Part shown: positions 1 to 64,000 of the stretch, piece by piece | Layout of the letters: every line of letters starts with the position of its first letter | Numbering within the stretch: position 1 is the stretch's first letter | DNA from: Halopiger aswanensis | GTDB lineage: Archaea > Halobacteriota > Halobacteria > Halobacteriales > Natrialbaceae | NCBI RefSeq assembly: GCF_003610195.1 | Contig: NZ_RAPO01000004.1 | Span: 1 to 64,000 of the forward strand | DNA: 64,000 bases | Direction: 5' to 3' | Position numbers and translations under genes: made by a program | Notes under the pieces: model-generated | Told to the model about the DNA's origin: nothing | The model's database searches: none | Seen by the model: the letters and a program-made list of their open reading frames with translations, nothing else

Positions 1-167
1 CGTACAAAACCGTTCCGCCCCCGAGAGACGACAGAATATCCCATATTTGCCCATCATATTCAGTTCAATCGTTCATTCGCCCATAATAATAGGGGGAGAA
101 ATGACGTATTGCCTGGTTAGTTCCCTACCGAAGCCTAGGGTAGAAGTTGTACCGTCATTAGGGAACG

Positions 168-178
168 CTTTTATATCC
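168..178 (+). promoter_or_regulatory. Putative TATA element of the urt-like operon
   Basis: The AT-rich stretch cttttatatcc stands out from the surrounding sequence and lies about 110 bases upstream of the GTG start of the substrate-binding protein. It resembles a haloarchaeal BRE/TATA element. No other gene lies between it and the operon. The call rests on base composition and position only. Confidence 0.35.
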
Positions 179-289
179 GTGTTATCTCCGAGGGATGTGG
201 ATAATGATTGGACAAGCGTGTTCCAAATGGGAAGGACAGGTCTTTGATCTCCAGTTGCTGCTCGTCGAATCGAACGCAGGTGATCGTAA

Positions 290-1555
290 GTGACGCGCCG
301 AGGGATCTCGCGGCGTTCGGTCCTCGCGGGCGCGGGGGTAGGGACGCTGACAACGATCGGCGGCTGTCTGTCTGACGGGGGCGTCCTCGGTGACTCGGGC
401 GGCGATGACGGACCAACGATTGCCGTCCTCGAGGACCGCTCGGGTGAGTTCGCACTTAACGGCACCTCGAAATGGCAAGCGTCGCTACTCGCCGTCCAGG
501 AACTCAACGAGGACGGCGGCGTGCTCGGCGAAGAGATCGAGGTGTACGATCCGGATCCCCAATCGGACAACCAGCGCTACCAGGAACTTACGCGTGAGGC
601 GATCAACAGCGAAGATATCGACGCGCTCTGGGCCGGGTACTCGAGCGCGACTCGCGAGGCGATTCGCCCGATAATCAACGAGGAGGAGCAGCTGTACTTC
701 TACACGACCCAGTACGAGGGCGGCGTCTGCGACCGGACGACCTTCGCGATGGGCGCGACCGCACGCCAGCAGCTGGGCGCGGTCATCCCGTACATGATCG
801 AGGAGTTCGGGCCGCGCATCTACACCATCGCCGCCGACTACAACTTCGGGCAGCTCTCGGGCGACTGGGTCCAGATCCTCGCGGACGAACACGACGCGGA
901 GGTCGTCGCCGAGGAGTACATCCCGCTGGGCGAGACCGACTTCGGCTCGACGATCAACAACATTCAGGGCGAGGAGCCCGACTTCATCGCCTCGATGCTC
1001 GTCGGCGACAGCCACGCTAACTTCTACGAGCAGCGGGCTGACACGGGGCTGGACATTCCGATGGCGTCCTCGACGACGATGGCACAGGGGTACGAGCACC
1101 TCCGCCTCGAGCCGCCGGCGCTCGAGGACATGTACGTCGGCGTCAACTACATGGAAGAAGTCCAAACGGACGCGAGCCAGACGTTCGTCGACAGCTTCTA
1201 CGAGGAGTACCCCGACGCCGACTACCTCAACCAGGAGGCCCAGAACAACTACTTCTCGGTCCACATGTGGGCCGAGGCGGTCGAACGAGCCGGCACGTTC
1301 GATCAGGAGGAGGTCATCGCGGAACTCGAGAGCGGAATCGAGGTCGACGCGCCGGAGGGAACCATCGAACTCGATCCGGCGACTCACCACATGACCCATC
1401 ACATGCGGATCGGACACGCCGACGAGAACCACGAAGTGACGTTCGACCAGGAGCAGTACATCGAACCCTCGTTCCTCCACGAAGTCGGCTGCGACCTTAC
1501 CGAGGAATCGGAGCAGACCCAGTACACGCCCGGCGAGTTCTACGACGCGATCTAA
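290..1555 (+). CDS. urtA: Urea/short-chain amide ABC transporter substrate-binding lipoprotein (UrtA-like)
   Basis: Extracellular solute-binding protein of 421 aa, predicted to capture urea or a short amide and pass it to the permeases encoded just downstream. The N-terminus has a twin-arginine motif (RRSVLAG) and a lipobox ending in GGC, so it should be exported folded and lipid-anchored. The body has the UrtA/AmiC-type pattern of the branched-chain binding fold: an opening strand after the linker, the ELNEDGGVLG segment, an FYTTQYEG segment where UrtA proteins carry FYPVQYEG, and EEYIPLGETDF where UrtA has EEYLPLGHTDF. The start is a GTG, chosen because it precedes the Tat motif. The stop is one base before the permease start. 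Specificity (urea, formamide or another amide) cannot be settled from sequence, and no urease is in the window. Confidence 0.85.
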   Translation: MTRRGISRRSVLAGAGVGTLTTIGGCLSDGGVLGDSGGDDGPTIAVLEDRSGEFALNGTSKWQASLLAVQELNEDGGVLGEEIEVYDPDPQSDNQRYQELTREAINSEDIDALWAGYSSATREAIRPIINEEEQLYFYTTQYEGGVCDRTTFAMGATARQQLGAVIPYMIEEFGPRIYTIAADYNFGQLSGDWVQILADEHDAEVVAEEYIPLGETDFGSTINNIQGEEPDFIASMLVGDSHANFYEQRADTGLDIPMASSTTMAQGYEHLRLEPPALEDMYVGVNYMEEVQTDASQTFVDSFYEEYPDADYLNQEAQNNYFSVHMWAEAVERAGTFDQEEVIAELESGIEVDAPEGTIELDPATHHMTHHMRIGHADENHEVTFDQEQYIEPSFLHEVGCDLTEESEQTQYTPGEFYDAI

Positions 1556-1556
1556 C

Positions 1557-2450
1557 ATGCCAGTGGACAGCTACGAACTGTTGAACCTCGCGTTCCAGTT
1601 CCTCGATAGCTTCGCGTTCATCGTCCTCGCGACGGTGGGGCTGGCGATCATCTTCGGCATGATGGGGATCATCAACCTCGCCCACGGCGAGTTCATCCTC
1701 GTCGGCGCGTACGCGACGACGCTGTCGTTCCACGCCGGCCTACCGCTGCCGCTCGCGATGCTCGCCGGCGTCGTCGCCACGACGGTCTTCGGCGTCATCC
1801 TCGAACGGACGATCATCCGGTGGCTCTACGGCCGCCTGCTCGACTCGATGGTCGTGACGTTCGGCATCAGCCTCGTCGTCGTCCAGCTCGTTCGGATCCA
1901 GTGGGGCAACTCGCTTCCGCAGATCGGCACGCCGCTGGGCGGGATCAGTTACGGGAACTACTCGTATTCGGCGTACCGGGTGCTGTTAGCGGGCGTCGCG
2001 ATCGTCGTCCTCGCCGCACTGTACGTCCTCTTCACGAAGACCGATTTCGGCGTCCGGGCGCGGGCGACGATGCAAGACGAGGAGACGGCACGGAGTATGG
2101 GTGTCGACACTGATAGGATGTACCTGTCGACGTTCGCGATCGGCTCCGCGCTGGCCGGACTGACCGGCGCCCTCTACGCCCCGGCGACGCCGATGTCGCC
2201 GGATCTCGGAGCCAGCTTCCTCGTCGAGGCGTTCGTCGCCGTCGTCGTCGGCGGCCCGTCGGTGCTGCTCGGCACGCCGCTCGCCGGGGGACTGCTGGGG
2301 CTGGTCGACGCCGCGTTCACCAACGTCGGCGGCCAGTTCATCGGCACAGTGGCGCTGCTGCTGACCGCGATCGTCGCGATCCGCCTGCTACCCGACGGTA
2401 TCACCGGGTTACTCGAGGACATCCGCGAGAAACGGAGGGAGACCGAATGA
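1557..2450 (+). CDS. urtB: Urea/amide-type ABC transporter permease, LivH family (UrtB-like)
   Basis: Inner-membrane permease of 297 aa with about eight hydrophobic segments, the first of two permeases in the operon. The segment with NLAHGEFILVGAY (about residues 38-52) is the typical LivH/UrtB signature, and the helix-loop around residues 160-185 (DFGVRARATMQDEETARSMGVD) is the expected cytoplasmic coupling loop that contacts the ATPases. It starts one base after the binding-protein stop and overlaps the next gene by 4 bases (ATGA), which indicates translational coupling. Pairing with a UrtA-like protein favours urea or amide over branched-chain amino acids. Confidence 0.85.
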   Translation: MPVDSYELLNLAFQFLDSFAFIVLATVGLAIIFGMMGIINLAHGEFILVGAYATTLSFHAGLPLPLAMLAGVVATTVFGVILERTIIRWLYGRLLDSMVVTFGISLVVVQLVRIQWGNSLPQIGTPLGGISYGNYSYSAYRVLLAGVAIVVLAALYVLFTKTDFGVRARATMQDEETARSMGVDTDRMYLSTFAIGSALAGLTGALYAPATPMSPDLGASFLVEAFVAVVVGGPSVLLGTPLAGGLLGLVDAAFTNVGGQFIGTVALLLTAIVAIRLLPDGITGLLEDIREKRRETE

Positions 2451-3547
2451 GCGCAGACACCGACCGACCGCTACGCAAGCGGATTCGCGCGCCGTTCGAC
2501 GGGCCGAACACGATCGGTAACTCCGATGGGTTCTGGCTAAGCGTCGCGCTCGGCGTGCTCCTGCTGGCACTCTATCCGCTCCTGTTCGGCTCCTACGCCG
2601 CGGAGTCGAGTTCGGTGTTCCTCGTCTACGCGCTGCTCGGCGTAAGCCTGACGTTCATCTGGGGGTTCTGCGGGATTCTCAGCTTCGGGCAGGTGGCGTT
2701 CTTCGGCGTCGCCGGCTACACGTTCGGGATCGTCTCGATCAACGTGTCGTCGTACACTGGCGTCACCCTCGGAATCGTCTCCGGAGTCGCCGTCGCGACG
2801 CTGTTCGCGGCCGGTCTCGGCTACTTCATGTTCTACGGCGGCGTCCGCGACGTCTACGTGACGATCATCACGCTCGTCGTCGCGCTGGTGTTGAACACGT
2901 TCATGGGCCAGACCGCCGGCAGCGAATGGGCGATCGGCGAGGCTGCGCTCGGTGGATTCAACGGTATGGTCGGGGTTCCGAACCTCGCGATCGGCGTCGG
3001 CGAGACCGGCGTCGAGTTCGACGGTGCGATGCACTACTACGTGGCTCTCGCCGCGTTAGTGGGGACGTTCCTCGGCCTCCGTGCGCTCGTCAACAGCCAG
3101 TTCGGCTACGCGATGGTCGCGACTCGAGAGGACGAGACGCGAACGGAGATGTTCGGCTACAACACGACGTTCATCAAGTTCCTCACGTTCACGATCGGGG
3201 GCGCGCTGGCCGGGCTCAGCGGCGTTCTCTTCGTGACCTGGGGGAACTATATCGATCCCAGCGAGTTCGCGATCACCGCCGCCTCGATGCCGGTTATCTG
3301 GGCTAGCATCGGCGGCCGAGAATCCATCGCCGGCACGATCGCTGCGGCGATCGCCATCCAGTGGATCGAGCTCCAGCTAACGGGCGAGTGGGCGCTCGTC
3401 ATCGTCGGTTCGCTGCTGGTGTTCGTCATCCTCGTGATGCCCGACGGCGTCGCGCCGCAGGTGCGCGATCTCGTCGTCTTCCTCACGGAACGACGTCGGG
3501 AGCGATCGTCCGAGACGCCGGCCGCAGCCGAGGAGGTGAGCGACTGA
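2447..3547 (+). CDS. urtC: Urea/amide-type ABC transporter permease, LivM family (UrtC-like)
   Basis: Second permease, 366 aa, with about ten hydrophobic segments. The motif GFCGILSFGQVAFFGVAGY (about residues 65-84) is the LivM/UrtC hallmark, and the coupling loop VATREDETRTEMFGYNTTFIK (about residues 222-242) precedes the last helices. The C-terminal tail is charged and probably cytoplasmic. It overlaps the upstream permease by 4 bases and its TGA shares a base with the ATG of the next ATPase gene, so all four genes are tightly packed. The heterodimer with the LivH-type permease forms the pore. Confidence 0.85.
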   Translation: MSADTDRPLRKRIRAPFDGPNTIGNSDGFWLSVALGVLLLALYPLLFGSYAAESSSVFLVYALLGVSLTFIWGFCGILSFGQVAFFGVAGYTFGIVSINVSSYTGVTLGIVSGVAVATLFAAGLGYFMFYGGVRDVYVTIITLVVALVLNTFMGQTAGSEWAIGEAALGGFNGMVGVPNLAIGVGETGVEFDGAMHYYVALAALVGTFLGLRALVNSQFGYAMVATREDETRTEMFGYNTTFIKFLTFTIGGALAGLSGVLFVTWGNYIDPSEFAITAASMPVIWASIGGRESIAGTIAAAIAIQWIELQLTGEWALVIVGSLLVFVILVMPDGVAPQVRDLVVFLTERRRERSSETPAAAEEVSD

Positions 3548-4326
3548 TGGGCGCGAGCGATCCGACGGTCAAAACGAAGCCCGCCGTCGCCGAGACGGGC
3601 GCGGATACCGACACCCTCCTGCAGACACGGGACCTCCGCAAGCAGTTCGGCGGGCTCACCGCGACCGACGACGTCGACTTCGGCGTCGCCGAAGGCGAAC
3701 TGCGCTGTCTGATCGGCCCCAACGGCGCCGGTAAGAGTACATTCCTCAACCTCATCACGGGCCAGCTCGAGCCGACTGACGGCGCGATCTACTACGACGG
3801 CTGGGAGATCACCGACCTGTCCTCCCACGAGCGCGTCGACCGCGGGATCAGCATGAAGTTCCAGGTCCCGAGCATCTATCCGGGCCTGACCGTCCGTGAA
3901 AACCTGCGCGTCCCGCTGCAGCAGGTCGCCGATCCGTCCGAATTCGACGAGCGAATCGCCATAGCGGTCGACCGGTTCGGGCTCGCCGACCACGTCGACG
4001 AATCGTCCTCAGCACTCTCACACGGCCAGCAGCAACGACTCGAGATCGCGATGGCGATGACCCTCGAGCCGAAGTTGATGCTGCTGGACGAGCCCGTCGC
4101 CGGGCTATCACTCGAGGAGACCGAGGAAATCGCCGACCTGTTGCGGACCATCAACGACGAGGACGACGTCGCGTTCATCGTCATCGAACACGACATCGAC
4201 TTCGTCGAATCGATAGCAGACCGCGTAACCGTGTTACACCAGGGCGATATCTTCACCGAAGGCACGATCGAATCAGTTCGAAACGATCCCGACGTCAGGC
4301 GCATTTACTTGGGGGAGGAAGAATAA
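3547..4326 (+). CDS. urtD: Urea/amide-type ABC transporter ATPase, LivG family (UrtD-like)
   Basis: Cytoplasmic ATPase of 259 aa that powers the transporter. Walker A is GPNGAGKS (about residues 57-64), the signature is LSHGQQQRLEIAMAM, Walker B is LMLLDEPVAGLS, and the switch histidine lies in VIEHD. The LivG/UrtD-specific loop with SMKFQVPSIYPGLTV is present. An in-frame ATG lies upstream inside the permease gene, but the ATG at 3547 is chosen because it overlaps the permease stop, as elsewhere in this operon, and gives the family's usual length. Confidence 0.87.
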   Translation: MGASDPTVKTKPAVAETGADTDTLLQTRDLRKQFGGLTATDDVDFGVAEGELRCLIGPNGAGKSTFLNLITGQLEPTDGAIYYDGWEITDLSSHERVDRGISMKFQVPSIYPGLTVRENLRVPLQQVADPSEFDERIAIAVDRFGLADHVDESSSALSHGQQQRLEIAMAMTLEPKLMLLDEPVAGLSLEETEEIADLLRTINDEDDVAFIVIEHDIDFVESIADRVTVLHQGDIFTEGTIESVRNDPDVRRIYLGEEE

Positions 4327-5117
4327 TGCTGTCGATCGACTCACTCGGCGTTTCCTACGGGAAGACGCCGATCCTCCGAGATGTCGATATCGACGTCGCC
4401 AACGGCGAAATCGTCGGCATTATGGGGAAAAACGGCGTCGGCAAGACGACCCTCGTAAAGGCAATCATGGGCCTACTCGAGGCCGACGAGGGACGGATCG
4501 TCTTCGACGGGGAGGTCGTCTCTGCGGCACCAGATGCGGATCCCTCGTCCACCGACAGCACGGGGCTTCCGGCCCGCTTCGCGGCCGCAATCGGCGGCGG
4601 ATCGAAAGACGGGACCCACGTCAGCGCCGACGAACGCGCTCGCCGCGGCATGGGATACATTCCGCAAGGACGCGACGTCTTCCCCGAACTCACCGTCGAG
4701 GAAAACCTTCGGATGGGCGAACCGATCAACAGCGGAACCAGCGAGTTCCAGTACGAACTCGTCTACGACTACTTCCCCATCCTTGATGAGCGCCGCGACC
4801 AAGAAGCGGGGACGATGAGCGGCGGCCAACAGCAGATGCTCGCGATCGGCCGTGCACTCGTCGGGAATCCCGATCTCTTGTTGCTCGACGAACCGTCCGA
4901 GGGCGTCCAGCCCTCGATCGTCCAGAACATCACGCGGGACCTCGAGCGGGTCAACGACGAGTTGGATACGACGATCCTCTTCGTCGAGCAGAACCTCCAC
5001 GTCGTCCAGAACCTCACCGAGCGCTGCTACGCGATCGACAAGGGGACCATCGTCGACGAACTCGGACCCGACCGACTCGAGTCTCGAGACGCCGTGGCGG
5101 AGTACCTCGCCGTCTAG
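4326..5117 (+). CDS. urtE: Urea/amide-type ABC transporter ATPase, LivF family (UrtE-like), with an insertion
   Basis: Second ATPase, 263 aa, partner of the LivG-type subunit. Walker A is GKNGVGKTT (about residues 34-42), the signature is MSGGQQQMLAIGRAL, Walker B is LLLLDEPSEGVQPS and the switch region FVEQN is the LivF form. Between Walker A and the Q-loop (GYIPQGRDVFPELTV) there is an extra stretch of about 35 residues (about 62-97) rich in Ala, Ser, Asp and Gly that most UrtE/LivF proteins lack, which explains the length above the usual 230-240. The start overlaps the previous stop by one base. It is the last gene of the operon. Confidence 0.86.
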   Translation: MLSIDSLGVSYGKTPILRDVDIDVANGEIVGIMGKNGVGKTTLVKAIMGLLEADEGRIVFDGEVVSAAPDADPSSTDSTGLPARFAAAIGGGSKDGTHVSADERARRGMGYIPQGRDVFPELTVEENLRMGEPINSGTSEFQYELVYDYFPILDERRDQEAGTMSGGQQQMLAIGRALVGNPDLLLLDEPSEGVQPSIVQNITRDLERVNDELDTTILFVEQNLHVVQNLTERCYAIDKGTIVDELGPDRLESRDAVAEYLAV

Positions 5118-5643
5118 TCGGCGCTGGTCGAATTCACGGCACCAGGTCACACTCCGTAGTTCCGTTTCAGTACGGTTCCGTCGTTAAGAAGCCGAGAGCA
5201 GGACGAAAAATCGTTCTTCGACCTACGCTGCTACCTCGAGACTGACGGTGCCGTACGGTTGGTACACTGCCGGACTACTATTCGAAGAAATGACGGCAAC
5301 GAATTATCCGCTAACTTACTCGGTCGACGCCGTACTATCGGGGGAGAGCCAGTTACGGATCCGATCCGTAACCGACCCGAGACCGAGGCCGGCAACGAAC
5401 GAGAGGATACTCGGAATCAGTATCCAGAGGAGGTCAGGATGTTCCGATCCGGTATGAAGTGGTATTTCAAGCATCGGTCGTTTTATCGATCCGAATACCA
5501 ATTAATACCATGGTTACGGACATACTTGCTCAGCCAGGGTTCTGATTTTGCAACTTACGTTCAGTGCCGATCTTTGAGTCAGCGTAGACGCACGTACTTC
5601 GAAAGAGAAACCCGCAGAATAGGAGTACCTGTAAAATTACAAT
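5118..5643. other. Intergenic region after the urt-like operon
   Basis: About 525 bases between the operon and the next convincing + strand gene. Reading frames on the + strand here are Arg-rich and lack family features. The only plausible coding content is a short minus-strand membrane-protein frame (separate entry). The A/T-rich stretch from about 5196 to 5220 (gacgaaaaatcgttcttcg) could act as a terminator, but no strong stem is seen. Confidence 0.4.
5316..5474 (-). CDS. Possible small membrane protein
   Basis: A 52-residue frame from an ATG at 5474. It has one hydrophobic segment (LLWILIPSILSFVAGLGLG, about residues 15-33) followed by a short charged tail (SVTDRIRNWLSPDS) that would sit on the cytoplasmic side. 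The family is not recognised. Codon composition is less GC-rich than in the neighbouring operon. The frame also stays open to a TTG at 5501. It may be a genuine single-helix protein or chance. Confidence 0.35.
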   Translation of the reverse strand: MLEIPLHTGSEHPDLLWILIPSILSFVAGLGLGSVTDRIRNWLSPDSTASTE

Positions 5644-5817
5644 ATGTATGGAGGTGCGGACCCGACCGGTGCTACCGCGATCGTCCAGTGGATTCTGATA
5701 GCCGTGATCGTGCTGCCGATCGCTGTGACCGCCAGATTGTGGCTTCTCGGGCTATCGGGCGGGACGCTCGGAGTCGCATTCATCGCTACGTTCGTCGGAA
5801 CGCTGATCCTTTCGTGA
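5644..5817 (+). CDS. Small membrane protein (57 aa)
   Basis: A short frame beginning MYGGADPTGATAIVQW and containing two predicted membrane helices separated by a short Arg/Trp/Gly turn (about residues 16-31 and 36-56). The hydrophobic pattern, third-position GC and the position just before a lipoprotein gene make it more likely than not to be real. It ends 70 bases before the lipoprotein start. No family is recognised and no function is proposed. Confidence 0.5.
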   Translation: MYGGADPTGATAIVQWILIAVIVLPIAVTARLWLLGLSGGTLGVAFIATFVGTLILS

Positions 5818-5887
5818 CCACGGTTTCGGAAAGCGCACCCGCGCCACGACCGGAATCGAACCTGATGAGCGCGGTACGTAGCGGAGT

Positions 5888-6289
5888 ATGAAACGGCGCC
5901 GGTATCTCATCGGAGTGCTTCTGTTCTCCGGATGGGCAAGCGGCTGTCTGCGCCAAAAGTCCGCAGGATTGGACGATATCCGTGTGCGAAACGAGACGGG
6001 AGAACCGCAGACCGTAACTGTCCGAGTGACGCGAAGCGCAACCGATGAGGCACTCCTTGCCGAGACGCGCCTCGTTCCAACGGGCGGGACAGGAGATGAA
6101 CCGTCCATTGCGTTCCCCGATCCCATCGAAAGTGCTGGCATCCATCGAATTCACGTTACCGTCGAAGACAGAGAGCCGGAAACGTACGAGTGGGACGTCT
6201 GGGGAGTTCGCGGGCAGCAAGACGAAGAACAGGCGCTGACGATCGAGATCCTCCCGACGGAAATCGAGTTCCTTGAGGCCGCCGTTTGA
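5888..6289 (+). CDS. Haloarchaeal lipoprotein, uncharacterised
   Basis: Protein of 133 aa with a basic N-terminus (MKRRRYLIG), a short hydrophobic stretch and a lipobox cysteine at residue 20 (WASGC), so it is predicted to be lipid-anchored outside the membrane. The rest looks like a single beta-sandwich: alternating strands such as DIRVRNETGEPQTVTVRVTR, a mid-domain IHVTVEDREPETYEWDVW and a final ALTIEILPTEIEF. Similar small secreted sandwich proteins are common and mostly unstudied in haloarchaea. It stands alone between the small membrane protein and the convergent integrase gene. Confidence 0.65.
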   Translation: MKRRRYLIGVLLFSGWASGCLRQKSAGLDDIRVRNETGEPQTVTVRVTRSATDEALLAETRLVPTGGTGDEPSIAFPDPIESAGIHRIHVTVEDREPETYEWDVWGVRGQQDEEQALTIEILPTEIEFLEAAV

Positions 6290-6489
6290 TCGTGACGACC
6301 CAACCTCGAAACTGAGACCACGCCTGCACACGGAGTACAGCGGGTAACTCGCCGGGAGCAAGGGGACTACTTCAGCAAGAGACCCCGAGCCAATACCGGA
6401 ACCATTCCGTATAGCACTATTTGATTTATTTGGGAGTGGTTTCTCTTTCTGTCTGCCAGCAACAGCACACAGAGCACCGCTCTGGACGC

Positions 6490-7644
6490 TTACTCGCCGT
6501 CGAATACCTCCGTATTGTCTTCGGCGAGTTCGCTCGCCTCGATGTGCGAGTACATCTGGCTCGTCGTCTTCGGATCGGCGTGTCGAAGCGTCCGCTGGGC
6601 GCGCTGGTGGCCCTTCTCCTTGTAGAGCAACTCGCCGACACCACGGCGTGCACCGTGTGGTTTCAGATACTCGCCGTCCTCGAGCTCCGGCACGTCGGCG
6701 GCCGCCGAAAGCCGTCGCATCACCGACCGTGCGCCCTCAGTTGTGATCGACGAGGGTTCGACGCCGGCCTCGAGTGCAACTGTCCAATACCCACGTCGCT
6801 CAGTCCGCCGGTCTCGCTCCTCGCTGCCGAGCTCTGATCCGAGTTTCCGCGAAAGCGTCGGGACGTGGAGTGACGGGAAGACCGGCCAGTCGTCGCTCGG
6901 CGGGTCGTACGCCTCGTACCAGCGCTGAAGCGGCGTCGACGCCTGATCCGGCAGTTGTGCGGGCTCTCGCTCCTGATTCTTCCCGAGGATCCACATCGTT
7001 CCCGCCTCGAGATCCACGTCGGTCCAGCTGATCCCGGTTCGGCGCGGGTCGTTCGGATCCTTGACGATCTCGCCGCCGCGGACCCCGGAGTAGGCGATCG
7101 TGGCGACGAACGCCCGATCGCGAAGCCGTTTATGGAGGATCGGCGTCGGTGCGACCGGTTCCCGATAGGCGCTGTCGACGCGCCGGCGAACGAACTCGAG
7201 GATGGCCTGGCGCTGTGCCGGCTGCCAGTACTGGCGCTCGTACTCCCCGCTCGAGGGCCGATCGGGCATGCTCTCTCGAGCCGGCCCCTTTTCGGCGGGG
7301 TTTTCCGCGAGGTAGTCCCACTTGACCGCCCACGTGAGAAACGCCGAGACGTAATCGTAGTAGGTCCAAGCGGTTGAAGCGGTGATCCCGCCGTCGATCG
7401 CATCGGATTCGCCAGCCTCGACGCGGCGAGCGAGATGGCCGGCGTAGTTCCCCATCAGCCGCTGCGAGACAGCTTCGAGCGTCTCAACATCGCGATCGCG
7501 ACAGAAGCCGATCCAGTCAGTGACGACTCGCTCGAGGTTCTGTCGGTAGTTCGGCGACGAACTCGCTTTGCTCTCGAGGCACTCGTCGAGGGCGTCCTCG
7601 AGGGGTTTTCCCTGGGGTGAACCCCCGGAATCTGCGGATTCCAT
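6490..7644 (-). CDS. Tyrosine recombinase / site-specific integrase
   Basis: Integrase of 384 aa catalysing strand exchange through a tyrosine nucleophile. The N-terminal half (about residues 15-125) is the SAM-like core-binding domain. The catalytic half carries the first Arg in YSGVRGGEI (about 190), the HxxR pair in KPHGARRG (about 330), the His in LRHADPKTT (about 350) and the Tyr in QMYSHI (about 362). All of these are intact, so it should be active. The type is common on haloarchaeal plasmids and integrated elements. No tRNA gene or attachment-site repeat could be identified beside it. A second, broken integrase of another subgroup lies at about 42.5 kb. Confidence 0.88.
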   Translation of the reverse strand: MESADSGGSPQGKPLEDALDECLESKASSSPNYRQNLERVVTDWIGFCRDRDVETLEAVSQRLMGNYAGHLARRVEAGESDAIDGGITASTAWTYYDYVSAFLTWAVKWDYLAENPAEKGPARESMPDRPSSGEYERQYWQPAQRQAILEFVRRRVDSAYREPVAPTPILHKRLRDRAFVATIAYSGVRGGEIVKDPNDPRRTGISWTDVDLEAGTMWILGKNQEREPAQLPDQASTPLQRWYEAYDPPSDDWPVFPSLHVPTLSRKLGSELGSEERDRRTERRGYWTVALEAGVEPSSITTEGARSVMRRLSAAADVPELEDGEYLKPHGARRGVGELLYKEKGHQRAQRTLRHADPKTTSQMYSHIEASELAEDNTEVFDGE

Positions 7645-7980
7645 CAGCTACGACGACTGTACGGCGTCGGGGGTAGTAAAGCTACTTGTGATTACTGGAC
7701 TAATGCAAAGTGGGATATCCCAATCGATTATCTGCCGATATCTCCAGTCTCGGTTGCCGTAGCGGCCGAACGGGGAGAGAGATGATTTTGGTAAATTCTA
7801 TTTCGCTATATCAAATATCAGCCAGCGTGCGATGGATCGCCCCCATCCGAATTCGGTACGACTCGGCGCTGTCACCGAGATACCGTCGGAAAGCACGGAC
7901 CGAGCGATAGCGACACTGGCTTTCAAACTGGACCGCTCGAGACCGGAAGCCATAACTATCGATCGCGGGTTGTCGAGACC
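7645..7980. other. Intergenic region between divergent integrase and oxidoreductase genes
   Basis: About 335 bases. It is AT-rich around 7795-7822 and holds candidate promoter elements such as ctatatcaaa (about 7805-7814) and ataacta (about 7951). No coding frame with family features is seen. Both flanking genes read outward, so their promoters must lie here. Confidence 0.4.
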
Positions 7981-8982
7981 ATGCTTCGGATAGCCTTGCT
8001 GGGGTTCGGCGGATTCGGTCGGTACCTCGCACACGATCTCACGGCCCACCCCGAGACGACTATCGCAGCCGTCGCAGACGTGAATCCGGATAACCTCGAA
8101 ATCGCAGTCGACGAGTTCGGCGTCGATCCCGAGGCCTGCTACACCGACGAAGCGGATCTGTACGAACAAACGGAACTGGATGCCGTCATCATCGCAACGC
8201 CGCCGGCGTTCCACTACGACCAGATCCACACGGCGTTCGATCGCGGCCTCCACGTCCTCTGTGAGAAACCCGTCGTCGCCGACCTCGAGGAGGCACGCGA
8301 CGTCGAAGCCATGTTCGCCGACAGTTCGAAGGTGCTAATGGCGGGCTATCAGCGCCACCTCGAGCCGGCGTTCATCCGCGGCCGCGAGCGCTGGGCGGAG
8401 GGCGACGCGGAGGCGACGTTCATGACCGGCGAGCTCCTGCAGGACTGGACCGACCACTTCGAGAAGGGAACGAACTGGCGGCTCGATCCCGATATCGGCT
8501 GCCGCGGCCACCTCTTCAGCGTCGGCACGCACGTCCTCGAATCGCTGCTCTGGATGACCGGCCTCGAGCCCGAGTTCGTCACCGCCGACATGGCGTTCTA
8601 CGACGACGCGAATCGGATCGACCAGCGCGCGACGCTGTCGATCCGGTTCGAGAACGGCGCCGTCGCGACGATGGCCGACTCGGCCGTCGCGACGACTGAC
8701 CGCGAACGGATTCAGATCTGGGACGACGACGGCGCGTTCGAGTTCACTCGTCGGGATTGGGGTGAGCCGACGCTGACGGAGATCGATGACACAGGGGAGG
8801 ACACCGCCCCGGACATCGACCACAGTAGCGGCCGCGGAAAGATCGAGGCGTTCGTCGAGGCGATCACGACGGACGCCGAACCGCCGGCGACGCTCGAGGA
8901 CGTGATTCGCGTGACGGCGCTGCTCGATGCAGCGTACGAGGCTGCCCGAACCGGAGAGCGGGTCGAAGTCAAACTCGAGTGA
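7981..8982 (+). CDS. Gfo/Idh/MocA family NAD(P)-dependent oxidoreductase
   Basis: Cytoplasmic dehydrogenase of 333 aa acting on a sugar, inositol or sugar acid. The N-terminal Rossmann fold opens with IALLGFGGFGRYLA (about residues 4-17), and the family's CEKPV motif with its conserved Lys is at about residue 97. The C-terminal alpha/beta domain includes DIGCRGHLFSVGTHVLE, which contributes the catalytic His. The length is normal. The gene stands alone but lies on the same replicon as many glycosidases, so a role in sugar oxidation is likely. The exact substrate cannot be read from sequence. The start ATG follows a weak TATA-like ataacta about 30 bases upstream. Confidence 0.85.
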   Translation: MLRIALLGFGGFGRYLAHDLTAHPETTIAAVADVNPDNLEIAVDEFGVDPEACYTDEADLYEQTELDAVIIATPPAFHYDQIHTAFDRGLHVLCEKPVVADLEEARDVEAMFADSSKVLMAGYQRHLEPAFIRGRERWAEGDAEATFMTGELLQDWTDHFEKGTNWRLDPDIGCRGHLFSVGTHVLESLLWMTGLEPEFVTADMAFYDDANRIDQRATLSIRFENGAVATMADSAVATTDRERIQIWDDDGAFEFTRRDWGEPTLTEIDDTGEDTAPDIDHSSGRGKIEAFVEAITTDAEPPATLEDVIRVTALLDAAYEAARTGERVEVKLE

Positions 8983-9752
8983 GCGGGTGAGGAAGCGAGT
9001 AAGGGCGACTACAGGTTGCTTTTCCGGGCTGAACGTCGACGAGACGCTGTTCTGTGCCGGGGTATGCGAGAGCCGACTACCGAACGCAGTCGATCCTCTA
9101 ACCGCGGTACTGCGGTTCTGCGAATGTGTGAGATAATATTGGCAGTTAGGCCGAGCGTCGGACTTTGCCCTCGACTACGGTGAGTCGGGGTACTCGCTCT
9201 TATCCCTAATATGATGAGTTGCTATATTTAAATTTGTGATTATGAAATATTTTTATCATTCAGTAAAGTCAACACATCCGGCATTACCGGATAATCGGAA
9301 AGGGGCCGTTGGCGACAGTGTCGGCCGTCTTAAAATAACAAACGACTAGCCCTGTTCTCTAAGTACGTATCTCCACCAGTAATCCGGCGTAGAAATTTGA
9401 GTTTGTGCATAGAGACGACGAAAAATCCGCTCTCGCCGGACAACGCGAAGATCGAAGTCCTTGCCAGAGTGCATTCTTGAGAGTGCCATGAACACCTGAG
9501 AGTCTACCCAAGGCGCCGAGGCGCTGAGGCGACGACGAGTACTCGTACTCGAGGCGGAGGATAGTATTCGTCGGCTGGCTTCAGTCGGCACAGCGATACA
9601 GTCCGATCGCAAGAGCGCCAGCGACTGGTACCGACGAACGTATCCACCGAATAGCACGGGAGTCACGGCCTCGGGAGCCGACCGCGCTGTTCGGCCGAGC
9701 TGCAAGGACACGCGACGAATACCCGAATCGGGCCGGGATCGCAAGTGCGGCG
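8983..9752. other. Long intergenic region; possible degraded sequence
   Basis: The part from about 9130 to 9300 is strongly AT-rich and non-coding. From 9346 to 9744 one minus-strand frame stays open for 132 codons, but its product is Arg- and Ser-rich with no recognisable family, and neighbouring frames on that strand do no better. It could be a decayed gene. Nothing firm can be assigned. Confidence 0.3.
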
Positions 9753-10739
9753 TTACTCGAACTCGGGAATGACTTCCTCGCCGAACAGGCGAATCTGGTC
9801 CTCGACGAGGTCCTTCGGCATACCCGAGTGGTGGAAGCGAAGCGCGAGGTGGTCCAGCGGGAACCGTTCCTGCATCGACTCGATCTGCTCGACGATCTGT
9901 TCGGGCGTGCCGTAGATGAACCGGTCGTCGGCCAGTTCCTCGAAGTCTTCGACCGAGTCGGCGGTCATCAGCGGATGCGAGAACTCCCCGCCGTACTCGT
10001 CGAGGTAGGTGCGGTGGACGTACTCCTTGCGCTCCATGACCTCTTCTTCGGTTTCGGCGATAACCGCTTCGCGCATCAGCGGGTGCTCGATCTCGTCCCA
10101 GTCCTGCTCACTGTCTTCGATGTGCTCGCGCTGCTGTTCTTTCCGATCCTCGACGATGCCGAGGTCGGCGACGACGCCGGGCACCCAGGCGTCGCTGAAC
10201 TTCACCGAGCGCGCGATCTGTTTGTCGCCCCAGCCGCCGACCCACAGATCGGGGCGCGGTTCCTGCACGGTCGGCGGCAGCGGCTGCCAGTCCTCGACCG
10301 AGAAGAACGGACAGTCGAAGGTGATCGGTTCGTCCGACGAGAGGAATTCATCGAGGAAGCGCAGCCCTTCGATCATCCGTCCGGCGCGTTCGTCCATCGG
10401 CACGTCGAACGCCTCGAACTCCTCCTCGACGTACCCCAGACCGACCCCGAGCGTGAGTCGTCCGTTCGAGATATTGTCGAGCATCGCCGCTCGCTGTGCC
10501 ACGTGCAGCGGGTGATACAGCGGCAGAATCAGTACCGACGTGACCAGCTCGAGCTCTTCGGTGCCGGTACCGATGCTGGTCAGCCGCGTCAGCGGCGACG
10601 GCCAGTAGTTCTCGCCCTCGGTCGCCTGGTGGTCGTTAACCCAGCAGGACTCGAAACCGACGTCTTCGGCGAGCTGACAGTGCTCGACGACGCCGTCCCA
10701 CGACTGTCCGCCTTCGACGGGGAAGATCCCGAATTTCAT
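9753..10739 (-). CDS. LLM-class (luciferase-like) F420- or flavin-dependent oxidoreductase
   Basis: TIM-barrel oxidoreductase of 328 aa. Family features are the opening strand KFGIFPVEGG, the WVNDHQ segment near residue 35, the VTSVLILPLYHPLHVAQRAAMLD segment (about residues 65-87), the NGRLTLGVGLGYVEEEFEAF cofactor region (about 90-109) and a C-terminal IYGTPEQIVEQIE block. In haloarchaea such proteins usually use F420, and the natural substrate is generally unknown. In the minus orientation a TATA-like tgtaaatag sits about 30 bases upstream of the ATG, which suggests a near-leaderless transcript. A degenerate copy of its 5' end lies 1 kb upstream. Confidence 0.83.
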   Translation of the reverse strand: MKFGIFPVEGGQSWDGVVEHCQLAEDVGFESCWVNDHQATEGENYWPSPLTRLTSIGTGTEELELVTSVLILPLYHPLHVAQRAAMLDNISNGRLTLGVGLGYVEEEFEAFDVPMDERAGRMIEGLRFLDEFLSSDEPITFDCPFFSVEDWQPLPPTVQEPRPDLWVGGWGDKQIARSVKFSDAWVPGVVADLGIVEDRKEQQREHIEDSEQDWDEIEHPLMREAVIAETEEEVMERKEYVHRTYLDEYGGEFSHPLMTADSVEDFEELADDRFIYGTPEQIVEQIESMQERFPLDHLALRFHHSGMPKDLVEDQIRLFGEEVIPEFE

Positions 10740-11412
10740 ACGTACGATGGGACAGTGCGATCAGCACCTATTTACATCTTCTGTTGTGTGGGATTCTGCA
10801 TATGTCCGCCTTAAACGATGTCGAATTCGGCGCTTTTCGCCGCCGGAAAATCGATTGCCCACGAGAGTACTCGCTCGAGCACTAATCCGATACACAGATT
10901 CGAAGAATGGGGCGTTCCCCACCACAGTTGGCTGAATGCCTCGCCGAGGACACGATTCGTCCGGCCATACCGGATCGAAACGAAGGAGACTCCCGCTTTC
11001 TGAACGCATACCACCGCAGGATATTTACTGTCGTACAGATGTAATACACACGTATCAGCGGAACACAGATCACTCGGAATAGCAGTGTGACCGAGCGTTG
11101 ACCGTCGTTCGGAAGAGGCGAACATCGGAAGCAGTAGAAAGGAGGGAGAGAACATCGAGCAGTTCGTCGGTCGTATCGATGGCGCGTACGCACTCGACCG
11201 AACTCGGTTGTGTTACGCTCGTTCGAAATCCGTTCCTGCGTTGAGAACGTAATGATGGCGTGTGTATTTTCGACAGTATACGGGGCGACGGCCTACATCG
11301 CGTTTCGAACTTCCAATTACCGATAGCCGTGCTCATCGACCGAGCGCCCGAGTTCGATCCGTGTCGCAGTTTCTGTGATGGGAACAGACTTATTAGGAAC
11401 TCTTAATCGCTG
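10740..11412. other. Non-coding region upstream of the LLM gene, part of a diverged duplication
   Basis: No coding frame here has family features. Parts resemble the stretch at about 11760-12060: the promoter-proximal catacgtacga, a ttcgaagaa block (10908 vs 11856), an atatttac...gtaatacac block (about 11020 vs 11972) and a gttcggaag block (about 11107 vs 12033). This suggests that the duplication containing the LLM gene's 5' end extends several hundred bases upstream of it. Confidence 0.4.
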
Positions 11413-11565
11413 AAATATGGTACTGTAACGGGAGACGACCGGATAAGCCGGTCGATCGCTTTTAACATTATCGACACGCTACAGCGAAAGAACGGCGCCG
11501 GCGTCACGGAGATCGCGAACGAACTCGGTCACTCCAAGAGCACGGTCCACAGCCACCTTAGGACA
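11413..11565 (+). pseudogene. IclR-family regulator, N-terminal HTH remnant
   Basis: The + strand frame reads a typical haloarchaeal IclR winged-helix start: SRSIAFNIIDTLQRKNGAG, then VTEIANELGHSKSTVHSHLR. The fold signature (GAGVTEIA..L...KSTVH.HL) is clear. No convincing in-frame start codon is visible upstream. After about 50 residues the sequence switches abruptly, near gagctcttc at about 11570, into the antisense of a luciferase-like monooxygenase fragment, so the ligand-binding domain is missing. This is a truncated, presumably dead regulator joined to foreign sequence. Confidence 0.7.
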
Positions 11566-11567
11566 CA

Positions 11568-11756
11568 CGAGCTCTTCAGCGCCGGTACCGATGCTGGTCA
11601 ACCGCGTCAGCGCGACGGCCAGTAGTTCTCGCCCTCGGTCGCCTGGTAGTCGTTGACCCAGCAGAACTCGAGACGGACGTCTTCGGCGAGTTGATAGTGC
11701 TCGACGACGTCGTCTCACGACTGTCTGTCCTCCACGGGGAAAATTCCGAATTTCAT
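11568..11756 (-). pseudogene. 5'-fragment copy of the LLM oxidoreductase gene
   Basis: From an ATG at 11756 the frame reads MKFGIFPVED, then LAEDV, CWVNDYQATEGENYWPS, matching the first 60 or so residues of the intact gene at 9753-10739. It is broken by a nonsense change (QSW becomes QS-stop, TGG to TGA) and a one-base loss after NYWPS. The copy ends at gagctcttc, where it abuts the IclR remnant. Nucleotide identity to the intact gene over about 190 bases is high, so the duplication looks younger than other remnants here. Confidence 0.8.
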
Positions 11757-11759
11757 ACG

Positions 11760-12739
11760 TACGAAAGGGCAACGTGAGTACCACCCATTACAATTTCGGG
11801 TGGCAGGATCCAAGAGGCGTCGGCAGTGAGTATTGGCCTCCGAATCGGCGTCGAATTCGAAGAACGGAGCGGTACCCCCGTGCTTGAGTGGTTGTCCCGT
11901 CGCTCGCGGAGCTTGTCCGGTCAGAGCGGATTGATCGAACGGTACCCTCGTCGCAGGCTCGCTGCCGGCACCATATTTACAGACACACTCGTGTAATACA
12001 AGAGTCAGCAGAGCGATGGAACGTCACCCGTTGTTCGGAAGGAAAAAACGATATAAGAAGTGAACTGTAACGAAAAGTCAGAATACTGATCGGATGCACT
12101 AACAGCACGGACAGGGCCGAACTAGCCGTACAATACGCGTCCAAAATGGTTCCCAAAACGCGAACGGGATTGGAGCGCTCGAGTTTTCGGCGGTGTGCAA
12201 GAATCAGCGCTATATCGCCTTTCCAATATCGAGTGCCGGTAGTTCCGCGTAAACCGGTCTGTGACCGGGCACGCTTTGTGGGCACTACGGTTCCCGCTGC
12301 GAGAACGTGCGTATCGAGGACCGGATTACTAGTCCCGTCAACACAGCCGCATCGTGCAGTAACTGCTCGGTCTTGCATCAGAGAAACTGTAGACGAACTC
12401 GAGCACTCTACGAGTACGATCGGCAACCGCTCTGGATCGCTCGACGTGATATGGCAGTTCGCGAAGAGATCACTAATGGTGACGTCGTCGAAAGTGAAAT
12501 CAAGGTGCGGACCAGAAGGCTGATGAGATCGTCTAATTCGGCATTGAAGAACGCACTGGGATCTCGTACTGTTGCACGGACAGACACAACCGCACGGATC
12601 ACCGGGACACGACAGCCGATCTACTCGATTAGATTCGAAATTGATGCGGTCCCCGACTCGCTCCGACGCTCAGGAGACGGGACGCAAGCTTCGAATGACG
12701 AGCGCAGCCTCTATATGAATTGCGGGAAGAAAGAGAGGC
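11760..12739. other. Region without recognisable genes upstream of the GH2 gene
   Basis: About 980 bases. The first 300 resemble the region upstream of the intact LLM gene. The remainder (12060-12739) has short frames on both strands, none with a coherent domain, signal peptide or normal codon pattern. No tRNA-like fold or clear repeat was seen. A purine-rich gggaagaaagagagg just before 12740 may be the ribosome-binding site of the GH2 gene. Confidence 0.35.
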
Positions 12740-15574
12740 GTGCAAACGATTTCGCTAGCAGGACCGTGGGATCTACGTCTCGACGCCGAGTATGACGAGT
12801 ACGTCGAAGATCTGTCCGACGACGCCGTCGACGGGACGGTTTACCTCCCCGGAACGACCGACGAATACGGCTACGGGGAAGACCTCGCCGAGGGAGGGCG
12901 AAACCACCTCCACCGCACCTATCGGTACGAGGGACCGGCATGGTACCGACGCACGGTTTCGGTCCCCGACCAGTGGAAACACAAGCTCGTGACGCTAACG
13001 CTCGAGCGAACCCGTCCGAGTGAGGTCTGGATCGATGGGGAATGGATCGGCGCACGTGAGTGTTTGAGCACGCCCCACAGATACGACCTCACCGACGTAA
13101 TCGGACCCGGCGAGCACGAAATCGCTATTCGGGTGGATAACGCCGACGACTCGATGGACCGGCCCGGCGTGCGCCGATCGCACGCGCGGTCCGAACACAC
13201 GCAGACAAACTGGAACGGCATCGTCGGGGATCTCCGGTTGGAAGCGAGGCCGCGGATCGGGATCGAGAACGTTCGGACGGTTCCGGATCCGAACGAAAAC
13301 GCAGTCCATCTCGAGGTGACGCTCACGACTGCGACGACGGCCAACTTCGACGGAACGCTGACAGCCGCTGCACGGAGCGTGACTAGCGACGAGATCCACG
13401 TCGCTGACCCGGTCGATCACCCTATCTCGGTCACCGCTGACGACGGAGCGAGATCGGATCGGACGACCGTCGAGTTCACCTATGATCTCGGACCCGACGC
13501 GCTCACGTGGGACGAGTTCTCTCCCTCGGTTTACGACGTGACCGTCTCGCTCGAAGCATCGGCGAAGGGGAACGCGTACACCGATGAGTTCGAGACGACG
13601 TTCGGTCTCCGCGAGTTCGAGACCGACGGCACGCAGTTTTCGATCAACGGAACAACGATCTTCCTCCGCGGACGAACCGATTGCTGCGTCTTTCCCGATA
13701 CCGCGTACCCACCGACGACGACCGCCGAATGGGTCGACCATATGGAGACCGCCAAGGAGTACGGCATCAACCACTACCGCTTTCACAGCTGGTGTCCGCC
13801 GGAGGCGGCATTCAAGGCGGCGGATCGGGTTGGAATCTACATGCAACCGGAGTGTTCCCAGTGGAACGCCCGCAAGTCGCTCGTCGACGACGACGCCTAC
13901 GCGTATTTCGAGGGCGAAGCCGAGCGCATTCTCGACGCCTACGGAAACCACCCCTCGTTCGTCCTCTTCACCCTCGGAAACGAAAATCAGGGTGATGAGG
14001 AGCGAATGACCGAACTCGTGCGTCACTGCCGAGAACTCGACGACCGCCGATTGTACGCGTACGGGGCGAACAATTTCCTTTCCTCGCCTCACCCCGGAGA
14101 AGCCGACGACTTCTTTATCACCGCTAATGTCCCCGAGGATCCCGACGCCAGCCACTGGGAGGCCGATCGAACGCCGATTCGGGGGACCGGACACGTAAAC
14201 GATACGCCGCCGTCCACGACCGTCGACTACGTGAGAGAGATTGAGCCCTACGATCTCCCCGTCGTGGCCCACGAGATCGGACAGTACCAGATCCACCCGA
14301 ACTACGACGAGACGCGCAAGTACAACGGCGTACTTGAGGCCGGGAACCTGAAGCGATTCGAGCGTTCGCTCGCCGACCACTATATGGCCGATTCGGATAC
14401 GGACTTTCAGGCTGCGTCCGGGGCACTGTCGATCGCTTGCTACCGCGAAGATATCGAAGCCGCATTCCGGACGGCCGGCTTCGGCGGCTTCCAGCTACTC
14501 GGTCTGGACGACTTCCCGGGCCAGGGAACGGCCCTCGTCGGTATCCTCGACTCCTTTATGGAATCGAAGGGGCTAATCGAACCCTACGAGTGGCGGCGCT
14601 TCTGTGACGCGCGCGTTCCGCTCCTCTCGTTCGACCGGTACACCTACACGACCGACGATGACTTCGCGGCCGAAGCGATGCTCGCCAATTACGGACCTGA
14701 CGCGATCGCGGACGCGACTACAACCTGGTCGATCACCGCTGTCGACGGGTCGGAACTCGCGGACGGCGACCTTGAGGGAGATACCCTCGAACAGGGAGTG
14801 CTCGCGACGGTCGGAACGATCAACGCGTCGCTGGATGGCGTCGACGCGCCCGCCAAGCTCGAGGTCACCCTCGAGATCGAGGGCGATGAACTCGAATGCG
14901 GCTCGGCCGTCCATCTGCAGACGTCGTATCCGATCTGGGTATATCCCGAAGCCCCTGATTTCGATTTCGCATCCGCCGCGGACAGTTTCAGCGTTGCGCG
15001 GCGCTTCGACGAGGAAACGCGGGCGCGGCTGGAGGACGGCGAGACGATCCTCCTAGTCCCAGAACCGAGCGCGCTCCGATACGGTCTCGAGGGATCGTTC
15101 CAGCCCGACTTCTGGAACTACGAGATCTTCAAGCAAAACGGGAAGCCGGGGACGCTCGGAATGACGACGAACCCCGAACACCCGCTGTTCGACGAGTTCC
15201 CGACTGATGGGCACAGCAACTGGCAATGGTGGCCGCTCCTGCGTCACGCGCGACCGGTCGTTCTGGACGATGCTCCGGCAGACTTCGAACCGACCGTACA
15301 GATAATCGATACGATCTATCGAAATCACAAACTTGGCATCTACTTCGAGACAGCCGTCGGGGACGGACGGCTCGCCGTCTGTACGCTCGACCTTTCCGGT
15401 GACGACCCTGCCGTACGGCAGTTTCGACGAAGCCTCAAATCCCACCTCGAGTCCTCGTCGTTCGATCCGGCCTCCGAACTGTCGACCGGCGTTCTCGACA
15501 GTCTTCTCAACGCCGTACGGGGTGAAGAGCGGGCCTACGGTGATGACGCCGGCGCGTGGGTAGACGTCGGATAG
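12740..15574 (+). CDS. Glycoside hydrolase family 2 protein (beta-galactosidase/glucuronidase/mannosidase superfamily)
   Basis: Protein of 944 aa with no signal peptide, so probably cytoplasmic. The N-terminal jelly-roll sugar-binding domain (about residues 1-170; WYRRTVSVPDQW, VWIDGEWIG) is followed by an Ig-like domain and a TIM barrel. The GH2 acid/base Glu is in TLGNENQGD (about residue 414) and the probable nucleophile Glu in VVAHEIGQYQ (about residue 510). The C-terminal third is beta-rich. The barrel differs clearly from the LacZ-type enzyme at 25.5 kb, so the substrate is probably a different beta-glycoside. The start is a GTG preceded by a purine-rich stretch. Exact specificity is not inferable. 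Confidence 0.82.
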   Translation: MQTISLAGPWDLRLDAEYDEYVEDLSDDAVDGTVYLPGTTDEYGYGEDLAEGGRNHLHRTYRYEGPAWYRRTVSVPDQWKHKLVTLTLERTRPSEVWIDGEWIGARECLSTPHRYDLTDVIGPGEHEIAIRVDNADDSMDRPGVRRSHARSEHTQTNWNGIVGDLRLEARPRIGIENVRTVPDPNENAVHLEVTLTTATTANFDGTLTAAARSVTSDEIHVADPVDHPISVTADDGARSDRTTVEFTYDLGPDALTWDEFSPSVYDVTVSLEASAKGNAYTDEFETTFGLREFETDGTQFSINGTTIFLRGRTDCCVFPDTAYPPTTTAEWVDHMETAKEYGINHYRFHSWCPPEAAFKAADRVGIYMQPECSQWNARKSLVDDDAYAYFEGEAERILDAYGNHPSFVLFTLGNENQGDEERMTELVRHCRELDDRRLYAYGANNFLSSPHPGEADDFFITANVPEDPDASHWEADRTPIRGTGHVNDTPPSTTVDYVREIEPYDLPVVAHEIGQYQIHPNYDETRKYNGVLEAGNLKRFERSLADHYMADSDTDFQAASGALSIACYREDIEAAFRTAGFGGFQLLGLDDFPGQGTALVGILDSFMESKGLIEPYEWRRFCDARVPLLSFDRYTYTTDDDFAAEAMLANYGPDAIADATTTWSITAVDGSELADGDLEGDTLEQGVLATVGTINASLDGVDAPAKLEVTLEIEGDELECGSAVHLQTSYPIWVYPEAPDFDFASAADSFSVARRFDEETRARLEDGETILLVPEPSALRYGLEGSFQPDFWNYEIFKQNGKPGTLGMTTNPEHPLFDEFPTDGHSNWQWWPLLRHARPVVLDDAPADFEPTVQIIDTIYRNHKLGIYFETAVGDGRLAVCTLDLSGDDPAVRQFRRSLKSHLESSSFDPASELSTGVLDSLLNAVRGEERAYGDDAGAWVDVG

Positions 15575-15986
15575 ACGACGTACCCGCCGCGGTGTTCGCC
15601 GGGGAGTCGGAGCTGGCACACCCGCGGATCGAACGCGAAGTCCTCGATTACGTCCCCGCAGATCCGCCCAAGTTTCTCCGGGAACTCGAGTTCGACGGTC
15701 GTCGGCTCCTCGCCGAGCGCGAACGTCTCGCCTTGGAAGGCCCCTAGAATACCTGCACCGTCCCCTCGGTGACACCGCGCTGAGGGATCGTCGAGAGCGT
15801 CACCTCGACGGCGTCTTCGGGAACGAACCGGAGCTCGATCCTGGCGGGGTGGCGCATTCGGTCCTGTGCGCCCTCGTTCAGTCGCTCCCGGATCTCCTCG
15901 GGAACGCGCTGGAGGGGTCGTCCGTCACGCCCGTCGGCGGGGCGGAGCTCAGCCACGTTGTGGAACTCGAGGTCGTCGGCGTGCAT
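15575..15986 (-). pseudogene. SGNH/GDSL-type hydrolase, N-terminal remnant with an in-frame stop
   Basis: From an ATG at 15986 the frame reads MHADDLEFHNVAELRPADG, then RLNEGAQDRMRHPARIELRF and TIPQRGVTEGTVQVF, reaching TAG at 15744-15746. It continues in the same frame as GAFQGETFALGEEPTTVELE and further to the end of the GH2 gene. This matches the N-terminal beta domain of haloarchaeal SGNH hydrolases, where a Trp usually stands at the stop position (TGG to TAG). The catalytic SGNH domain is absent, cut off at the GH2 gene. In-frame ATG codons further upstream exist but are not needed. Confidence 0.6.
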
Positions 15987-16135
15987 GGGCGCAGGAACTG
16001 ACGCGGAAAGTGTGTGAGTATTGAATAGCACGGATCCGCCGGCAGGGTTCATCCACGGCGCGATCCCGCGCCGAGTCACCGGCAGCGACGCGACCGTCGA
16101 CAGATCTCGATTTGTTACTAACGTTATTGATATCC

Positions 16136-16151
16136 GACATTCTTAAGTAAT
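16136..16151 (+). promoter_or_regulatory. Promoter of the beta-helix gene
   Basis: The element acattcttaagtaata lies about 25-35 bases upstream of the ATG at 16172 and fits a haloarchaeal TATA box with an upstream purine/AT context. Initiation would be close to the start codon. The call is by position and composition. Confidence 0.4.
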
Positions 16152-16171
16152 ACATAATCTATGCATATGGT

Positions 16172-17908
16172 ATGTCAAGGCAGGCCTCGGCGACTAGTAG
16201 CGATGAGCACAGCGACTCGACCGACGATCTGACGTTCACGCGCCGGACGGCGCTGGCGCTGCTGGGCGCCGGCGGGTTCGGCGCCGCCGCCGAGGGGGCG
16301 GCCGCCCAGTCCGGCAACGGCTCGCAGGCCGGCGGAACGGGCGGAAACGGCGGGGGCGGACGCGACGCCCGGCCGTGGAATCAGGACGTCGACGCGCGGG
16401 ACCACGATCTGCGGAACCTCGGCGCCGTCGACGTCGATCGCGTCTACACCACAGCCCGCGACGCCGACGTGATCGTCTGGAAGGACGACGAGGGCGTCTT
16501 CCACGCCGACGGCCGCGACGATCAGGTCGCCAGCGGCGAGGACGTCCTCGACGTGACCCAGGCGGCCGTCGACAGCCTCACTGACGACCGGACCTGGAAG
16601 GAGAAGGTGGCGGTCGTCTCGCCCGGGACAGTGCCCTACAACGACGGCGACTTCCGGGAGATCGAGCTTCCCAGTTACACCGTCCTCGACGTCGCCGCGC
16701 CGATCTCCTGCGAGTACGAGGCCGGCGAACACTCCAATGTCATCGTGGCCGCCGCCCGCGATGCCGAGCACATCGAGATTCCCCGCCTGACCGTGAAAGG
16801 CGGGCCGTGGATGGCGGTGCGGTTCCAGCGCTGCTCGAACGTCCGCCTGGGCGAGATCGAGATCCAGTACGAGGAGGATTCGGACGCGAACGACGGCGTC
16901 CGGATCGACAACGGCTACGACATCGGGACGCCCCAGCGGTGCGAGGACGTCCAGATCGACTCGGTCTACCTCGAGAATGGGACCAAACACGGAGTCGAAA
17001 CCTACGGCGTGAACCGCCTGCAGATCGACCGGGTGATCGGCAAGGACATGGACGGCTGCGCCGTCCTGCTTAACCAGACCAGCGACGCCACGGTCAACAG
17101 CGTCGTCGGGCGAAATCCCGGCGGCGAGGAGGACTACCCCACCTTCCGGCTGGCCAACTTCTGTAACAACGTCTCGATCGGGCAGGTCGTCAGCCGCGGC
17201 GGGGCCAAGGGACTGATGTTCATCACTGCCCGCAACGCCACGGTCGGCGAGGTGAACCTCGTGGGTGCCGAGGACAAGGGGATCTTTCTCACCGCGTCGT
17301 ACAACGTGCGCATCGACGGGGGCGTCATCAAGAACTGCGAGAACGAGGCGATCCGCATCCATGGCTACGCGAGCGGGACGTTCAGCTACGACGTCCCGAC
17401 GGAGGGCGTCAGCGTCACCGACGTGCGGATCCTCGACGATCGCCCCGAGGACGAGCGCTCTCAGCCCTACGGCATCTACGAGAGCGGCCCAACCGCCTTC
17501 AGCAACCAGTTCGTCGACAACGACGTGCGGGGCGCTGGGACCGAAGCGGATATCCGGGTCAAGTCCGGGAGCACCGTGGTCGCCGACAACGTCGGTGACG
17601 GCGTCGCGTCCGGATCCGTGTCGCTCTCGCCCGGCGAGTCGCCCGCGGCCCGCGTCGAGGGCATCTCGGGCGAGCGCGGCGCGACGCTGGACCTACGGGA
17701 TTCGGTCGTCGAGGCCCCGGATGCCGCGTTCGCGCTGGAACACCACTTCGAGTGGAACCCCGACGGCGAGAGCTGGGACCTCGTCTTCGAGTGGGTGACC
17801 GACCCCGGCGAGTCTGTCGAACTAGAGTACATCGTGGACCGCCCGCAGGCCAACCTCGGCGGCCGCGAGGTCGAGAACACCTGGAACGAGTTTGCTGGGA
17901 TGGAGTGA
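16172..17908 (+). CDS. Tat-exported right-handed beta-helix protein (pectate lyase-like fold)
   Basis: Protein of 578 aa. The N-terminus carries a Tat motif (FTRRTALALLGAGG, about residues 24-37) followed by a Gly/Ser/Asn-rich linker, so it is exported. From about residue 130 to 480 it has the repeating short-strand pattern of a parallel beta-helix (such as SVYLENGTKHGVETYGVN, then NRLQIDRVIGKDMDGCAVLL, then TVNSVVGRN). This fold is found in pectate lyases, rhamnogalacturonases and related enzymes. A C-terminal beta domain follows. No unambiguous catalytic triad was identified, so it may be a polysaccharide lyase, a hydrolase or a binding protein. Its place in a pectin/rhamnose-flavoured region supports a role on plant cell-wall polymers. 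Confidence 0.75.
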   Translation: MSRQASATSSDEHSDSTDDLTFTRRTALALLGAGGFGAAAEGAAAQSGNGSQAGGTGGNGGGGRDARPWNQDVDARDHDLRNLGAVDVDRVYTTARDADVIVWKDDEGVFHADGRDDQVASGEDVLDVTQAAVDSLTDDRTWKEKVAVVSPGTVPYNDGDFREIELPSYTVLDVAAPISCEYEAGEHSNVIVAAARDAEHIEIPRLTVKGGPWMAVRFQRCSNVRLGEIEIQYEEDSDANDGVRIDNGYDIGTPQRCEDVQIDSVYLENGTKHGVETYGVNRLQIDRVIGKDMDGCAVLLNQTSDATVNSVVGRNPGGEEDYPTFRLANFCNNVSIGQVVSRGGAKGLMFITARNATVGEVNLVGAEDKGIFLTASYNVRIDGGVIKNCENEAIRIHGYASGTFSYDVPTEGVSVTDVRILDDRPEDERSQPYGIYESGPTAFSNQFVDNDVRGAGTEADIRVKSGSTVVADNVGDGVASGSVSLSPGESPAARVEGISGERGATLDLRDSVVEAPDAAFALEHHFEWNPDGESWDLVFEWVTDPGESVELEYIVDRPQANLGGREVENTWNEFAGME

Positions 17909-17934
17909 GACGGTCGCAGCGAGAAGCGTTGCGG

Positions 17935-18262
17935 AGAACGTCGCCGGGGCGTACTCCAGGCCCACGTAGCCGTCGTAGCCGGCCTCGTCGAGCGCCTCGA
18001 AGACGCACCAGTAGTTGAGTTCGCCCGTGCCGGGTTCGTGGCGGCCGGGGACGTCGGCGACATGGACGTACCCGACGAACTCTAGGTTCTCGGTGAGGTT
18101 GGCGATGACGTTGCCCTCGACGATCTGCTGGTGGTAGACGTCGAACAGCACCGACACCACGGGGCTGTCGACGGCGTCGACGATTTCGTAGGCAGCGTAT
18201 GACGAGTCGAGGTAGTAGCCGCGGTGGTTGACCGGGTTATTGAGCGGTTCGACCACGCCACG
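17935..18262 (-). pseudogene. Hydroxypyruvate isomerase / sugar-phosphate isomerase-epimerase remnant
   Basis: The minus-strand frame reads GVVEPLNNPVNHRGYYLDSS, then SVLFDVYHQQIVEGNVIANL, then VHVADVPGRHEPGTGELNY and GYDGYVGLEYAP, which is the C-terminal half of Hyi/Xyl-isomerase-like TIM barrels. It keeps metal ligands (Glu of VVEPLN, Asp and His of FDVYHQQ, Glu of VGLEY). The N-terminal half is gone, because the + strand sugar-acid dehydratase remnant begins immediately upstream, and the last residues are replaced by unrelated sequence. Not functional. Confidence 0.78.
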
Positions 18263-18269
18263 GAGCGAC

Positions 18270-18903
18270 CTGACACGCACGAAGTCGAGAGCACCAAGGT
18301 GGGGTCGGCTGTGGTCGAGTGGAACCTCGTGAAGGTCTACACGGACGCCGGAGTCACCGGCGTCGGCGAAGCGTGTCGCGGCGGCGGGATCCCGGAACTA
18401 GTCGAGTGCACCAACCGTTTTCTCGTCGGGGAGAACCCCCTGGACGTAGAGAGACTCTTTCGGTACATCGTCCAGGAGATGTCCGGTCACGGCGGGACGA
18501 CCGGAAAAGTCGTCACCGCCGCGTCCGGAATCGAGATCGCGTTGTGAGACGCCGCCGGAAAGATCCTCGATCCTCCCGTCTATCAACTGCTCGATTCGAA
18601 GTACCACGCCGCGTGCGGATCTACTGCGACTGTCACACTGGCGAGGCGTACACCGTTGATGAGAGGTTCACGAACACGGTAATCCGTTACAAGGTAGCCG
18701 TCGTCGAGGCGGTGCGCGACGCGGTCGGCTACGACGTTGATCTGTCGTTCGACTGCCACTGAGATTACACGGTCGAGAGCGCCAAGCGCCTCGCCAGAAA
18801 GCTCGAGCCGTACGACTTGATGTGGCTAGAGGATTCCGTCCTGCCGGAGGAAACGAAGGCACAAAAACAGGTCGCACAGGTGCCGAACTCCCTGACGGCG
18901 ACA
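18270..18903 (+). pseudogene. Enolase-superfamily sugar-acid dehydratase (mandelate racemase/muconate lactonizing type) remnant
   Basis: Starting near VGSAVVEWNLVKVYTDAGVT, the frame continues with GVGEACRGGGIPELVE and NRFLVGENPLDVERLFRYI, typical of the N-terminal capping domain. It reaches TGA at 18545 where family members have Trp (LWDAAGK), continues as DAAGKILDPPVYQLL, shifts frame near 18606, then reads RVRIYCDCHTGEAYTVDE. An internal deletion follows, then EAVRDAVGYDVDLSFDCH, another TGA at 18760 in place of Trp, and YDLMWLEDSVLPEE. Gluconate, galactonate and rhamnonate dehydratases share these segments. The gene is dead and runs into a transducer fragment. Confidence 0.75.
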
Positions 18904-19090
18904 CTGGGATATTCGAGCACCAATCGATGGACAGCGCAATCTCTTACGCGACGGTCGGCCACACCGACTGACACGTCGTCTCCCGCGCATCGCAGTTGTC
19001 CGCGTACGCCTTCTCCCACAGCGTTGCTACGTCGTTATTCCTGTTGATCGGCATCACGATCGCGGGTTTTCTGGTCGTCAGGCCGAGTCC
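18904..19090 (+). pseudogene. Fragment duplicated from the downstream transducer gene
   Basis: Nucleotides from about 18904 to 19085 align with 20270-20478 inside the intact transducer gene, including the end of the extracellular sensor domain and the second membrane helix (ttcctgttgatcggcatcac versus the parent ctcctgttgattggcatcgc). The fragment has lost an internal segment near its start. It has a nonsense change where the parent has TGG (GDTDW), and mostly G-to-A or C-to-T differences. It links the dehydratase remnant to the rhamnosidase remnant. Confidence 0.78.
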
Positions 19091-19101
19091 CGACCGAACG
19101 C

Positions 19102-19332
19102 GGCCGCGTCGAAGTTGCTTGGTCCAGATCGAACGGGAAATGCGACCTCAAAGTAACGGTACCGTGGAACGCGACCGCCTCGATTTCGCTCCCTGCCGAC
19201 GTCGAGACTAACCGGATCGACGTGACGCCAGTCGCCCCGTCGCTCCCCGAGGGAATCTCGAGCGTCCAACGCGAGGACGGAGCGATCGTGGTCGAGGTCG
19301 AAGCCGGGACGTATCAATTCACGCTCGAGTGA
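19102..19332 (+). pseudogene. Alpha-L-rhamnosidase (GH78) C-terminal remnant
   Basis: The open frame reads GRVEVAWSRSNGKCDLKVTV, then PWNATASISLPADVETNRID, and ends AIVVEVEAGTYQFTLE before TGA at 19330. This matches the C-terminal beta-sandwich of bacterial and haloarchaeal GH78 rhamnosidases (V.V.VPWNT.A.V.LP and GSGTYEF-type ending). The catalytic barrel is missing. Its presence shows that a rhamnosidase gene once stood in this rhamnose-related region. Confidence 0.72.
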
Positions 19333-19511
19333 GGAAAACGGGTGCCGTCGAACGCATCGCAGCACGTGACGGATCTGTGTGAGACATTACGAATCTGAAC
19401 GAGACTGTAAACTGGGGTCTCGGCCGTTTGAACGGCGTTTTGTGATCTCTGAGCATCGCTTTGCGGCAGCGGTGTTTGCTTGGCCATAACAAACATTGCA
19501 TGTGATGAAAA

Positions 19512-22031
19512 ATGAATGTCATGGTTCAGGACGAGCTGTGGGCTCGAGTACGGAGGAGACTACCCGAGAAGGGGGTTCTCCCGGATCGAGTGCGGAGCCG
19601 ATATCTGGTAAAGTTTGGCGTCGTCATTACGATTATCGCGGTTCTGTTGATCGCGTCGTCCGCGTACTTTTATGTAGATATAACGGGCCAGATCACTCGC
19701 GACGTGCAGGCGGAGATGGCGGACAATACGGCCCACAACGCCGACGAGTTCGATGAATGGATCACCGACTACGAGACGGCGGCCAATACGATAACGCGCT
19801 CCGAGGAACTCATCAACGGCTCCGAAGCAAAAATCGACAGCGAATTACGAAACCATCGACGGACGCTGCCCGCCGAGTCACACGGAGTCCACTACTTCGA
19901 CCTCGGATCGAAGGAAATCGTTCGCAGCACGAACTCCAGAATGAACGGCGAACGGCTCGCCGATCTCGACGTGCAGGTGTACGACCGCAGCGGCGCCGCC
20001 ACCACCGAAATCGCCTATGACGAAATAGACAGCCGGGAGTTCGCCGGCGGGTTCACCGACGTGTACGAACGGAACGGCGAGACGCTGCTCGCGTTCATCT
20101 CGCCGATTTCCGGCTCCGACGACCGCGCGGTGATGATCGAGGTCGACATCGCCGACGTCGCGTACTTGTTCGACGGTACCGTCGACGAGGAGGAGATCCG
20201 CGTCTTCGACGCGTCCGCCGAGACGACCGTGTACGCCGACAACGAGAGTGCGATTCTCGCATCTGGACTGGGATACACCGGCGCCGAACTCCCCGAGGGG
20301 GAGGCCGGTATATTCGAACACCAGGCGACGGACAGCGTGATCTCCTACGCGACGGTCGGCGACACCGACTGGCGCGTCGTCTCCCGCGCGCCGCAATCGG
20401 CCGCCTACGCGCTCGCCGACAGCGTTGCCACGTCGTTACTCCTGTTGATTGGCATCGCGATCACGGGCTTTCTGGTCGTCGGGGCGACGCTCGGCCGATC
20501 GACGGCCGCTGCGATGACCGACCTCGCGACCAACGCCCGCGCGCTCTCGAACGGCGACACGGAAATCACGATCAGCGACGACAACCGGATCGACGAAGTC
20601 GGACACGTACGCGAGGCGTTCGCCGATACCCGAGACTACCTCGAGACCGCAGCCGAACAGGCCGACGCGATCGCTCGCCAGGAGTTCGACGATCCCGTCC
20701 TCGAGGCCGACGTTCCCGGGAAACTCGGCGACTCGCTCGCGACGATGCGCGCCGATCTCGAGCAGTCCATTGCGGACCTCGAGCAGTCCAAATCCGAGGC
20801 CGAGGCTGCGCAGGCAGACGCCGCCGAGGCCCGCCGCGAGGCCGAACGACTCGCCGATCGCCTCGAACAGAAGGCCGCCGAGTTCGGCGACGTTATGTCG
20901 CAGGCTGCCGAGGGTGACCTCACCCAGCGACTCGACGAGGACGTCGACAACGACGCGCTGGCCGAGATCGCGACTGCGTTCAACGAGATGCTCACCGACA
21001 TCGAGGGAACGATCGTCGACATCCAATCGCTCGCCGAGGACGTCGACCGAACCAGCGCGGACGTCACCGAGCGCGTCAGCGAGATCGAACGGGCCAGCGA
21101 CGAGGTGGGCCGGTCGACCGAGGAAATTGCGTCCGCCGCGGCCGACCAGAGCGAGCGGTTTCAGGCAGTCTACGGCGAGATGAACGACCTCTCGGCGACC
21201 GTCGAGGAGATCGCCTCCACCGCCGGCGACGTCGCGACCGTCTCCGCGGCGGCTGCCGACCGCGCCGACGACGCCAGCGAGGCAAGCGTCGAAATTCGGA
21301 CTGAGATGAAACGCCTCGAGGAGCGCGCCGAAGCGATCACAGAGCAGGTCGGCCAGCTGGAGTCGGAGATGGGCGAGATCGGAGAGATCGTCGACCTGAT
21401 CGACGATATTGCCGGCCAGACGAACTTGCTAGCGCTGAACGCCTCGATCGAGGCGGCCGGCGCCGGCGAAGAAGGCGACGGGTTTGCCGTCGTCGCGAAC
21501 GAAGTCAAGAGTCTCGCCGAAGAGACTGCAGACGCGACACAGGAGGTCGATGCGTTGATCGACGCGGTCCAGGCGTCGGTCGAAGAAACCGTCGTCGAGA
21601 TCGACCGTATGCGCGAGCAGGTCGACGACGGCGTCGACGTCGTTGAGGACGGGATCGACGCGATCGACGCGATCGCCGATCAGGTCGAGACGGCGAACGA
21701 CAGCATTCGGACGATCGACGAGGCGACAGACGAGCAGGCTCGAGCGAGCGAACGGGTCGTCACTATGGTCGACGAAGCCACGCAGCTCAGTTCGGAGACG
21801 GAGTCCGAAACGGAGACCGTCGCGGCCGCCGTCGAGGAACAGACGGCCTCGATCTCGGAGGTCTCCGTGAGCACGCATTCGTTGACCGAAGCGGCCGACG
21901 ACTTACGCGTCTCGTTAGCGGCGTTCGAGGTCGACGAGAACGCGATCGACGACACCGCGGACGACCCCGATGACGACTCGGCTATCGTTTTGAAACACGA
22001 TTCCGACGAGAGCATCGACGAGAACGAATAA
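19512..22031 (+). CDS. Halobacterial transducer / methyl-accepting chemotaxis protein
   Basis: Membrane chemoreceptor of 839 aa that signals to CheA/CheW. TM1 is about residues 32-55, an extracellular Cache-like sensor spans 56-300, TM2 is about 305-326, then a HAMP domain (about 328-380), a second HAMP-like segment (about 440-490) and a long coiled-coil signalling domain. The hairpin tip around residues 628-668 contains [20 protein letters not shown] and [15 protein letters not shown], the most conserved part of the family. Glu/Gln-rich methylation helices flank it. The C-terminus is acidic. The ligand is unknown, but the gene lies among sugar-utilisation genes, so a carbohydrate signal is plausible. 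Part of this gene is duplicated just upstream. Confidence 0.9.
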
Positions 22032-22156
22032 GAACTCGCCGAACGGACTGTTTTGCGATGGTGACGGGTCCGGAACCGCGAGTCCCTGTCGATCAGCGCT
22101 CGGAACCGAGCGAACGCCACAGAAGAATTAACTGTTTGCCTCGAGAGTCGGCCGGT

Positions 22157-24022
22157 ATGGACCCAGTCGCAGACAATCCGCTGGAGACCCGCGCCGACGT
22201 GCAGCGCGCGGTCCGACAACTGGTCGACCCGCTCGAAAACCACCGCAGTCCCGGCGGCGCTCGCTTGAAGCCGACGGAAACGGGCGCCTGGTTCCCGGAC
22301 GTCGCGGCGGAGCTCGAAGGCTTCGCGCGACCGCTGTGGGGACTCGTCCCGCTCGCCGCCGGTGGCGGCGAGTTCGACGGATGGGAACGGATTCGAGAAG
22401 GCTTACGAAACGGGACGAACCCGGACCATCCGGAGTACTGGGGACCGGCGGGCGAAACCTCTCAAAAACACGTCGAAACGGCCGCGATCGGGTTCGGTCT
22501 CGCGGTCGTCCCCGACCGGCTCTGGGAACCCCTCAGTTCGGAGACGAAAGACCGCGTCGCGACCTATCTTCGACAGGTCGACGACGCGTCGCTGTACGAC
22601 TGTAACTGGCTGTTCTTCCGGATTCTGGTCCACCTCGGTCTCGAGGCCGTCGGCGAAGACTACGACCGAGAACTGTCCGAGGAGACGCTCGATCGCCTCG
22701 AATCCCTCGCCACGACGGACGGCTGGTACGCCGACGGACCGAACGCGGATAGCGCGCGGGATTACTACGTTCCCTGGGCGATACACACCTACGGGCTCAT
22801 CTACGCGACGCTGGTCGACGGCGATTCCGAGCGGGCCGACCGGTTCCGCGAGCGCGCCGTGGACTTCGCGCCGCAGTTTCGCCACTGGTTCCGCGCGGAC
22901 GGCGCGGCGCTTCCCTACGGCCGGAGCCTCACCTACCGGTTCGCACAGACCGCGTTCTGGGGTGTACTCGCGTACGCCGACTGCGAGGCACTCCCGTGGG
23001 GCCAACTCAAGGGGCTGTGGCTGCGCAACCTGCGGTGGTGGCTCGAGCAGCCGATCTTCACCGACGGCGGCGCACTCTCGGTCGGCTACCGGTACCCGAC
23101 GCTGAAGACGAGCGAGCCGTACAACTCCCCCAGTTCGCCCTACTGGGCGCTGAAGGCGTTCCTCCCGCTCGCGCTCGACGCCGATCACCCCTTCTGGCGG
23201 GCCGATCCGGAGCCGCTTCCGGACCTGCCCGACCAAGTCGTCCAGTCGGAGCCGAAGTTGATCGTCTGCCGGGATCGGACCGCCGATCACCACTACGCCC
23301 TCGCCGCCGGACAGTCGACCAACTACCGCGAGAAGTACACTAAGTTCGCGTACTCGAGCGAGTTCGGCTTCAGCGTTCGAGGCCGACGCCCCGGACTCGA
23401 GGGTGCGGGCGTCGACAGTGCACTGGCGCTGAGCGAGGACGGCCGAACGTATCGGATCCGTGAGTCGGTCGAGGAAACCGCCGTTCGAGACGAAACACTA
23501 TACTCGCGGTGGACGCCCTGGGACGACGTCCGCGTCGATACCTGGCTCGCACCCGCGTCGCCGTGGCACGTCCGCGTCCACCGCCTCGAGAGCGATCGAC
23601 CGCTCCGCAGCGCTGAGGGCGGCTTCGCGCTGCCGAAGGGTGATGACGACCGGCCGGAAAACCACGAGTACCAGACGGGAGCGGGCCGCGCGTGGTGTCA
23701 AACGCCCGGCGGCACGAGCGGCGTTCGGGACCTCCGAATAGACGCCGACGGGGACGACGGCCGCGAGGGCGAGACAGCGGATCCGGAACCGAACACGAAC
23801 GTCTGTCACTCGCGGACGACCGTCCCGACGCTCGTCGGTGAGTACGAGCCCGGAACCCACTGGCTGGTGACGGCGGTGACGGCGGCCCGCGACGAGGGCG
23901 ACGAACAGTGGGACCAGGCCCCAACGCTCGAGTCGGTCGATCCGATCGTCGTTACCGACGTCGAAGGCACGGAACTGCTGCATCTCGAGCGACCGCTCGA
24001 TCCGACGGACTGGTCGGTTTAG
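22157..24022 (+). CDS. DUF2264 domain-containing protein, predicted alpha/alpha-barrel glycan enzyme
   Basis: Protein of 621 aa without a signal peptide. The first 370 residues are the helical DUF2264 domain (EGFARPLWGLVPL, ETAAIGFGLAV, LYDCNWLFFRILVHLGLEAVG, YYVPWAIHTYGLIYA, ALPYGRSLTYRFAQTAFWG), followed by a beta-rich C-terminal domain. The helical part resembles (alpha/alpha)6 barrels of glycoside hydrolases and lyases. DUF2264 proteins often occur beside pectin or rhamnogalacturonan genes, but the reaction is not established. The ATG at 22157 is preferred over an upstream in-frame start at 22058 because homologous sequence begins there and the TATA-like gaattaac lies about 30 bases before it. 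Confidence 0.8.
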   Translation: MDPVADNPLETRADVQRAVRQLVDPLENHRSPGGARLKPTETGAWFPDVAAELEGFARPLWGLVPLAAGGGEFDGWERIREGLRNGTNPDHPEYWGPAGETSQKHVETAAIGFGLAVVPDRLWEPLSSETKDRVATYLRQVDDASLYDCNWLFFRILVHLGLEAVGEDYDRELSEETLDRLESLATTDGWYADGPNADSARDYYVPWAIHTYGLIYATLVDGDSERADRFRERAVDFAPQFRHWFRADGAALPYGRSLTYRFAQTAFWGVLAYADCEALPWGQLKGLWLRNLRWWLEQPIFTDGGALSVGYRYPTLKTSEPYNSPSSPYWALKAFLPLALDADHPFWRADPEPLPDLPDQVVQSEPKLIVCRDRTADHHYALAAGQSTNYREKYTKFAYSSEFGFSVRGRRPGLEGAGVDSALALSEDGRTYRIRESVEETAVRDETLYSRWTPWDDVRVDTWLAPASPWHVRVHRLESDRPLRSAEGGFALPKGDDDRPENHEYQTGAGRAWCQTPGGTSGVRDLRIDADGDDGREGETADPEPNTNVCHSRTTVPTLVGEYEPGTHWLVTAVTAARDEGDEQWDQAPTLESVDPIVVTDVEGTELLHLERPLDPTDWSV

Positions 24023-24077
24023 CGCGAGCGCCCCGTTCGTCGCGTCGCTGCTCCGAGTCGACCCCGCGGAAGCGCCG

Positions 24078-24091
24078 AAATTTATACCGAT
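24078..24091 (+). promoter_or_regulatory. Promoter of the CBM9-like gene
   Basis: The sequence gaaatttataccga is a good match to a haloarchaeal BRE/TATA element and lies about 27-39 bases upstream of the ATG at 24117. That predicts a leaderless or near-leaderless transcript. It shows that this gene has its own promoter rather than depending on the DUF2264 gene. Confidence 0.5.
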
Positions 24092-24116
24092 ATCGAGAGA
24101 GTTCAGATCCACATCG

Positions 24117-24791
24117 ATGAAGTCATACACGATTACTCGCACGACCGCCGATGTCCCACTGACCGGCGAGATCGAAGGAACGGTTTGGGAGGACGTTCCC
24201 GCGCTCGAACTCGAGGAGTTCACCTGGTACGGCGGCTCGGACCCGAAACCGACGACGACCGCTCGAGTCTGTTACGACGAGCGAGCGCTGTTCCTGCAGT
24301 TCCACGCCGAGGACGACGATATCTCGGCGTCGGTAACCGAGCTCAACGGCTCCACGTTCGAGGACAGTTCGGTCGAGTTGTTCGCCGATCCGACGCCCGA
24401 CGTGGACTCGCGGTACTTCAACTTCGAACCCAACTGCTGCGGCCAGTTCAAACTCGCTTGGCAGGAAGCAGGCTGGGAAGAACGGGGAATCGGCCGGACG
24501 CTGATCGATCCCGACCTCGCCGAACGGATCGACGTTCGAACGTCCGTTCCGGGACCGACGAAAGAGTCGCAGCCGGACGACGAGGCCTGGTGGCTCGCCG
24601 CCAGAATCCCCTTCGACGTCCTGAGCGAGGTGACTGGTCTCGAGATTCGACCGACGTCGGGGACCGAGTGGCGGGGGAACTTCTATCGGAGCGGGCTGCC
24701 GGATCACCAGAAATCTACGTGGAATCCGATCGAGAAGGCGACTCCTGACTACCACTCGCCGGCGTATTTCGGTCGGCTTCGGTTCGAGTGA
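24117..24791 (+). CDS. CBM9-like carbohydrate-binding protein
   Basis: Protein of 224 aa made of one beta-sandwich of the carbohydrate-binding family 9-like type. Typical features are ARVCYDERALFLQFHAEDDD (about residues 55-74), the FEDSSVELFADP segment (about 81-92), YFNFEPNCCGQFKLAW (about 101-116) and the closing WRGNFYRSG and YFGRLRFE strands. There is no signal peptide and no attached catalytic domain, so it probably acts inside the cell or with a partner. Such stand-alone CBM9-like proteins often sit beside glycoside hydrolase genes. The ligand is unknown. Confidence 0.75.
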   Translation: MKSYTITRTTADVPLTGEIEGTVWEDVPALELEEFTWYGGSDPKPTTTARVCYDERALFLQFHAEDDDISASVTELNGSTFEDSSVELFADPTPDVDSRYFNFEPNCCGQFKLAWQEAGWEERGIGRTLIDPDLAERIDVRTSVPGPTKESQPDDEAWWLAARIPFDVLSEVTGLEIRPTSGTEWRGNFYRSGLPDHQKSTWNPIEKATPDYHSPAYFGRLRFE

Positions 24792-24869
24792 TGGTGTTTT
24801 CGATGTGAACGGAGACAACGATCACGGAGGACCCCAACGTCTATACCGTCGTGAGAAAACGGTCTTCGT

Positions 24870-25175
24870 ATGGAGCGAATCGCGTTCCACCTGGAAATCG
24901 TCGACGGACAGCGAGACGCGTATCGCGAGGAACACCAGAACGTCCCGGACGCACTCGAGGAGGCCTACCTCGAGTCCGACGCCGGCATCGAGACGTACTC
25001 CGTGTTCGAACGGGACGGCCACGTCTTCGGCTATCTGGAACTCGAGGACCCGGACGTCATCAAGGAGATCATGGAAGAGAGTGATGCACAAGGGGACTGG
25101 GACGAAGTCATGGACGGCATCCTCGAGCCGGACGATGACGATATTTGGATGGACGAAGTATACCGGATGAAGTGA
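24870..25175 (+). CDS. rhaM: L-rhamnose mutarotase
   Basis: Small protein of 101 aa of the RhaM/YiiL alpha/beta-barrel family, which interconverts anomers of L-rhamnose (and fucose-like sugars) after import or release from polymers. Matching features are the N-terminal FHLEIVDGQRDAYREEHQNV with the conserved His, the YSVFERDGHVFGYLELED strands and the W residues near the C-terminus (GDWDEVMD, DDIWMDEVYRM). A TATA-like tctataccg lies about 30 bases upstream. This is the clearest sign that rhamnose is a product of the local pathway, although rhamnose isomerase, kinase and dehydrogenase are not in the window. Confidence 0.82.
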   Translation: MERIAFHLEIVDGQRDAYREEHQNVPDALEEAYLESDAGIETYSVFERDGHVFGYLELEDPDVIKEIMEESDAQGDWDEVMDGILEPDDDDIWMDEVYRMK

Positions 25176-25314
25176 TCCGCCGCCGAAGTATAGTCGCCGT
25201 AATATTGTAGCTATCGATCACGGCTAGTCGACAGCGGAGAGGATTCTAACCACAACGTTTCAACCGTTAATAACGGTTTCACGATGAGTGCCGAATGAGA
25301 AGGCGATTATTTCT

Positions 25315-25366
25315 CTCATAATATTATGTGAGAATATATTAGCAAGATCATAGTATTGTAATACTA
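25315..25366. terminator. Inverted repeats between the convergent rhaM and lacZ genes
   Basis: In an AT-rich gap between convergent genes there are two symmetric elements: ctcataatattatgtgag (25315-25332, imperfect) and tagtattgtaatacta (25351-25366, perfect 7-bp arms with a 2-base centre). They are suitably placed for bidirectional termination. A protein-binding operator is possible but less likely in this position. Confidence 0.35.
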
Positions 25367-25468
25367 AGACAATAGTATCGACATTCGTCTCCGGGATCGT
25401 TCCGAGAGTTTGTTCGAACGGAAATCTGTCGTCGTGTCCGACCTCAAAGTCGGTTTCGACTGACCTAC

Positions 25469-28600
<3,132 letters not shown>

Positions 28601-28621
28601 TCAAATTGGCGTATTGGAACT

Positions 28622-28634
28622 TATTCTTTTAGCC
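28622..28634 (-). promoter_or_regulatory. Promoter of lacZ
   Basis: On the minus strand the element ctaaaagaataag lies about 28-40 bases upstream of the lacZ ATG and fits a haloarchaeal TATA box. It is in the 270-base gap shared with the divergent HTH regulator gene. Confidence 0.4.
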
Positions 28635-28864
28635 ACCCTTACAGTGGAAATTCCTGTTGCGATACAGTCCTACGCTGTGTCTCGCGGCGCTCGATCCGCT
28701 CCGATCCACGCCTCTTTCACTTTCTCGAGCGATCCACCGATTTTGTGGCCCCGATAGCCGAAGATACCCCCGGTACCCGCAGCATCGCCGGGAAACTGAC
28801 ATCACTCGAGACCAGGGAGCCGATTCAACACTGGCTTTAATCCTCTCAGACGCGAACTAGCGAT

Positions 28865-29527
28865 ATGAGCCTCATTGCGGAATTTTCCGTCAAATCCGAC
28901 GATTTGGCGCTGAATCACGCCCTCACAGACGCACCGCATATGGTCGTCGAGATCGAGCAAGTCGTAGCGACGATGGAGGACAGAGTGATGCCATACTTCT
29001 GGGTGAGCGGCGGTGATCACACCGAGTTCGAAGCGGCGTTCGAGAACGACGAGACGGTGACGAACGTCGCTTCCATTGACGAAGTAGACGGCGCCAAACT
29101 GTACCGTGCCGAGTGGACCCAGAACGTCGAGTCGATCGTCTACGCCTACGTCGAACTCGGAGCCACGATCTTGCAGGCGATCGGCAGGGACAAAAACTGG
29201 GAACTACGGATGCGATTCGACGATCAGGAAAGTCTCTCTCAGTTCCAAACGTACTGCGAGGAGAACGAGATCTCGTTCGAACTCAACCGAATACAGGATC
29301 AGGAACAGCCGATGGCCAGCGCCCAATACGATCTCACGACGAAGCAACGCGAGACGCTGGTCACCGCACTCGAAGACGGATACTACGAAGTCCCACAGAC
29401 GGTCTCGATGAGCGAACTGGCCGAGCAGATGGGCGTCTCACAGCAAGCGCTCTCGAAGCGGTTTCACGCTGCACACAAGAACCTCATCACGAGTACCTTG
29501 ACGTTCACCCATCCGGATGATGAGTGA
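28865..29527 (+). CDS. Bat-type (bacterio-opsin activator-like) HTH-10 transcriptional regulator
   Basis: Regulator of 220 aa. The first 150 residues form the alpha/beta domain typical of small haloarchaeal Bat-like proteins (ECT-type). The C-terminal HTH-10 domain begins at YDLTTKQRETLVTALEDGYYEVPQ (about residues 152-175) and continues with SELAEQMGVSQQALSKRFHAAHKNLI, the recognition helix. No PAS or GAF sensor is fused, so the N-terminal domain presumably senses the signal. The divergent arrangement with lacZ makes lacZ a likely target. A TATA-like ctttaatcc lies about 30 bases upstream of the ATG. Confidence 0.8.
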   Translation: MSLIAEFSVKSDDLALNHALTDAPHMVVEIEQVVATMEDRVMPYFWVSGGDHTEFEAAFENDETVTNVASIDEVDGAKLYRAEWTQNVESIVYAYVELGATILQAIGRDKNWELRMRFDDQESLSQFQTYCEENEISFELNRIQDQEQPMASAQYDLTTKQRETLVTALEDGYYEVPQTVSMSELAEQMGVSQQALSKRFHAAHKNLITSTLTFTHPDDE

Positions 29528-29616
29528 GTTACTGCCAGCTGACATTTCGTACTATCGACCTCGAGGTTGTCCATACAACCCCTCGCTTCTTCCGCAAGGT
29601 AGTCGTTTATCCATCC

Positions 29617-29808
29617 ATGCCAGGGAACCAACGGGCGTGCGAAACCAACGATACGGTGGTCGACGAGCGGCAGAAAGTAGCTGGTAGGTGTTGTGAGTGC
29701 GGTGCGGTCTATTCCGCGTGGGTCCTTTCCGATAGCACGGTTCAACCAATCGGGAAGAAAGACGGTTGTCGATGTGGGGCATCGACATTTGAAGCCATCT
29801 CACAATGA
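29617..29808 (+). CDS. Small haloarchaeal zinc-ribbon (rubredoxin-like) protein
   Basis: Protein of 63 aa from the ATG at 29617. It has two Cys pairs: AGRCCECGAVYSAWVL and DGCRCGASTFEA, the second with CxC spacing. Such mini-proteins with a GTVQPIG-like middle are common and unstudied in haloarchaea and may bind zinc. The frame stays open upstream to 29524, overlapping the regulator stop, but the shorter start is favoured because the family begins just before the Cys cluster. A paralogue-like copy is at 38027-38245. Confidence 0.55.
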   Translation: MPGNQRACETNDTVVDERQKVAGRCCECGAVYSAWVLSDSTVQPIGKKDGCRCGASTFEAISQ

Positions 29809-30155
29809 CCCTACTCGGGGCTACAGCGCTGTGGGTTTACTATTAGTTAATTGAGTTGGGGTGTAAGCTTCCTTCTCGGTGAGGGACGACCGAAGGGACG
29901 ACGGGAGCAGGGTAGGGAGTTCGCATTCTCTTCGCGTATAACAATATGTCTACTGGAGCCAATACTCGTCTATGGAGTGAGGGGGTCTTTCAGAATCCGA
30001 AGTAATCGCGTGCTGATTGTAGAGCATTAGGCAGCCTCAGATCTAAAGTCCGACCAGAGGCCATCTAAGCGCTGTCTCCCCTATATCAAATAAGTTGTAG
30101 GAGCTTCCATGTCTTCTTTCAGAACACTTTTAACATCGGTATCTTCTGGCTACCC
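29809..30155. other. Intergenic region, nothing recognised
   Basis: About 345 bases with no coding frame of interest. The last 40 bases include cttttaacat (about 30126-30135), a TATA-like element for the PHP gene. No repeat or stable stem was seen. Some mid-region sequence could be an old insertion-sequence end, but this could not be confirmed by eye. Confidence 0.35.
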
Positions 30156-31220
30156 ATGGAAAAGTTCCACCCGTATGATGGATTAGCGTGGGATGAGCAC
30201 GCGCAACATCTAGCGCAGTTTCACACGCACGAGCCGCGAAACACGATACGCGAGGACACGTGCATTCACGAGCCAAGTATCGATGCAGAAACTATTCCGA
30301 TCGACGATCTTGGGAAAAACAACCTCTCGCCAGCCTCCTCGCCCAAAACGTTACTGAAGAAATATAGAAACGTAGGATATACTGTATTTTCGTTAACAGA
30401 ACACGAATACTACGTAGAGCGCTCGAAGTACAAGGATGTCCCCTACGAAGAGATGCCCGAGCGACTCGAGCAAACGAGTTGGCCTTGGGCGAAGTGGGAC
30501 GTCGATCCGGCGGAATTCGGTGTGGTCGCGCTTCCGGGAACCGAATTACGGGCGTCGTATCACGGCTCGCTTCACGATGTGATCGGCCTGGACACGGATA
30601 TCGGACACGGACGACAGGCCTCGATAACTGCGCTACTCGACCGTATCGCGGATCAGGACGGCCTGGCGATTCTCCCCCACCCTTCGAAATACAACGACGC
30701 GTCGGATTACGAGCAATACGTCCCGGTGTTCGAAGCCGCTGATGTCCTCCTCGGAATGGAAATCTTCAACGGGAACGATCGGTACCCGAGTCGCGCCCTG
30801 TGGGATCGGTTGCTCACGCATTTCGGACCCGATCGACCGATCTGGGCGTTCGCCGGCGATGACTACCACGGCCGCGCCCGCCCGCAGGACGGTAAACGGT
30901 TCAACCGCTCACGGAACGTCTTGCTCCTCTCGACTCATTCGAAGGCTGCCGTTCGAGAGGCGTTGACTACGGGCCAGTTTTACGTTCAGCACAATGGGGA
31001 CCATCACGCGCCGTTCATCCACGCAATCGACGTGACGGACGACGCAATTTCCGTCGATGCCCCCGATGCAGTGCGAATAGAGTGGATCGCGGACGGCGAG
31101 GTCGTCGCAACCGGAGAAACGATTCCGAACGACCGATTCGTCGATCGGACGTACGTCCGAGCAGAAGTTCACGGAGACGGCCGAGCCGTTAGCTGTACCC
31201 AACCGTTCTATCCGGTCTGA
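30156..31220 (+). CDS. PHP-domain metal-dependent phosphoesterase
   Basis: Cytoplasmic hydrolase of 354 aa with the polymerase-and-histidinol-phosphatase metal-binding motifs in order: QFHTHEP (about residues 21-27), SLTEHEYY (about 79-86), ALPGTELRA (about 127-135), LPHPSK (about 173-178), GMEIFNG and AFAGDDYHG (about 228-240). A C-terminal beta domain follows (about 280-354). The His/Asp/Glu ligand set appears complete, so it should hydrolyse a phosphate ester. The substrate is unknown. It lies 87 bases upstream of an inositol-monophosphatase-like gene on the same strand, suggesting a shared pathway. Confidence 0.78.
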   Translation: MEKFHPYDGLAWDEHAQHLAQFHTHEPRNTIREDTCIHEPSIDAETIPIDDLGKNNLSPASSPKTLLKKYRNVGYTVFSLTEHEYYVERSKYKDVPYEEMPERLEQTSWPWAKWDVDPAEFGVVALPGTELRASYHGSLHDVIGLDTDIGHGRQASITALLDRIADQDGLAILPHPSKYNDASDYEQYVPVFEAADVLLGMEIFNGNDRYPSRALWDRLLTHFGPDRPIWAFAGDDYHGRARPQDGKRFNRSRNVLLLSTHSKAAVREALTTGQFYVQHNGDHHAPFIHAIDVTDDAISVDAPDAVRIEWIADGEVVATGETIPNDRFVDRTYVRAEVHGDGRAVSCTQPFYPV

Positions 31221-31307
31221 ACGAGAACGGAGACCGACTAGACTAGGTATATAGCCCCACATAGCACTCATAGCAAACGAATAGGTGGTCACCTGGGCAC
31301 AAACCGT

Positions 31308-32078
31308 ATGGCTCAGTATCCTCACCTGTGGGCTGCGCTGTTAGCCGCCCGTCGCGGTGCTGAAGCGCTTGCAGCTTGGGACGAGCACCATCCGAATCGC
31401 ACAGCAGTCCGAGAACCGAACAAAAGCTGCGAGTTAGCCACTGAGGAAGCGATTTTAACCGAGCTCGAGCGTCACTTCCCCGAGCACAACGTGATTTCGG
31501 AGGAGAGCTATCCGGAGTTCACAACGAAACCGCGATGGATCGTCGATCCACTGGACGGACGGATTAACTATCTCAACGGCATTCCCCACTATTCCGTGTC
31601 GATCGCGTTTGAGGGGACGGGAGCAGCGGACGTGAGCGTCGTCTATCATATCCCCTCGGATCGGCTATTTACGGCTATTGAGGGGCACGGTGCGTACCTG
31701 AACGGACGCCCGATTTCAGTTTCAGAGACGGCCACACTCTCGGATGCGCTGGTGGTTACGGGGTTCGATCCGACGACGATCGAGTCACAACACTTCGATC
31801 AGTTTCGGTCACTGATCGACCGGACCCAAGGGGTGAGACGGTTCGGATCCGCCGCTACTGAACTCGCAATGGTTGCCAACGGACAGTTCGACATTTTCTT
31901 CGAGCGAGAGCTCAGCATCTGGGATACGGCCGCGGGAATCAAACTCATCGAGGAGGCCGGCGGCGAGATCACCCGGATCGAGCGACTGAACGGGAGTAAC
32001 CGTGAGATGGTCCTCGCATCGAATCCACAAATCCACCAGAGAGCCGTCTCTCTCATCTCCTCGAGTAGGCAAGGATAG
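31308..32078 (+). CDS. Inositol-monophosphatase-family protein with altered catalytic motif
   Basis: Protein of 256 aa of the IMPase/FBPase/CysQ fold. Metal-ligand regions are visible: VISEESYPE (about residue 62), VDPLDGRINYLNG (about 80-92) and SIWDTAAGIKLIEEAGG (about 203-219). The usual DGT of motif A reads DGR, and the upstream segment reads ELATEEA where most members have a T-x-x-D arrangement. Activity or substrate may therefore differ from typical inositol phosphatases. The gene follows the PHP gene on the same strand and is convergent with a second, canonical IMPase gene. Confidence 0.75.
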   Translation: MAQYPHLWAALLAARRGAEALAAWDEHHPNRTAVREPNKSCELATEEAILTELERHFPEHNVISEESYPEFTTKPRWIVDPLDGRINYLNGIPHYSVSIAFEGTGAADVSVVYHIPSDRLFTAIEGHGAYLNGRPISVSETATLSDALVVTGFDPTTIESQHFDQFRSLIDRTQGVRRFGSAATELAMVANGQFDIFFERELSIWDTAAGIKLIEEAGGEITRIERLNGSNREMVLASNPQIHQRAVSLISSSRQG

Positions 32079-32103
32079 TCGAGTGGCGACCCGAATCGGC
32101 ACT

Positions 32104-32922
32104 TCAGTTCGTGTCGGGGTTCGCTGTTTCGTTTCGATAGAGCTGACGCAGGTCGCCGTGAACGCGACCGTTCGAGGCGATGATGCCGACGTCCCGCTCC
32201 TCAGCCGTGAAATTCACCGGCGATCCGTCCCAATCGGTTACCTTGCCACCGGCTTCCTCGACGAGTAAACTTCCCGCAGCAACGTCCCAGGGCGATGTAT
32301 ACTTGTCTAGAAAGCACTCGAACGTTCCGTTCGCAACGAACGAAAGATCACACGCGCCGGCACCGAGTTGGCGAAGTCCCCGCGACCGGTCAGGAGGGAA
32401 GAGGTGCTGATACACCCGACGGAGCCGGCTGTCATCGATGAGAGGCGGCGAGATGCCGAATAAGACGGCGCTCTCCGGAAGTGTATCAGCCGACGACACG
32501 AATATTCGTCGTCCGTTCCGTTGCGCACCGTTACCTGCAACTGCCGTGTACGTCTCCTCGCGTTGGGGATGGACGACGACACCGACGATCGGTTCTCCGT
32601 CGTCTAGCAACGCGATTGACACGCAGTAATGTTCGAAGCCGGTAACGTAATTTGCGGTCCCATCGAGCGGATCGACGACCCACGTGAATCGCGCCGCTCC
32701 ATCTCGGTCGGTCTCTTCGCTAATAATCGCGTGATCCGGGTGGGTCTCCGTGATGATCGAGCGAATCGTTCGCTCGGCACGGAGGTCGATCTCCGTTACC
32801 AGCGTCCCCTCTCGTTTCTGCGTCATGGTGTAGTCGGACTGAAAATTCGATCGGAGTAGCGTACTTGCTTCTGTCGCTGCTTCCTTCGCTGTCGTCAGGA
32901 ATTCGTCGAATGCAGTTCCCAT
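32104..32922 (-). CDS. Inositol-monophosphatase-family phosphatase
   Basis: Protein of 272 aa from the ATG at 32922. The motif set is canonical: LVTEIDLRAE (about 44-53), IISEETDRDG (about 71-80), WVVDPLDGTANYVTG (about 87-101) and SPWDVAAGSLLVEEAGG (about 214-230). It should dephosphorylate an inositol, sugar or nucleotide phosphate using magnesium. It lies 70 bases downstream of an ECF-type T-component gene and is probably the last gene of that operon. A longer frame from 33069 overlaps the T gene and is not preferred. Confidence 0.82.
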   Translation of the reverse strand: MGTAFDEFLTTAKEAATEASTLLRSNFQSDYTMTQKREGTLVTEIDLRAERTIRSIITETHPDHAIISEETDRDGAARFTWVVDPLDGTANYVTGFEHYCVSIALLDDGEPIVGVVVHPQREETYTAVAGNGAQRNGRRIFVSSADTLPESAVLFGISPPLIDDSRLRRVYQHLFPPDRSRGLRQLGAGACDLSFVANGTFECFLDKYTSPWDVAAGSLLVEEAGGKVTDWDGSPVNFTAEERDVGIIASNGRVHGDLRQLYRNETANPDTN

Positions 32923-32992
32923 GTGTTCTGATGCTGGTGTCTGGATTCGGGTTCTACTGGCGTCGATTGCAGTGACAAAAAGCGGTGGATGG

Positions 32993-33808
32993 CTACACGA
33001 ATGGAAAGATGATGCTCGCGACGATGATCGCCGAACCGCCCATGAAGAGTAGGTCAAACCAGCCGACACGCAAGTCGCCTAACTGCAATTCACGGCTTTT
33101 CGTGCTCTCTAACGAATACGAGAACCCTCTCGTTTCGAGTGCTTCGACCGTCACGCGGCTTCGTTTTGCGACGTCGAAGATCATCGGATAGAACGCCTTG
33201 ATCGAGAGCCGAATCAGGTAGACGTAATAGCGACATTTGAAGCGACCGGGCGATTCCGGTGCTCGGCTTCGAAGCCGGTAGACGGTTACCGTCGCGTGGT
33301 ACTCCTCGATGAGAACGGGTAGCATTCGGTACCCGTAGCTGATCGCGAACGTAAACTGACGGGGAACGCCGATGCTCATGAACGCGCGACTGATGTTTTT
33401 CGGGGACATCCCGGAGAATACGGCGATCGACGTCACCGAGACGATCGTCAGTTTCGTCGTGTACGGGAGCAGTGCCGTCGCACTCCGGACGAAACTCCCG
33501 CCCATCAGCACCGTTACGAACGCGTACAAGAGCACGTTCGTGACGACGCCGAACGCGAGGAGCGCAATGAGGTACTTGCTGACCCGAGACACCACCGCGA
33601 GGATGGACACGAACGCGAGCAGTCCACCGAGGATCCGTAGATCGTAAAACAACCACGGAATGACGAGGAACGCCGCGTACCACGCGAGTAGTACGCGAGG
33701 ATCGAGTCGATTGAAAATCGTTCCCTCGTTGTCGTACGCAGTGCGCAGCAGATCCTGCTTCAACGACTCGATCGACAGCGCGTCGCGAAACTCTTCCTGG
33801 TAGCTCAT
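32993..33808 (-). CDS. ECF-type transporter transmembrane T component (EcfT/CbiQ family)
   Basis: Membrane coupling protein of 271 aa that links the S component to the ATPases. Hydrophobic helices are at about residues 42-75, 83-110 and 130-150, and the final one at about 247-268. The family's cytoplasmic coupling helices carry the Ala-Arg-Gly-type motifs, seen here as YRLRSRAPES (about 178-187) and EALETRGFS (about 222-230). The start overlaps the ATPase stop by 4 bases, indicating translational coupling. Confidence 0.82.
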   Translation of the reverse strand: MSYQEEFRDALSIESLKQDLLRTAYDNEGTIFNRLDPRVLLAWYAAFLVIPWLFYDLRILGGLLAFVSILAVVSRVSKYLIALLAFGVVTNVLLYAFVTVLMGGSFVRSATALLPYTTKLTIVSVTSIAVFSGMSPKNISRAFMSIGVPRQFTFAISYGYRMLPVLIEEYHATVTVYRLRSRAPESPGRFKCRYYVYLIRLSIKAFYPMIFDVAKRSRVTVEALETRGFSYSLESTKSRELQLGDLRVGWFDLLFMGGSAIIVASIIFPFV

Positions 33809-35520
33809 CGGTTGTCCCCCTCGAGTTCCGGGGTCCGTCCGGCGAGTCGGTCGGCCAACTCAGAGACGGTCAGCGCAGGCGGTGAGATATCGAGGTCGTG
33901 GCTCAATCGAACGACTTGCGGTGCCCGTAGGTTGCATCGTTCGAGCCGATCGAGGTCGGAAAACACGTCTCGCAGCGCCCCATCCGTTTCGATGGCACCG
34001 TCGTTCAACACGATCACCCGCGTCGCCCATTCGGCGACCAGCTCGAGATCGTGTGTGGCGATGATAACCGTCTCGACGCGGTTTTCAGCGCGGTGTATCG
34101 TCTGTTCGACTTCGCGGCGACTCGCTAGATCGAGGCTTCCGGTCGGTTCGTCGAACAACACGATCGACGGGTCCGTCGCCAACCCGATCCCGAGCGATGC
34201 GCGACGCTGCTCGCCGACGCTCAACAGTCGTCCGTCACGGTCCTGTAGCCGTTCGAGATCCAGAAACTCGATGACCTCGTCGACTCGTTCCTCAACGTCG
34301 GCGACGTCACGTTCTCGTAAGTAGTAGGCAATGTCTCCCCGGACCGAGTCGCGGATAAACATGTCCTCGGGGTTTTGATCGACGTAGGTAATGTCCGCTG
34401 CCAGTTCTTCCGGAAGAACAGCATCGGTGTCGGTGCCGTTGATCGTTACGCGTCCAGTATCGGGCTTTTCGATCCCGGTAATCAGCCGCAATAACGTCGA
34501 TTTGCCGGCACCGTTAGCACCGACGAGCGCGACTCGTTCGTCCGGATAGAGGTCCAACGAGAAGTCCTCCAGCACTCGAACGTCTCCATCGCGCAGCGTC
34601 GTATACCCGTGATCGACGTGCTGGAAGGAGATGATCGGCTCGTCTCCCGATCGGCCTCGAGGGCGGTCGTGGTCGTCGGGTTGAGCTGGGTCGTGCTCGA
34701 GCGACCGATACCGAGCGACCGCATCGGCGTATGTCGTCGGGAGCCTCCCGTCGTCGTCGACCGTTCTGGCGACTCGAGTTACTTGTGGCGGGTGAATACG
34801 CTGTTCTCGTAATTCTTCGATTCGATTGAGCCCCTCGTCGGTCGACTGCTTCCATTTGACGGTGCCGTCAGCAACCAGTGCAACGGTATCGCAGTACTCG
34901 GCGATGAACTCGGTATGGTGCTCGATCGTGACGATCGTTATTCCGTCTTCGTTTAGCTCCTGTAACCGTTCGTACGTTTCGTGCGCACGAACGGGGTCGA
35001 GTTGTGCAGCCGGTTCGTCGACGACGAGGATGTCGGGATCCATCGTCAACGCCGCACCGAGGGCCACCAGATGCTGCTGGCCACCGCTCAACTCCCAGAT
35101 AAAGCGCCCATCGACCGTTTCGATGTCTAACTGTGCGAGCGTGTTGAGTGCTCGCTCGCGGTAATCATCTCGTCCGTAGTTGACGGGTCCGAACGTCAGT
35201 TCGTCGTAGACGGTCGGCGTTACGAGCTGATTTTCGAACTCCTGAAACACGTAGCCGACATCCCGGGAGAGGTCTGCAACGGACGCATCACGCGTATCCC
35301 GACCGGCGACACGGACTCGCCCGTCGAACTCGCCCTCGAAGAAGTGGGGGACGAGTCCGTTGAACGTTTTACACAGCGTCGTCTTTCCGCTCCCGTTTCC
35401 GCCCAGGATAGCGATAAACTCGCCGCGATCGATACGCAAATCCGCCTTCTCTAGCGTCGGTTCGTCAACCCCCGGATATCGGAAGGTGACATCCGACACG
35501 TCGATCGCTGTCTCTGTCAT
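33805..35520 (-). CDS. ECF-type transporter ATPase, two fused ATP-binding domains
   Basis: Protein of 571 aa with two complete ABC ATPase domains, equivalent to EcfA1 and EcfA2 fused. Domain 1: Walker A GGNGSGKTT (about residue 40), signature LSGGQQHLVALG (about 142), Walker B ILVVDEPAAQLDP. Domain 2: Walker A GANGAGKST (about 336), signature LLSVGEQRRASLG (about 432), Walker B IVLFDEPTGSLDL. The second signature reads SVGE rather than SGGQ, as often in ECF A2 domains. The linker between domains is Asp/Arg-rich. The ATG at 35520 is used, and an in-frame GTG at 35526 is possible. Similar fused ATPases occur in YkoEDC-type vitamin transporters. Confidence 0.84.
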   Translation of the reverse strand: MTETAIDVSDVTFRYPGVDEPTLEKADLRIDRGEFIAILGGNGSGKTTLCKTFNGLVPHFFEGEFDGRVRVAGRDTRDASVADLSRDVGYVFQEFENQLVTPTVYDELTFGPVNYGRDDYRERALNTLAQLDIETVDGRFIWELSGGQQHLVALGAALTMDPDILVVDEPAAQLDPVRAHETYERLQELNEDGITIVTIEHHTEFIAEYCDTVALVADGTVKWKQSTDEGLNRIEELREQRIHPPQVTRVARTVDDDGRLPTTYADAVARYRSLEHDPAQPDDHDRPRGRSGDEPIISFQHVDHGYTTLRDGDVRVLEDFSLDLYPDERVALVGANGAGKSTLLRLITGIEKPDTGRVTINGTDTDAVLPEELAADITYVDQNPEDMFIRDSVRGDIAYYLRERDVADVEERVDEVIEFLDLERLQDRDGRLLSVGEQRRASLGIGLATDPSIVLFDEPTGSLDLASRREVEQTIHRAENRVETVIIATHDLELVAEWATRVIVLNDGAIETDGALRDVFSDLDRLERCNLRAPQVVRLSHDLDISPPALTVSELADRLAGRTPELEGDNR

Positions 35521-35532
35521 GCTCACGGCTGG

Positions 35533-36387
35533 TTACGCGGAGTGTTTTGCGCGCTGCCAGACGACGATCGCGACGAGCGCAGCCACGACGATCGGGACGG
35601 CAATAAACATCTCACCGTAGGCCTCCATGAATTCGGGCTCCCACACGACGTTCAGTCCAAAGCCAGCTTCTTCGGCCGCTGCAAACCCGAACGCGAGCGG
35701 GAACGCGAGCAGTACGGACAGTGCTGCTTTCCACGAAAAGCCGCGGACCATGGACGCGCCACGGGTCCCCTTGTACGGTTCCATCCCCATCAGCGGTTCA
35801 ATCTTCCCGTGGAGTTTGGGATACAGATAGAGCGCCGGAATAACCCCGAAGATGATGCCCGTAATCACCATCTGCGTGATGAAGTCGACACCCTCGAGAA
35901 CGAGTATGCTCTCGGGGAGTCCCGGCACTGCTTCCAGTTCTTCGACGCCGATGTACACCTTCCCGATATCGACGAACATGGCGAGGAACTCGTTGAGGCC
36001 CTCAGCGATAAGGACGACGGCAGCGAGTTGACGGCGATTTTTCGGGTCCTGAAACAGCAGCGCCGCGAAAAAGAAACACGTCGAAACGAGCAGCAAATCT
36101 TCCATCACACCGAGGCCGTTGAAATCGCCCAACAGAATGTCCTCGAAGACGACCTCCCCCATCGGAACTGCGAGTGCAGCCCAGAAGGTTCGAAACAGCA
36201 ACACCAGCACGATCGGGATAAAGATGAAGTCACCAACGCCCAGTTCCAACGGTCCGACGTCGAACTCGGGTAGTACCTCTGTTATCGCGTATTGGAGCCC
36301 ACTGAGGGACATGACGAAGATGAACACCGTCATATCCTTTTGACCGAAGCTGAACCAGTTCGTATTCTCTGTCGCCATCTCTGACAT
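35533..36387 (-). CDS. Putative substrate-specific (S) membrane component of an ECF-type transporter
   Basis: Integral membrane protein of 284 aa from the ATG at 36387, with about six helices (about 20-40, 55-85, 105-125, 140-160, 190-215, 235-285). It is the first gene of the operon and ends 12 bases before the ATPase ATG. Its size, position and topology fit the S component, which binds the substrate. Acidic membrane-edge residues (EVLPEF, GEVVFEDILLGDF, EDLLLV) are unusual and could line a binding site. No known vitamin S family is recognised, so the substrate is open. A TATA-like atataaac lies upstream in the minus orientation near 36430. Confidence 0.68.
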   Translation of the reverse strand: MSEMATENTNWFSFGQKDMTVFIFVMSLSGLQYAITEVLPEFDVGPLELGVGDFIFIPIVLVLLFRTFWAALAVPMGEVVFEDILLGDFNGLGVMEDLLLVSTCFFFAALLFQDPKNRRQLAAVVLIAEGLNEFLAMFVDIGKVYIGVEELEAVPGLPESILVLEGVDFITQMVITGIIFGVIPALYLYPKLHGKIEPLMGMEPYKGTRGASMVRGFSWKAALSVLLAFPLAFGFAAAEEAGFGLNVVWEPEFMEAYGEMFIAVPIVVAALVAIVVWQRAKHSA

Positions 36388-36427
36388 ACAGATCCATCGT
36401 CGGCTGATACCGGTTTGAAGTTTAATA

Positions 36428-36440
36428 TTGTTTATATATC
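36428..36440 (-). promoter_or_regulatory. Promoter of the ECF-type operon
   Basis: The stretch tattgtttatatatctg is the most AT-rich sequence upstream of the S-component gene. On the minus strand it gives an atataaac core about 45-50 bases before the ATG at 36387, a reasonable position for a short-leader transcript. Confidence 0.4.
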
Positions 36441-36517
36441 TGCAGATAGAGGTACATAGATGACTAAATAGGCAGGGGGTCGTTCCACCGTCGTCGCGAC
36501 GTCGCCGGTTCGGACTG

Positions 36518-36893
36518 TTACTTTTCCGCGTCCGTACGCAAGTGGATCCGACCGTCCCGTCGGCTGCGGTGTCGCGGTGTCCGACCACGAGTGACCGCGA
36601 GTAGCGCCGTGACGATACTCACTGCAATCCGATAGGTTCGTCTTTGCCGAGGTTCAACCCGGTCGACGTGTAGATCCGCTCGCGTTGTGCGTCCGTGATC
36701 GGCCGATCCTCGTCGGCGAAGTCCGCTTGCATCTCTTCGAATCGCTTCGCCGATCCTATCAGTCAGATGTACTCGATCGGCGTCTCGAGCAACTGCTCGA
36801 GCGCGAGGCGCCCGTCGAGGAAATTGTGGCCCATCATCACTTCGTACGGATCCGTATTCCACTGTCGGAAGTCGGAACGGCTCAAGAGCGTGC
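36518..36893 (-). pseudogene. XdhC/CoxI-family protein, C-terminal remnant
   Basis: On the minus strand the frame reads DPYEVMMGHNFLDGRLALEQ, then LLETPIEYI, a TGA where XdhC proteins have Gly, then LIGSAKRFEEMQADFADEDR and ITDAQRERIYTSTGLNLG. After a one-base shift near 36627 it continues AVSIVTALLAVTRGR to a stop at 36518. These segments match the C-terminal Rossmann part of XdhC (YIGLMGS.KRFEEM, GL.LG...P..IA.SI). XdhC inserts sulfurated molybdenum cofactor into xanthine-dehydrogenase-type enzymes. The N-terminal half is missing, so the gene is dead. Confidence 0.68.
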
Positions 36894-37862
36894 GTCGTTC
36901 GCCGGGGGAGTTGGACTGCCTGCTGCGAATGCCTCGCGTGAGTGTTCGTCTAATATATCTGTCTCAAACGTGCGGTCATAGGAGAGGACATCTAACGGGA
37001 CTTCGCGCTGGATGCCGGCGTACTCGAGGGTTGCGGTGAACTCTACCGACAGCGTCGACGTCTCGTCGTTTTGAAGATGCGTGACCCACCACTCGTCCAG
37101 CGCAGCGGTATCCATGGCTGCGGTAGCCTCGATAGACCGGGTGCTATTCGGTTCGATCACGGCCTGTTCTGCGGCGATGCCGTCTCCGACGACGATGTCG
37201 TTCAGTCGAATCGTGTATCCGATCTCCGTGATCGGCACCCGAATGTCCGTCGGATTAGTCACCGTTGCCTCGGCCTGGATCGGCGTGCTATTCGTCGTGG
37301 CGTTACCCCACTGTGCGTCCGTTTCCTCGACGACGAATAGCGTCCGATCGGACGCTTGAATCTGCTGACTGCGGTTCGTTTGCAACGGCTCGAGGAGATC
37401 CGTCTCGACGGTCCGATCGTGCGTCCATCGATCGGCTGGCAGACGAAGGCCCGCGTAATCGACCGTCACGTCCGGTTCGATTCGTACCTCAGTCGTTTCG
37501 TTCTCGTTGATGTGAGACGCCCACCATGCCGGAAGCTGATCGTTGTCGATCATCGTCGAAACGGACACGGTACTCTCGCCCCCGGCGAGTCGCACGCGAT
37601 TGTTCTGCTCCGATGCGAGCACGATATCGTTTGCCGAGATGGTATACGAGACGTTCGCCGTCGCGTCGCCGACGCGGAGCAACAGTGGATTGTCGACGTC
37701 GATCTGCGTTTCGACCTCGGTCCGATCGGCCGTAACGGTCCCCCATTCGTTGTCGACGGATTCGATCTGTGGTCGATCCACTGCAATCACGCCGTAGCCG
37801 ACAGTCGCAGCGATCAGAACCAGTACGACGAGAATCACTATCGCTGTTCTGCGACCGGCCAT
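36882..37862 (-). CDS. Membrane-anchored LEA14/WHy-type protein with two tandem domains
   Basis: Protein of 326 aa. A single N-terminal helix (about residues 7-27, IVILVVLVLIAATVGYGVIA) anchors it, with the rest outside. Two repeats of a LEA14/WHy-like beta-sandwich follow: repeat 1 about 30-160 (ETQIDVDNPLLLRVGDATAN, TVSVSTMIDNDQLPAWWASH) and repeat 2 about 180-305 (QAEATVTNPTDIRVPITEIG, SIEATAAMDTAALDEWWVTH). The matching NP and WW-x-x-H signatures make the internal duplication obvious. LEA14-like proteins are linked to desiccation and stress, but their role in haloarchaea is unproven. The 3' end overlaps the start of the XdhC remnant by about 12 bases. Confidence 0.72.
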   Translation of the reverse strand: MAGRRTAIVILVVLVLIAATVGYGVIAVDRPQIESVDNEWGTVTADRTEVETQIDVDNPLLLRVGDATANVSYTISANDIVLASEQNNRVRLAGGESTVSVSTMIDNDQLPAWWASHINENETTEVRIEPDVTVDYAGLRLPADRWTHDRTVETDLLEPLQTNRSQQIQASDRTLFVVEETDAQWGNATTNSTPIQAEATVTNPTDIRVPITEIGYTIRLNDIVVGDGIAAEQAVIEPNSTRSIEATAAMDTAALDEWWVTHLQNDETSTLSVEFTATLEYAGIQREVPLDVLSYDRTFETDILDEHSREAFAAGSPTPPANDARS

Positions 37863-38026
37863 CTACTGTTCCTTTCGTCCGACCGTAGTTCTGCTATCGC
37901 GTTACACGTTCAGGGTATTGAAGACTAAGGCTATCAGTCACCTCTCTCACTGTCGTGTTGGGCGTTCACATCTCGAGGTCTATTGAGGCGACCGACAATG
38001 AGCGGCAACTGTACGGACGGTACTGA

Positions 38027-38245
38027 TCATTCAGCGTTTGCTCCGCTTGGTGACCCGTCATCAACCAGATCATCGATAGTACGGATGTCTGTTTCTCCAC
38101 AACTACAGCCCTCTTTGCCAATTAGCTGGATTTCACCATCCGGCCAGTGTCTGGCTGTATATCCCACCCCGCAGTGCACACCTTCAACTAAAACCCGAGA
38201 TACATCGTCTCTTTGGCCATAATCGATACTTCCGGGAGGATACAA
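38027..38245 (-). CDS. Mini zinc-ribbon-like protein, possibly truncated
   Basis: Frame of up to 72 aa resembling the small Cys protein at 29617: VHCGVGYTARHWPDGEIQLI and KEGCSCGETDIRTIDD. The second Cys pair (CSC) is intact, but the first pair has only one Cys. No ATG lies upstream in frame. The possible starts are a TTG at 38245 or a lost 5' end. It may be a real short protein with a weak start or a decaying copy. Confidence 0.4.
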   Translation of the reverse strand: MYPPGSIDYGQRDDVSRVLVEGVHCGVGYTARHWPDGEIQLIGKEGCSCGETDIRTIDDLVDDGSPSGANAE

Positions 38246-38249
38246 ACGA

Positions 38250-38772
38250 CAATTAGCTTAACTAAAATAATTGGTAGTAACTACTGGACACTCTACACGG
38301 ATATTTATCGGCAGGGGAACAATGAGTGAAGATCGCCTGCGCCGAGAGCATCGAACGTATCTCTGCGCCACAAAGCCTATTCTGTCTACCCGTGACTAAC
38401 CAGATAAGAAAGTGGACACCGAGTAGGGGTACTCGTGGATTCTGTCCACCTATTTATTATCGAAAGAGCGAAGCGAAGACCTACAGCTTTAGCCGTAGGA
38501 GGATGTCAGCGGCAGTCAGCCCCCTGTACTGGGAGGGACAAAGCGGGGACTGCCGAGTCAGATGTGCCTCCGACAACCTCGACTCCGACTCGGCAGTAAA
38601 TCTCTGGGAGGGGCAGGGGTAGCGCTGTCGACTGACTAGTCACCCTCGAGCACAAAGCCGCCTACGAGAGACACTCGACGGCCGAATGATTGCGAACAGT
38701 TTGTGGTTTTCTCGAGAAGTTGATTCGTCGATAGACTTGCTGACGAGTCTGGGGTGGGAGAACTGGAGCGGC
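38250..38772. other. Intergenic region containing an IS200/IS605-type end
   Basis: About 520 bases. The notable feature is the hairpin at 38480-38499 followed by ggaggatgtca (separate entry). Short frames here give no recognisable protein. The rest appears non-coding and may be flanking DNA of a lost TnpB-type element. Confidence 0.4.
38480..38499 (+). repeat. Hairpin typical of the right end of TnpB (IS200/IS605/IS1341) elements
   Basis: The sequence cctacagctttagccgtagg folds into an 8-bp stem with one mismatch and a TTTA loop, and is followed by aggatgtca. Haloarchaeal TnpB elements end in nearly the same hairpin plus trailing GATGTCA, and the transcript from this end forms the guide RNA scaffold. 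No tnpB gene or recognisable fragment lies upstream, so this is probably a solo right end or a tiny non-autonomous derivative. Confidence 0.5.
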
Positions 38773-39126
38773 TTAATACTGATTTTGCACCTTATCGATT
38801 TTGCACTGGACACAGAGATCGTCGGCAAAACACGAAACGCTATCGTAAGGACAGTCGTACTCTTCGACAGTAACAGACTGACGACGCCTCTCTTGCCGCC
38901 AGACGCTTTCCCAGTCGTCGATATCCATATCAGCAGACGTGAAGACGACGTTTCCATCCCGATCCACGATCTTCGCTACTGTCACCGAGTATTGGTTCTC
39001 TTTGGCGATCTCGATCGCTTCCTCGTACGAAGAGCAGCTAATCTTTTCCGTCCCCGTCTGGTCATCGAGGAGGCGAACAGTAATCGAACCGTCGTACTCT
39101 TCGGTCGGATCCAGCCCCGAGGCCAT
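38773..39126 (-). CDS. Small Cys-containing haloarchaeal protein, uncharacterised
   Basis: Acidic protein of 117 aa. The N-terminal 70 residues look like a compact alpha/beta domain (SITVRLLDDQTGTEKISCSS, NQYSVTVAKIVDRDGNVVFT). A Trp/Arg-rich helix then leads to a C-terminal Cys cluster with spacing YDCPYDSVSCFADDLCVQC, which could bind a metal. I do not recognise a characterised family, though similar proteins seem common on haloarchaeal secondary replicons. A symmetric tttaaaagctt sequence lies about 20 bases upstream of the ATG and may be part of the promoter. Confidence 0.55.
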   Translation of the reverse strand: MASGLDPTEEYDGSITVRLLDDQTGTEKISCSSYEEAIEIAKENQYSVTVAKIVDRDGNVVFTSADMDIDDWESVWRQERRRQSVTVEEYDCPYDSVSCFADDLCVQCKIDKVQNQY

Positions 39127-39413
39127 GGCGGATACACTCGAAACAGTGTTTAAAAGCTTGGGATGAGCGATTACGGATTAATATCTGTATCGGGACTGAT
39201 ATCGAATTTGACTTATTCCGTGTTACTCAGCTACTACTTCCAACGAATTAGAACGCCATGTAAGAGACCAATTTAAAGGGGCGATTCGTCAGGGAGTCGT
39301 TCGTTTGGCGCCGAGATATCAACCAATAGTCGACCGCTGTCCTGTGTGGTACTAACTCGAAGGCAGCCTAGGCACCGTTCAGCGTATCGGAAACGTCACC
39401 CGGGTCACTCCCA

Positions 39414-40000
39414 CTACTCATCACCGTCACTTCCCTGAAGAAGCAGATTTTCGACAGTCTTGAAATCGCCTGTCTGGTAGATAGGGATACCGGAGACGAC
39501 GATCTCCCGGATACCTTCCGTGTACGCGGGTACTGCCTGAACCGTCTCAACGTCGATATCGAAGGCGTACCGATTCCCGTCGAACTCGGTCTCTTTCAAG
39601 TTACGTGCGATGGCGTTCGCTTCCTACCGGTTTGCAGCCCGTTCACTCCGAGTGAGCACCGGAGATCGATGTCGCTCCGTCGGGCAGCTTCACCACGAGC
39701 CACACTCTCATAGAGGACGACCCCGAGTATACTGTCTAACTTCGCGGTTAGTTCGTCAACGGCAGTTTTCACGGGTTCGTGGAACTCCGGCTGAGGGATA
39801 CGGAGTATCGGATTGCCAGGGATTGACAGTCGCTCTCGGTTGATTTGGACGAGTCGCTTGTTCTTGTTGTTTGAAAATTCGACGATTAGGTCGTTCTCAG
39901 CTAAGATGTCGACGACTCGGCTAACAGTCTGGTGCGACGTTCCGATCTGCTCTGCAATCTCTCGAAGGGAGTATCGACTAAACCGACGGTTGGGTAAAAT
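39414..40000 (-). pseudogene. HTH-nucleotidyltransferase (MNT-type) gene, broken
   Basis: The minus strand reads an HTH (YSLREIAEQIGTSHQTVSRV, then VDILAENDLIVEF), a linker, and the start of a minimal nucleotidyltransferase domain with SVARGEAARRSDIDL (family GSVARGE..R.SDIDL). Beyond this the frame is lost. The C-terminal part resumes in another frame as NAIARNLKETEFDGNRYAFD, then IDVETVQAVPAYTEGIREIV, ending at 39414, with a TAG in place of Gln just before. The Gly of the GS motif is Glu here. Such proteins can be antitoxins or tRNA-modifying enzymes, but this copy cannot make a whole product. No clear start remains upstream. Confidence 0.7.
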
Positions 40001-40302
40001 AGGAGCATATCATTCGTTGCCTTGCTTCCGAACAATTTCGGATTTGAACGGGTGTTGGGAGGATAATCGTCGCCGCTTGTCCATCACCCAATTCCAAATT
40101 CTGGATCATGATCCGTATTCTGGACAGAGATGTGAAATCCTTAAGTGGTGGCTCAAGGGGCATCGCCGCGACTCGGCAGACGTATCGAACACCCGCCGCG
40201 AAATCCCCTACTGGGTACTTTCCTATTCGTGAAAATATCTTAGTATAATCAAAATACTTTCTACCGCATGTGGGTGTCTTAATAGGTGAAAGCGATAATT
40301 GA

Positions 40303-42492
<2,190 letters not shown>

Positions 42493-42509
42493 GCGACCGG
42501 CCGCGTCGC

Positions 42510-42824
42510 ACTGGCACTCGAGGACAACATCGGCGTTCCACGGAAACGGGCGTACCGCGACCGAACCGCCGTCGTCCTGCTCGCGGAACTCGGCGTTCGC
42601 GGTGGCGAACTCTTTCGCGACAGAAACGACGACGAACGGAACAGCCTGCAGTGGGACGATGTCGACTTAGAGCGCGACTGCATGGAGGTCTACGGGAAGT
42701 CTCGAGGGTACACCCGTCGGGCGTACCAACGCCGCTCACGTCGCACTCGCGCCTCAAGCGTGTGCAAGATCCACCGACCAACGAGTGGCCCGTCTTCCCG
42801 GCCAAGCACGCGGCTTCGAAGTAT
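42510..42824 (+). pseudogene. Tyrosine recombinase fragment with frameshift
   Basis: Just after katG one frame reads KRAYRDRTAVVLLAELGVRG, then GELFRDRNDDERNSLQWDDV and DLERDCMEVYGKSRG, which is the region around the first catalytic Arg of haloarchaeal integrases. It then shifts frame to LKRVQDPPTNEWPVFPAKHA, again normal integrase sequence. The N-terminal domain and the HxxR/Tyr part are missing. It belongs to a different subgroup from the intact integrase at 6.5 kb. Confidence 0.75.
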
Positions 42825-43109
42825 GTGGCCGTCGAAGCCGCAACTGGTGAGCGGCCCGAACTTGGCAGCGAGATCGTCGCGGACGTCAAGAACGTTTTCT
42901 CCCGGTGGCCGTGGTACGACGAACAGGAGACCGAGTACCAAGTTCGCTATGAGTTCTCGAACACAATCGACGGCGACACCCCGTTTCCGGTGAACTGCGA
43001 TAACGAGGATATGCAGTGCTACTGCATCGGCCAAGACCAATGCACCTACTCGAGTCTCCCGTTCCCGGACGAGATGTACGAGCAACTTGAGGAGAAATCA
43101 GCCAGCTGA
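42825..43109 (+). CDS. Hypothetical protein fused to the integrase fragment
   Basis: The frame of the integrase fragment stays open without a stop to 43109. From the GTG at 42825 it would encode about 94 aa: an acidic N-terminal helix region (GERPELGSEIVADVKNVFSR), aromatic strands (WPWYDEQETEYQVRYEFSN) and a Cys group (PVNCDNEDMQCYCIGQDQC). No family is recognised. It may be an independent small gene whose start was captured, or part of the decayed mosaic. Confidence 0.35.
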   Translation: MAVEAATGERPELGSEIVADVKNVFSRWPWYDEQETEYQVRYEFSNTIDGDTPFPVNCDNEDMQCYCIGQDQCTYSSLPFPDEMYEQLEEKSAS

Positions 43110-43304
43110 GCAGTTCTGAATCAATGACTTCCCTCAGTTTTCGAGAATTGGGTTACAGAGGTCTGTTGTGACTCTCAGAAGTGACACAAATGGCCTGCTG
43201 AATACGGAGAATGAGTTCGGCACCACCCTTAGTACGAAACGGAAGACGAGCGACGGTCGAGTCACGCCGACTCAGTCGTCAGAGCATCTATGTTCGTGCC
43301 TTCG

Positions 43305-43524
43305 TCACTCGCCCGGCTCGGCCTCGGGGAACTGATAGCCCCCGTCGAGAATCTCTTCGCGCGGCTCGTAGAGTCGGACTGTATAGTTCCACCCTTCCGG
43401 CGTGTAGAGGAAGTTCGGTTGATCGGGGTCACCGCCGAAGTGGATGGTGACGTCGCCGTCGTCGTCTCGCTCTGCGGTCACGTTGTTAATCGCGTACGCG
43501 TCGTACTCGTTCTCCTACGCAGCC
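43305..43524 (-). pseudogene. DUF1254/DUF1214 protein, C-terminal fragment
   Basis: On the minus strand the frame reads YAINNVTAERDDDGDVTIHF, then GGDPDQPNFLYTPEGWNYTV and RLYEPREEILDGGYQFPEAE before TGA at 43305. This is the standard end of DUF1214-containing cell-envelope proteins. A TAG lies directly upstream of the match, and beyond it the TFB fragment begins on the other strand, so only about 70 codons remain. Confidence 0.7.
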
Positions 43525-43881
43525 AGTGGCGGTCGAAGCGCGAGCGGAATCTGGCGACTGGGCTCGGTGAAGTTCGCTGCCTCGTGAGCGCGCTCGGCTT
43601 ATCCGACTCGTTTCGGGAACAGGCGTGTTCGCACTTTCGACGCGCTCAGCGGGAAGACCTCTGTCGCGGACGATCACTCGAGGGAGTCGCAGCAGCCAGT
43701 GTGTATGCAGTGAGCCGGTGTAATGGAGTCGGGCGAACCCTCGAGGAGATCAGTCAGGTAGCAACGTGCTCACGATCACAACTCGAGTGTGCGTATTCGG
43801 CGATGAACACCGAACTCGAGCTTCCGACAGCGGTTCCACAGCCCAAACGCGTTCTTCCACGACTCGCAACCAAACTGGAGA
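43515..43881 (+). pseudogene. Transcription factor B (TFB/TFIIB) fragment
   Basis: The frame reads RSQWRSKRERNLATGLGEVR, then ALGLSDSFREQACSHFRRAQ, GRSLEGVAAASVYAVSRCNG, VGRTLEEISQVATCSRSQLE and RVLPRLATKLE. This is the linker plus the first cyclin repeat of haloarchaeal TFB and the start of the second. The N-terminal zinc ribbon is missing, because the sequence before it belongs to the DUF1214 fragment. After KLE the homology stops, so most of the second cyclin repeat is lost. Haloarchaea carry many TFB genes, some on plasmids. Confidence 0.78.
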
Positions 43882-44073
43882 CACCAGATAGCAGGCAGAC
43901 TGATCCCGGTCTTATGTATTGGACCTTCGCTTCCGATTCCCTTCCTTTTCTGCGGACGGGTTACTGTCCAGTGTCAATCTGTCTTCTTTGTAGTTTAGTC
44001 GTGTTCGGGTCTGCAGGTAGAGTTCATACCAATAGCACTCCCGACGCGGTTGTACAGTTCGCGGTATACGCAG

Positions 44074-44589
44074 CTACGACGATTGGCGACGTACTTCGGC
44101 AATCGTGTCGGGAACCTCGTCGATATGCTCGATTGCAACCTTCAACAGGGCGTCGTGGATCTCTCTCGTCTCCTCGTCTCGGATACCCATCCGACGGAGT
44201 TCGGGTGTGACGGTGATGCCGAGCTCGTCCTCGAGTTCGTTCCACGTTTCGTCACGCGCGTAGAGTGGTTTCTGTCGCACTTCGCTGTATTCGAACGCCG
44301 GGCCGGTCTCGGCCGGCGACTGTTGTTCGTCCTCAATCTCATCGCTCGTCGTCGCATCGTTCGGCTCGTCTCGTTGTGACGATTGGCTCGAGTCAGTCTC
44401 GTCGGTGCTCGGTTCCGACGAGTCCGACGACGTCGTGTCGGTCGTCGACGTCGTGACGTCTGCATCGACAGAATCGATAGATTCCGTTGCAGACTGCTCA
44501 TCGTCCGACTCCGACACTGATTCCGATTCCGACTCGGAATCTGTTGCCGGTTCGTCGTCCGTTTTGAGGTCATCGAACGGATTGCTCAT
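44074..44589 (-). CDS. Partition partner protein (ParB-like role, haloarchaeal plasmid type)
   Basis: Acidic protein of 171 aa. Residues 1-95 are low-complexity Ser/Asp/Glu/Thr-rich and likely disordered. Residues 96-171 form a compact domain (PLYARDETWNELEDELGITV, ELRRMGIRDEETREIHDALL, VAIEHIDEVPDTIAEVRRQ). The gene overlaps parA by 4 bases and follows it, the usual position of the DNA-binding partner in small-type (Ib) partition operons. The composition matches other plasmid ParA-linked proteins of haloarchaea. DNA binding is inferred from context only. Confidence 0.65.
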   Translation of the reverse strand: MSNPFDDLKTDDEPATDSESESESVSESDDEQSATESIDSVDADVTTSTTDTTSSDSSEPSTDETDSSQSSQRDEPNDATTSDEIEDEQQSPAETGPAFEYSEVRQKPLYARDETWNELEDELGITVTPELRRMGIRDEETREIHDALLKVAIEHIDEVPDTIAEVRRQSS

Positions 44590-45476
44590 CGATCGATCCC
44601 TCCGTTGACGACGATCTCAGCCAGTTCTTCGTAGCACGATATCTGATCGCTTTCCGGATCGTAGTCCTGCAACGGTTGATTGTGCTGGAGCGAGCGGGAC
44701 AGTGCGGATCGGTGCCGGATTCCCGGCTTCGGGGCATCCATTTCGCCGGCGTCGATCGCCTCGAACTCTTCGGCTGTAATTCGAGCGAACTCCGGTACCG
44801 CTTCCTGCAGCGGCTGGCCGGGATTGACTTCGTAGGTCGCCGTGTTCAGGTTCTCGAGGAGTTCGCGGTCTTCGGTCTGCTGGTCGATTCGGTCGCCGAG
44901 TTTGTTCGGCACGACGGACAGTACCTCCACGTCGATGTACTCGCGCGCCGGTTCGATCAACCGCTCCATCGTTCGCTTGTAGCCGCCGATCGCACTCGAA
45001 CCGGGTTCGATCGGGATCATGACGTTGCCCGTCGCGACGAGCGCGTTGTTGTTGAGCATCCCCGGATACGCCGGGCAGTCGAAGACGACGTAATCGTAGA
45101 CGTCGCCGAGCAACGGATCGACGATCTTCGATTTGACGCGGGCCGATCCCTGCATCGCGCCGGCGAGATCCTTCTCGACGTCCTCGAGGGTGTTCGACGA
45201 TGGGAGGAGGTCAAATCCGTGGTCCGTCGGACGGATCAGATCCTGCGGGGTGGCGTTGCCCTCGAGGATGACGTCGCCGAGATTAATATCGCCCTGGTAG
45301 GCCTCCTCGTATCCCAGCCCGTTCGTCGCGTGGCCGTTTGGGTCAAGGTCGGCGAACAGCGTGTCGCCGCGCTCGGCGAGCTGTCGCGCAAGGTTCATCG
45401 CGGTCGTTGATTTGCCGACACCGCCTTTCAGGATCACGACGCTTACGGCGCGTGGCTCGGTCGTTGTGGTCTCCAT
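44586..45476 (-). CDS. parA: ParA-family partition ATPase
   Basis: ATPase of 296 aa that segregates the replicon. The deviant Walker A motif LKGGVGKSTTAMNLARQL is at about residues 16-33, the switch I-like LFADLDPNGHATNGL at about 41-55 and Walker B YVVFDCPAYPG at about 129-139. It has no N-terminal HTH domain, so it is of the short (type Ib/Soj) kind. Directly downstream and overlapping by 4 bases is its partner gene, and upstream lies a block of short repeats that could be the centromere. Its presence argues that the window belongs to a plasmid or secondary chromosome. Confidence 0.88.
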   Translation of the reverse strand: METTTTEPRAVSVVILKGGVGKSTTAMNLARQLAERGDTLFADLDPNGHATNGLGYEEAYQGDINLGDVILEGNATPQDLIRPTDHGFDLLPSSNTLEDVEKDLAGAMQGSARVKSKIVDPLLGDVYDYVVFDCPAYPGMLNNNALVATGNVMIPIEPGSSAIGGYKRTMERLIEPAREYIDVEVLSVVPNKLGDRIDQQTEDRELLENLNTATYEVNPGQPLQEAVPEFARITAEEFEAIDAGEMDAPKPGIRHRSALSRSLQHNQPLQDYDPESDQISCYEELAEIVVNGGIDR

Positions 45477-45505
45477 GGTATCTCTGCCCGCCCGATCGTA
45501 GTTCG

Positions 45506-46015
45506 ATAGGTGCCTATTGTTCCGTATGTGGTTGGTTCAGCGGGCAAGAAAGACATTTTATTCTACCTTCTTAATTCTACCTACTGCAACTACGATAGCT
45601 CCAATAGGTGCGATAGGTGCAATAGGTGCAATAGCCCCAGTAGATTAGTCACCTAAGCCACCTATTGGAGCTGTTTCTTCTGGTATAGGTGTTGTATGTA
45701 CAGTAGCTCTGTTAGCTGTCTAACGCAGTTCATGTACTGGAGCTACAGAAGAAACGGCAGGCACGGTACTAATCGCTCCGCGAGCTATCTTCCAATAGCT
45801 ACCTATCCCACCTATTGCGGCTCTCGCACCTTCCGCACGTTCTGAACGTTCTGCAGTTGACGTTACTCAGAGATCGGTCCAAAGACGGGTGAGGCAGCTG
45901 CTGGCCCTCGTGAGGACCCACGACCTAACCCAACTACCGCACCAATTAGAGATATTTCACCTATTGCAACTATTGTTCCTATTGTATCTATTTCACCTAT
46001 TAAACCCATTCTGAT
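45506..46015. repeat. Iteron-like short repeats upstream of parA (candidate centromere or origin)
   Basis: A block of repeats with the core ataggtg / cacctat. The clearest array is at 45602-45637, with caataggtg-type units in tandem at a 9-base period (three near-identical copies and a partial fourth). Further copies in both orientations lie at about 45506-45521, 45659-45666, 45684-45691, 45803-45816 and 45957-46000. An inverted pair gtttcttctg / cagaagaaac is at 45673-45682 and 45746-45755. The block is AT-richer than its surroundings and without genes. Position beside parA favours parS; no replication gene is near, so an origin role is less supported. Confidence 0.6.
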
Positions 46016-46533
46016 AGTACAGCCGTTTATCCGTCCATATACTCTACACAATGAACAGAATGAGGAGATTCGGTTACAAGGAAACAGCGCTCAGCAATTA
46101 TACACCAGAGCGGAACGACTCGCACCGAGGCGGTCATGAGTGAGTATTTATTTTCACTTAGACATTTGAGATCCTGTCAAGTCAAGATAATAGTCCAGAT
46201 CTGAAAGTGCGGAGAAGCATAGTATGGTCACTAGTGGCCGTACAAGAAGTTAAGCCGGTAATCTCGAGCTATTCCTCTCGGGAAAATGGATTCAAGAAGG
46301 GACAACCGGTTATAGTTCTATCCTCCCGTATCAGCATTTTCCAAAGCAGATTAGCCAAGAATAGGTACAATAGGTGCCTTTTGAGTATGGGGATGCATTT
46401 CAGTATCTCTCCACCAAAATAACAGTATTAAAAGCTGATAGTATAGAGATAGCCAGGTTATCAGGTGCCGAGGCGATCAAAAACGATCGCAGTACCCGGA
46501 GACGATGGGGAACGCTGTTCGATCTCGCACGAA
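46016..46533. other. Intergenic region, AT-rich, nothing recognised
   Basis: About 520 bases of lower GC sequence between the repeat block and the ABC transporter. A further pair of ataggt-type sequences occurs at about 46361-46377. No coding frame shows a recognisable domain. It may still belong to the partition or replication region. Confidence 0.35.
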
Positions 46534-48759
46534 CTAGTCGCTCGAGGCGTCCTCTCCTGAAACCGTCTCAGAAACGGGCCGGGGCTCGTCGACGATCGAG
46601 TCACTGTCCCAGTAGGGGTGGTCGGAACCGTACTCCCGGAAACACGCTGTCGCGTGATCGCCGTCGTCGGCAGCCGAGTCATGGATCGACGGACACTGGG
46701 TGCGACAGACTTCCCTCGCCTCGGGACAGCGCGTGTGGAACCGACAGCCGGAGGGCGGATCGATAGGATCGGGAATGTCGATTCCGCGGACCGGCGGCTC
46801 GCCGGCTTCGGTGTCGGAATCGAGATCCTCCGTCGACCATTTTAGCACCTTCGTGTACGGGTGACGCGGGTCCTGAATGATCTCTTCTGCGGGCCCGATC
46901 TCGATGATCTCTCCGAGGTACATGACACCGATTCGGCCACCGACGCCGCCCGCGAAGTACCGTGCGTTCGAGAGATTGTGCGAGATAAAGAGGTACGAGG
47001 TGTCGAACCACTCCTGCAACTCGAGCATGAGATCCATCATCTCGACGCGCAGCGAGACGTCCAGCGCCGAGACGGCTTCGTCCGCGAGGATGACGTCAGG
47101 ATTCATCAGCAGGGCTCGAATCAACGCGACGCGTTGCTGTTCGCCACCGGAAAGCTGGTGTGGATACCGGTCCGCGTAGTCCTCCGGCGGACTCATGCCG
47201 ACGTACTCGAGCATGCCGAGAATCCGCGCGTTCCGATCGGCGGCGTCCATGTCCGGCTTCCAGAGTTTCAGCGGCGACTCGAGGCTTTTCCGAACGGTCT
47301 TGTTCGGGTTCAGTGAACTCCCGGGGTCCTGGTGGATCATCTGGAGCGAGCGACGGATCTCGTCGAACTCGACCTCGGCATCGCCATGATCTCGAGCCTC
47401 CCAGATATCGACGTCCCGGTAGGAGACGCGACCGCCGGTCGGCCGTTGGGCACCGATCGCAGCCTTCCCGAGCGTCGTCTTTCCGCAGCCGCTCTCGCCG
47501 ACGAGCGCGACGACGTCGTTCTCGTAGATATCGAGGTCGACGCCGTCGACCGCACGGACGACCTCGGGATCCGAAAAGAGGTTTCGTAGGCCCCGTTTTT
47601 CCTGTTCGAAGTGCACCTCGACGTCCTCGAGGGAGAGTACAGGCCGTTCGGATTGGGAGCCTTCGACGATCGTCTGTTCGTCGGGATCGTATGTTCGGTC
47701 GAGATCTAACGGCACCGCATCAGGAGCATCCTCCCAGTGGAAGCAGGCGGCGACGGCGCCCCCAGTGGTTTCGCGAAGCGCCGGATCCTCGGTCCGACAC
47801 CTGTCGTCGGCCAAGGGACACCGCGGATGGTACGAACAGCCGGTCGGCACGTCGACCGGGTCGGGCGCCGACCCGTCGATCGGCTGCATCTCCGCCGGTG
47901 GCATGTTCAGGTTCGGCACCGCCTTCAGCAGCGACCGCGTGTACGGATGGACGGGGCGGTCGACGATCCGGTCGGCGTCGGCAATCTCGACGAATTCGAA
48001 CGCGTACAACACCGCGAGTCGATCGGACAGTCCCGTCACCAGCGGGAGGTCGTGCGTGATGAACACGACGGTCAAGTCGTACTTCTCCTTGAGATTCTCG
48101 AGGAGATCCAGAATCGACCGCTGCATCAACAGATCCAGCGCGGCCGTCGGCTCGTCCATGACGAGCACGTTCGGCTCCAGAACCAACGAGAGGGCGATGA
48201 GCGTCCGCTGTTTCATGCCGCCCGAAAGCTCGTGGGGGTAAGAATCGAGGACGCGATCCGGTTCCATGTGGAGGTCGGCGATGAGTTCGTACGCGTGAGC
48301 CATCGCCTCGTCGACGTTCCGGCCGTGGGCGGTGATCGTCTCCTCGAAGTGCTCGCGGATCGTGATGACCGGATTGAACGAACTCTGTGCGCCCTGAAAC
48401 ACCATCGACACTTCCTCCCACCGGAAGCGTCGGAGTTCGTCGGTTCCCAACTCGAGGACGTCGACCGGCGATCCCGAGTCCGGATAATACGTGATCTCAC
48501 CCTCGACGCGGCCAGGGTCGACGACGGCATCTAACAGCGCCGACGCGAACATCGACTTGCCGGAGCCCGACTCGCCGACGACGCCGAGAACCTCCTCGCG
48601 AGCGATATCGAGTGACACGTCGTCGAGCACTCGCGACTCGCCGCGATCCATATCGAACGTGACCGAGACGTCCCGAACCGAAAAGATCGGATCGTCGACC
48701 TCGATCGGCTCGAGAGCATCGTCGGTCTCGTGATCAGAGTGAGCGGTCTCGATACTCAT
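46534..48759 (-). CDS. Dipeptide/oligosaccharide-type ABC transporter ATPase, DppD-DppF fusion
   Basis: Protein of 741 aa with both ATPases of an Opp/Dpp-type importer in one chain. Domain 1: Walker A GESGSGKSM (about residue 62), signature LSGGMKQRTLIALSL, then the DppD-type Cys cluster CSYHPRCPLADDRC (about 307-320). Domain 2: Walker A GESGCGKTT (about 424), signature LSGGEQQRVALIRAL, and a second cluster CRFHTRCPEAREVC near the C-terminus. Both clusters could bind iron-sulfur or metal, as in the separate family members. It is the last gene of a minus-strand set of permeases and a binding protein, but the 0.6-kb gap with a small + strand gene before it suggests its own promoter. Confidence 0.88.
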   Translation of the reverse strand: MSIETAHSDHETDDALEPIEVDDPIFSVRDVSVTFDMDRGESRVLDDVSLDIAREEVLGVVGESGSGKSMFASALLDAVVDPGRVEGEITYYPDSGSPVDVLELGTDELRRFRWEEVSMVFQGAQSSFNPVITIREHFEETITAHGRNVDEAMAHAYELIADLHMEPDRVLDSYPHELSGGMKQRTLIALSLVLEPNVLVMDEPTAALDLLMQRSILDLLENLKEKYDLTVVFITHDLPLVTGLSDRLAVLYAFEFVEIADADRIVDRPVHPYTRSLLKAVPNLNMPPAEMQPIDGSAPDPVDVPTGCSYHPRCPLADDRCRTEDPALRETTGGAVAACFHWEDAPDAVPLDLDRTYDPDEQTIVEGSQSERPVLSLEDVEVHFEQEKRGLRNLFSDPEVVRAVDGVDLDIYENDVVALVGESGCGKTTLGKAAIGAQRPTGGRVSYRDVDIWEARDHGDAEVEFDEIRRSLQMIHQDPGSSLNPNKTVRKSLESPLKLWKPDMDAADRNARILGMLEYVGMSPPEDYADRYPHQLSGGEQQRVALIRALLMNPDVILADEAVSALDVSLRVEMMDLMLELQEWFDTSYLFISHNLSNARYFAGGVGGRIGVMYLGEIIEIGPAEEIIQDPRHPYTKVLKWSTEDLDSDTEAGEPPVRGIDIPDPIDPPSGCRFHTRCPEAREVCRTQCPSIHDSAADDGDHATACFREYGSDHPYWDSDSIVDEPRPVSETVSGEDASSD

Positions 48760-48981
48760 GGGTTCGTCCCGTAGTGGCGAACAGCTGGGTGTTCGTCGAC
48801 CGTCGACGGCGATGGTCGTTCGAACGGGTGCGACGATCGAAGCGACAGTCGTCGCTGATCGATACCGACGCTAATCATGGTAGATGGTACCTCGTATCTC
48901 ACCAGTCATCTTAATGGTTACGGTGCTGAAACTACGGACAAACGCAACACCCGCTGCTGCGCTACGGTAACTGTACCAACT

Positions 48982-49266
48982 ATGAAGTTCACGCCGAGCG
49001 AACAGCCGACAAACGAGTCTATGGGCGACGAAAACAAGAGACAAACGCGATCGTTTCGGACTGCGCTCGAGGTCGTGATTCGAGATAACCGGCACGCGAT
49101 TCCGCTTCTGATAGTGCTCTGTATCGTCTTGTTGGCGCTGTCCGTTTTGTCGCTACTCTTCATTGACCGTGATTCACCGTCGTTCGTCCTGCTACAGATT
49201 AACTTCGCGATGCTCGGTACGTTTCTGGCTCTCCTCGTCGGTCTTCGCTACCGATACGGGACGTGA
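48982..49266 (+). CDS. Small two-helix membrane protein
   Basis: Protein of about 94 aa from the ATG at 48982. A charged N-terminal third (SMGDENKRQTRSFRTALEVV) is followed by two hydrophobic helices (IPLLIVLCIVLLALSVLSLL and VLLQINFAMLGTFLALLVGL). An alternative ATG lies at 49021 and the frame stays open up to 48877. It is inserted on the opposite strand between two transporter genes. The family is not recognised. Confidence 0.45.
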   Translation: MKFTPSEQPTNESMGDENKRQTRSFRTALEVVIRDNRHAIPLLIVLCIVLLALSVLSLLFIDRDSPSFVLLQINFAMLGTFLALLVGLRYRYGT

Positions 49267-49347
49267 CGGCGATACCTCGCTCGTTTTGGATTGCCCTCGA
49301 GGCTCGAGTCAAAGGCGTGTAAAAACGGAGTCTAAGGGTAGGACCGA

Positions 49348-50301
49348 TTAGTCTCGCTTCCGAGCCCGCACGCGCGGGTTGAACAGTCGATCCATGCCCT
49401 GCGAGAGCATGATCAGTCCGTAGGACAGGGCGATGATGACGACAGTCGGAACGATCACCCAGTGGATCGTCGACGTGCTCGAGAGGGCGCCGTTGCTGGA
49501 AGCCATGTCGAGGATCACGCCCCAGTTCAGCGCGGTGAACGGTAGCAGCCCCAGGAAGTAGAGGCCGACGGCGCTGAAGATGACCGACCGGCCGGCCATC
49601 ATGAAGTTGATCAGCACGTACGGCATGATGTTCGGGACGATATCCTCCGCGATGATCCGCCAGGTCGGCGTCCCCATGAGTCGGGACGCTTCGACGTAGT
49701 TGTCGTTACGCAGCGAGAGGACCTCCGCACGGATGGTTCGCGCGAGTCCCGCCCAGGTGTTGATCGTGAGCAACACGCCGATCACCAGCGGGTTCGACGG
49801 CTCGATCGTCGCCGCGAGGACGATGATCAACGGGAGCCCGGGAATCGTGAGCATAACGTCCATGATGAGCGTCAGGACGTCGTCGACGAGTCCGCCCTTG
49901 TAGCCCGCTACCGTTCCGACGGCCGTCGCGACCGCGGTCGCGAACACCGCACCAGCGAGGATCATCTGTAACATCTGCGGCGTCGCGTGGACGATCATCG
50001 CGAGGAGGTCGTGGCCCATCGCGTCGGTCCCGAGCGGATACTCGAGCGACTGGAACGGCGCCTGCAGACGGGGGCCGTCCGTCGTCGGCTCCGGCACGAG
50101 CAGGACGCCGACCGTTCCCATAAGGACGTAGACGGTCAGGATCGAAGCCCCGATGATCGTCTTCCGGTCCTCGGCGAGGATCCGCGCGGGAACGAGGACG
50201 TGCTCCTCGAGCCACCGCGACAGATCGAATCCGTCGGTACTCGAGACCTCGGAGACCCGCTCGAACGGGTGATCCGCGGACGAGCGATCAGTACTCTTCA
50301 T
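49348..50301 (-). CDS. Dipeptide/oligosaccharide-type ABC transporter permease, DppC-like
   Basis: Permease of 317 aa from the ATG at 50301 (a GTG at 50310 is also possible). One N-terminal helix (about 50-70) precedes the LGTDAMGHDLLAMIVHATP segment typical of DppC/OppC, then five further helices. The coupling-loop motif reads EASRLMGTPTWRIIAEDIVP (about 216-235), equivalent to the EAA motif. It overlaps the stop of the partner permease by about 14 bases, so the two are translated together. Substrate could be peptides or oligosaccharides, and the neighbouring glycosidases favour the latter. Confidence 0.85.
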   Translation of the reverse strand: MKSTDRSSADHPFERVSEVSSTDGFDLSRWLEEHVLVPARILAEDRKTIIGASILTVYVLMGTVGVLLVPEPTTDGPRLQAPFQSLEYPLGTDAMGHDLLAMIVHATPQMLQMILAGAVFATAVATAVGTVAGYKGGLVDDVLTLIMDVMLTIPGLPLIIVLAATIEPSNPLVIGVLLTINTWAGLARTIRAEVLSLRNDNYVEASRLMGTPTWRIIAEDIVPNIMPYVLINFMMAGRSVIFSAVGLYFLGLLPFTALNWGVILDMASSNGALSSTSTIHWVIVPTVVIIALSYGLIMLSQGMDRLFNPRVRARKRD

Positions 50302-51304
50302 CGGACTCACCTCCGGCGGCGATCCGCGGATCGAGTTTGCCGTAGGTCAGATCGGCGAACAGTAACCCGAAGACCACTGCGAGCGTCAGGACGAGGAACG
50401 TCCCCATCACCAGCGGGTGATCGTTGGCCTGGACGGCGTCGACCATGTAGTAGCCGATCCCCTCGTAAGTGAACACCTGCTCGAGGATCACGGAGCCGCC
50501 GATGACGAATCCGATCGCGATCATGAAGTTCGTGTACAGCGGCAGGATCGCGTTCCGTCCGATGTAGGTGAAGGCGATCCGTCGATCGGAGAGTCCGCGA
50601 AGGCGGGCGACGCGGAGGTACTCCTCGCCGAGGATGCTGATACTGTTGCCCCGCATGGAGAGTGCCCAGCCGCCGGCCTCGGTGAGAACCATCGAAAGGA
50701 CCGGCAGCGTCGCGTGTATGAGGACGCCCCTGATGAACGGGTAGTTCAGACCGGGCTCCGTCCGCGGATTCATGTTCCCGCCTGTCGGGAGGAGATTGAC
50801 CTGGTACGCGAAGACGAACAGGAGCAAGAGCCCGAGGAGGTAGAACGGGGTCGAGTTGAGAACCGTCCCGATCGTCGACGAGAGGAAATCGAACCGCGTG
50901 CCCTCGTAGTAGGCCATCACCGCGCCGAGGGTGATCCCGATGACGAACGTCAAGATTAGCGAGAGTCCCATGACGAAGATCGTCCACGGAAGCGCGTCGG
51001 CGATGATGTCGACGACCGGCTCGTTCCGGATGATCGACTCGCCGAGGTCGCCCTGTAGCACCGCGGTTACGTAATCGATGTACTGTTGCCACACGGGCTT
51101 GTCCGGCTGGACGTTCGTGTACCGTTCCATCAACTGATTCAGGCGTTCGGGATCGATGCTGCCGCCCTCTCGGGAGACGAGTTGCGCCTGAATGTGTTGG
51201 GCCGGTCCGCCCGGCATCAGGTGACTCAGGGCGAACGTCAGCGTAACGACGCCCCACACGGTGAGTGCGGCCTTGACGAGTCGTTTCGTTAGCCAGTTAG
51301 TCAT
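50288..51304 (-). CDS. Dipeptide/oligosaccharide-type ABC transporter permease, DppB-like
   Basis: Permease of 338 aa with six helices. Family features: the N-terminal helix with TLTFALSHLMPGGPA (about 20-34), a long extracytoplasmic loop with GDLGESIIRNEPV (about 91-103), and the coupling motif YLRVARLRGLSDRRIAFTYI (about 231-250). The last helices are followed by GKLDPRI, a common DppB ending. The gene starts about 40 bases after the end of the binding-protein gene, in the same operon. Confidence 0.87.
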   Translation of the reverse strand: MTNWLTKRLVKAALTVWGVVTLTFALSHLMPGGPAQHIQAQLVSREGGSIDPERLNQLMERYTNVQPDKPVWQQYIDYVTAVLQGDLGESIIRNEPVVDIIADALPWTIFVMGLSLILTFVIGITLGAVMAYYEGTRFDFLSSTIGTVLNSTPFYLLGLLLLFVFAYQVNLLPTGGNMNPRTEPGLNYPFIRGVLIHATLPVLSMVLTEAGGWALSMRGNSISILGEEYLRVARLRGLSDRRIAFTYIGRNAILPLYTNFMIAIGFVIGGSVILEQVFTYEGIGYYMVDAVQANDHPLVMGTFLVLTLAVVFGLLFADLTYGKLDPRIAAGGESDEEY

Positions 51305-51346
51305 GGATCGTGGCAGGGTCTCGTAGAGTGGTCGCTGTCACTATCG

Positions 51347-53161
51347 TCACTCGCTCTCGCCGCTCGGACTGACGAGTCCGTAGGCGGTCAGTTTCTCGTG
51401 ATTGCGCTCGACCCCCCAGATGGAATCGTCTCGGCCCGGGAACTCCCAGTCGTCGGTCCAGTAGGTGACGCCCATGTTCTCGCTGACCAGCGGCACGACG
51501 GGCAGGCTCTGGTTGAAGACCCACGAGAGTTCCACGAGCGTCTCCGTCAACTCCTCGCCGGTCTGTTCAGGTATCTGCTGGGTCAACTCGCGGACGTTGA
51601 CCGTCTCGAGGTCGCCCGCCGGGTCGCCGACCGGCATCGGAACCTCGAGTTCCGCGGGCGTGTTCCACTGGCTCCAGTCGCTGAACGCCTCCTGGAAGGC
51701 CGGGTACGGGTGGCCGTCGCCCCACGTCGCGAACGCGGCTTCCAGCCCGGAGCCCTCGCCCCAGATCATGTCGACGTACGCCGACTCCTGCATCACTTCG
51801 AACTCGACGTCGATGCCGAAGGACTCGAGCAACTCCGTCGACTGGTTTCCCAGTTCCGGATAGCCGTCCCACTGGGTCGTATCGAGCTGGAGGACGACCT
51901 GCTCACCGCTGCCGTCGACCCACGCGTCGCCGTCGCGTTCGTAGCCCGCTTCGCGCATCAGTTCCGCCGCCCGGTCGGTGTCCCGTTCGTACAGTTCGAA
52001 GTCGTCGATGCGGTCGCCGAGGATGTCCTCGGCCTGTTCGGTCGTGATGAGATTGGTCGCCGCGTACTCGGGGACGCCGTACAGCAGCGGATTCGATCCC
52101 TCGGCAATGCGCTGGGCGTCCAGCACGTACGCGACCGCCCGGCGGAAGTTGCGGTCGGTGTAGGGACCGTCACCCTGCAGATTGAATCCTAAGCCGACGC
52201 CGAAGACGCCCTGCTTGATCGCCATGTGGAGACCCGAGTCCATCTCGTCGAGCATCTCGGGCGTCAGAATCGGACCGAGATCGGTCTCGTTCGACAGCAC
52301 TTGCTGCGTGTCGGCGCCGGTCCCGCCGAGTCCGACCGTTCTCGTCTCGAGTTCGTCGAACGCGACCGGCTCCCAGAAGCCGTCGTTCGGCTCGAGGATG
52401 AGCGTATCCCGCGTCACCGTCTCGACGCTGTAGGGCCCTGCCAGCGCGAGGTCGCCGGGGGCCCAGCTGAACTCCATCAGTTCGGTCATGCGGTCGTCGA
52501 TCTCGCTGTCCGTCGTCGACTCCTCGAGCGCCTCGAGGATTTCGCCGAACTTCGTCTGCTCGCCGTCGATCTCCGGCGGGGTGTTGACCGTCATCCCCGG
52601 GAGGAAGAACGTGTGGAGGAACAGTTCCTCGTCGTACTCGGCGTCGAACTCGAGCACGACGGTCTTCTCGTCGTCGGCGTAAACCTGCTCGATAAAGTCC
52701 CAGGGGTCCGTCTCGTCGTACTTGTCGAGTCGAAGCCGGGTGACGAGATCCTGGGCGGTCACCTCGTCGCCGGAGTCCCACTGCCAGTCCTCGCGAAGCG
52801 TGATCGACAGTTGATCGCCGGTGTGGTCCCACTCGGCGGCGCTTCCGGGGCGGAACTCTCCGTAGGTGACGTGTTCGTCCTCCGAACCACCCTCGTAGAA
52901 CGTCGCTTCGGTCGAGTAGAGGGCCAGCGCCGGGAAGAACCGCCAGATCGCGCCGCCGGTCGAGTCGCCGGCGTACGGATTGAGTTCCGCTTCGTCCATC
53001 CAGTGGTGGTCGCCGTCGACGAGGATTTGATCGTCACCGGAGCCGGTGCCACCTGCACACCCCGCAGCCAGTACCGTTGCCCCGCCGGCTGCCGTTTGCA
53101 GCAGTCGGCGGCGGGACAGTGACCGATACCGAGCCCTGGTCTTGTCAGTCGTCCGTACCAT
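51347..53161 (-). CDS. Extracellular substrate-binding lipoprotein, family 5 (DppA-like)
   Basis: Binding protein of 604 aa from the ATG at 53161. A Tat signal (SLSRRRLLQTAAGG) and lipobox ending LAAGC place it outside on a lipid anchor. The body follows the large SBP family 5 pattern: WDSGDEVTAQDLVTRLRL, GPYSVETVTRDTLILEPNDG, NFRRAVAYVLDAQRIA, and the C-terminal SLPVVPLVSENMGVTYW. This family binds peptides in many bacteria but oligosaccharides in archaea such as Sulfolobus and Pyrococcus. The gene is divergent from a GH95 fucosidase gene, which suggests a glycan ligand. An in-frame TTG lies at 53176. Confidence 0.85.
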   Translation of the reverse strand: MVRTTDKTRARYRSLSRRRLLQTAAGGATVLAAGCAGGTGSGDDQILVDGDHHWMDEAELNPYAGDSTGGAIWRFFPALALYSTEATFYEGGSEDEHVTYGEFRPGSAAEWDHTGDQLSITLREDWQWDSGDEVTAQDLVTRLRLDKYDETDPWDFIEQVYADDEKTVVLEFDAEYDEELFLHTFFLPGMTVNTPPEIDGEQTKFGEILEALEESTTDSEIDDRMTELMEFSWAPGDLALAGPYSVETVTRDTLILEPNDGFWEPVAFDELETRTVGLGGTGADTQQVLSNETDLGPILTPEMLDEMDSGLHMAIKQGVFGVGLGFNLQGDGPYTDRNFRRAVAYVLDAQRIAEGSNPLLYGVPEYAATNLITTEQAEDILGDRIDDFELYERDTDRAAELMREAGYERDGDAWVDGSGEQVVLQLDTTQWDGYPELGNQSTELLESFGIDVEFEVMQESAYVDMIWGEGSGLEAAFATWGDGHPYPAFQEAFSDWSQWNTPAELEVPMPVGDPAGDLETVNVRELTQQIPEQTGEELTETLVELSWVFNQSLPVVPLVSENMGVTYWTDDWEFPGRDDSIWGVERNHEKLTAYGLVSPSGESE

Positions 53162-53178
53162 GGTCTGTGTTCCCAATA

Positions 53179-53193
53179 TTCATTAATAAGGGT
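53179..53193 (-). promoter_or_regulatory. Promoter of the Dpp-type operon
   Basis: In the minus orientation the sequence cccttattaatgaat lies about 18-32 bases upstream of the binding-protein ATG, in good position for a haloarchaeal TATA box with a leaderless transcript. It shares a 160-base divergent region with the GH95 gene. Confidence 0.45.
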
Positions 53194-53292
53194 TTTGGAC
53201 GTGTGCTGACAGTAACAGGATCAGCCGATATCGGGCCAGCCGCGGCGAGTAACGACCGAATCGAGAACGGCAGCAGCCTCAGGGAACCCGTA

Positions 53293-53302
53293 CGATTATA
53301 CG
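53293..53302 (+). promoter_or_regulatory. Promoter of the GH95 gene
   Basis: The sequence gattatacgg sits about 22-31 bases before the ATG at 53324, consistent with a TATA element and a leaderless mRNA. Confidence 0.4.
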
Positions 53303-53323
53303 GTTCGCCGAACGGAACGGTGT

Positions 53324-55678
53324 ATGGACGAGGGAGCGACCCACACCCTGTGGTACGACGAGCCGGCCGACGAGTGGATCGACGCGCTGCCGCTCGGCAA
53401 CGGCCGACTCGGTGCGATGGCCTACGGCGGACTCGAGCGCGAGCGCATCCAGTGCAACGAGGAGACGCTGTGGGCCGGCGGCCACGAAGAGAAGGTCGTC
53501 GAGGGGGCATCCGAGCACGTAGAGGAGATCCGGCAGCTGTGTTTCGACGGCGAGTACGAAGCCGCCCAGGAGCTTTGCAACGAACACCTGCAGGGGGGAC
53601 CGGCCGGAATCCGGCCGTACCTCCCCTTCTGCGAGCTGTTGATCGAACAGCCGGGCCACGACGAGGCGACGGCCTACCGACGGGAACTCGACCTCGCCGA
53701 CGGCTGCTACCGGGTCGAGTACGACCTCGAGGGAACGACCTACACCCGCGAGTACTTCGTCTCGACGCCCGACGACGTTCTGGTCGTCCGCCTCGAGTGC
53801 GACGGACCGGGGACGGTCGACGCGTCGGTCCGACTCGACCGCGACCGCTGTGCGCGGGCCGGCGTCGACGAGGAGAATCGCCCCCTGCTGCGCGGACAGG
53901 TCGTCGACATGCCGAACACGGCCGACATGTACCAGGGCTCGGGCGGCTGGGGACTCCGGTTCGAAGGGCGAGCGGCGGTGCGGGCCGACGGTGCGTCCGC
54001 CGAGCCGGACGTCGCCGACGACTGGGGGCAGTCCCCGAGCGCGGTTGCCGTCGCGGGAGCGGACGCGGTGACGATTACCTTCGCCGCGGCGACGGATTAC
54101 GACGGCGACGATCCCAGTGACGCGACGACGGCGACGCTCGAGGAAGTCGCCGATCGAACCTACGAGGAACTCAAGCGCCGCCACGTCGACGATCATCGCG
54201 ACTTCTTCGATCGCGTCTCGCTCGAATTGGGCGATCCAGTCGACGCGCCGATCGACGAGCGGTTGGCCGCCGTCCGGGACGGCGACTCCGATCCGCACCT
54301 CGTCCAACTGTACTTCCAGTACGGGCGCTACCTCCTGCTGGCGAGTTCGCGACCGGGAACCCTCCCGGCGAATCTGCAGGGGATCTGGAACGACGAGTAC
54401 GACCCGCCCTGGCACAGCTGTTACACGCTCGACGTCAACCTCGAGATGAACTACTGGCACGCCGAGGTGGCGAACCTCGCGGAGTGTGCCGAGCCGCTGG
54501 TCGCGTTCGTCGATTCGATGCGCGAGTCCGGCCAGCGGACCGCCCGCGAGTACTACGACTGCGACGGGTTCACCGCCCACGTCGATACCGACCTCTGGCG
54601 AACGACCGTCCAGACCGTCGACGCGCGCTGGGGCCACTGGCCGATGGCACCCGCCTGGCTCTGTCGGAACCTCTGGGACCACTACGCGTTCTCCGGCGAT
54701 CGAAGCGACCTCGAGGCGATCTATCCGATTCTGAAAGACGCCGCGCGGTTCCTGCTCGACTTCCTCGTCGAACACCCCGAGTACGGCTGGCTCGTCACCG
54801 CGCCGTCGGCCTCGCCCGAGAACCAGTTCCGGACGCCGGACGGCCAGGAGGCGACCGTTTGCGAGGGCCCGACGATGGACGTCCAGCTCGCGACCGACCT
54901 CTTTACGCACTGCATCGAGGCCGCGACCGAACTCGGCGTCGCCGACGGCGCCGACGAGGCGTTTGTTGAGGAGGTGGCCGATGCACTCGAGCGGCTGCCG
55001 CCGATGCAGATCGGCGAACACGGCCACCTGCAGGAGTGGCTCGAGGATCACGAGGAAGTCGATCCGGGCCACCGCCACGTCTCGCACCTGTTCGGCTTCT
55101 ACCCCGCGGATGTGATCACGCTCCGCGACGACCCGAAACTCGCCGAGGCCGTCCGCACCTCGCTCGAACGACGCCTCGAGCACGGCGGCGGCCACACCGG
55201 CTGGAGTTGCGCGTGGACGATCGCCCTGTTCGCACGGCTGGAAGACGGCGACCGCGCCCTCGAGGCCGTTCGGAGGCTCCTCTCCGAGTCGACGTACGAC
55301 AGCCTGCTCGATTCCCACCCGCCGTTCCAGATCGACGGCAACTTCGGCGGCACAGCCGGCATCGCGGAGATGCTCCTCCAGAGCCACGGCGACGAACTCC
55401 GGCTGCTCCCGGCGTTGCCAGATGCGTGGGCCGACGGCAGCGTCGAAGGGTTGCGCGCTCGCGGCGGTTTCGAGGTCGATCTCCGCTGGACCGACGGACG
55501 ACTCGATTCGGCGGTTCTTAGGCCGTCACACCGGGAAGAAGTTCGGGTTCGTACTCGAACACCAATCGAACGGATCACGACTAATTCAGGTCAACGAGTC
55601 GCGTTTGCGTCTCCCGAACCGGACGTCGTCACCGTGCCGGTCGAACCGGACCGGACGTACCTGATCGAAACCGAGTGA
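53324..55678 (+). CDS. Glycoside hydrolase family 95 (alpha-L-fucosidase/alpha-L-galactosidase)
   Basis: Cytoplasmic enzyme of 784 aa without signal peptide. The N-terminal beta domain begins with [20 protein letters not shown], the standard GH95 opening, and includes [12 protein letters not shown]. The (alpha/alpha)6 barrel has [20 protein letters not shown] and [16 protein letters not shown], which hold the catalytic Asn residues, and [20 protein letters not shown], which holds the acidic residue. Family members cleave alpha-1,2-fucose or alpha-L-galactose from xyloglucan, rhamnogalacturonan or glycans. It is divergent from a Dpp-type transporter and followed by a GH42 galactosidase gene, so sequential removal of fucose and galactose is likely. 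Confidence 0.9.
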
Positions 55679-56129
55679 TCGATATCCGCTCGAAGACGAC
55701 GTCGGGTGGGTCGATACGATAGAACGACCGAACGGGAGGGCAACGACGCGCTGACGGTCTGGAGCGGGCTCGAATCAGCGCCCCTTTGAGAAATCCGCCG
55801 AATCAGCCCGTCTTCGGCTGATTTTGTCCTGTCGCACGCGGTGGAAGAACGCTCGTCCCATATTGTTGAACGGTGCTGCTGTTACAATCATACCAGTGTA
55901 AATTAGCGGCGTATATCCCCCGTTAATTACTCGTCACGGGACCGAATCGTCGTGAGCGGAGTTGAATACCCGTTCTATATTGTGGAAAACGGGTCCACAG
56001 CAGCCGACGTGCGGCCAGCAATTCGGCCAGCGGTTCGGCAATCGCCGCCTCGGCTCGGCGGTTCGACGCGAGTTCGGACTGACATGCGATAACAATACAA
56101 CTAAGATGAATGCCTTCGCTTGATAGCGT
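55679..56129. other. Intergenic region between GH95 and GH42 genes
   Basis: About 450 bases without coding features. It contains a terminator-like stem (separate entry). Further on it holds an AT-rich part (about 55890-55930) and, just before the GH42 gene, acaatacaactaa as a weak TATA candidate. The two glycosidase genes are therefore likely transcribed separately. Confidence 0.4.
55801..55826 (+). terminator. Terminator-like stem-loop after the GH95 gene
   Basis: The arms aatcagcc (55801-55808) and ggctgatt (55816-55823) are perfectly complementary over 8 bp with a 7-base loop, followed by a short T run. It lies about 120 bases after the GH95 stop. Archaeal termination often needs only the T run, but the fit is good. 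Confidence 0.5.
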
Positions 56130-58130
56130 ATGTCAATCGGAACGTGCTACTTTCCGGAACACTGGCCGAGCGAACGATGGGAAACGGACGTCCAGCAGAT
56201 GGCCGACGCAGGCCTCGAGTACGTCCGGATGGGCGAGTTCGCGTGGGCGCGGTTAGAACCCGAACGCGGCGAGTTCGACTTCGAGTGGCTCGAGACGGCC
56301 CTCGAGTACATCGACGATCAGGGAATGCAAGCCGTTCTGTGTACCCCAACGGCAACGCCGCCGCGGTGGCTTGTCGACGATCATCCGGATATGCTGCAGG
56401 AGGAACCGGACGGGACGACGCGGGAGTTCGGCGGTCGTCGCCACTACTGCTTCAATTCCGAGGCGTACGCGCTGGAGACGGATCGCATCGTCACGCGACT
56501 GGCAGAGCGGTTCGCCGACCATCCCGTCGTCGCCGGCTGGCAGACCGACAACGAGTACGGCTGTCACGGGACGATCCGGTGTTACTGCGACGACTGTTCG
56601 GCGGCGTTTAGCGAGTGGCTTCAGGACCGGTACGGCGACATCGAAACGCTCAACGAGGCGTGGGGAACGACGTTCTGGAGCCAACGATACGACGACTTCG
56701 ACCAGATTCAGCCGCCGCGCCACTCGGCGGCCAGCCAGCACCCGTCGCTGCTCCTCGATTACTACCGGTTCAGCAGCGACAGCGCCGTCGCGTACAACGA
56801 ACGGCAGGTCGACATCCTGCGGGAGGCAAACGACGACTGGTTCGTCACGCACAACTTCATGAGCCACTTCGGTCCGCTCGACGCGTACGACGTCAGCGAG
56901 AGCCTCGACTTCGCTTCGTGGGACTCCTATCCGACCGGTCACGTTCAGGTTCAGGCCCAGGGGGAACCCTCGACCGACGAATACCTCGTCGGCAGTCCCG
57001 ACGTCACCGGCCTCGATCACGATCTCTACCGCTCCGCCGCGAACGCGCCGTTCTGGGTAATGGAACAACAGCCCGGCGACATCAACTGGCCGCCCTACTC
57101 GCCCCAGCCCCCAGAGGGAGCGATGCGGCTCTGGGCCCACCACGCCGTCGCACACGGCGCCGACAGCGTCGTCTACTTCCGCTGGCGCCGCTGCCGACAG
57201 GGCCAGGAGCAGTACCACGCCGGGCTCCTCGAGGCAGACGGCAGTCCGGACCGCGGCTACGCCGATGCCGCAGACGCTGCAGCCGATCTCGAGTCGCTTC
57301 CCGATCTCGAAGGTCCCGAAGCGTCGGTCGCGATCCTCCACGAGTACGACAATCTCTGGGCACTGAACATCCAACCCCACGCGCCGGAGTTCGACTACTG
57401 GGCCCACCTCGAGACCTACTATCGGGCGCTTCGCGAGCGCGGTGTGACGGTCGATATCGTGCCGCCGACGCGCGATCTCGACGACTACGCTGCCGTCGTC
57501 GCGCCGACGCTGCACCTCGTCGACGACGAACTCGCGACGCAGCTCACGGAGTACGTCGAAAGCGGCGGGAACCTGCTGCTGACGATGCGCTCCGGCGTCA
57601 AAGATCGAGCGAACCAACTCCTGAACGAACCGGCGCCGGGCCCACTTGCCGACCTCGTCGGCGCGACGGTCGACGCCCACGAAGCGCCGCATCCGGATCA
57701 GGAGCGCACGCTCGAGTACGACGGCGAGACGTTCGACTACCGCGTCTGGGACGAGTGGCTCGAGCCCGATACGGCGACCGTGACCGGAACCCATCAGTCC
57801 GGCACTGCAGCCGACACCCCGGCGATCACGACGAACGACGTCGGCGACGGTCGCGTCCGCTACTGCGGCATCTGGCCCGAAGACGAACTGGCGGATGCAC
57901 TCGTGACCGACCTGCTCGAGGACGCGAACGTGGCGACGACTCCGGAGCCGCTACCAGCGAACGTCCGCGCCATCGAGCGAAACGGGTACTCGTGGGTCAT
58001 GAACTTCACGGGTGAGGAACGGACCCTCTCGCTTCCGGCTAACGCCTCGGTAGTCGTGGGCTCGGACACCATTCCGGCGTACGACCTCGCAGTCGTCGAC
58101 ACGCCGGTGACCGACCTCGAGGTCGAATAA
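56130..58130 (+). CDS. bgaH: Beta-galactosidase, GH42
   Basis: Cytoplasmic enzyme of 666 aa. The TIM barrel opens with GTCYFPEHWP and VRMGEFAWARLEPERGEFDF. The acid/base Glu is in WQTDNEYGCHG (about residue 140) and the nucleophile Glu in FWVMEQQPGDINW (about 312). A Cys cluster (CHGTIRCYCDDCSAAF, about 143-158) matches the zinc site of GH42 enzymes. The trimerisation domain (about 390-590) and a small C-terminal beta domain follow. It is homologous to the halophilic galactosidase BgaH. Together with the GH2 LacZ it gives the organism two unrelated beta-galactosidases. Confidence 0.93.
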   Translation: MSIGTCYFPEHWPSERWETDVQQMADAGLEYVRMGEFAWARLEPERGEFDFEWLETALEYIDDQGMQAVLCTPTATPPRWLVDDHPDMLQEEPDGTTREFGGRRHYCFNSEAYALETDRIVTRLAERFADHPVVAGWQTDNEYGCHGTIRCYCDDCSAAFSEWLQDRYGDIETLNEAWGTTFWSQRYDDFDQIQPPRHSAASQHPSLLLDYYRFSSDSAVAYNERQVDILREANDDWFVTHNFMSHFGPLDAYDVSESLDFASWDSYPTGHVQVQAQGEPSTDEYLVGSPDVTGLDHDLYRSAANAPFWVMEQQPGDINWPPYSPQPPEGAMRLWAHHAVAHGADSVVYFRWRRCRQGQEQYHAGLLEADGSPDRGYADAADAAADLESLPDLEGPEASVAILHEYDNLWALNIQPHAPEFDYWAHLETYYRALRERGVTVDIVPPTRDLDDYAAVVAPTLHLVDDELATQLTEYVESGGNLLLTMRSGVKDRANQLLNEPAPGPLADLVGATVDAHEAPHPDQERTLEYDGETFDYRVWDEWLEPDTATVTGTHQSGTAADTPAITTNDVGDGRVRYCGIWPEDELADALVTDLLEDANVATTPEPLPANVRAIERNGYSWVMNFTGEERTLSLPANASVVVGSDTIPAYDLAVVDTPVTDLEVE

Positions 58131-58309
58131 GGAATCAAATACGAGATTTGAAGTGTATATTATAATAGCTGTTAGAACCACGGAGTTTACTTTGTGAGTT
58201 AATCCCTGCATCTATACCAGGAGCATTCATCTATATTCTCGATAAAACATTTTTACACACAAAATCCGAGAATAGAGGAACAGTAGCCTTCGTGAGAGAA
58301 CGAATGCTA

Positions 58310-58588
58310 CTACAGGCGATACTTGAAATATACGGAAATCGTCACGAGCGCAGTAAGGGTATAGAAGATCGGACCGCCATCGATACCTACCGTCAACGCG
58401 GCTGAAACGGCAGTGCTCACGACGGCGACCGTCGCACCCTCGAAAACCGGGCTGACCGGCCGAACGAATCGGTGCCAGCACGTCGACGTAAACTCGAGGA
58501 CGGTATCCCCTGCAGCGTGCATCCAGTCGCTCGATTCCCTGCCAGTAACGTGCAGTCCCCCGAATCGATCGGCCCCATCGTCGCTCAT
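58310..58588 (-). CDS. Small membrane protein, uncharacterised
   Basis: Protein of 92 aa from the ATG at 58588. The N-terminal half is soluble (DWMHAAGDTVLEFTSTC). The C-terminal half has two hydrophobic segments separated by a short GIDGGPIFY turn (TVAVVSTAVSAALTV and LTALVTISVYF). Similar small haloarchaeal proteins exist but have no known function. It is a monocistronic gene between bgaH and sfsA. Confidence 0.5.
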   Translation of the reverse strand: MSDDGADRFGGLHVTGRESSDWMHAAGDTVLEFTSTCWHRFVRPVSPVFEGATVAVVSTAVSAALTVGIDGGPIFYTLTALVTISVYFKYRL

Positions 58589-58908
58589 TCTCCCACGCCG
58601 GCGATCGATTTCGCAGTGACTTCAAGCTATATGCTCGAGGACGCGTCGCAACCGGCAGGAGCCGGAGAGACCTCGGTTTTGCCCATTCCCAGAATGTAGG
58701 AGCGTGTTCCGCGCTTTATTATCTACATCCGCCAAACAACGGGTGCGGTCAGAACAGTGACCGCGTCCTCAGCCGATCCACGCACCCACCACCCCCAAGG
58801 CATCGTCCACTTGTCGTAGTCTGTCCCACACATTGCAAACGCCTTCGCGACCCGCTTTTTACGCTGGCATTATCTCCATCGCACGTTTCCCACGTCGATG
58901 CAGAGCGA
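58589..58908. other. Intergenic region between the small membrane protein and sfsA
   Basis: About 320 bases. Short frames on both strands have no recognisable domain. The sequence cgctttattatctac at about 58711-58725 is AT-richer and could be a promoter or terminator element. Nothing else is seen. Confidence 0.35.
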
Positions 58909-59622
58909 TTACGCCTCGAGATCGATCGGAAGCGCACGTTCGTAGAGTCGGTACTGCGGCGGGTCGAATGCGGTCGCGATCGCGTGTACCGTTACGCCAG
59001 CGTCGCGTACCTGCGCCAGCAACTCGGCGAACTCGGGGTCGACCTCGCGGTACGGCCGGAAGCGAGCGACATCGGGCCGTTGCACCACGAATACGATGTG
59101 CGCCTCGTCCCCGTCGTCGACGAGTGCAGCGAGACTGCGGAGATGTCGACGACCGCGTTCGGTCTGTCGGTCGGGAAACTTCGCGATCCCGTCTTCGACG
59201 TGCGTACAGGATTTGACCTCGACGTACGCGGGCGAGTCGAACCGATCGTGAAGGAGAAAGTCGGCCCGACCGTGGTCGGGGAGTTGCGGTTCTCGCTTGC
59301 GAAGCTCGTACCCCTCGAAAGCGGGGAGCGCGTCGGCCGCTAGAAGTTCTTCGAAGAGGTCGTTAGCAAACGCCGTACGAACGCTCACGTACGTCCCGTC
59401 GACGTCGATCGCGATCGCGTCGTAGTCGGTCGATCGATCGGGGTCGTCGACGGGCGAACAGAGGATCTTTCGTCCTGATTCGAGGATGCCCTCGAGTGCG
59501 CCGGGATCGCCTAAGAATACGCGTTCGGGGTCCTCATCGAACCGGACGCGAACGACGAATCGGTTCGGTCGGTCCACGATCTGTCCCGCAGTGAGTTCGT
59601 CGTCGAACGTGAATAGCGCCAT
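58909..59622 (-). CDS. sfsA: SfsA family protein (sugar fermentation stimulation protein homologue)
   Basis: Protein of 237 aa. An N-terminal OB-like domain (about 1-75; GQIVDRPNRFVVRVRF, LGDPGALEGIL) precedes a restriction-enzyme-like nuclease core with GRADFLLHDR (about 118-127) and AYVEVKSCTHVEDG (about 131-144), followed by RGRRHLRSLAAL. These are the family hallmarks. Despite the name, its activity is not firmly established; a DNA-binding or nuclease role is suggested by the fold. It is complete and of normal length. Common in archaea. Confidence 0.85.
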   Translation of the reverse strand: MALFTFDDELTAGQIVDRPNRFVVRVRFDEDPERVFLGDPGALEGILESGRKILCSPVDDPDRSTDYDAIAIDVDGTYVSVRTAFANDLFEELLAADALPAFEGYELRKREPQLPDHGRADFLLHDRFDSPAYVEVKSCTHVEDGIAKFPDRQTERGRRHLRSLAALVDDGDEAHIVFVVQRPDVARFRPYREVDPEFAELLAQVRDAGVTVHAIATAFDPPQYRLYERALPIDLEA

Positions 59623-59819
59623 GCTATGGTCGACAGAGGATTCAGTTCCATCAATACGAATACGTCGATTGTAAGCAGACCGACTTCAGCGCAGCAAATC
59701 GCCGTTGCTACGGTAGGAGGAGTTGCTGGAGAACCGTTGTCCCGTCATAGCTTCACTTTGTGGCCAGAAGCACTTAAAGAACGAACGGAAGCGTGGTGCT
59801 CGAGTCGGTCGGAAAACGT

Positions 59820-59827
59820 GCCTAATT
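59820..59827 (+). repeat. Left target-site duplication of the IS5/ISH1-type element
   Basis: The 8 bases gcctaatt lie directly outside the left terminal inverted repeat and recur exactly at 61558-61565, directly outside the right one. An 8-base duplication is the length known for the ISH1 group of the IS5 family. Confidence 0.78.
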
Positions 59828-59879
59828 GGCTCTGTTGAAATCCTCGAAGAGTTACAGGTTCGCCCGGTAGTCTGACCGG

Positions 59880-60700
59880 ATGCAGACCTTCCCAAAGTCG
59901 CAGTTGCTTCGGTTCGTTGAGCAGGCGTATCACTTGGCTCGACGAGCTGTTGCCCGCTACTCGTCGAAGTTCTCGAAACGCCGGTACACACTTCACCAGC
60001 ACATCGTCTTGCTCTGTCTCAAGGTACGAAAGAATACGACGTACCGGATGCTTCTTGACGAACTTACGAGATGCCTCGGATTCGGAGCGCCATCGAACTT
60101 GAGGAGCTCCCCTCTCCTTCGACGTTGTGGAAGGCATTCAATCGGCTTGATATGGCGGTCTGGCACGTCCTGCTCAACCTCTCGGTCACACTCCTCCCGA
60201 CCAACGGCGTCGTCGGGATTGATGCCTCCGGTTTCGACCGCAGTCACGCCTCGAAACACTACACGAAGCGAACGAAGTTGACGATTCAGCGGTTGAAAGT
60301 CACGCACCTCGTAGACACGAGGTCGAACGCAATCATCGACGTACACGTAACGATGACCCGAAAACACGACTCGCAAATTGCGCCGTCGCTCATCAAGCGG
60401 AATACCAATGATGTAGCGATTCTCCTCGGCGACAAGGGATACGATGATCAGAAGATTCGCGCATTAGCCCACGAAGAGGATGTTCGCCCGGTCATCAAGC
60501 ATCGAGCGTTCTCGTCACTTCACAGGGCGTAGAATGCTCGACTGGACGCCGACCTCTACGGGCAGCGTAGTCAGAACGAAACGGTGAACTCTCGGCTTAA
60601 ACGGAAGTACGGCGCATTCGTCCGCACACGGTACTGGTGGAAGCGGTTCCGTGAACTCGTTGTCTGCTGTCTCACTCACAACATTGACAAGGCACTCTGA
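59880..60700 (+). pseudogene. IS5-family transposase, broken by frameshift and stop
   Basis: From ATG 59880 the first frame gives MQTFPKSQLLRFVEQAYHLA and RRYTLHQHIVLLCLKVRK. Near 60070 it shifts to MPRIRSAIELEELPSPSTLW, then VVGIDASGFDRSHASKHYTK (first catalytic Asp), LLGDKGYDDQKIRALA (second Asp) and VIKHRAF. A TAG at 60530 replaces the usual Trp (AWNARLD). The frame then continues YGQRSQNETVNSRLKRKYGA (catalytic Glu) to the stop at 60700. The DDE residues are all still encoded, so inactivation seems recent. Confidence 0.82.
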
Positions 60701-60890
60701 ACGTTCGATAGAGGAAATGTAGTGATCATCGAGGTTTATCGCCGGTCGGGAATCCATGAACCCCTCGTGAAAGATACGGAGCGCGTATTTAGCGCACAAT
60801 CACGCGTTGACTTCTCAAAAGAGAGTGCTCAGGTTCGGGATTGATACTAGCTTCTTAACATTCTTGATGCTGCTAGTGAAATTACCATTT

Positions 60891-61481
60891 ATGCGCCGTC
60901 GCGCATTCCTCGCGTCCGCCCTGACCGCCGCCTCCACCACCGCTGCGGGGTGTAGTGCTGTCGACTCGCGAACCGAACACACGGACCCGACAGTAAAAAC
61001 CGACGACAATCCCCGGGATGATGGGAAATATCTCGAATTTCGCAAAGACGGCACTGACCTCGCTACCGTGGGCGTTGATCCCAGGTTTGCCCCCTTGCCG
61101 AACCATTTCCACACGTCGATTTCGCACCCTGAGGATACCGAACTGCAGTCGCTCACACAGCGGTTTGTGGCACTGGGCGGTGACGGCACCCCGCCACAGC
61201 TTTCGCTCCAAGGTCCGTTTATGGGCGACCACGAACCCCATCCGTCCGTATCACTGTTCCGAGAGGGGACGGCTGCAGTCGTCGAAGTCCACCGGTTCGG
61301 CGAGATCGCCAACGAGACCGTATTCATTGACCTCCCCGTCACCCGATGGCCGGAGTCGGCCCGACGAGTCGTCGTCGAAAGCACCGTCAAACTCGTCAAG
61401 CCGGGGCTACCCGACCGAACACACGTCCTCGACGGACAACTCGAATTCGAGGTTCCCGCTGAGACCGAAGCCGGTGAATGA
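60891..61481 (+). CDS. Lipoprotein of unknown function, passenger inside the IS element
   Basis: Protein of 196 aa from the ATG at 60891. The N-terminus has an RRR pair, a hydrophobic stretch and a lipobox (MRRRAFLASALTAA then TTAAGCSAV), so it is probably exported and lipid-anchored. The mature part is a beta-rich domain (KYLEFRKDGTDLATVGVDPR, SVSLFREGTAAVVEVHRFGE, LDGQLEFEVPAE). No family is recognised. Codon use is like that of normal genes and the frame is intact while the transposase beside it is broken, which suggests selection on this gene. A TATA-like cttcttaaca lies about 40 bases upstream. Confidence 0.6.
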   Translation: MRRRAFLASALTAASTTAAGCSAVDSRTEHTDPTVKTDDNPRDDGKYLEFRKDGTDLATVGVDPRFAPLPNHFHTSISHPEDTELQSLTQRFVALGGDGTPPQLSLQGPFMGDHEPHPSVSLFREGTAAVVEVHRFGEIANETVFIDLPVTRWPESARRVVVESTVKLVKPGLPDRTHVLDGQLEFEVPAETEAGE

Positions 61482-61557
61482 ACCGCTCAACACGCACATC
61501 TACCTAACGGTTGTTTCAGCGACGATGATGTCGAACGCATAGGATTTCAATAGACCC

Positions 61558-61565
61558 GCCTAATT
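61558..61565 (+). repeat. Right target-site duplication of the IS5/ISH1-type element
   Basis: Exact second copy of gcctaatt, directly outside the right inverted repeat. It shows that the whole span from 59828 to 61557 was bounded by one insertion event, or that additional DNA entered the element after insertion. Confidence 0.78.
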
Positions 61566-61765
61566 GCATACTAGCGATAGAATCGGATCGAAGACAGCGT
61601 TGCGAGACGGGGTAAAACACTCGCGGAATGGTGCCTCTGACACGGGGAGGGGATGGGGTGTGGGGAAGACCGTAGCCACCGAGTGGGTCCCCGCGAGTGT
61701 ACCAAGATGTAGAATATCCGTTCGGAAGAGACGACGGCCAAATAGTATTGGACCGACCTGTTGAA

Positions 61766-62380
61766 TCATGCTGAACGACGATCGTACGATGGTTCGAGAA
61801 AAGGAACATCTACGTCGTGCCCAGCGGCATGCGCGTTTAGTTTCGCTGCAGCAGGTGACTCACGCACCGCAGTGGCGTCGTACCCCGCACCGTCGAAGGC
61901 CTCTGTGATCCAGCGTTTGCCTCGGAGTTGGAATTTCTGGTGGTACTCCTCTGCTACGTGAAAGTCCTCGAGCGGTTCGAGCCGCGTCTCGATCTCTTCT
62001 CGATCGAGTTCGGCGTTAGCCAGATACGTTTGTAGTTGATCCCGTTGATCGGCCGTCTCGGTAAAGACGATATGCTGGTACTGGCGTTTCTTTGGCTGTT
62101 TGTACGGATGGTGTTCGGCGAACGCCCACTCGAGGAGGTCGCCGAACGACAGCTGATCGGGATCGTACTTGAGTTGGACGACTTCGGTGTGGTCGCCCAT
62201 AGCGTCGTAGGATGGCTCGGGTGTCGTCCCGCCGGCGTAGCCGACTCGCGTTCGAACGACGCCGTCCAGTGCGCCGGCTGCTGCGTCAGGTCCCCAGAAA
62301 CAACCGAGCCCGAACGTCGCTGTTTCGGTGGTATCCGGCGCTTTCGCATCGAATGCTTCGATAACTGTTGGTGTGAGCAT
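61766..62380 (-). CDS. msrA: Peptide-methionine (S)-S-oxide reductase
   Basis: Repair enzyme of 204 aa that reduces methionine S-sulfoxide in oxidised proteins. The catalytic Cys is in FGLGCFWGPDAAAG (about residue 27). Further family motifs are GYAGGTTPEPSYDAMGDHTE (about 48-67), the FAEHHPYKQPKKRQYQHIVF region (about 86-106) and AEEYHQKFQLRGK (about 144-156). It starts at the ATG at 62380. It may help against oxidative stress together with katG. Separately transcribed. Confidence 0.9.
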   Translation of the reverse strand: MLTPTVIEAFDAKAPDTTETATFGLGCFWGPDAAAGALDGVVRTRVGYAGGTTPEPSYDAMGDHTEVVQLKYDPDQLSFGDLLEWAFAEHHPYKQPKKRQYQHIVFTETADQRDQLQTYLANAELDREEIETRLEPLEDFHVAEEYHQKFQLRGKRWITEAFDGAGYDATAVRESPAAAKLNAHAAGHDVDVPFLEPSYDRRSA

Positions 62381-62554
62381 GGCAGTAGCGGGGTGACCGT
62401 GTTCGGTATCGTCGTTCCGGTCTGTACGTAGTTAACCCTGTCTCCGCCGCCCGTCGTAGCGCGCTCGAGGGGTGCGAGTCGCTCGACGTTTTGTTCTGTA
62501 CATCGGACTCGTAGTCCATCTACACTGGCAATTCGGTGCACCCCGTCTGCTGAG

Positions 62555-63103
62555 TTACTGAATTTCGTAGGTGAGTTGTACAAAAACGTCGCCGTGTTTC
62601 TGGACGTCGACCAGTTTCAGGGACGGGCTGGTGATCCTGCGCGGCAGCAGTGGGGCACCCGAACCGAGTGTGACGGGCGCAACGCTGAGGATGATTTCGT
62701 CGAGCAGTCCGTGATCGTGGAACTGCCCGACGAGGTCACCCCCACCGACTAGCCATATGTTCTCACCGTCTACGGCATCGACCATCTCAGCATGGACGGG
62801 CGCAACGTCCCCCTGTACGAAGCGGATGTCCGCACCGTCGACCACCGGTAAGTCCCGAGTGCTGAATATCCAGGCCGGGATGTCGTACGGCCACTTTTCG
62901 GGGTCCTCGAGGAGGGTCTCGTGCTCAAGCAGCCACTCGTAGGTCGTCGACCCCATGGCAACAGCACCGACCTGATCGATGAACTGCCGGTAGTTGTCCT
63001 GGACACCCTCGATCTCGCCGAACTGGAAGAGCCAGTCCAGTGACTGGTCTTGGTCAGCGAGATACCCGTCGAGACTCGTGGCCGTGTAATAGTGGGTCTT
63101 CAT
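62555..63103 (-). CDS. Dihydrofolate reductase family protein (RibD C-terminal-like)
   Basis: NADPH-dependent reductase fold, 182 aa from the ATG at 63103. Features: ATSLDGYLADQDQSLDWLF (about residues 8-26), AVAMGSTTYEWLLEH (about 47-61), a PAWIFSTRDLP strand, NIWLVGGGDLVGQFHDHGLL (about 116-135) and LSVAPVTLGSGAPLLP (about 141-156). These are standard in the DHFR-like/RibD-C family of unknown-substrate reductases. It is unlikely to be the housekeeping dihydrofolate reductase, because key residues differ. A GTG lies in frame at 63115. Confidence 0.82.
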   Translation of the reverse strand: MKTHYYTATSLDGYLADQDQSLDWLFQFGEIEGVQDNYRQFIDQVGAVAMGSTTYEWLLEHETLLEDPEKWPYDIPAWIFSTRDLPVVDGADIRFVQGDVAPVHAEMVDAVDGENIWLVGGGDLVGQFHDHGLLDEIILSVAPVTLGSGAPLLPRRITSPSLKLVDVQKHGDVFVQLTYEIQ

Positions 63104-63248
63104 CCGTCCAACCACTACTTTAGACGGCTTCTGAGGGTATAACGGTACTCACAACGAATTGGAACCTTGGAACTTCGACGGGGCAGGCTTCGATCAAGCT
63201 ACCAGTCAAACTTGCAATTCTCTTCAGCCTTCAACGGAGCCGTCGACC

Positions 63249-64000
63249 CTACTGGCGTTCGAACGTCTGCCGGACAGCCTCGTGTTCATCGAAGGCCGAC
63301 AGCGCCAACCCGAGTTTGATTCGTGCCTTCCACGGGGGAAGCTCACCGGCCGGAATCGTCCCGTGATCACGGAGCGTTTGGCTGCCACCGGGTCCACCGT
63401 ATCGCGCACCGACAGCGCCGTCGTAACAGCGCGTCGCGACGACGACCGGAATTCCGTCAGCAACCGCATCGGCGACGGCATCGCCGAGTTCGGGGGTCGT
63501 GTTCCCGATGCCGCTCGCAGCCAGGACGATCCCGTCGACGCCGTCGGCGACGGCACGCTCGAGTTGTCGACCATCGACACCCAAGCCGCTGGTGACCACC
63601 TCGACTCGGGCCGTCGTCTCGAGAGCGGGGATCGAGACTGACTCGCTGCGGGGCTCGCGGCGGAGCGCCAGCCCGTCGGCCGTGATCTCTGCGACCGGTC
63701 CCGCATCGGGTGACGCGTAGGCTTCCGGACGTCCCGCCCGTGCTTTCGTCACCCATCTAGCTGCGTGGACGAGATTTCCAAACGCGATGTAGACGCCATC
63801 TCCGAAGCGGTCGTCACCCGCGACGCGAACCGCCTGCAGCAGATTCGCTGGGCCGTCCGCACCCGGACGATCCGCGGGTCGTTGCGCCCCAGTGAATACG
63901 ACCGGTATCTCGGCGTCAACGACGAGGTCGAGGTAGTACGCCGACTCCTCCATCGTATCGGTGCCGTGAGTGATGACGACGCCGTCGACTCCGTCGTCCG
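63249..64000 (-). CDS. L-asparaginase, N-terminus outside the window
   Basis: C-terminal 250 residues of an asparaginase hydrolysing L-asparagine to aspartate and ammonia. At the window edge the frame reads GVDGVVITHGTDTMEESAYY, containing the second catalytic Thr/Asp motif (HGTDT). Next come VVFTGAQRPADRPGADGPAN (with the active-site Lys replaced in motif context as usual for this subgroup), GVYIAFGNLVHAARWVTKAR, and the C-terminal domain with DGIVLAASGIGNTTPELGDA and ATRCYDGAVGARYGG. The first Thr motif would lie beyond position 64000. It is a type I/II bacterial-type enzyme. Confidence 0.87.
   Translation of the reverse strand, partial: DDGVDGVVITHGTDTMEESAYYLDLVVDAEIPVVFTGAQRPADRPGADGPANLLQAVRVAGDDRFGDGVYIAFGNLVHAARWVTKARAGRPEAYASPDAGPVAEITADGLALRREPRSESVSIPALETTARVEVVTSGLGVDGRQLERAVADGVDGIVLAASGIGNTTPELGDAVADAVADGIPVVVATRCYDGAVGARYGGPGGSQTLRDHGTIPAGELPPWKARIKLGLALSAFDEHEAVRQTFERQ

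Follow-up and report, generated by a model that had tools for sequence, protein, structure and literature searches.

The locus described here, within a 64,000-nucleotide stretch of Halopiger aswanensis DNA (the window), is best explained as a dedicated ECF importer of the group I type, whose S component belongs to a new family and whose cargo is an organophosphorus compound that is dephosphorylated inside the cell, a reading to which we assign a probability of about 0.5. As far as the class of enzyme goes, the evidence bears out the association of the transporter with phosphatases; the direction of transport, the class of substrate and the order of reactions are what we infer. The genes for S, a fused double ATPase, a T component and an inositol-monophosphatase-family enzyme (IMP1) form a minus-strand operon, on which a PHP-type gene and a second IMPase-family gene (IMP2) converge from the plus strand:

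35533-36387, minus strand: S component, a 284-residue membrane protein of an unnamed family.
33805-35526, minus strand: fused double ATPase (EcfA-EcfA'), with two ABC_tran stretches; TIGR04520 at 345 bits and TIGR04521 at 338 bits.
32993-33808, minus strand: T component (EcfT/CbiQ family); PF02361 at 34 bits against a cut-off of 25.
32104-32922, minus strand: IMP1, inositol-monophosphatase family; PF00459 at 209 bits, with DPLDGT, WDVAAG and SEE intact.
31308-32078, plus strand: IMP2, IMPase family; PF00459 at 169 bits, with the Thr replaced (DPLDGR) in the motif alignment.
30156-31220, plus strand: candidate PHP-type (CehA/McbA-like) metallohydrolase, from a sub-threshold NF038032 match and invariant motif residues.

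The S stop at 35533 and the GTG start of the ATPase at 35526 are separated by 6 bases, the ATPase and T genes overlap by 4 bases (33805-33808) and a gap of 70 bases follows between the T stop at 32993 and the ATG of IMP1 at 32922. IMP1 and IMP2 are convergent and 25 bases apart, and 87 bases lie between the PHP-type gene and IMP2. An earlier, sequence-only reading of this DNA had placed six genes here and all are present, with junctions near the figures that it gave; the canonical IMPase that it saw after T is borne out by IMP1, a PF00459 member in which the EE, DPxDGT and WDxA motifs are all intact. Its count of three phosphatase-type enzymes is optimistic, because IMP2 is without the catalytic Thr of DPxDGT. 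The closest named relative of the operon lies on plasmid pHALXA01 of Halopiger xanaduensis, with an S protein 97.5% identical. A GH2 beta-galactosidase-like gene (lacZ, 25469-28594) lies beyond the PHP gene in the window; we rejected a link to the locus, as among the loci examined it was seen only here and in H. xanaduensis.

The ATPase comprises two ECF ATPase halves, with both TIGR04520 and TIGR04521 above cut-off, and T scores as a CbiQ/EcfT family member and is annotated as T in the RefSeq record of an operon 92-98% identical to that of the window; both are plain ECF subunits. S had been described as belonging to no recognised family, and we indeed obtained no match to any Pfam, NCBIfam or PHROG model, nor any between an S profile and PDB sequences; the RefSeq label of its relatives is 'hypothetical protein'. 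Structure prediction, which had been proposed as a check, gave an AlphaFold model (pLDDT 81, pTM 0.77) for which the best Foldseek matches were ThiT, RibU, 5edl (which we take to be YkoE) and other ECF S components, with probabilities of 0.95-1.0, though with E values of 0.1-0.3, and with TM scores, by target, of about 0.5-0.66 against top PDB entries such as ThiT and RibU. Because the top meaningful fold matches of the model are ECF S components, we accept S as a predicted ECF S component of a new family.

In the loops of S that are predicted to face outward, nine or ten of the conserved residues are acidic (E37, E48, D83, E96, D140, E149, E150, E152, E159 and E165) and one, K143, is basic, an odd composition for a site that binds an anion, unless a cation forms a bridge. 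Since the conserved polar loop residues are nearly all acidic, we must allow for a ligand that is zwitterionic, bridged by a metal or itself a cation. One alternative, which we regard as unlikely, is that the cargo of S is a micronutrient or cofactor precursor, probably cationic and not phosphorylated, and that the hydrolases act inside on its phosphorylated or diester form, in salvage or remodelling; the acidic loops would suit such a cation, and ECF S components of known ligand mostly bind vitamins. The same residues would also fit import of a divalent metal ion required by the neighbouring enzymes, which come without exception from metal-dependent families (PHP, EndoIV, IMPase, ComB and HAD). 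We consider metal import improbable, as S has no match to the CbiM/NikM families and, many as metalloenzymes are, the recurring partners belong only to phosphoesterase families.

The PHP-type protein of the window has no Pfam match and a sub-threshold match to the NCBIfam CehA/McbA model (NF038032; 38.6 bits, E 8e-10, cut-off 80). Motifs resembling metal ligands are invariant across five orthologues (HTH 23-25, EH 82-83, GTE 128-130, HP 175-176 and GDDYH 234-238), and it is on these motifs and the NCBIfam match that the putative PHP-type assignment rests; a structure model was unusable (pLDDT 37). Full-length orthologues of this type occur in 5/80 genomes, all five of them S carriers, and in every case adjoin S. 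The closest solved relative of IMP1 is 5zhh (E 8.6e-43), and IMP1 is found beside S in only two other genomes, both of close relatives. In IMP2 orthologues A or S occupies the position of the catalytic Thr (R in the window), the metal Asp residues are kept and the EE motif is variable; the activity of IMP2 is possibly altered or weak.

In order to measure linkage in haloarchaea we built profiles from de novo clusters of the open reading frames that neighbour S and applied them to 40 S loci and, from the same genomes, to 20 loci (14 kb each) of other ECF T genes. The S, ATPase and T genes lie side by side in 40/40 of the former, and a phosphoesterase-family gene lies within 7 kb of S in 40/40 as against 0/20 of the controls, counts that are not independent events as the loci within both sets are related to one another. 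The clusters near S correspond to a ComB-like family (PF04029), a HisJ-like PHP family (PF02811) and a xylose-isomerase/EndoIV-like TIM barrel (PF01261). Three partner sets are found and never mixed, ComB with HisJ-PHP in 21 loci, ComB with EndoIV in 13 and PHP with IMPase in 4 (5 with the window), two further loci being incomplete at contig ends. The claim of a linkage between S and IMPase or PHP genes is thus narrow as literally made, as these genes are rare: PHP and IMP2 stand beside S in four haloarchaeal genomes besides the window, that is in 5/41 carriers, and IMP1 in 3; at the level of phosphoesterase class the claim stands.

A ComB-like gene is present in 37/41 S carriers versus 6/39 non-carriers, three of the six being convincing. 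The four S carriers that are without one are PHP plus IMP2 loci, and in the fifth genome of this type (G319) a ComB-like gene is found elsewhere, with an internal stop. The ComB-like partner reaches 77.7 bits with PF04029, above the cut-off, and falls far below the cut-offs of the NCBIfam ComB equivalogs; it is to be read as a family member and not, by equivalog score, as a 2-phosphosulfolactate phosphatase. For the EndoIV-like partner, which could be an isomerase instead, the best NCBIfam match is CbiR, an enzyme that acts in cobamide salvage and remodelling, at 76 bits against a cut-off of 105, a match that counts in favour of the cofactor-precursor alternative. Also in its favour are lipoyl synthase and 2-oxoacid dehydrogenase genes that adjoin some S loci; they lie near the S operon in Haloarcula/Halosimplex relatives (L036-L038, L067, L068), in two arrangements and two S clades. 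As this context is confined to those two genera we treated it as local and rejected a link to lipoate. Against the alternative, kinase, synthase or cofactor genes are not conserved beside S.

Other neighbourhoods were noted as well. In some Haloarcula loci (L039, L041, L042, L050) a 5'-nucleotidase/UshA-like gene (Pfam 5_nucleotid_C) precedes S by about 1.6 kb, in the same orientation, and adds a further phosphoesterase family. In two loci from genomes without S (L162, 8212-9022; L163, 11610-12396) a ComB-like gene is near a related protein of ATP-grasp look, and in L162 the ComB and EndoIV-like pair is present without the transporter.

The enzymes have changed repeatedly around the transporter. 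On the S tree, in which long branches, above all that of L070, limit fine placement, the partner label requires 11 changes, where 6 is the least possible, and the PHP plus IMP set originates at least twice. Within genus g47 two genomes, G319 and G269 (loci L034 and L070), have PHP proteins that are 84% and IMP2 proteins that are 87% identical; their S, ATPase and T proteins are 42%, 54% and 50% identical, respectively, and the gene order differs. Enzymes and transporter have thus been re-paired in this genus, and the conservation of PHP and IMP2 beside such different transporters argues for functional coupling.

A scan of a genome collection returned 418 S-encoding stretches, 80 of which were kept for analysis; these are from haloarchaea, Bacilli and Clostridia (Bacillota), Chloroflexota and Actinomycetota, so that relatives of S occur in at least three bacterial phyla. 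The distribution is patchy, with S in 41/391 sampled genomes of the class, across several families, and in about 1-2% or less of those in sampled bacterial phyla (5/398 and 5/249 in overlapping Bacillota samples, 1/251 and 5/296). Several copies of the operon reside on plasmids or megaplasmids. Patchiness and plasmid location are what one would expect if the linkage were a by-product of common mobile islands or plasmids with no functional coupling, an explanation that we disfavour and think very improbable: in archaea and bacteria alike, phosphoesterases of differing families turn up again and again in the same position, many partners have tight same-strand junctions, control loci carry none of these families, and the enzyme pair is retained while the transporter changes.

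In bacteria the order S-ATPase-T-PHP is found in 50/54 loci and a tandem HAD phosphatase is the partner in 3/54. In the loci of Glycomyces, Nocardiopsis and Streptomyces the gene directly upstream encodes a tandem HAD or HAD-IA protein and a LacI regulator is present, and two other actinobacterial loci, read by eye, combine PHP with a divergent HAD gene. The sequence-only reading had named two outcomes that would count against it, an S protein found chiefly beside genes for thiamine or cobalamin and a linkage that is not conserved; we found no thiamine or cobalamin link, and phosphoesterase-family genes accompany S throughout the haloarchaeal loci and in 53/54 bacterial loci. The S-ATPase-T-PHP loci usually include a divergent RpiR/SIS regulator. 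RpiR and LacI families usually sense sugars or sugar phosphates, and by analogy the effectors here would be sugar-like or phosphorylated, which tells against a cofactor precursor and, as these are not metal sensors, against a metal ion. The closest solved relative of the bacterial PHP protein is PsfC, which acts in phosphonate biosynthesis as a non-heme iron enzyme (PMC12871164), a reminder that PHP-fold proteins need not be phosphatases and can be oxidases.

Riboswitches also speak against the cofactor-precursor alternative. In seven bacterial loci the DNA directly upstream of S contained no vitamin riboswitch that reached the gathering threshold, the cobalamin and SAM riboswitch matches there lying more than 1 kb from S, and no known-vitamin riboswitch was found in the window stretch; nor was a metal riboswitch found, a further point against import of a metal ion. 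With no riboswitch directly upstream in these loci and no conserved thiamine, cobalamin or metal genes beside S, we rejected a thiamine, cobalamin or metal ECF system of known type.

Clues to the substrate come from two neighbourhoods, both read by eye and each a single-lineage observation. In a Mahella metagenome-assembled genome (L131) genes reading as PhnD-C-E-E-G-H-I-J, apparently a phosphonate/C-P lyase operon, follow S-ATPase-T-PHP on the same strand (+4277 to +10603 from the S start). In genus g47 (L164 and L165, around 8400-10300) a ComB-like gene closes a pst-phoU run, and in L165 an IMPase gene is convergent with that ComB-like gene at the end of the run. Import of a phosphorylated or sulfated compound had been proposed. 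These neighbours favour the phosphorylated half, while the sulfated half is backed by nothing beyond the name of ComB; we rejected sulfonate import, suggested by that name, as equivalog cut-offs were not reached and no further sulfonate gene was seen.

For the organophosphorus importer the following course would account for the arrangement. S would bind an extracellular phosphomonoester, phosphodiester or phosphonate-like compound, which may be zwitterionic or bridged by a metal, and by toppling in the membrane on the ATPase-T module would deliver it to the cytoplasm, where the adjoining hydrolases would strip phosphate from it. In haloarchaea one enzyme slot is taken by a hydrolase of the trinuclear-metal type (PHP or EndoIV-like) and the other by a phosphomonoesterase type (ComB-like or IMPase). 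Hydrolysis may proceed in two steps, of a diester and then of a monoester. We put forward, more tentatively, that we have here the first ECF-type system to import organophosphorus compounds, with a widespread unnamed S family and a stable core around which phosphate-releasing enzymes (PHP, EndoIV-like, ComB-like, IMPase and HAD) have been repeatedly swapped. In a search of open-licence papers we found no earlier account of the S family or of ECF and PHP genes as a pair. If the reading is true, ECF transporters gain a class of substrate through a conserved family that is linked with phosphate-releasing enzymes in both archaea and bacteria, halophiles and Bacilli acquire a means of taking up organophosphorus compounds intact, and the locus offers an unusually clear example of one transporter whose partner enzymes have repeatedly given way to non-orthologous ones. 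What is annotated across hundreds of genomes as a 'hypothetical' protein becomes a testable transporter.

Where the ligand of an ECF transporter is known, it is mainly a vitamin or a metal ion. With group I systems (dedicated A-A'-T) the present one shares the S fold, as modelled, a double ECF ATPase, a CbiQ-type T and a tight operon; it differs in an S protein of about 284 residues with about eight predicted helices rather than the usual six, in the want of a Pfam, NCBIfam or PHROG model for S, and in conserved partners that are phosphoesterase families and not vitamin or metal genes. YkoEDC of Bacillus, a thiamine-related ECF system, likewise has a fused double ATPase, and 5edl is among the fold matches of S; however, S has no sequence match to any S family, and a TPP riboswitch and thiamine genes are absent at the inspected loci. 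The partner enzymes share family membership with CehA/McbA and HisJ-type PHP proteins, ComB, IMPase/HisN and EndoIV/CbiR, and since they fall below equivalog cut-offs the known substrates of those families should not be transferred to them. Import of organophosphorus compounds would, if our reading holds, be shared with PhnCDE, which works with C-P lyase, and with UgpBAEC-type systems, and one S operon does precede a phn operon; those, however, are classical ABC importers with binding proteins, whereas the system of the window is an ECF transporter.
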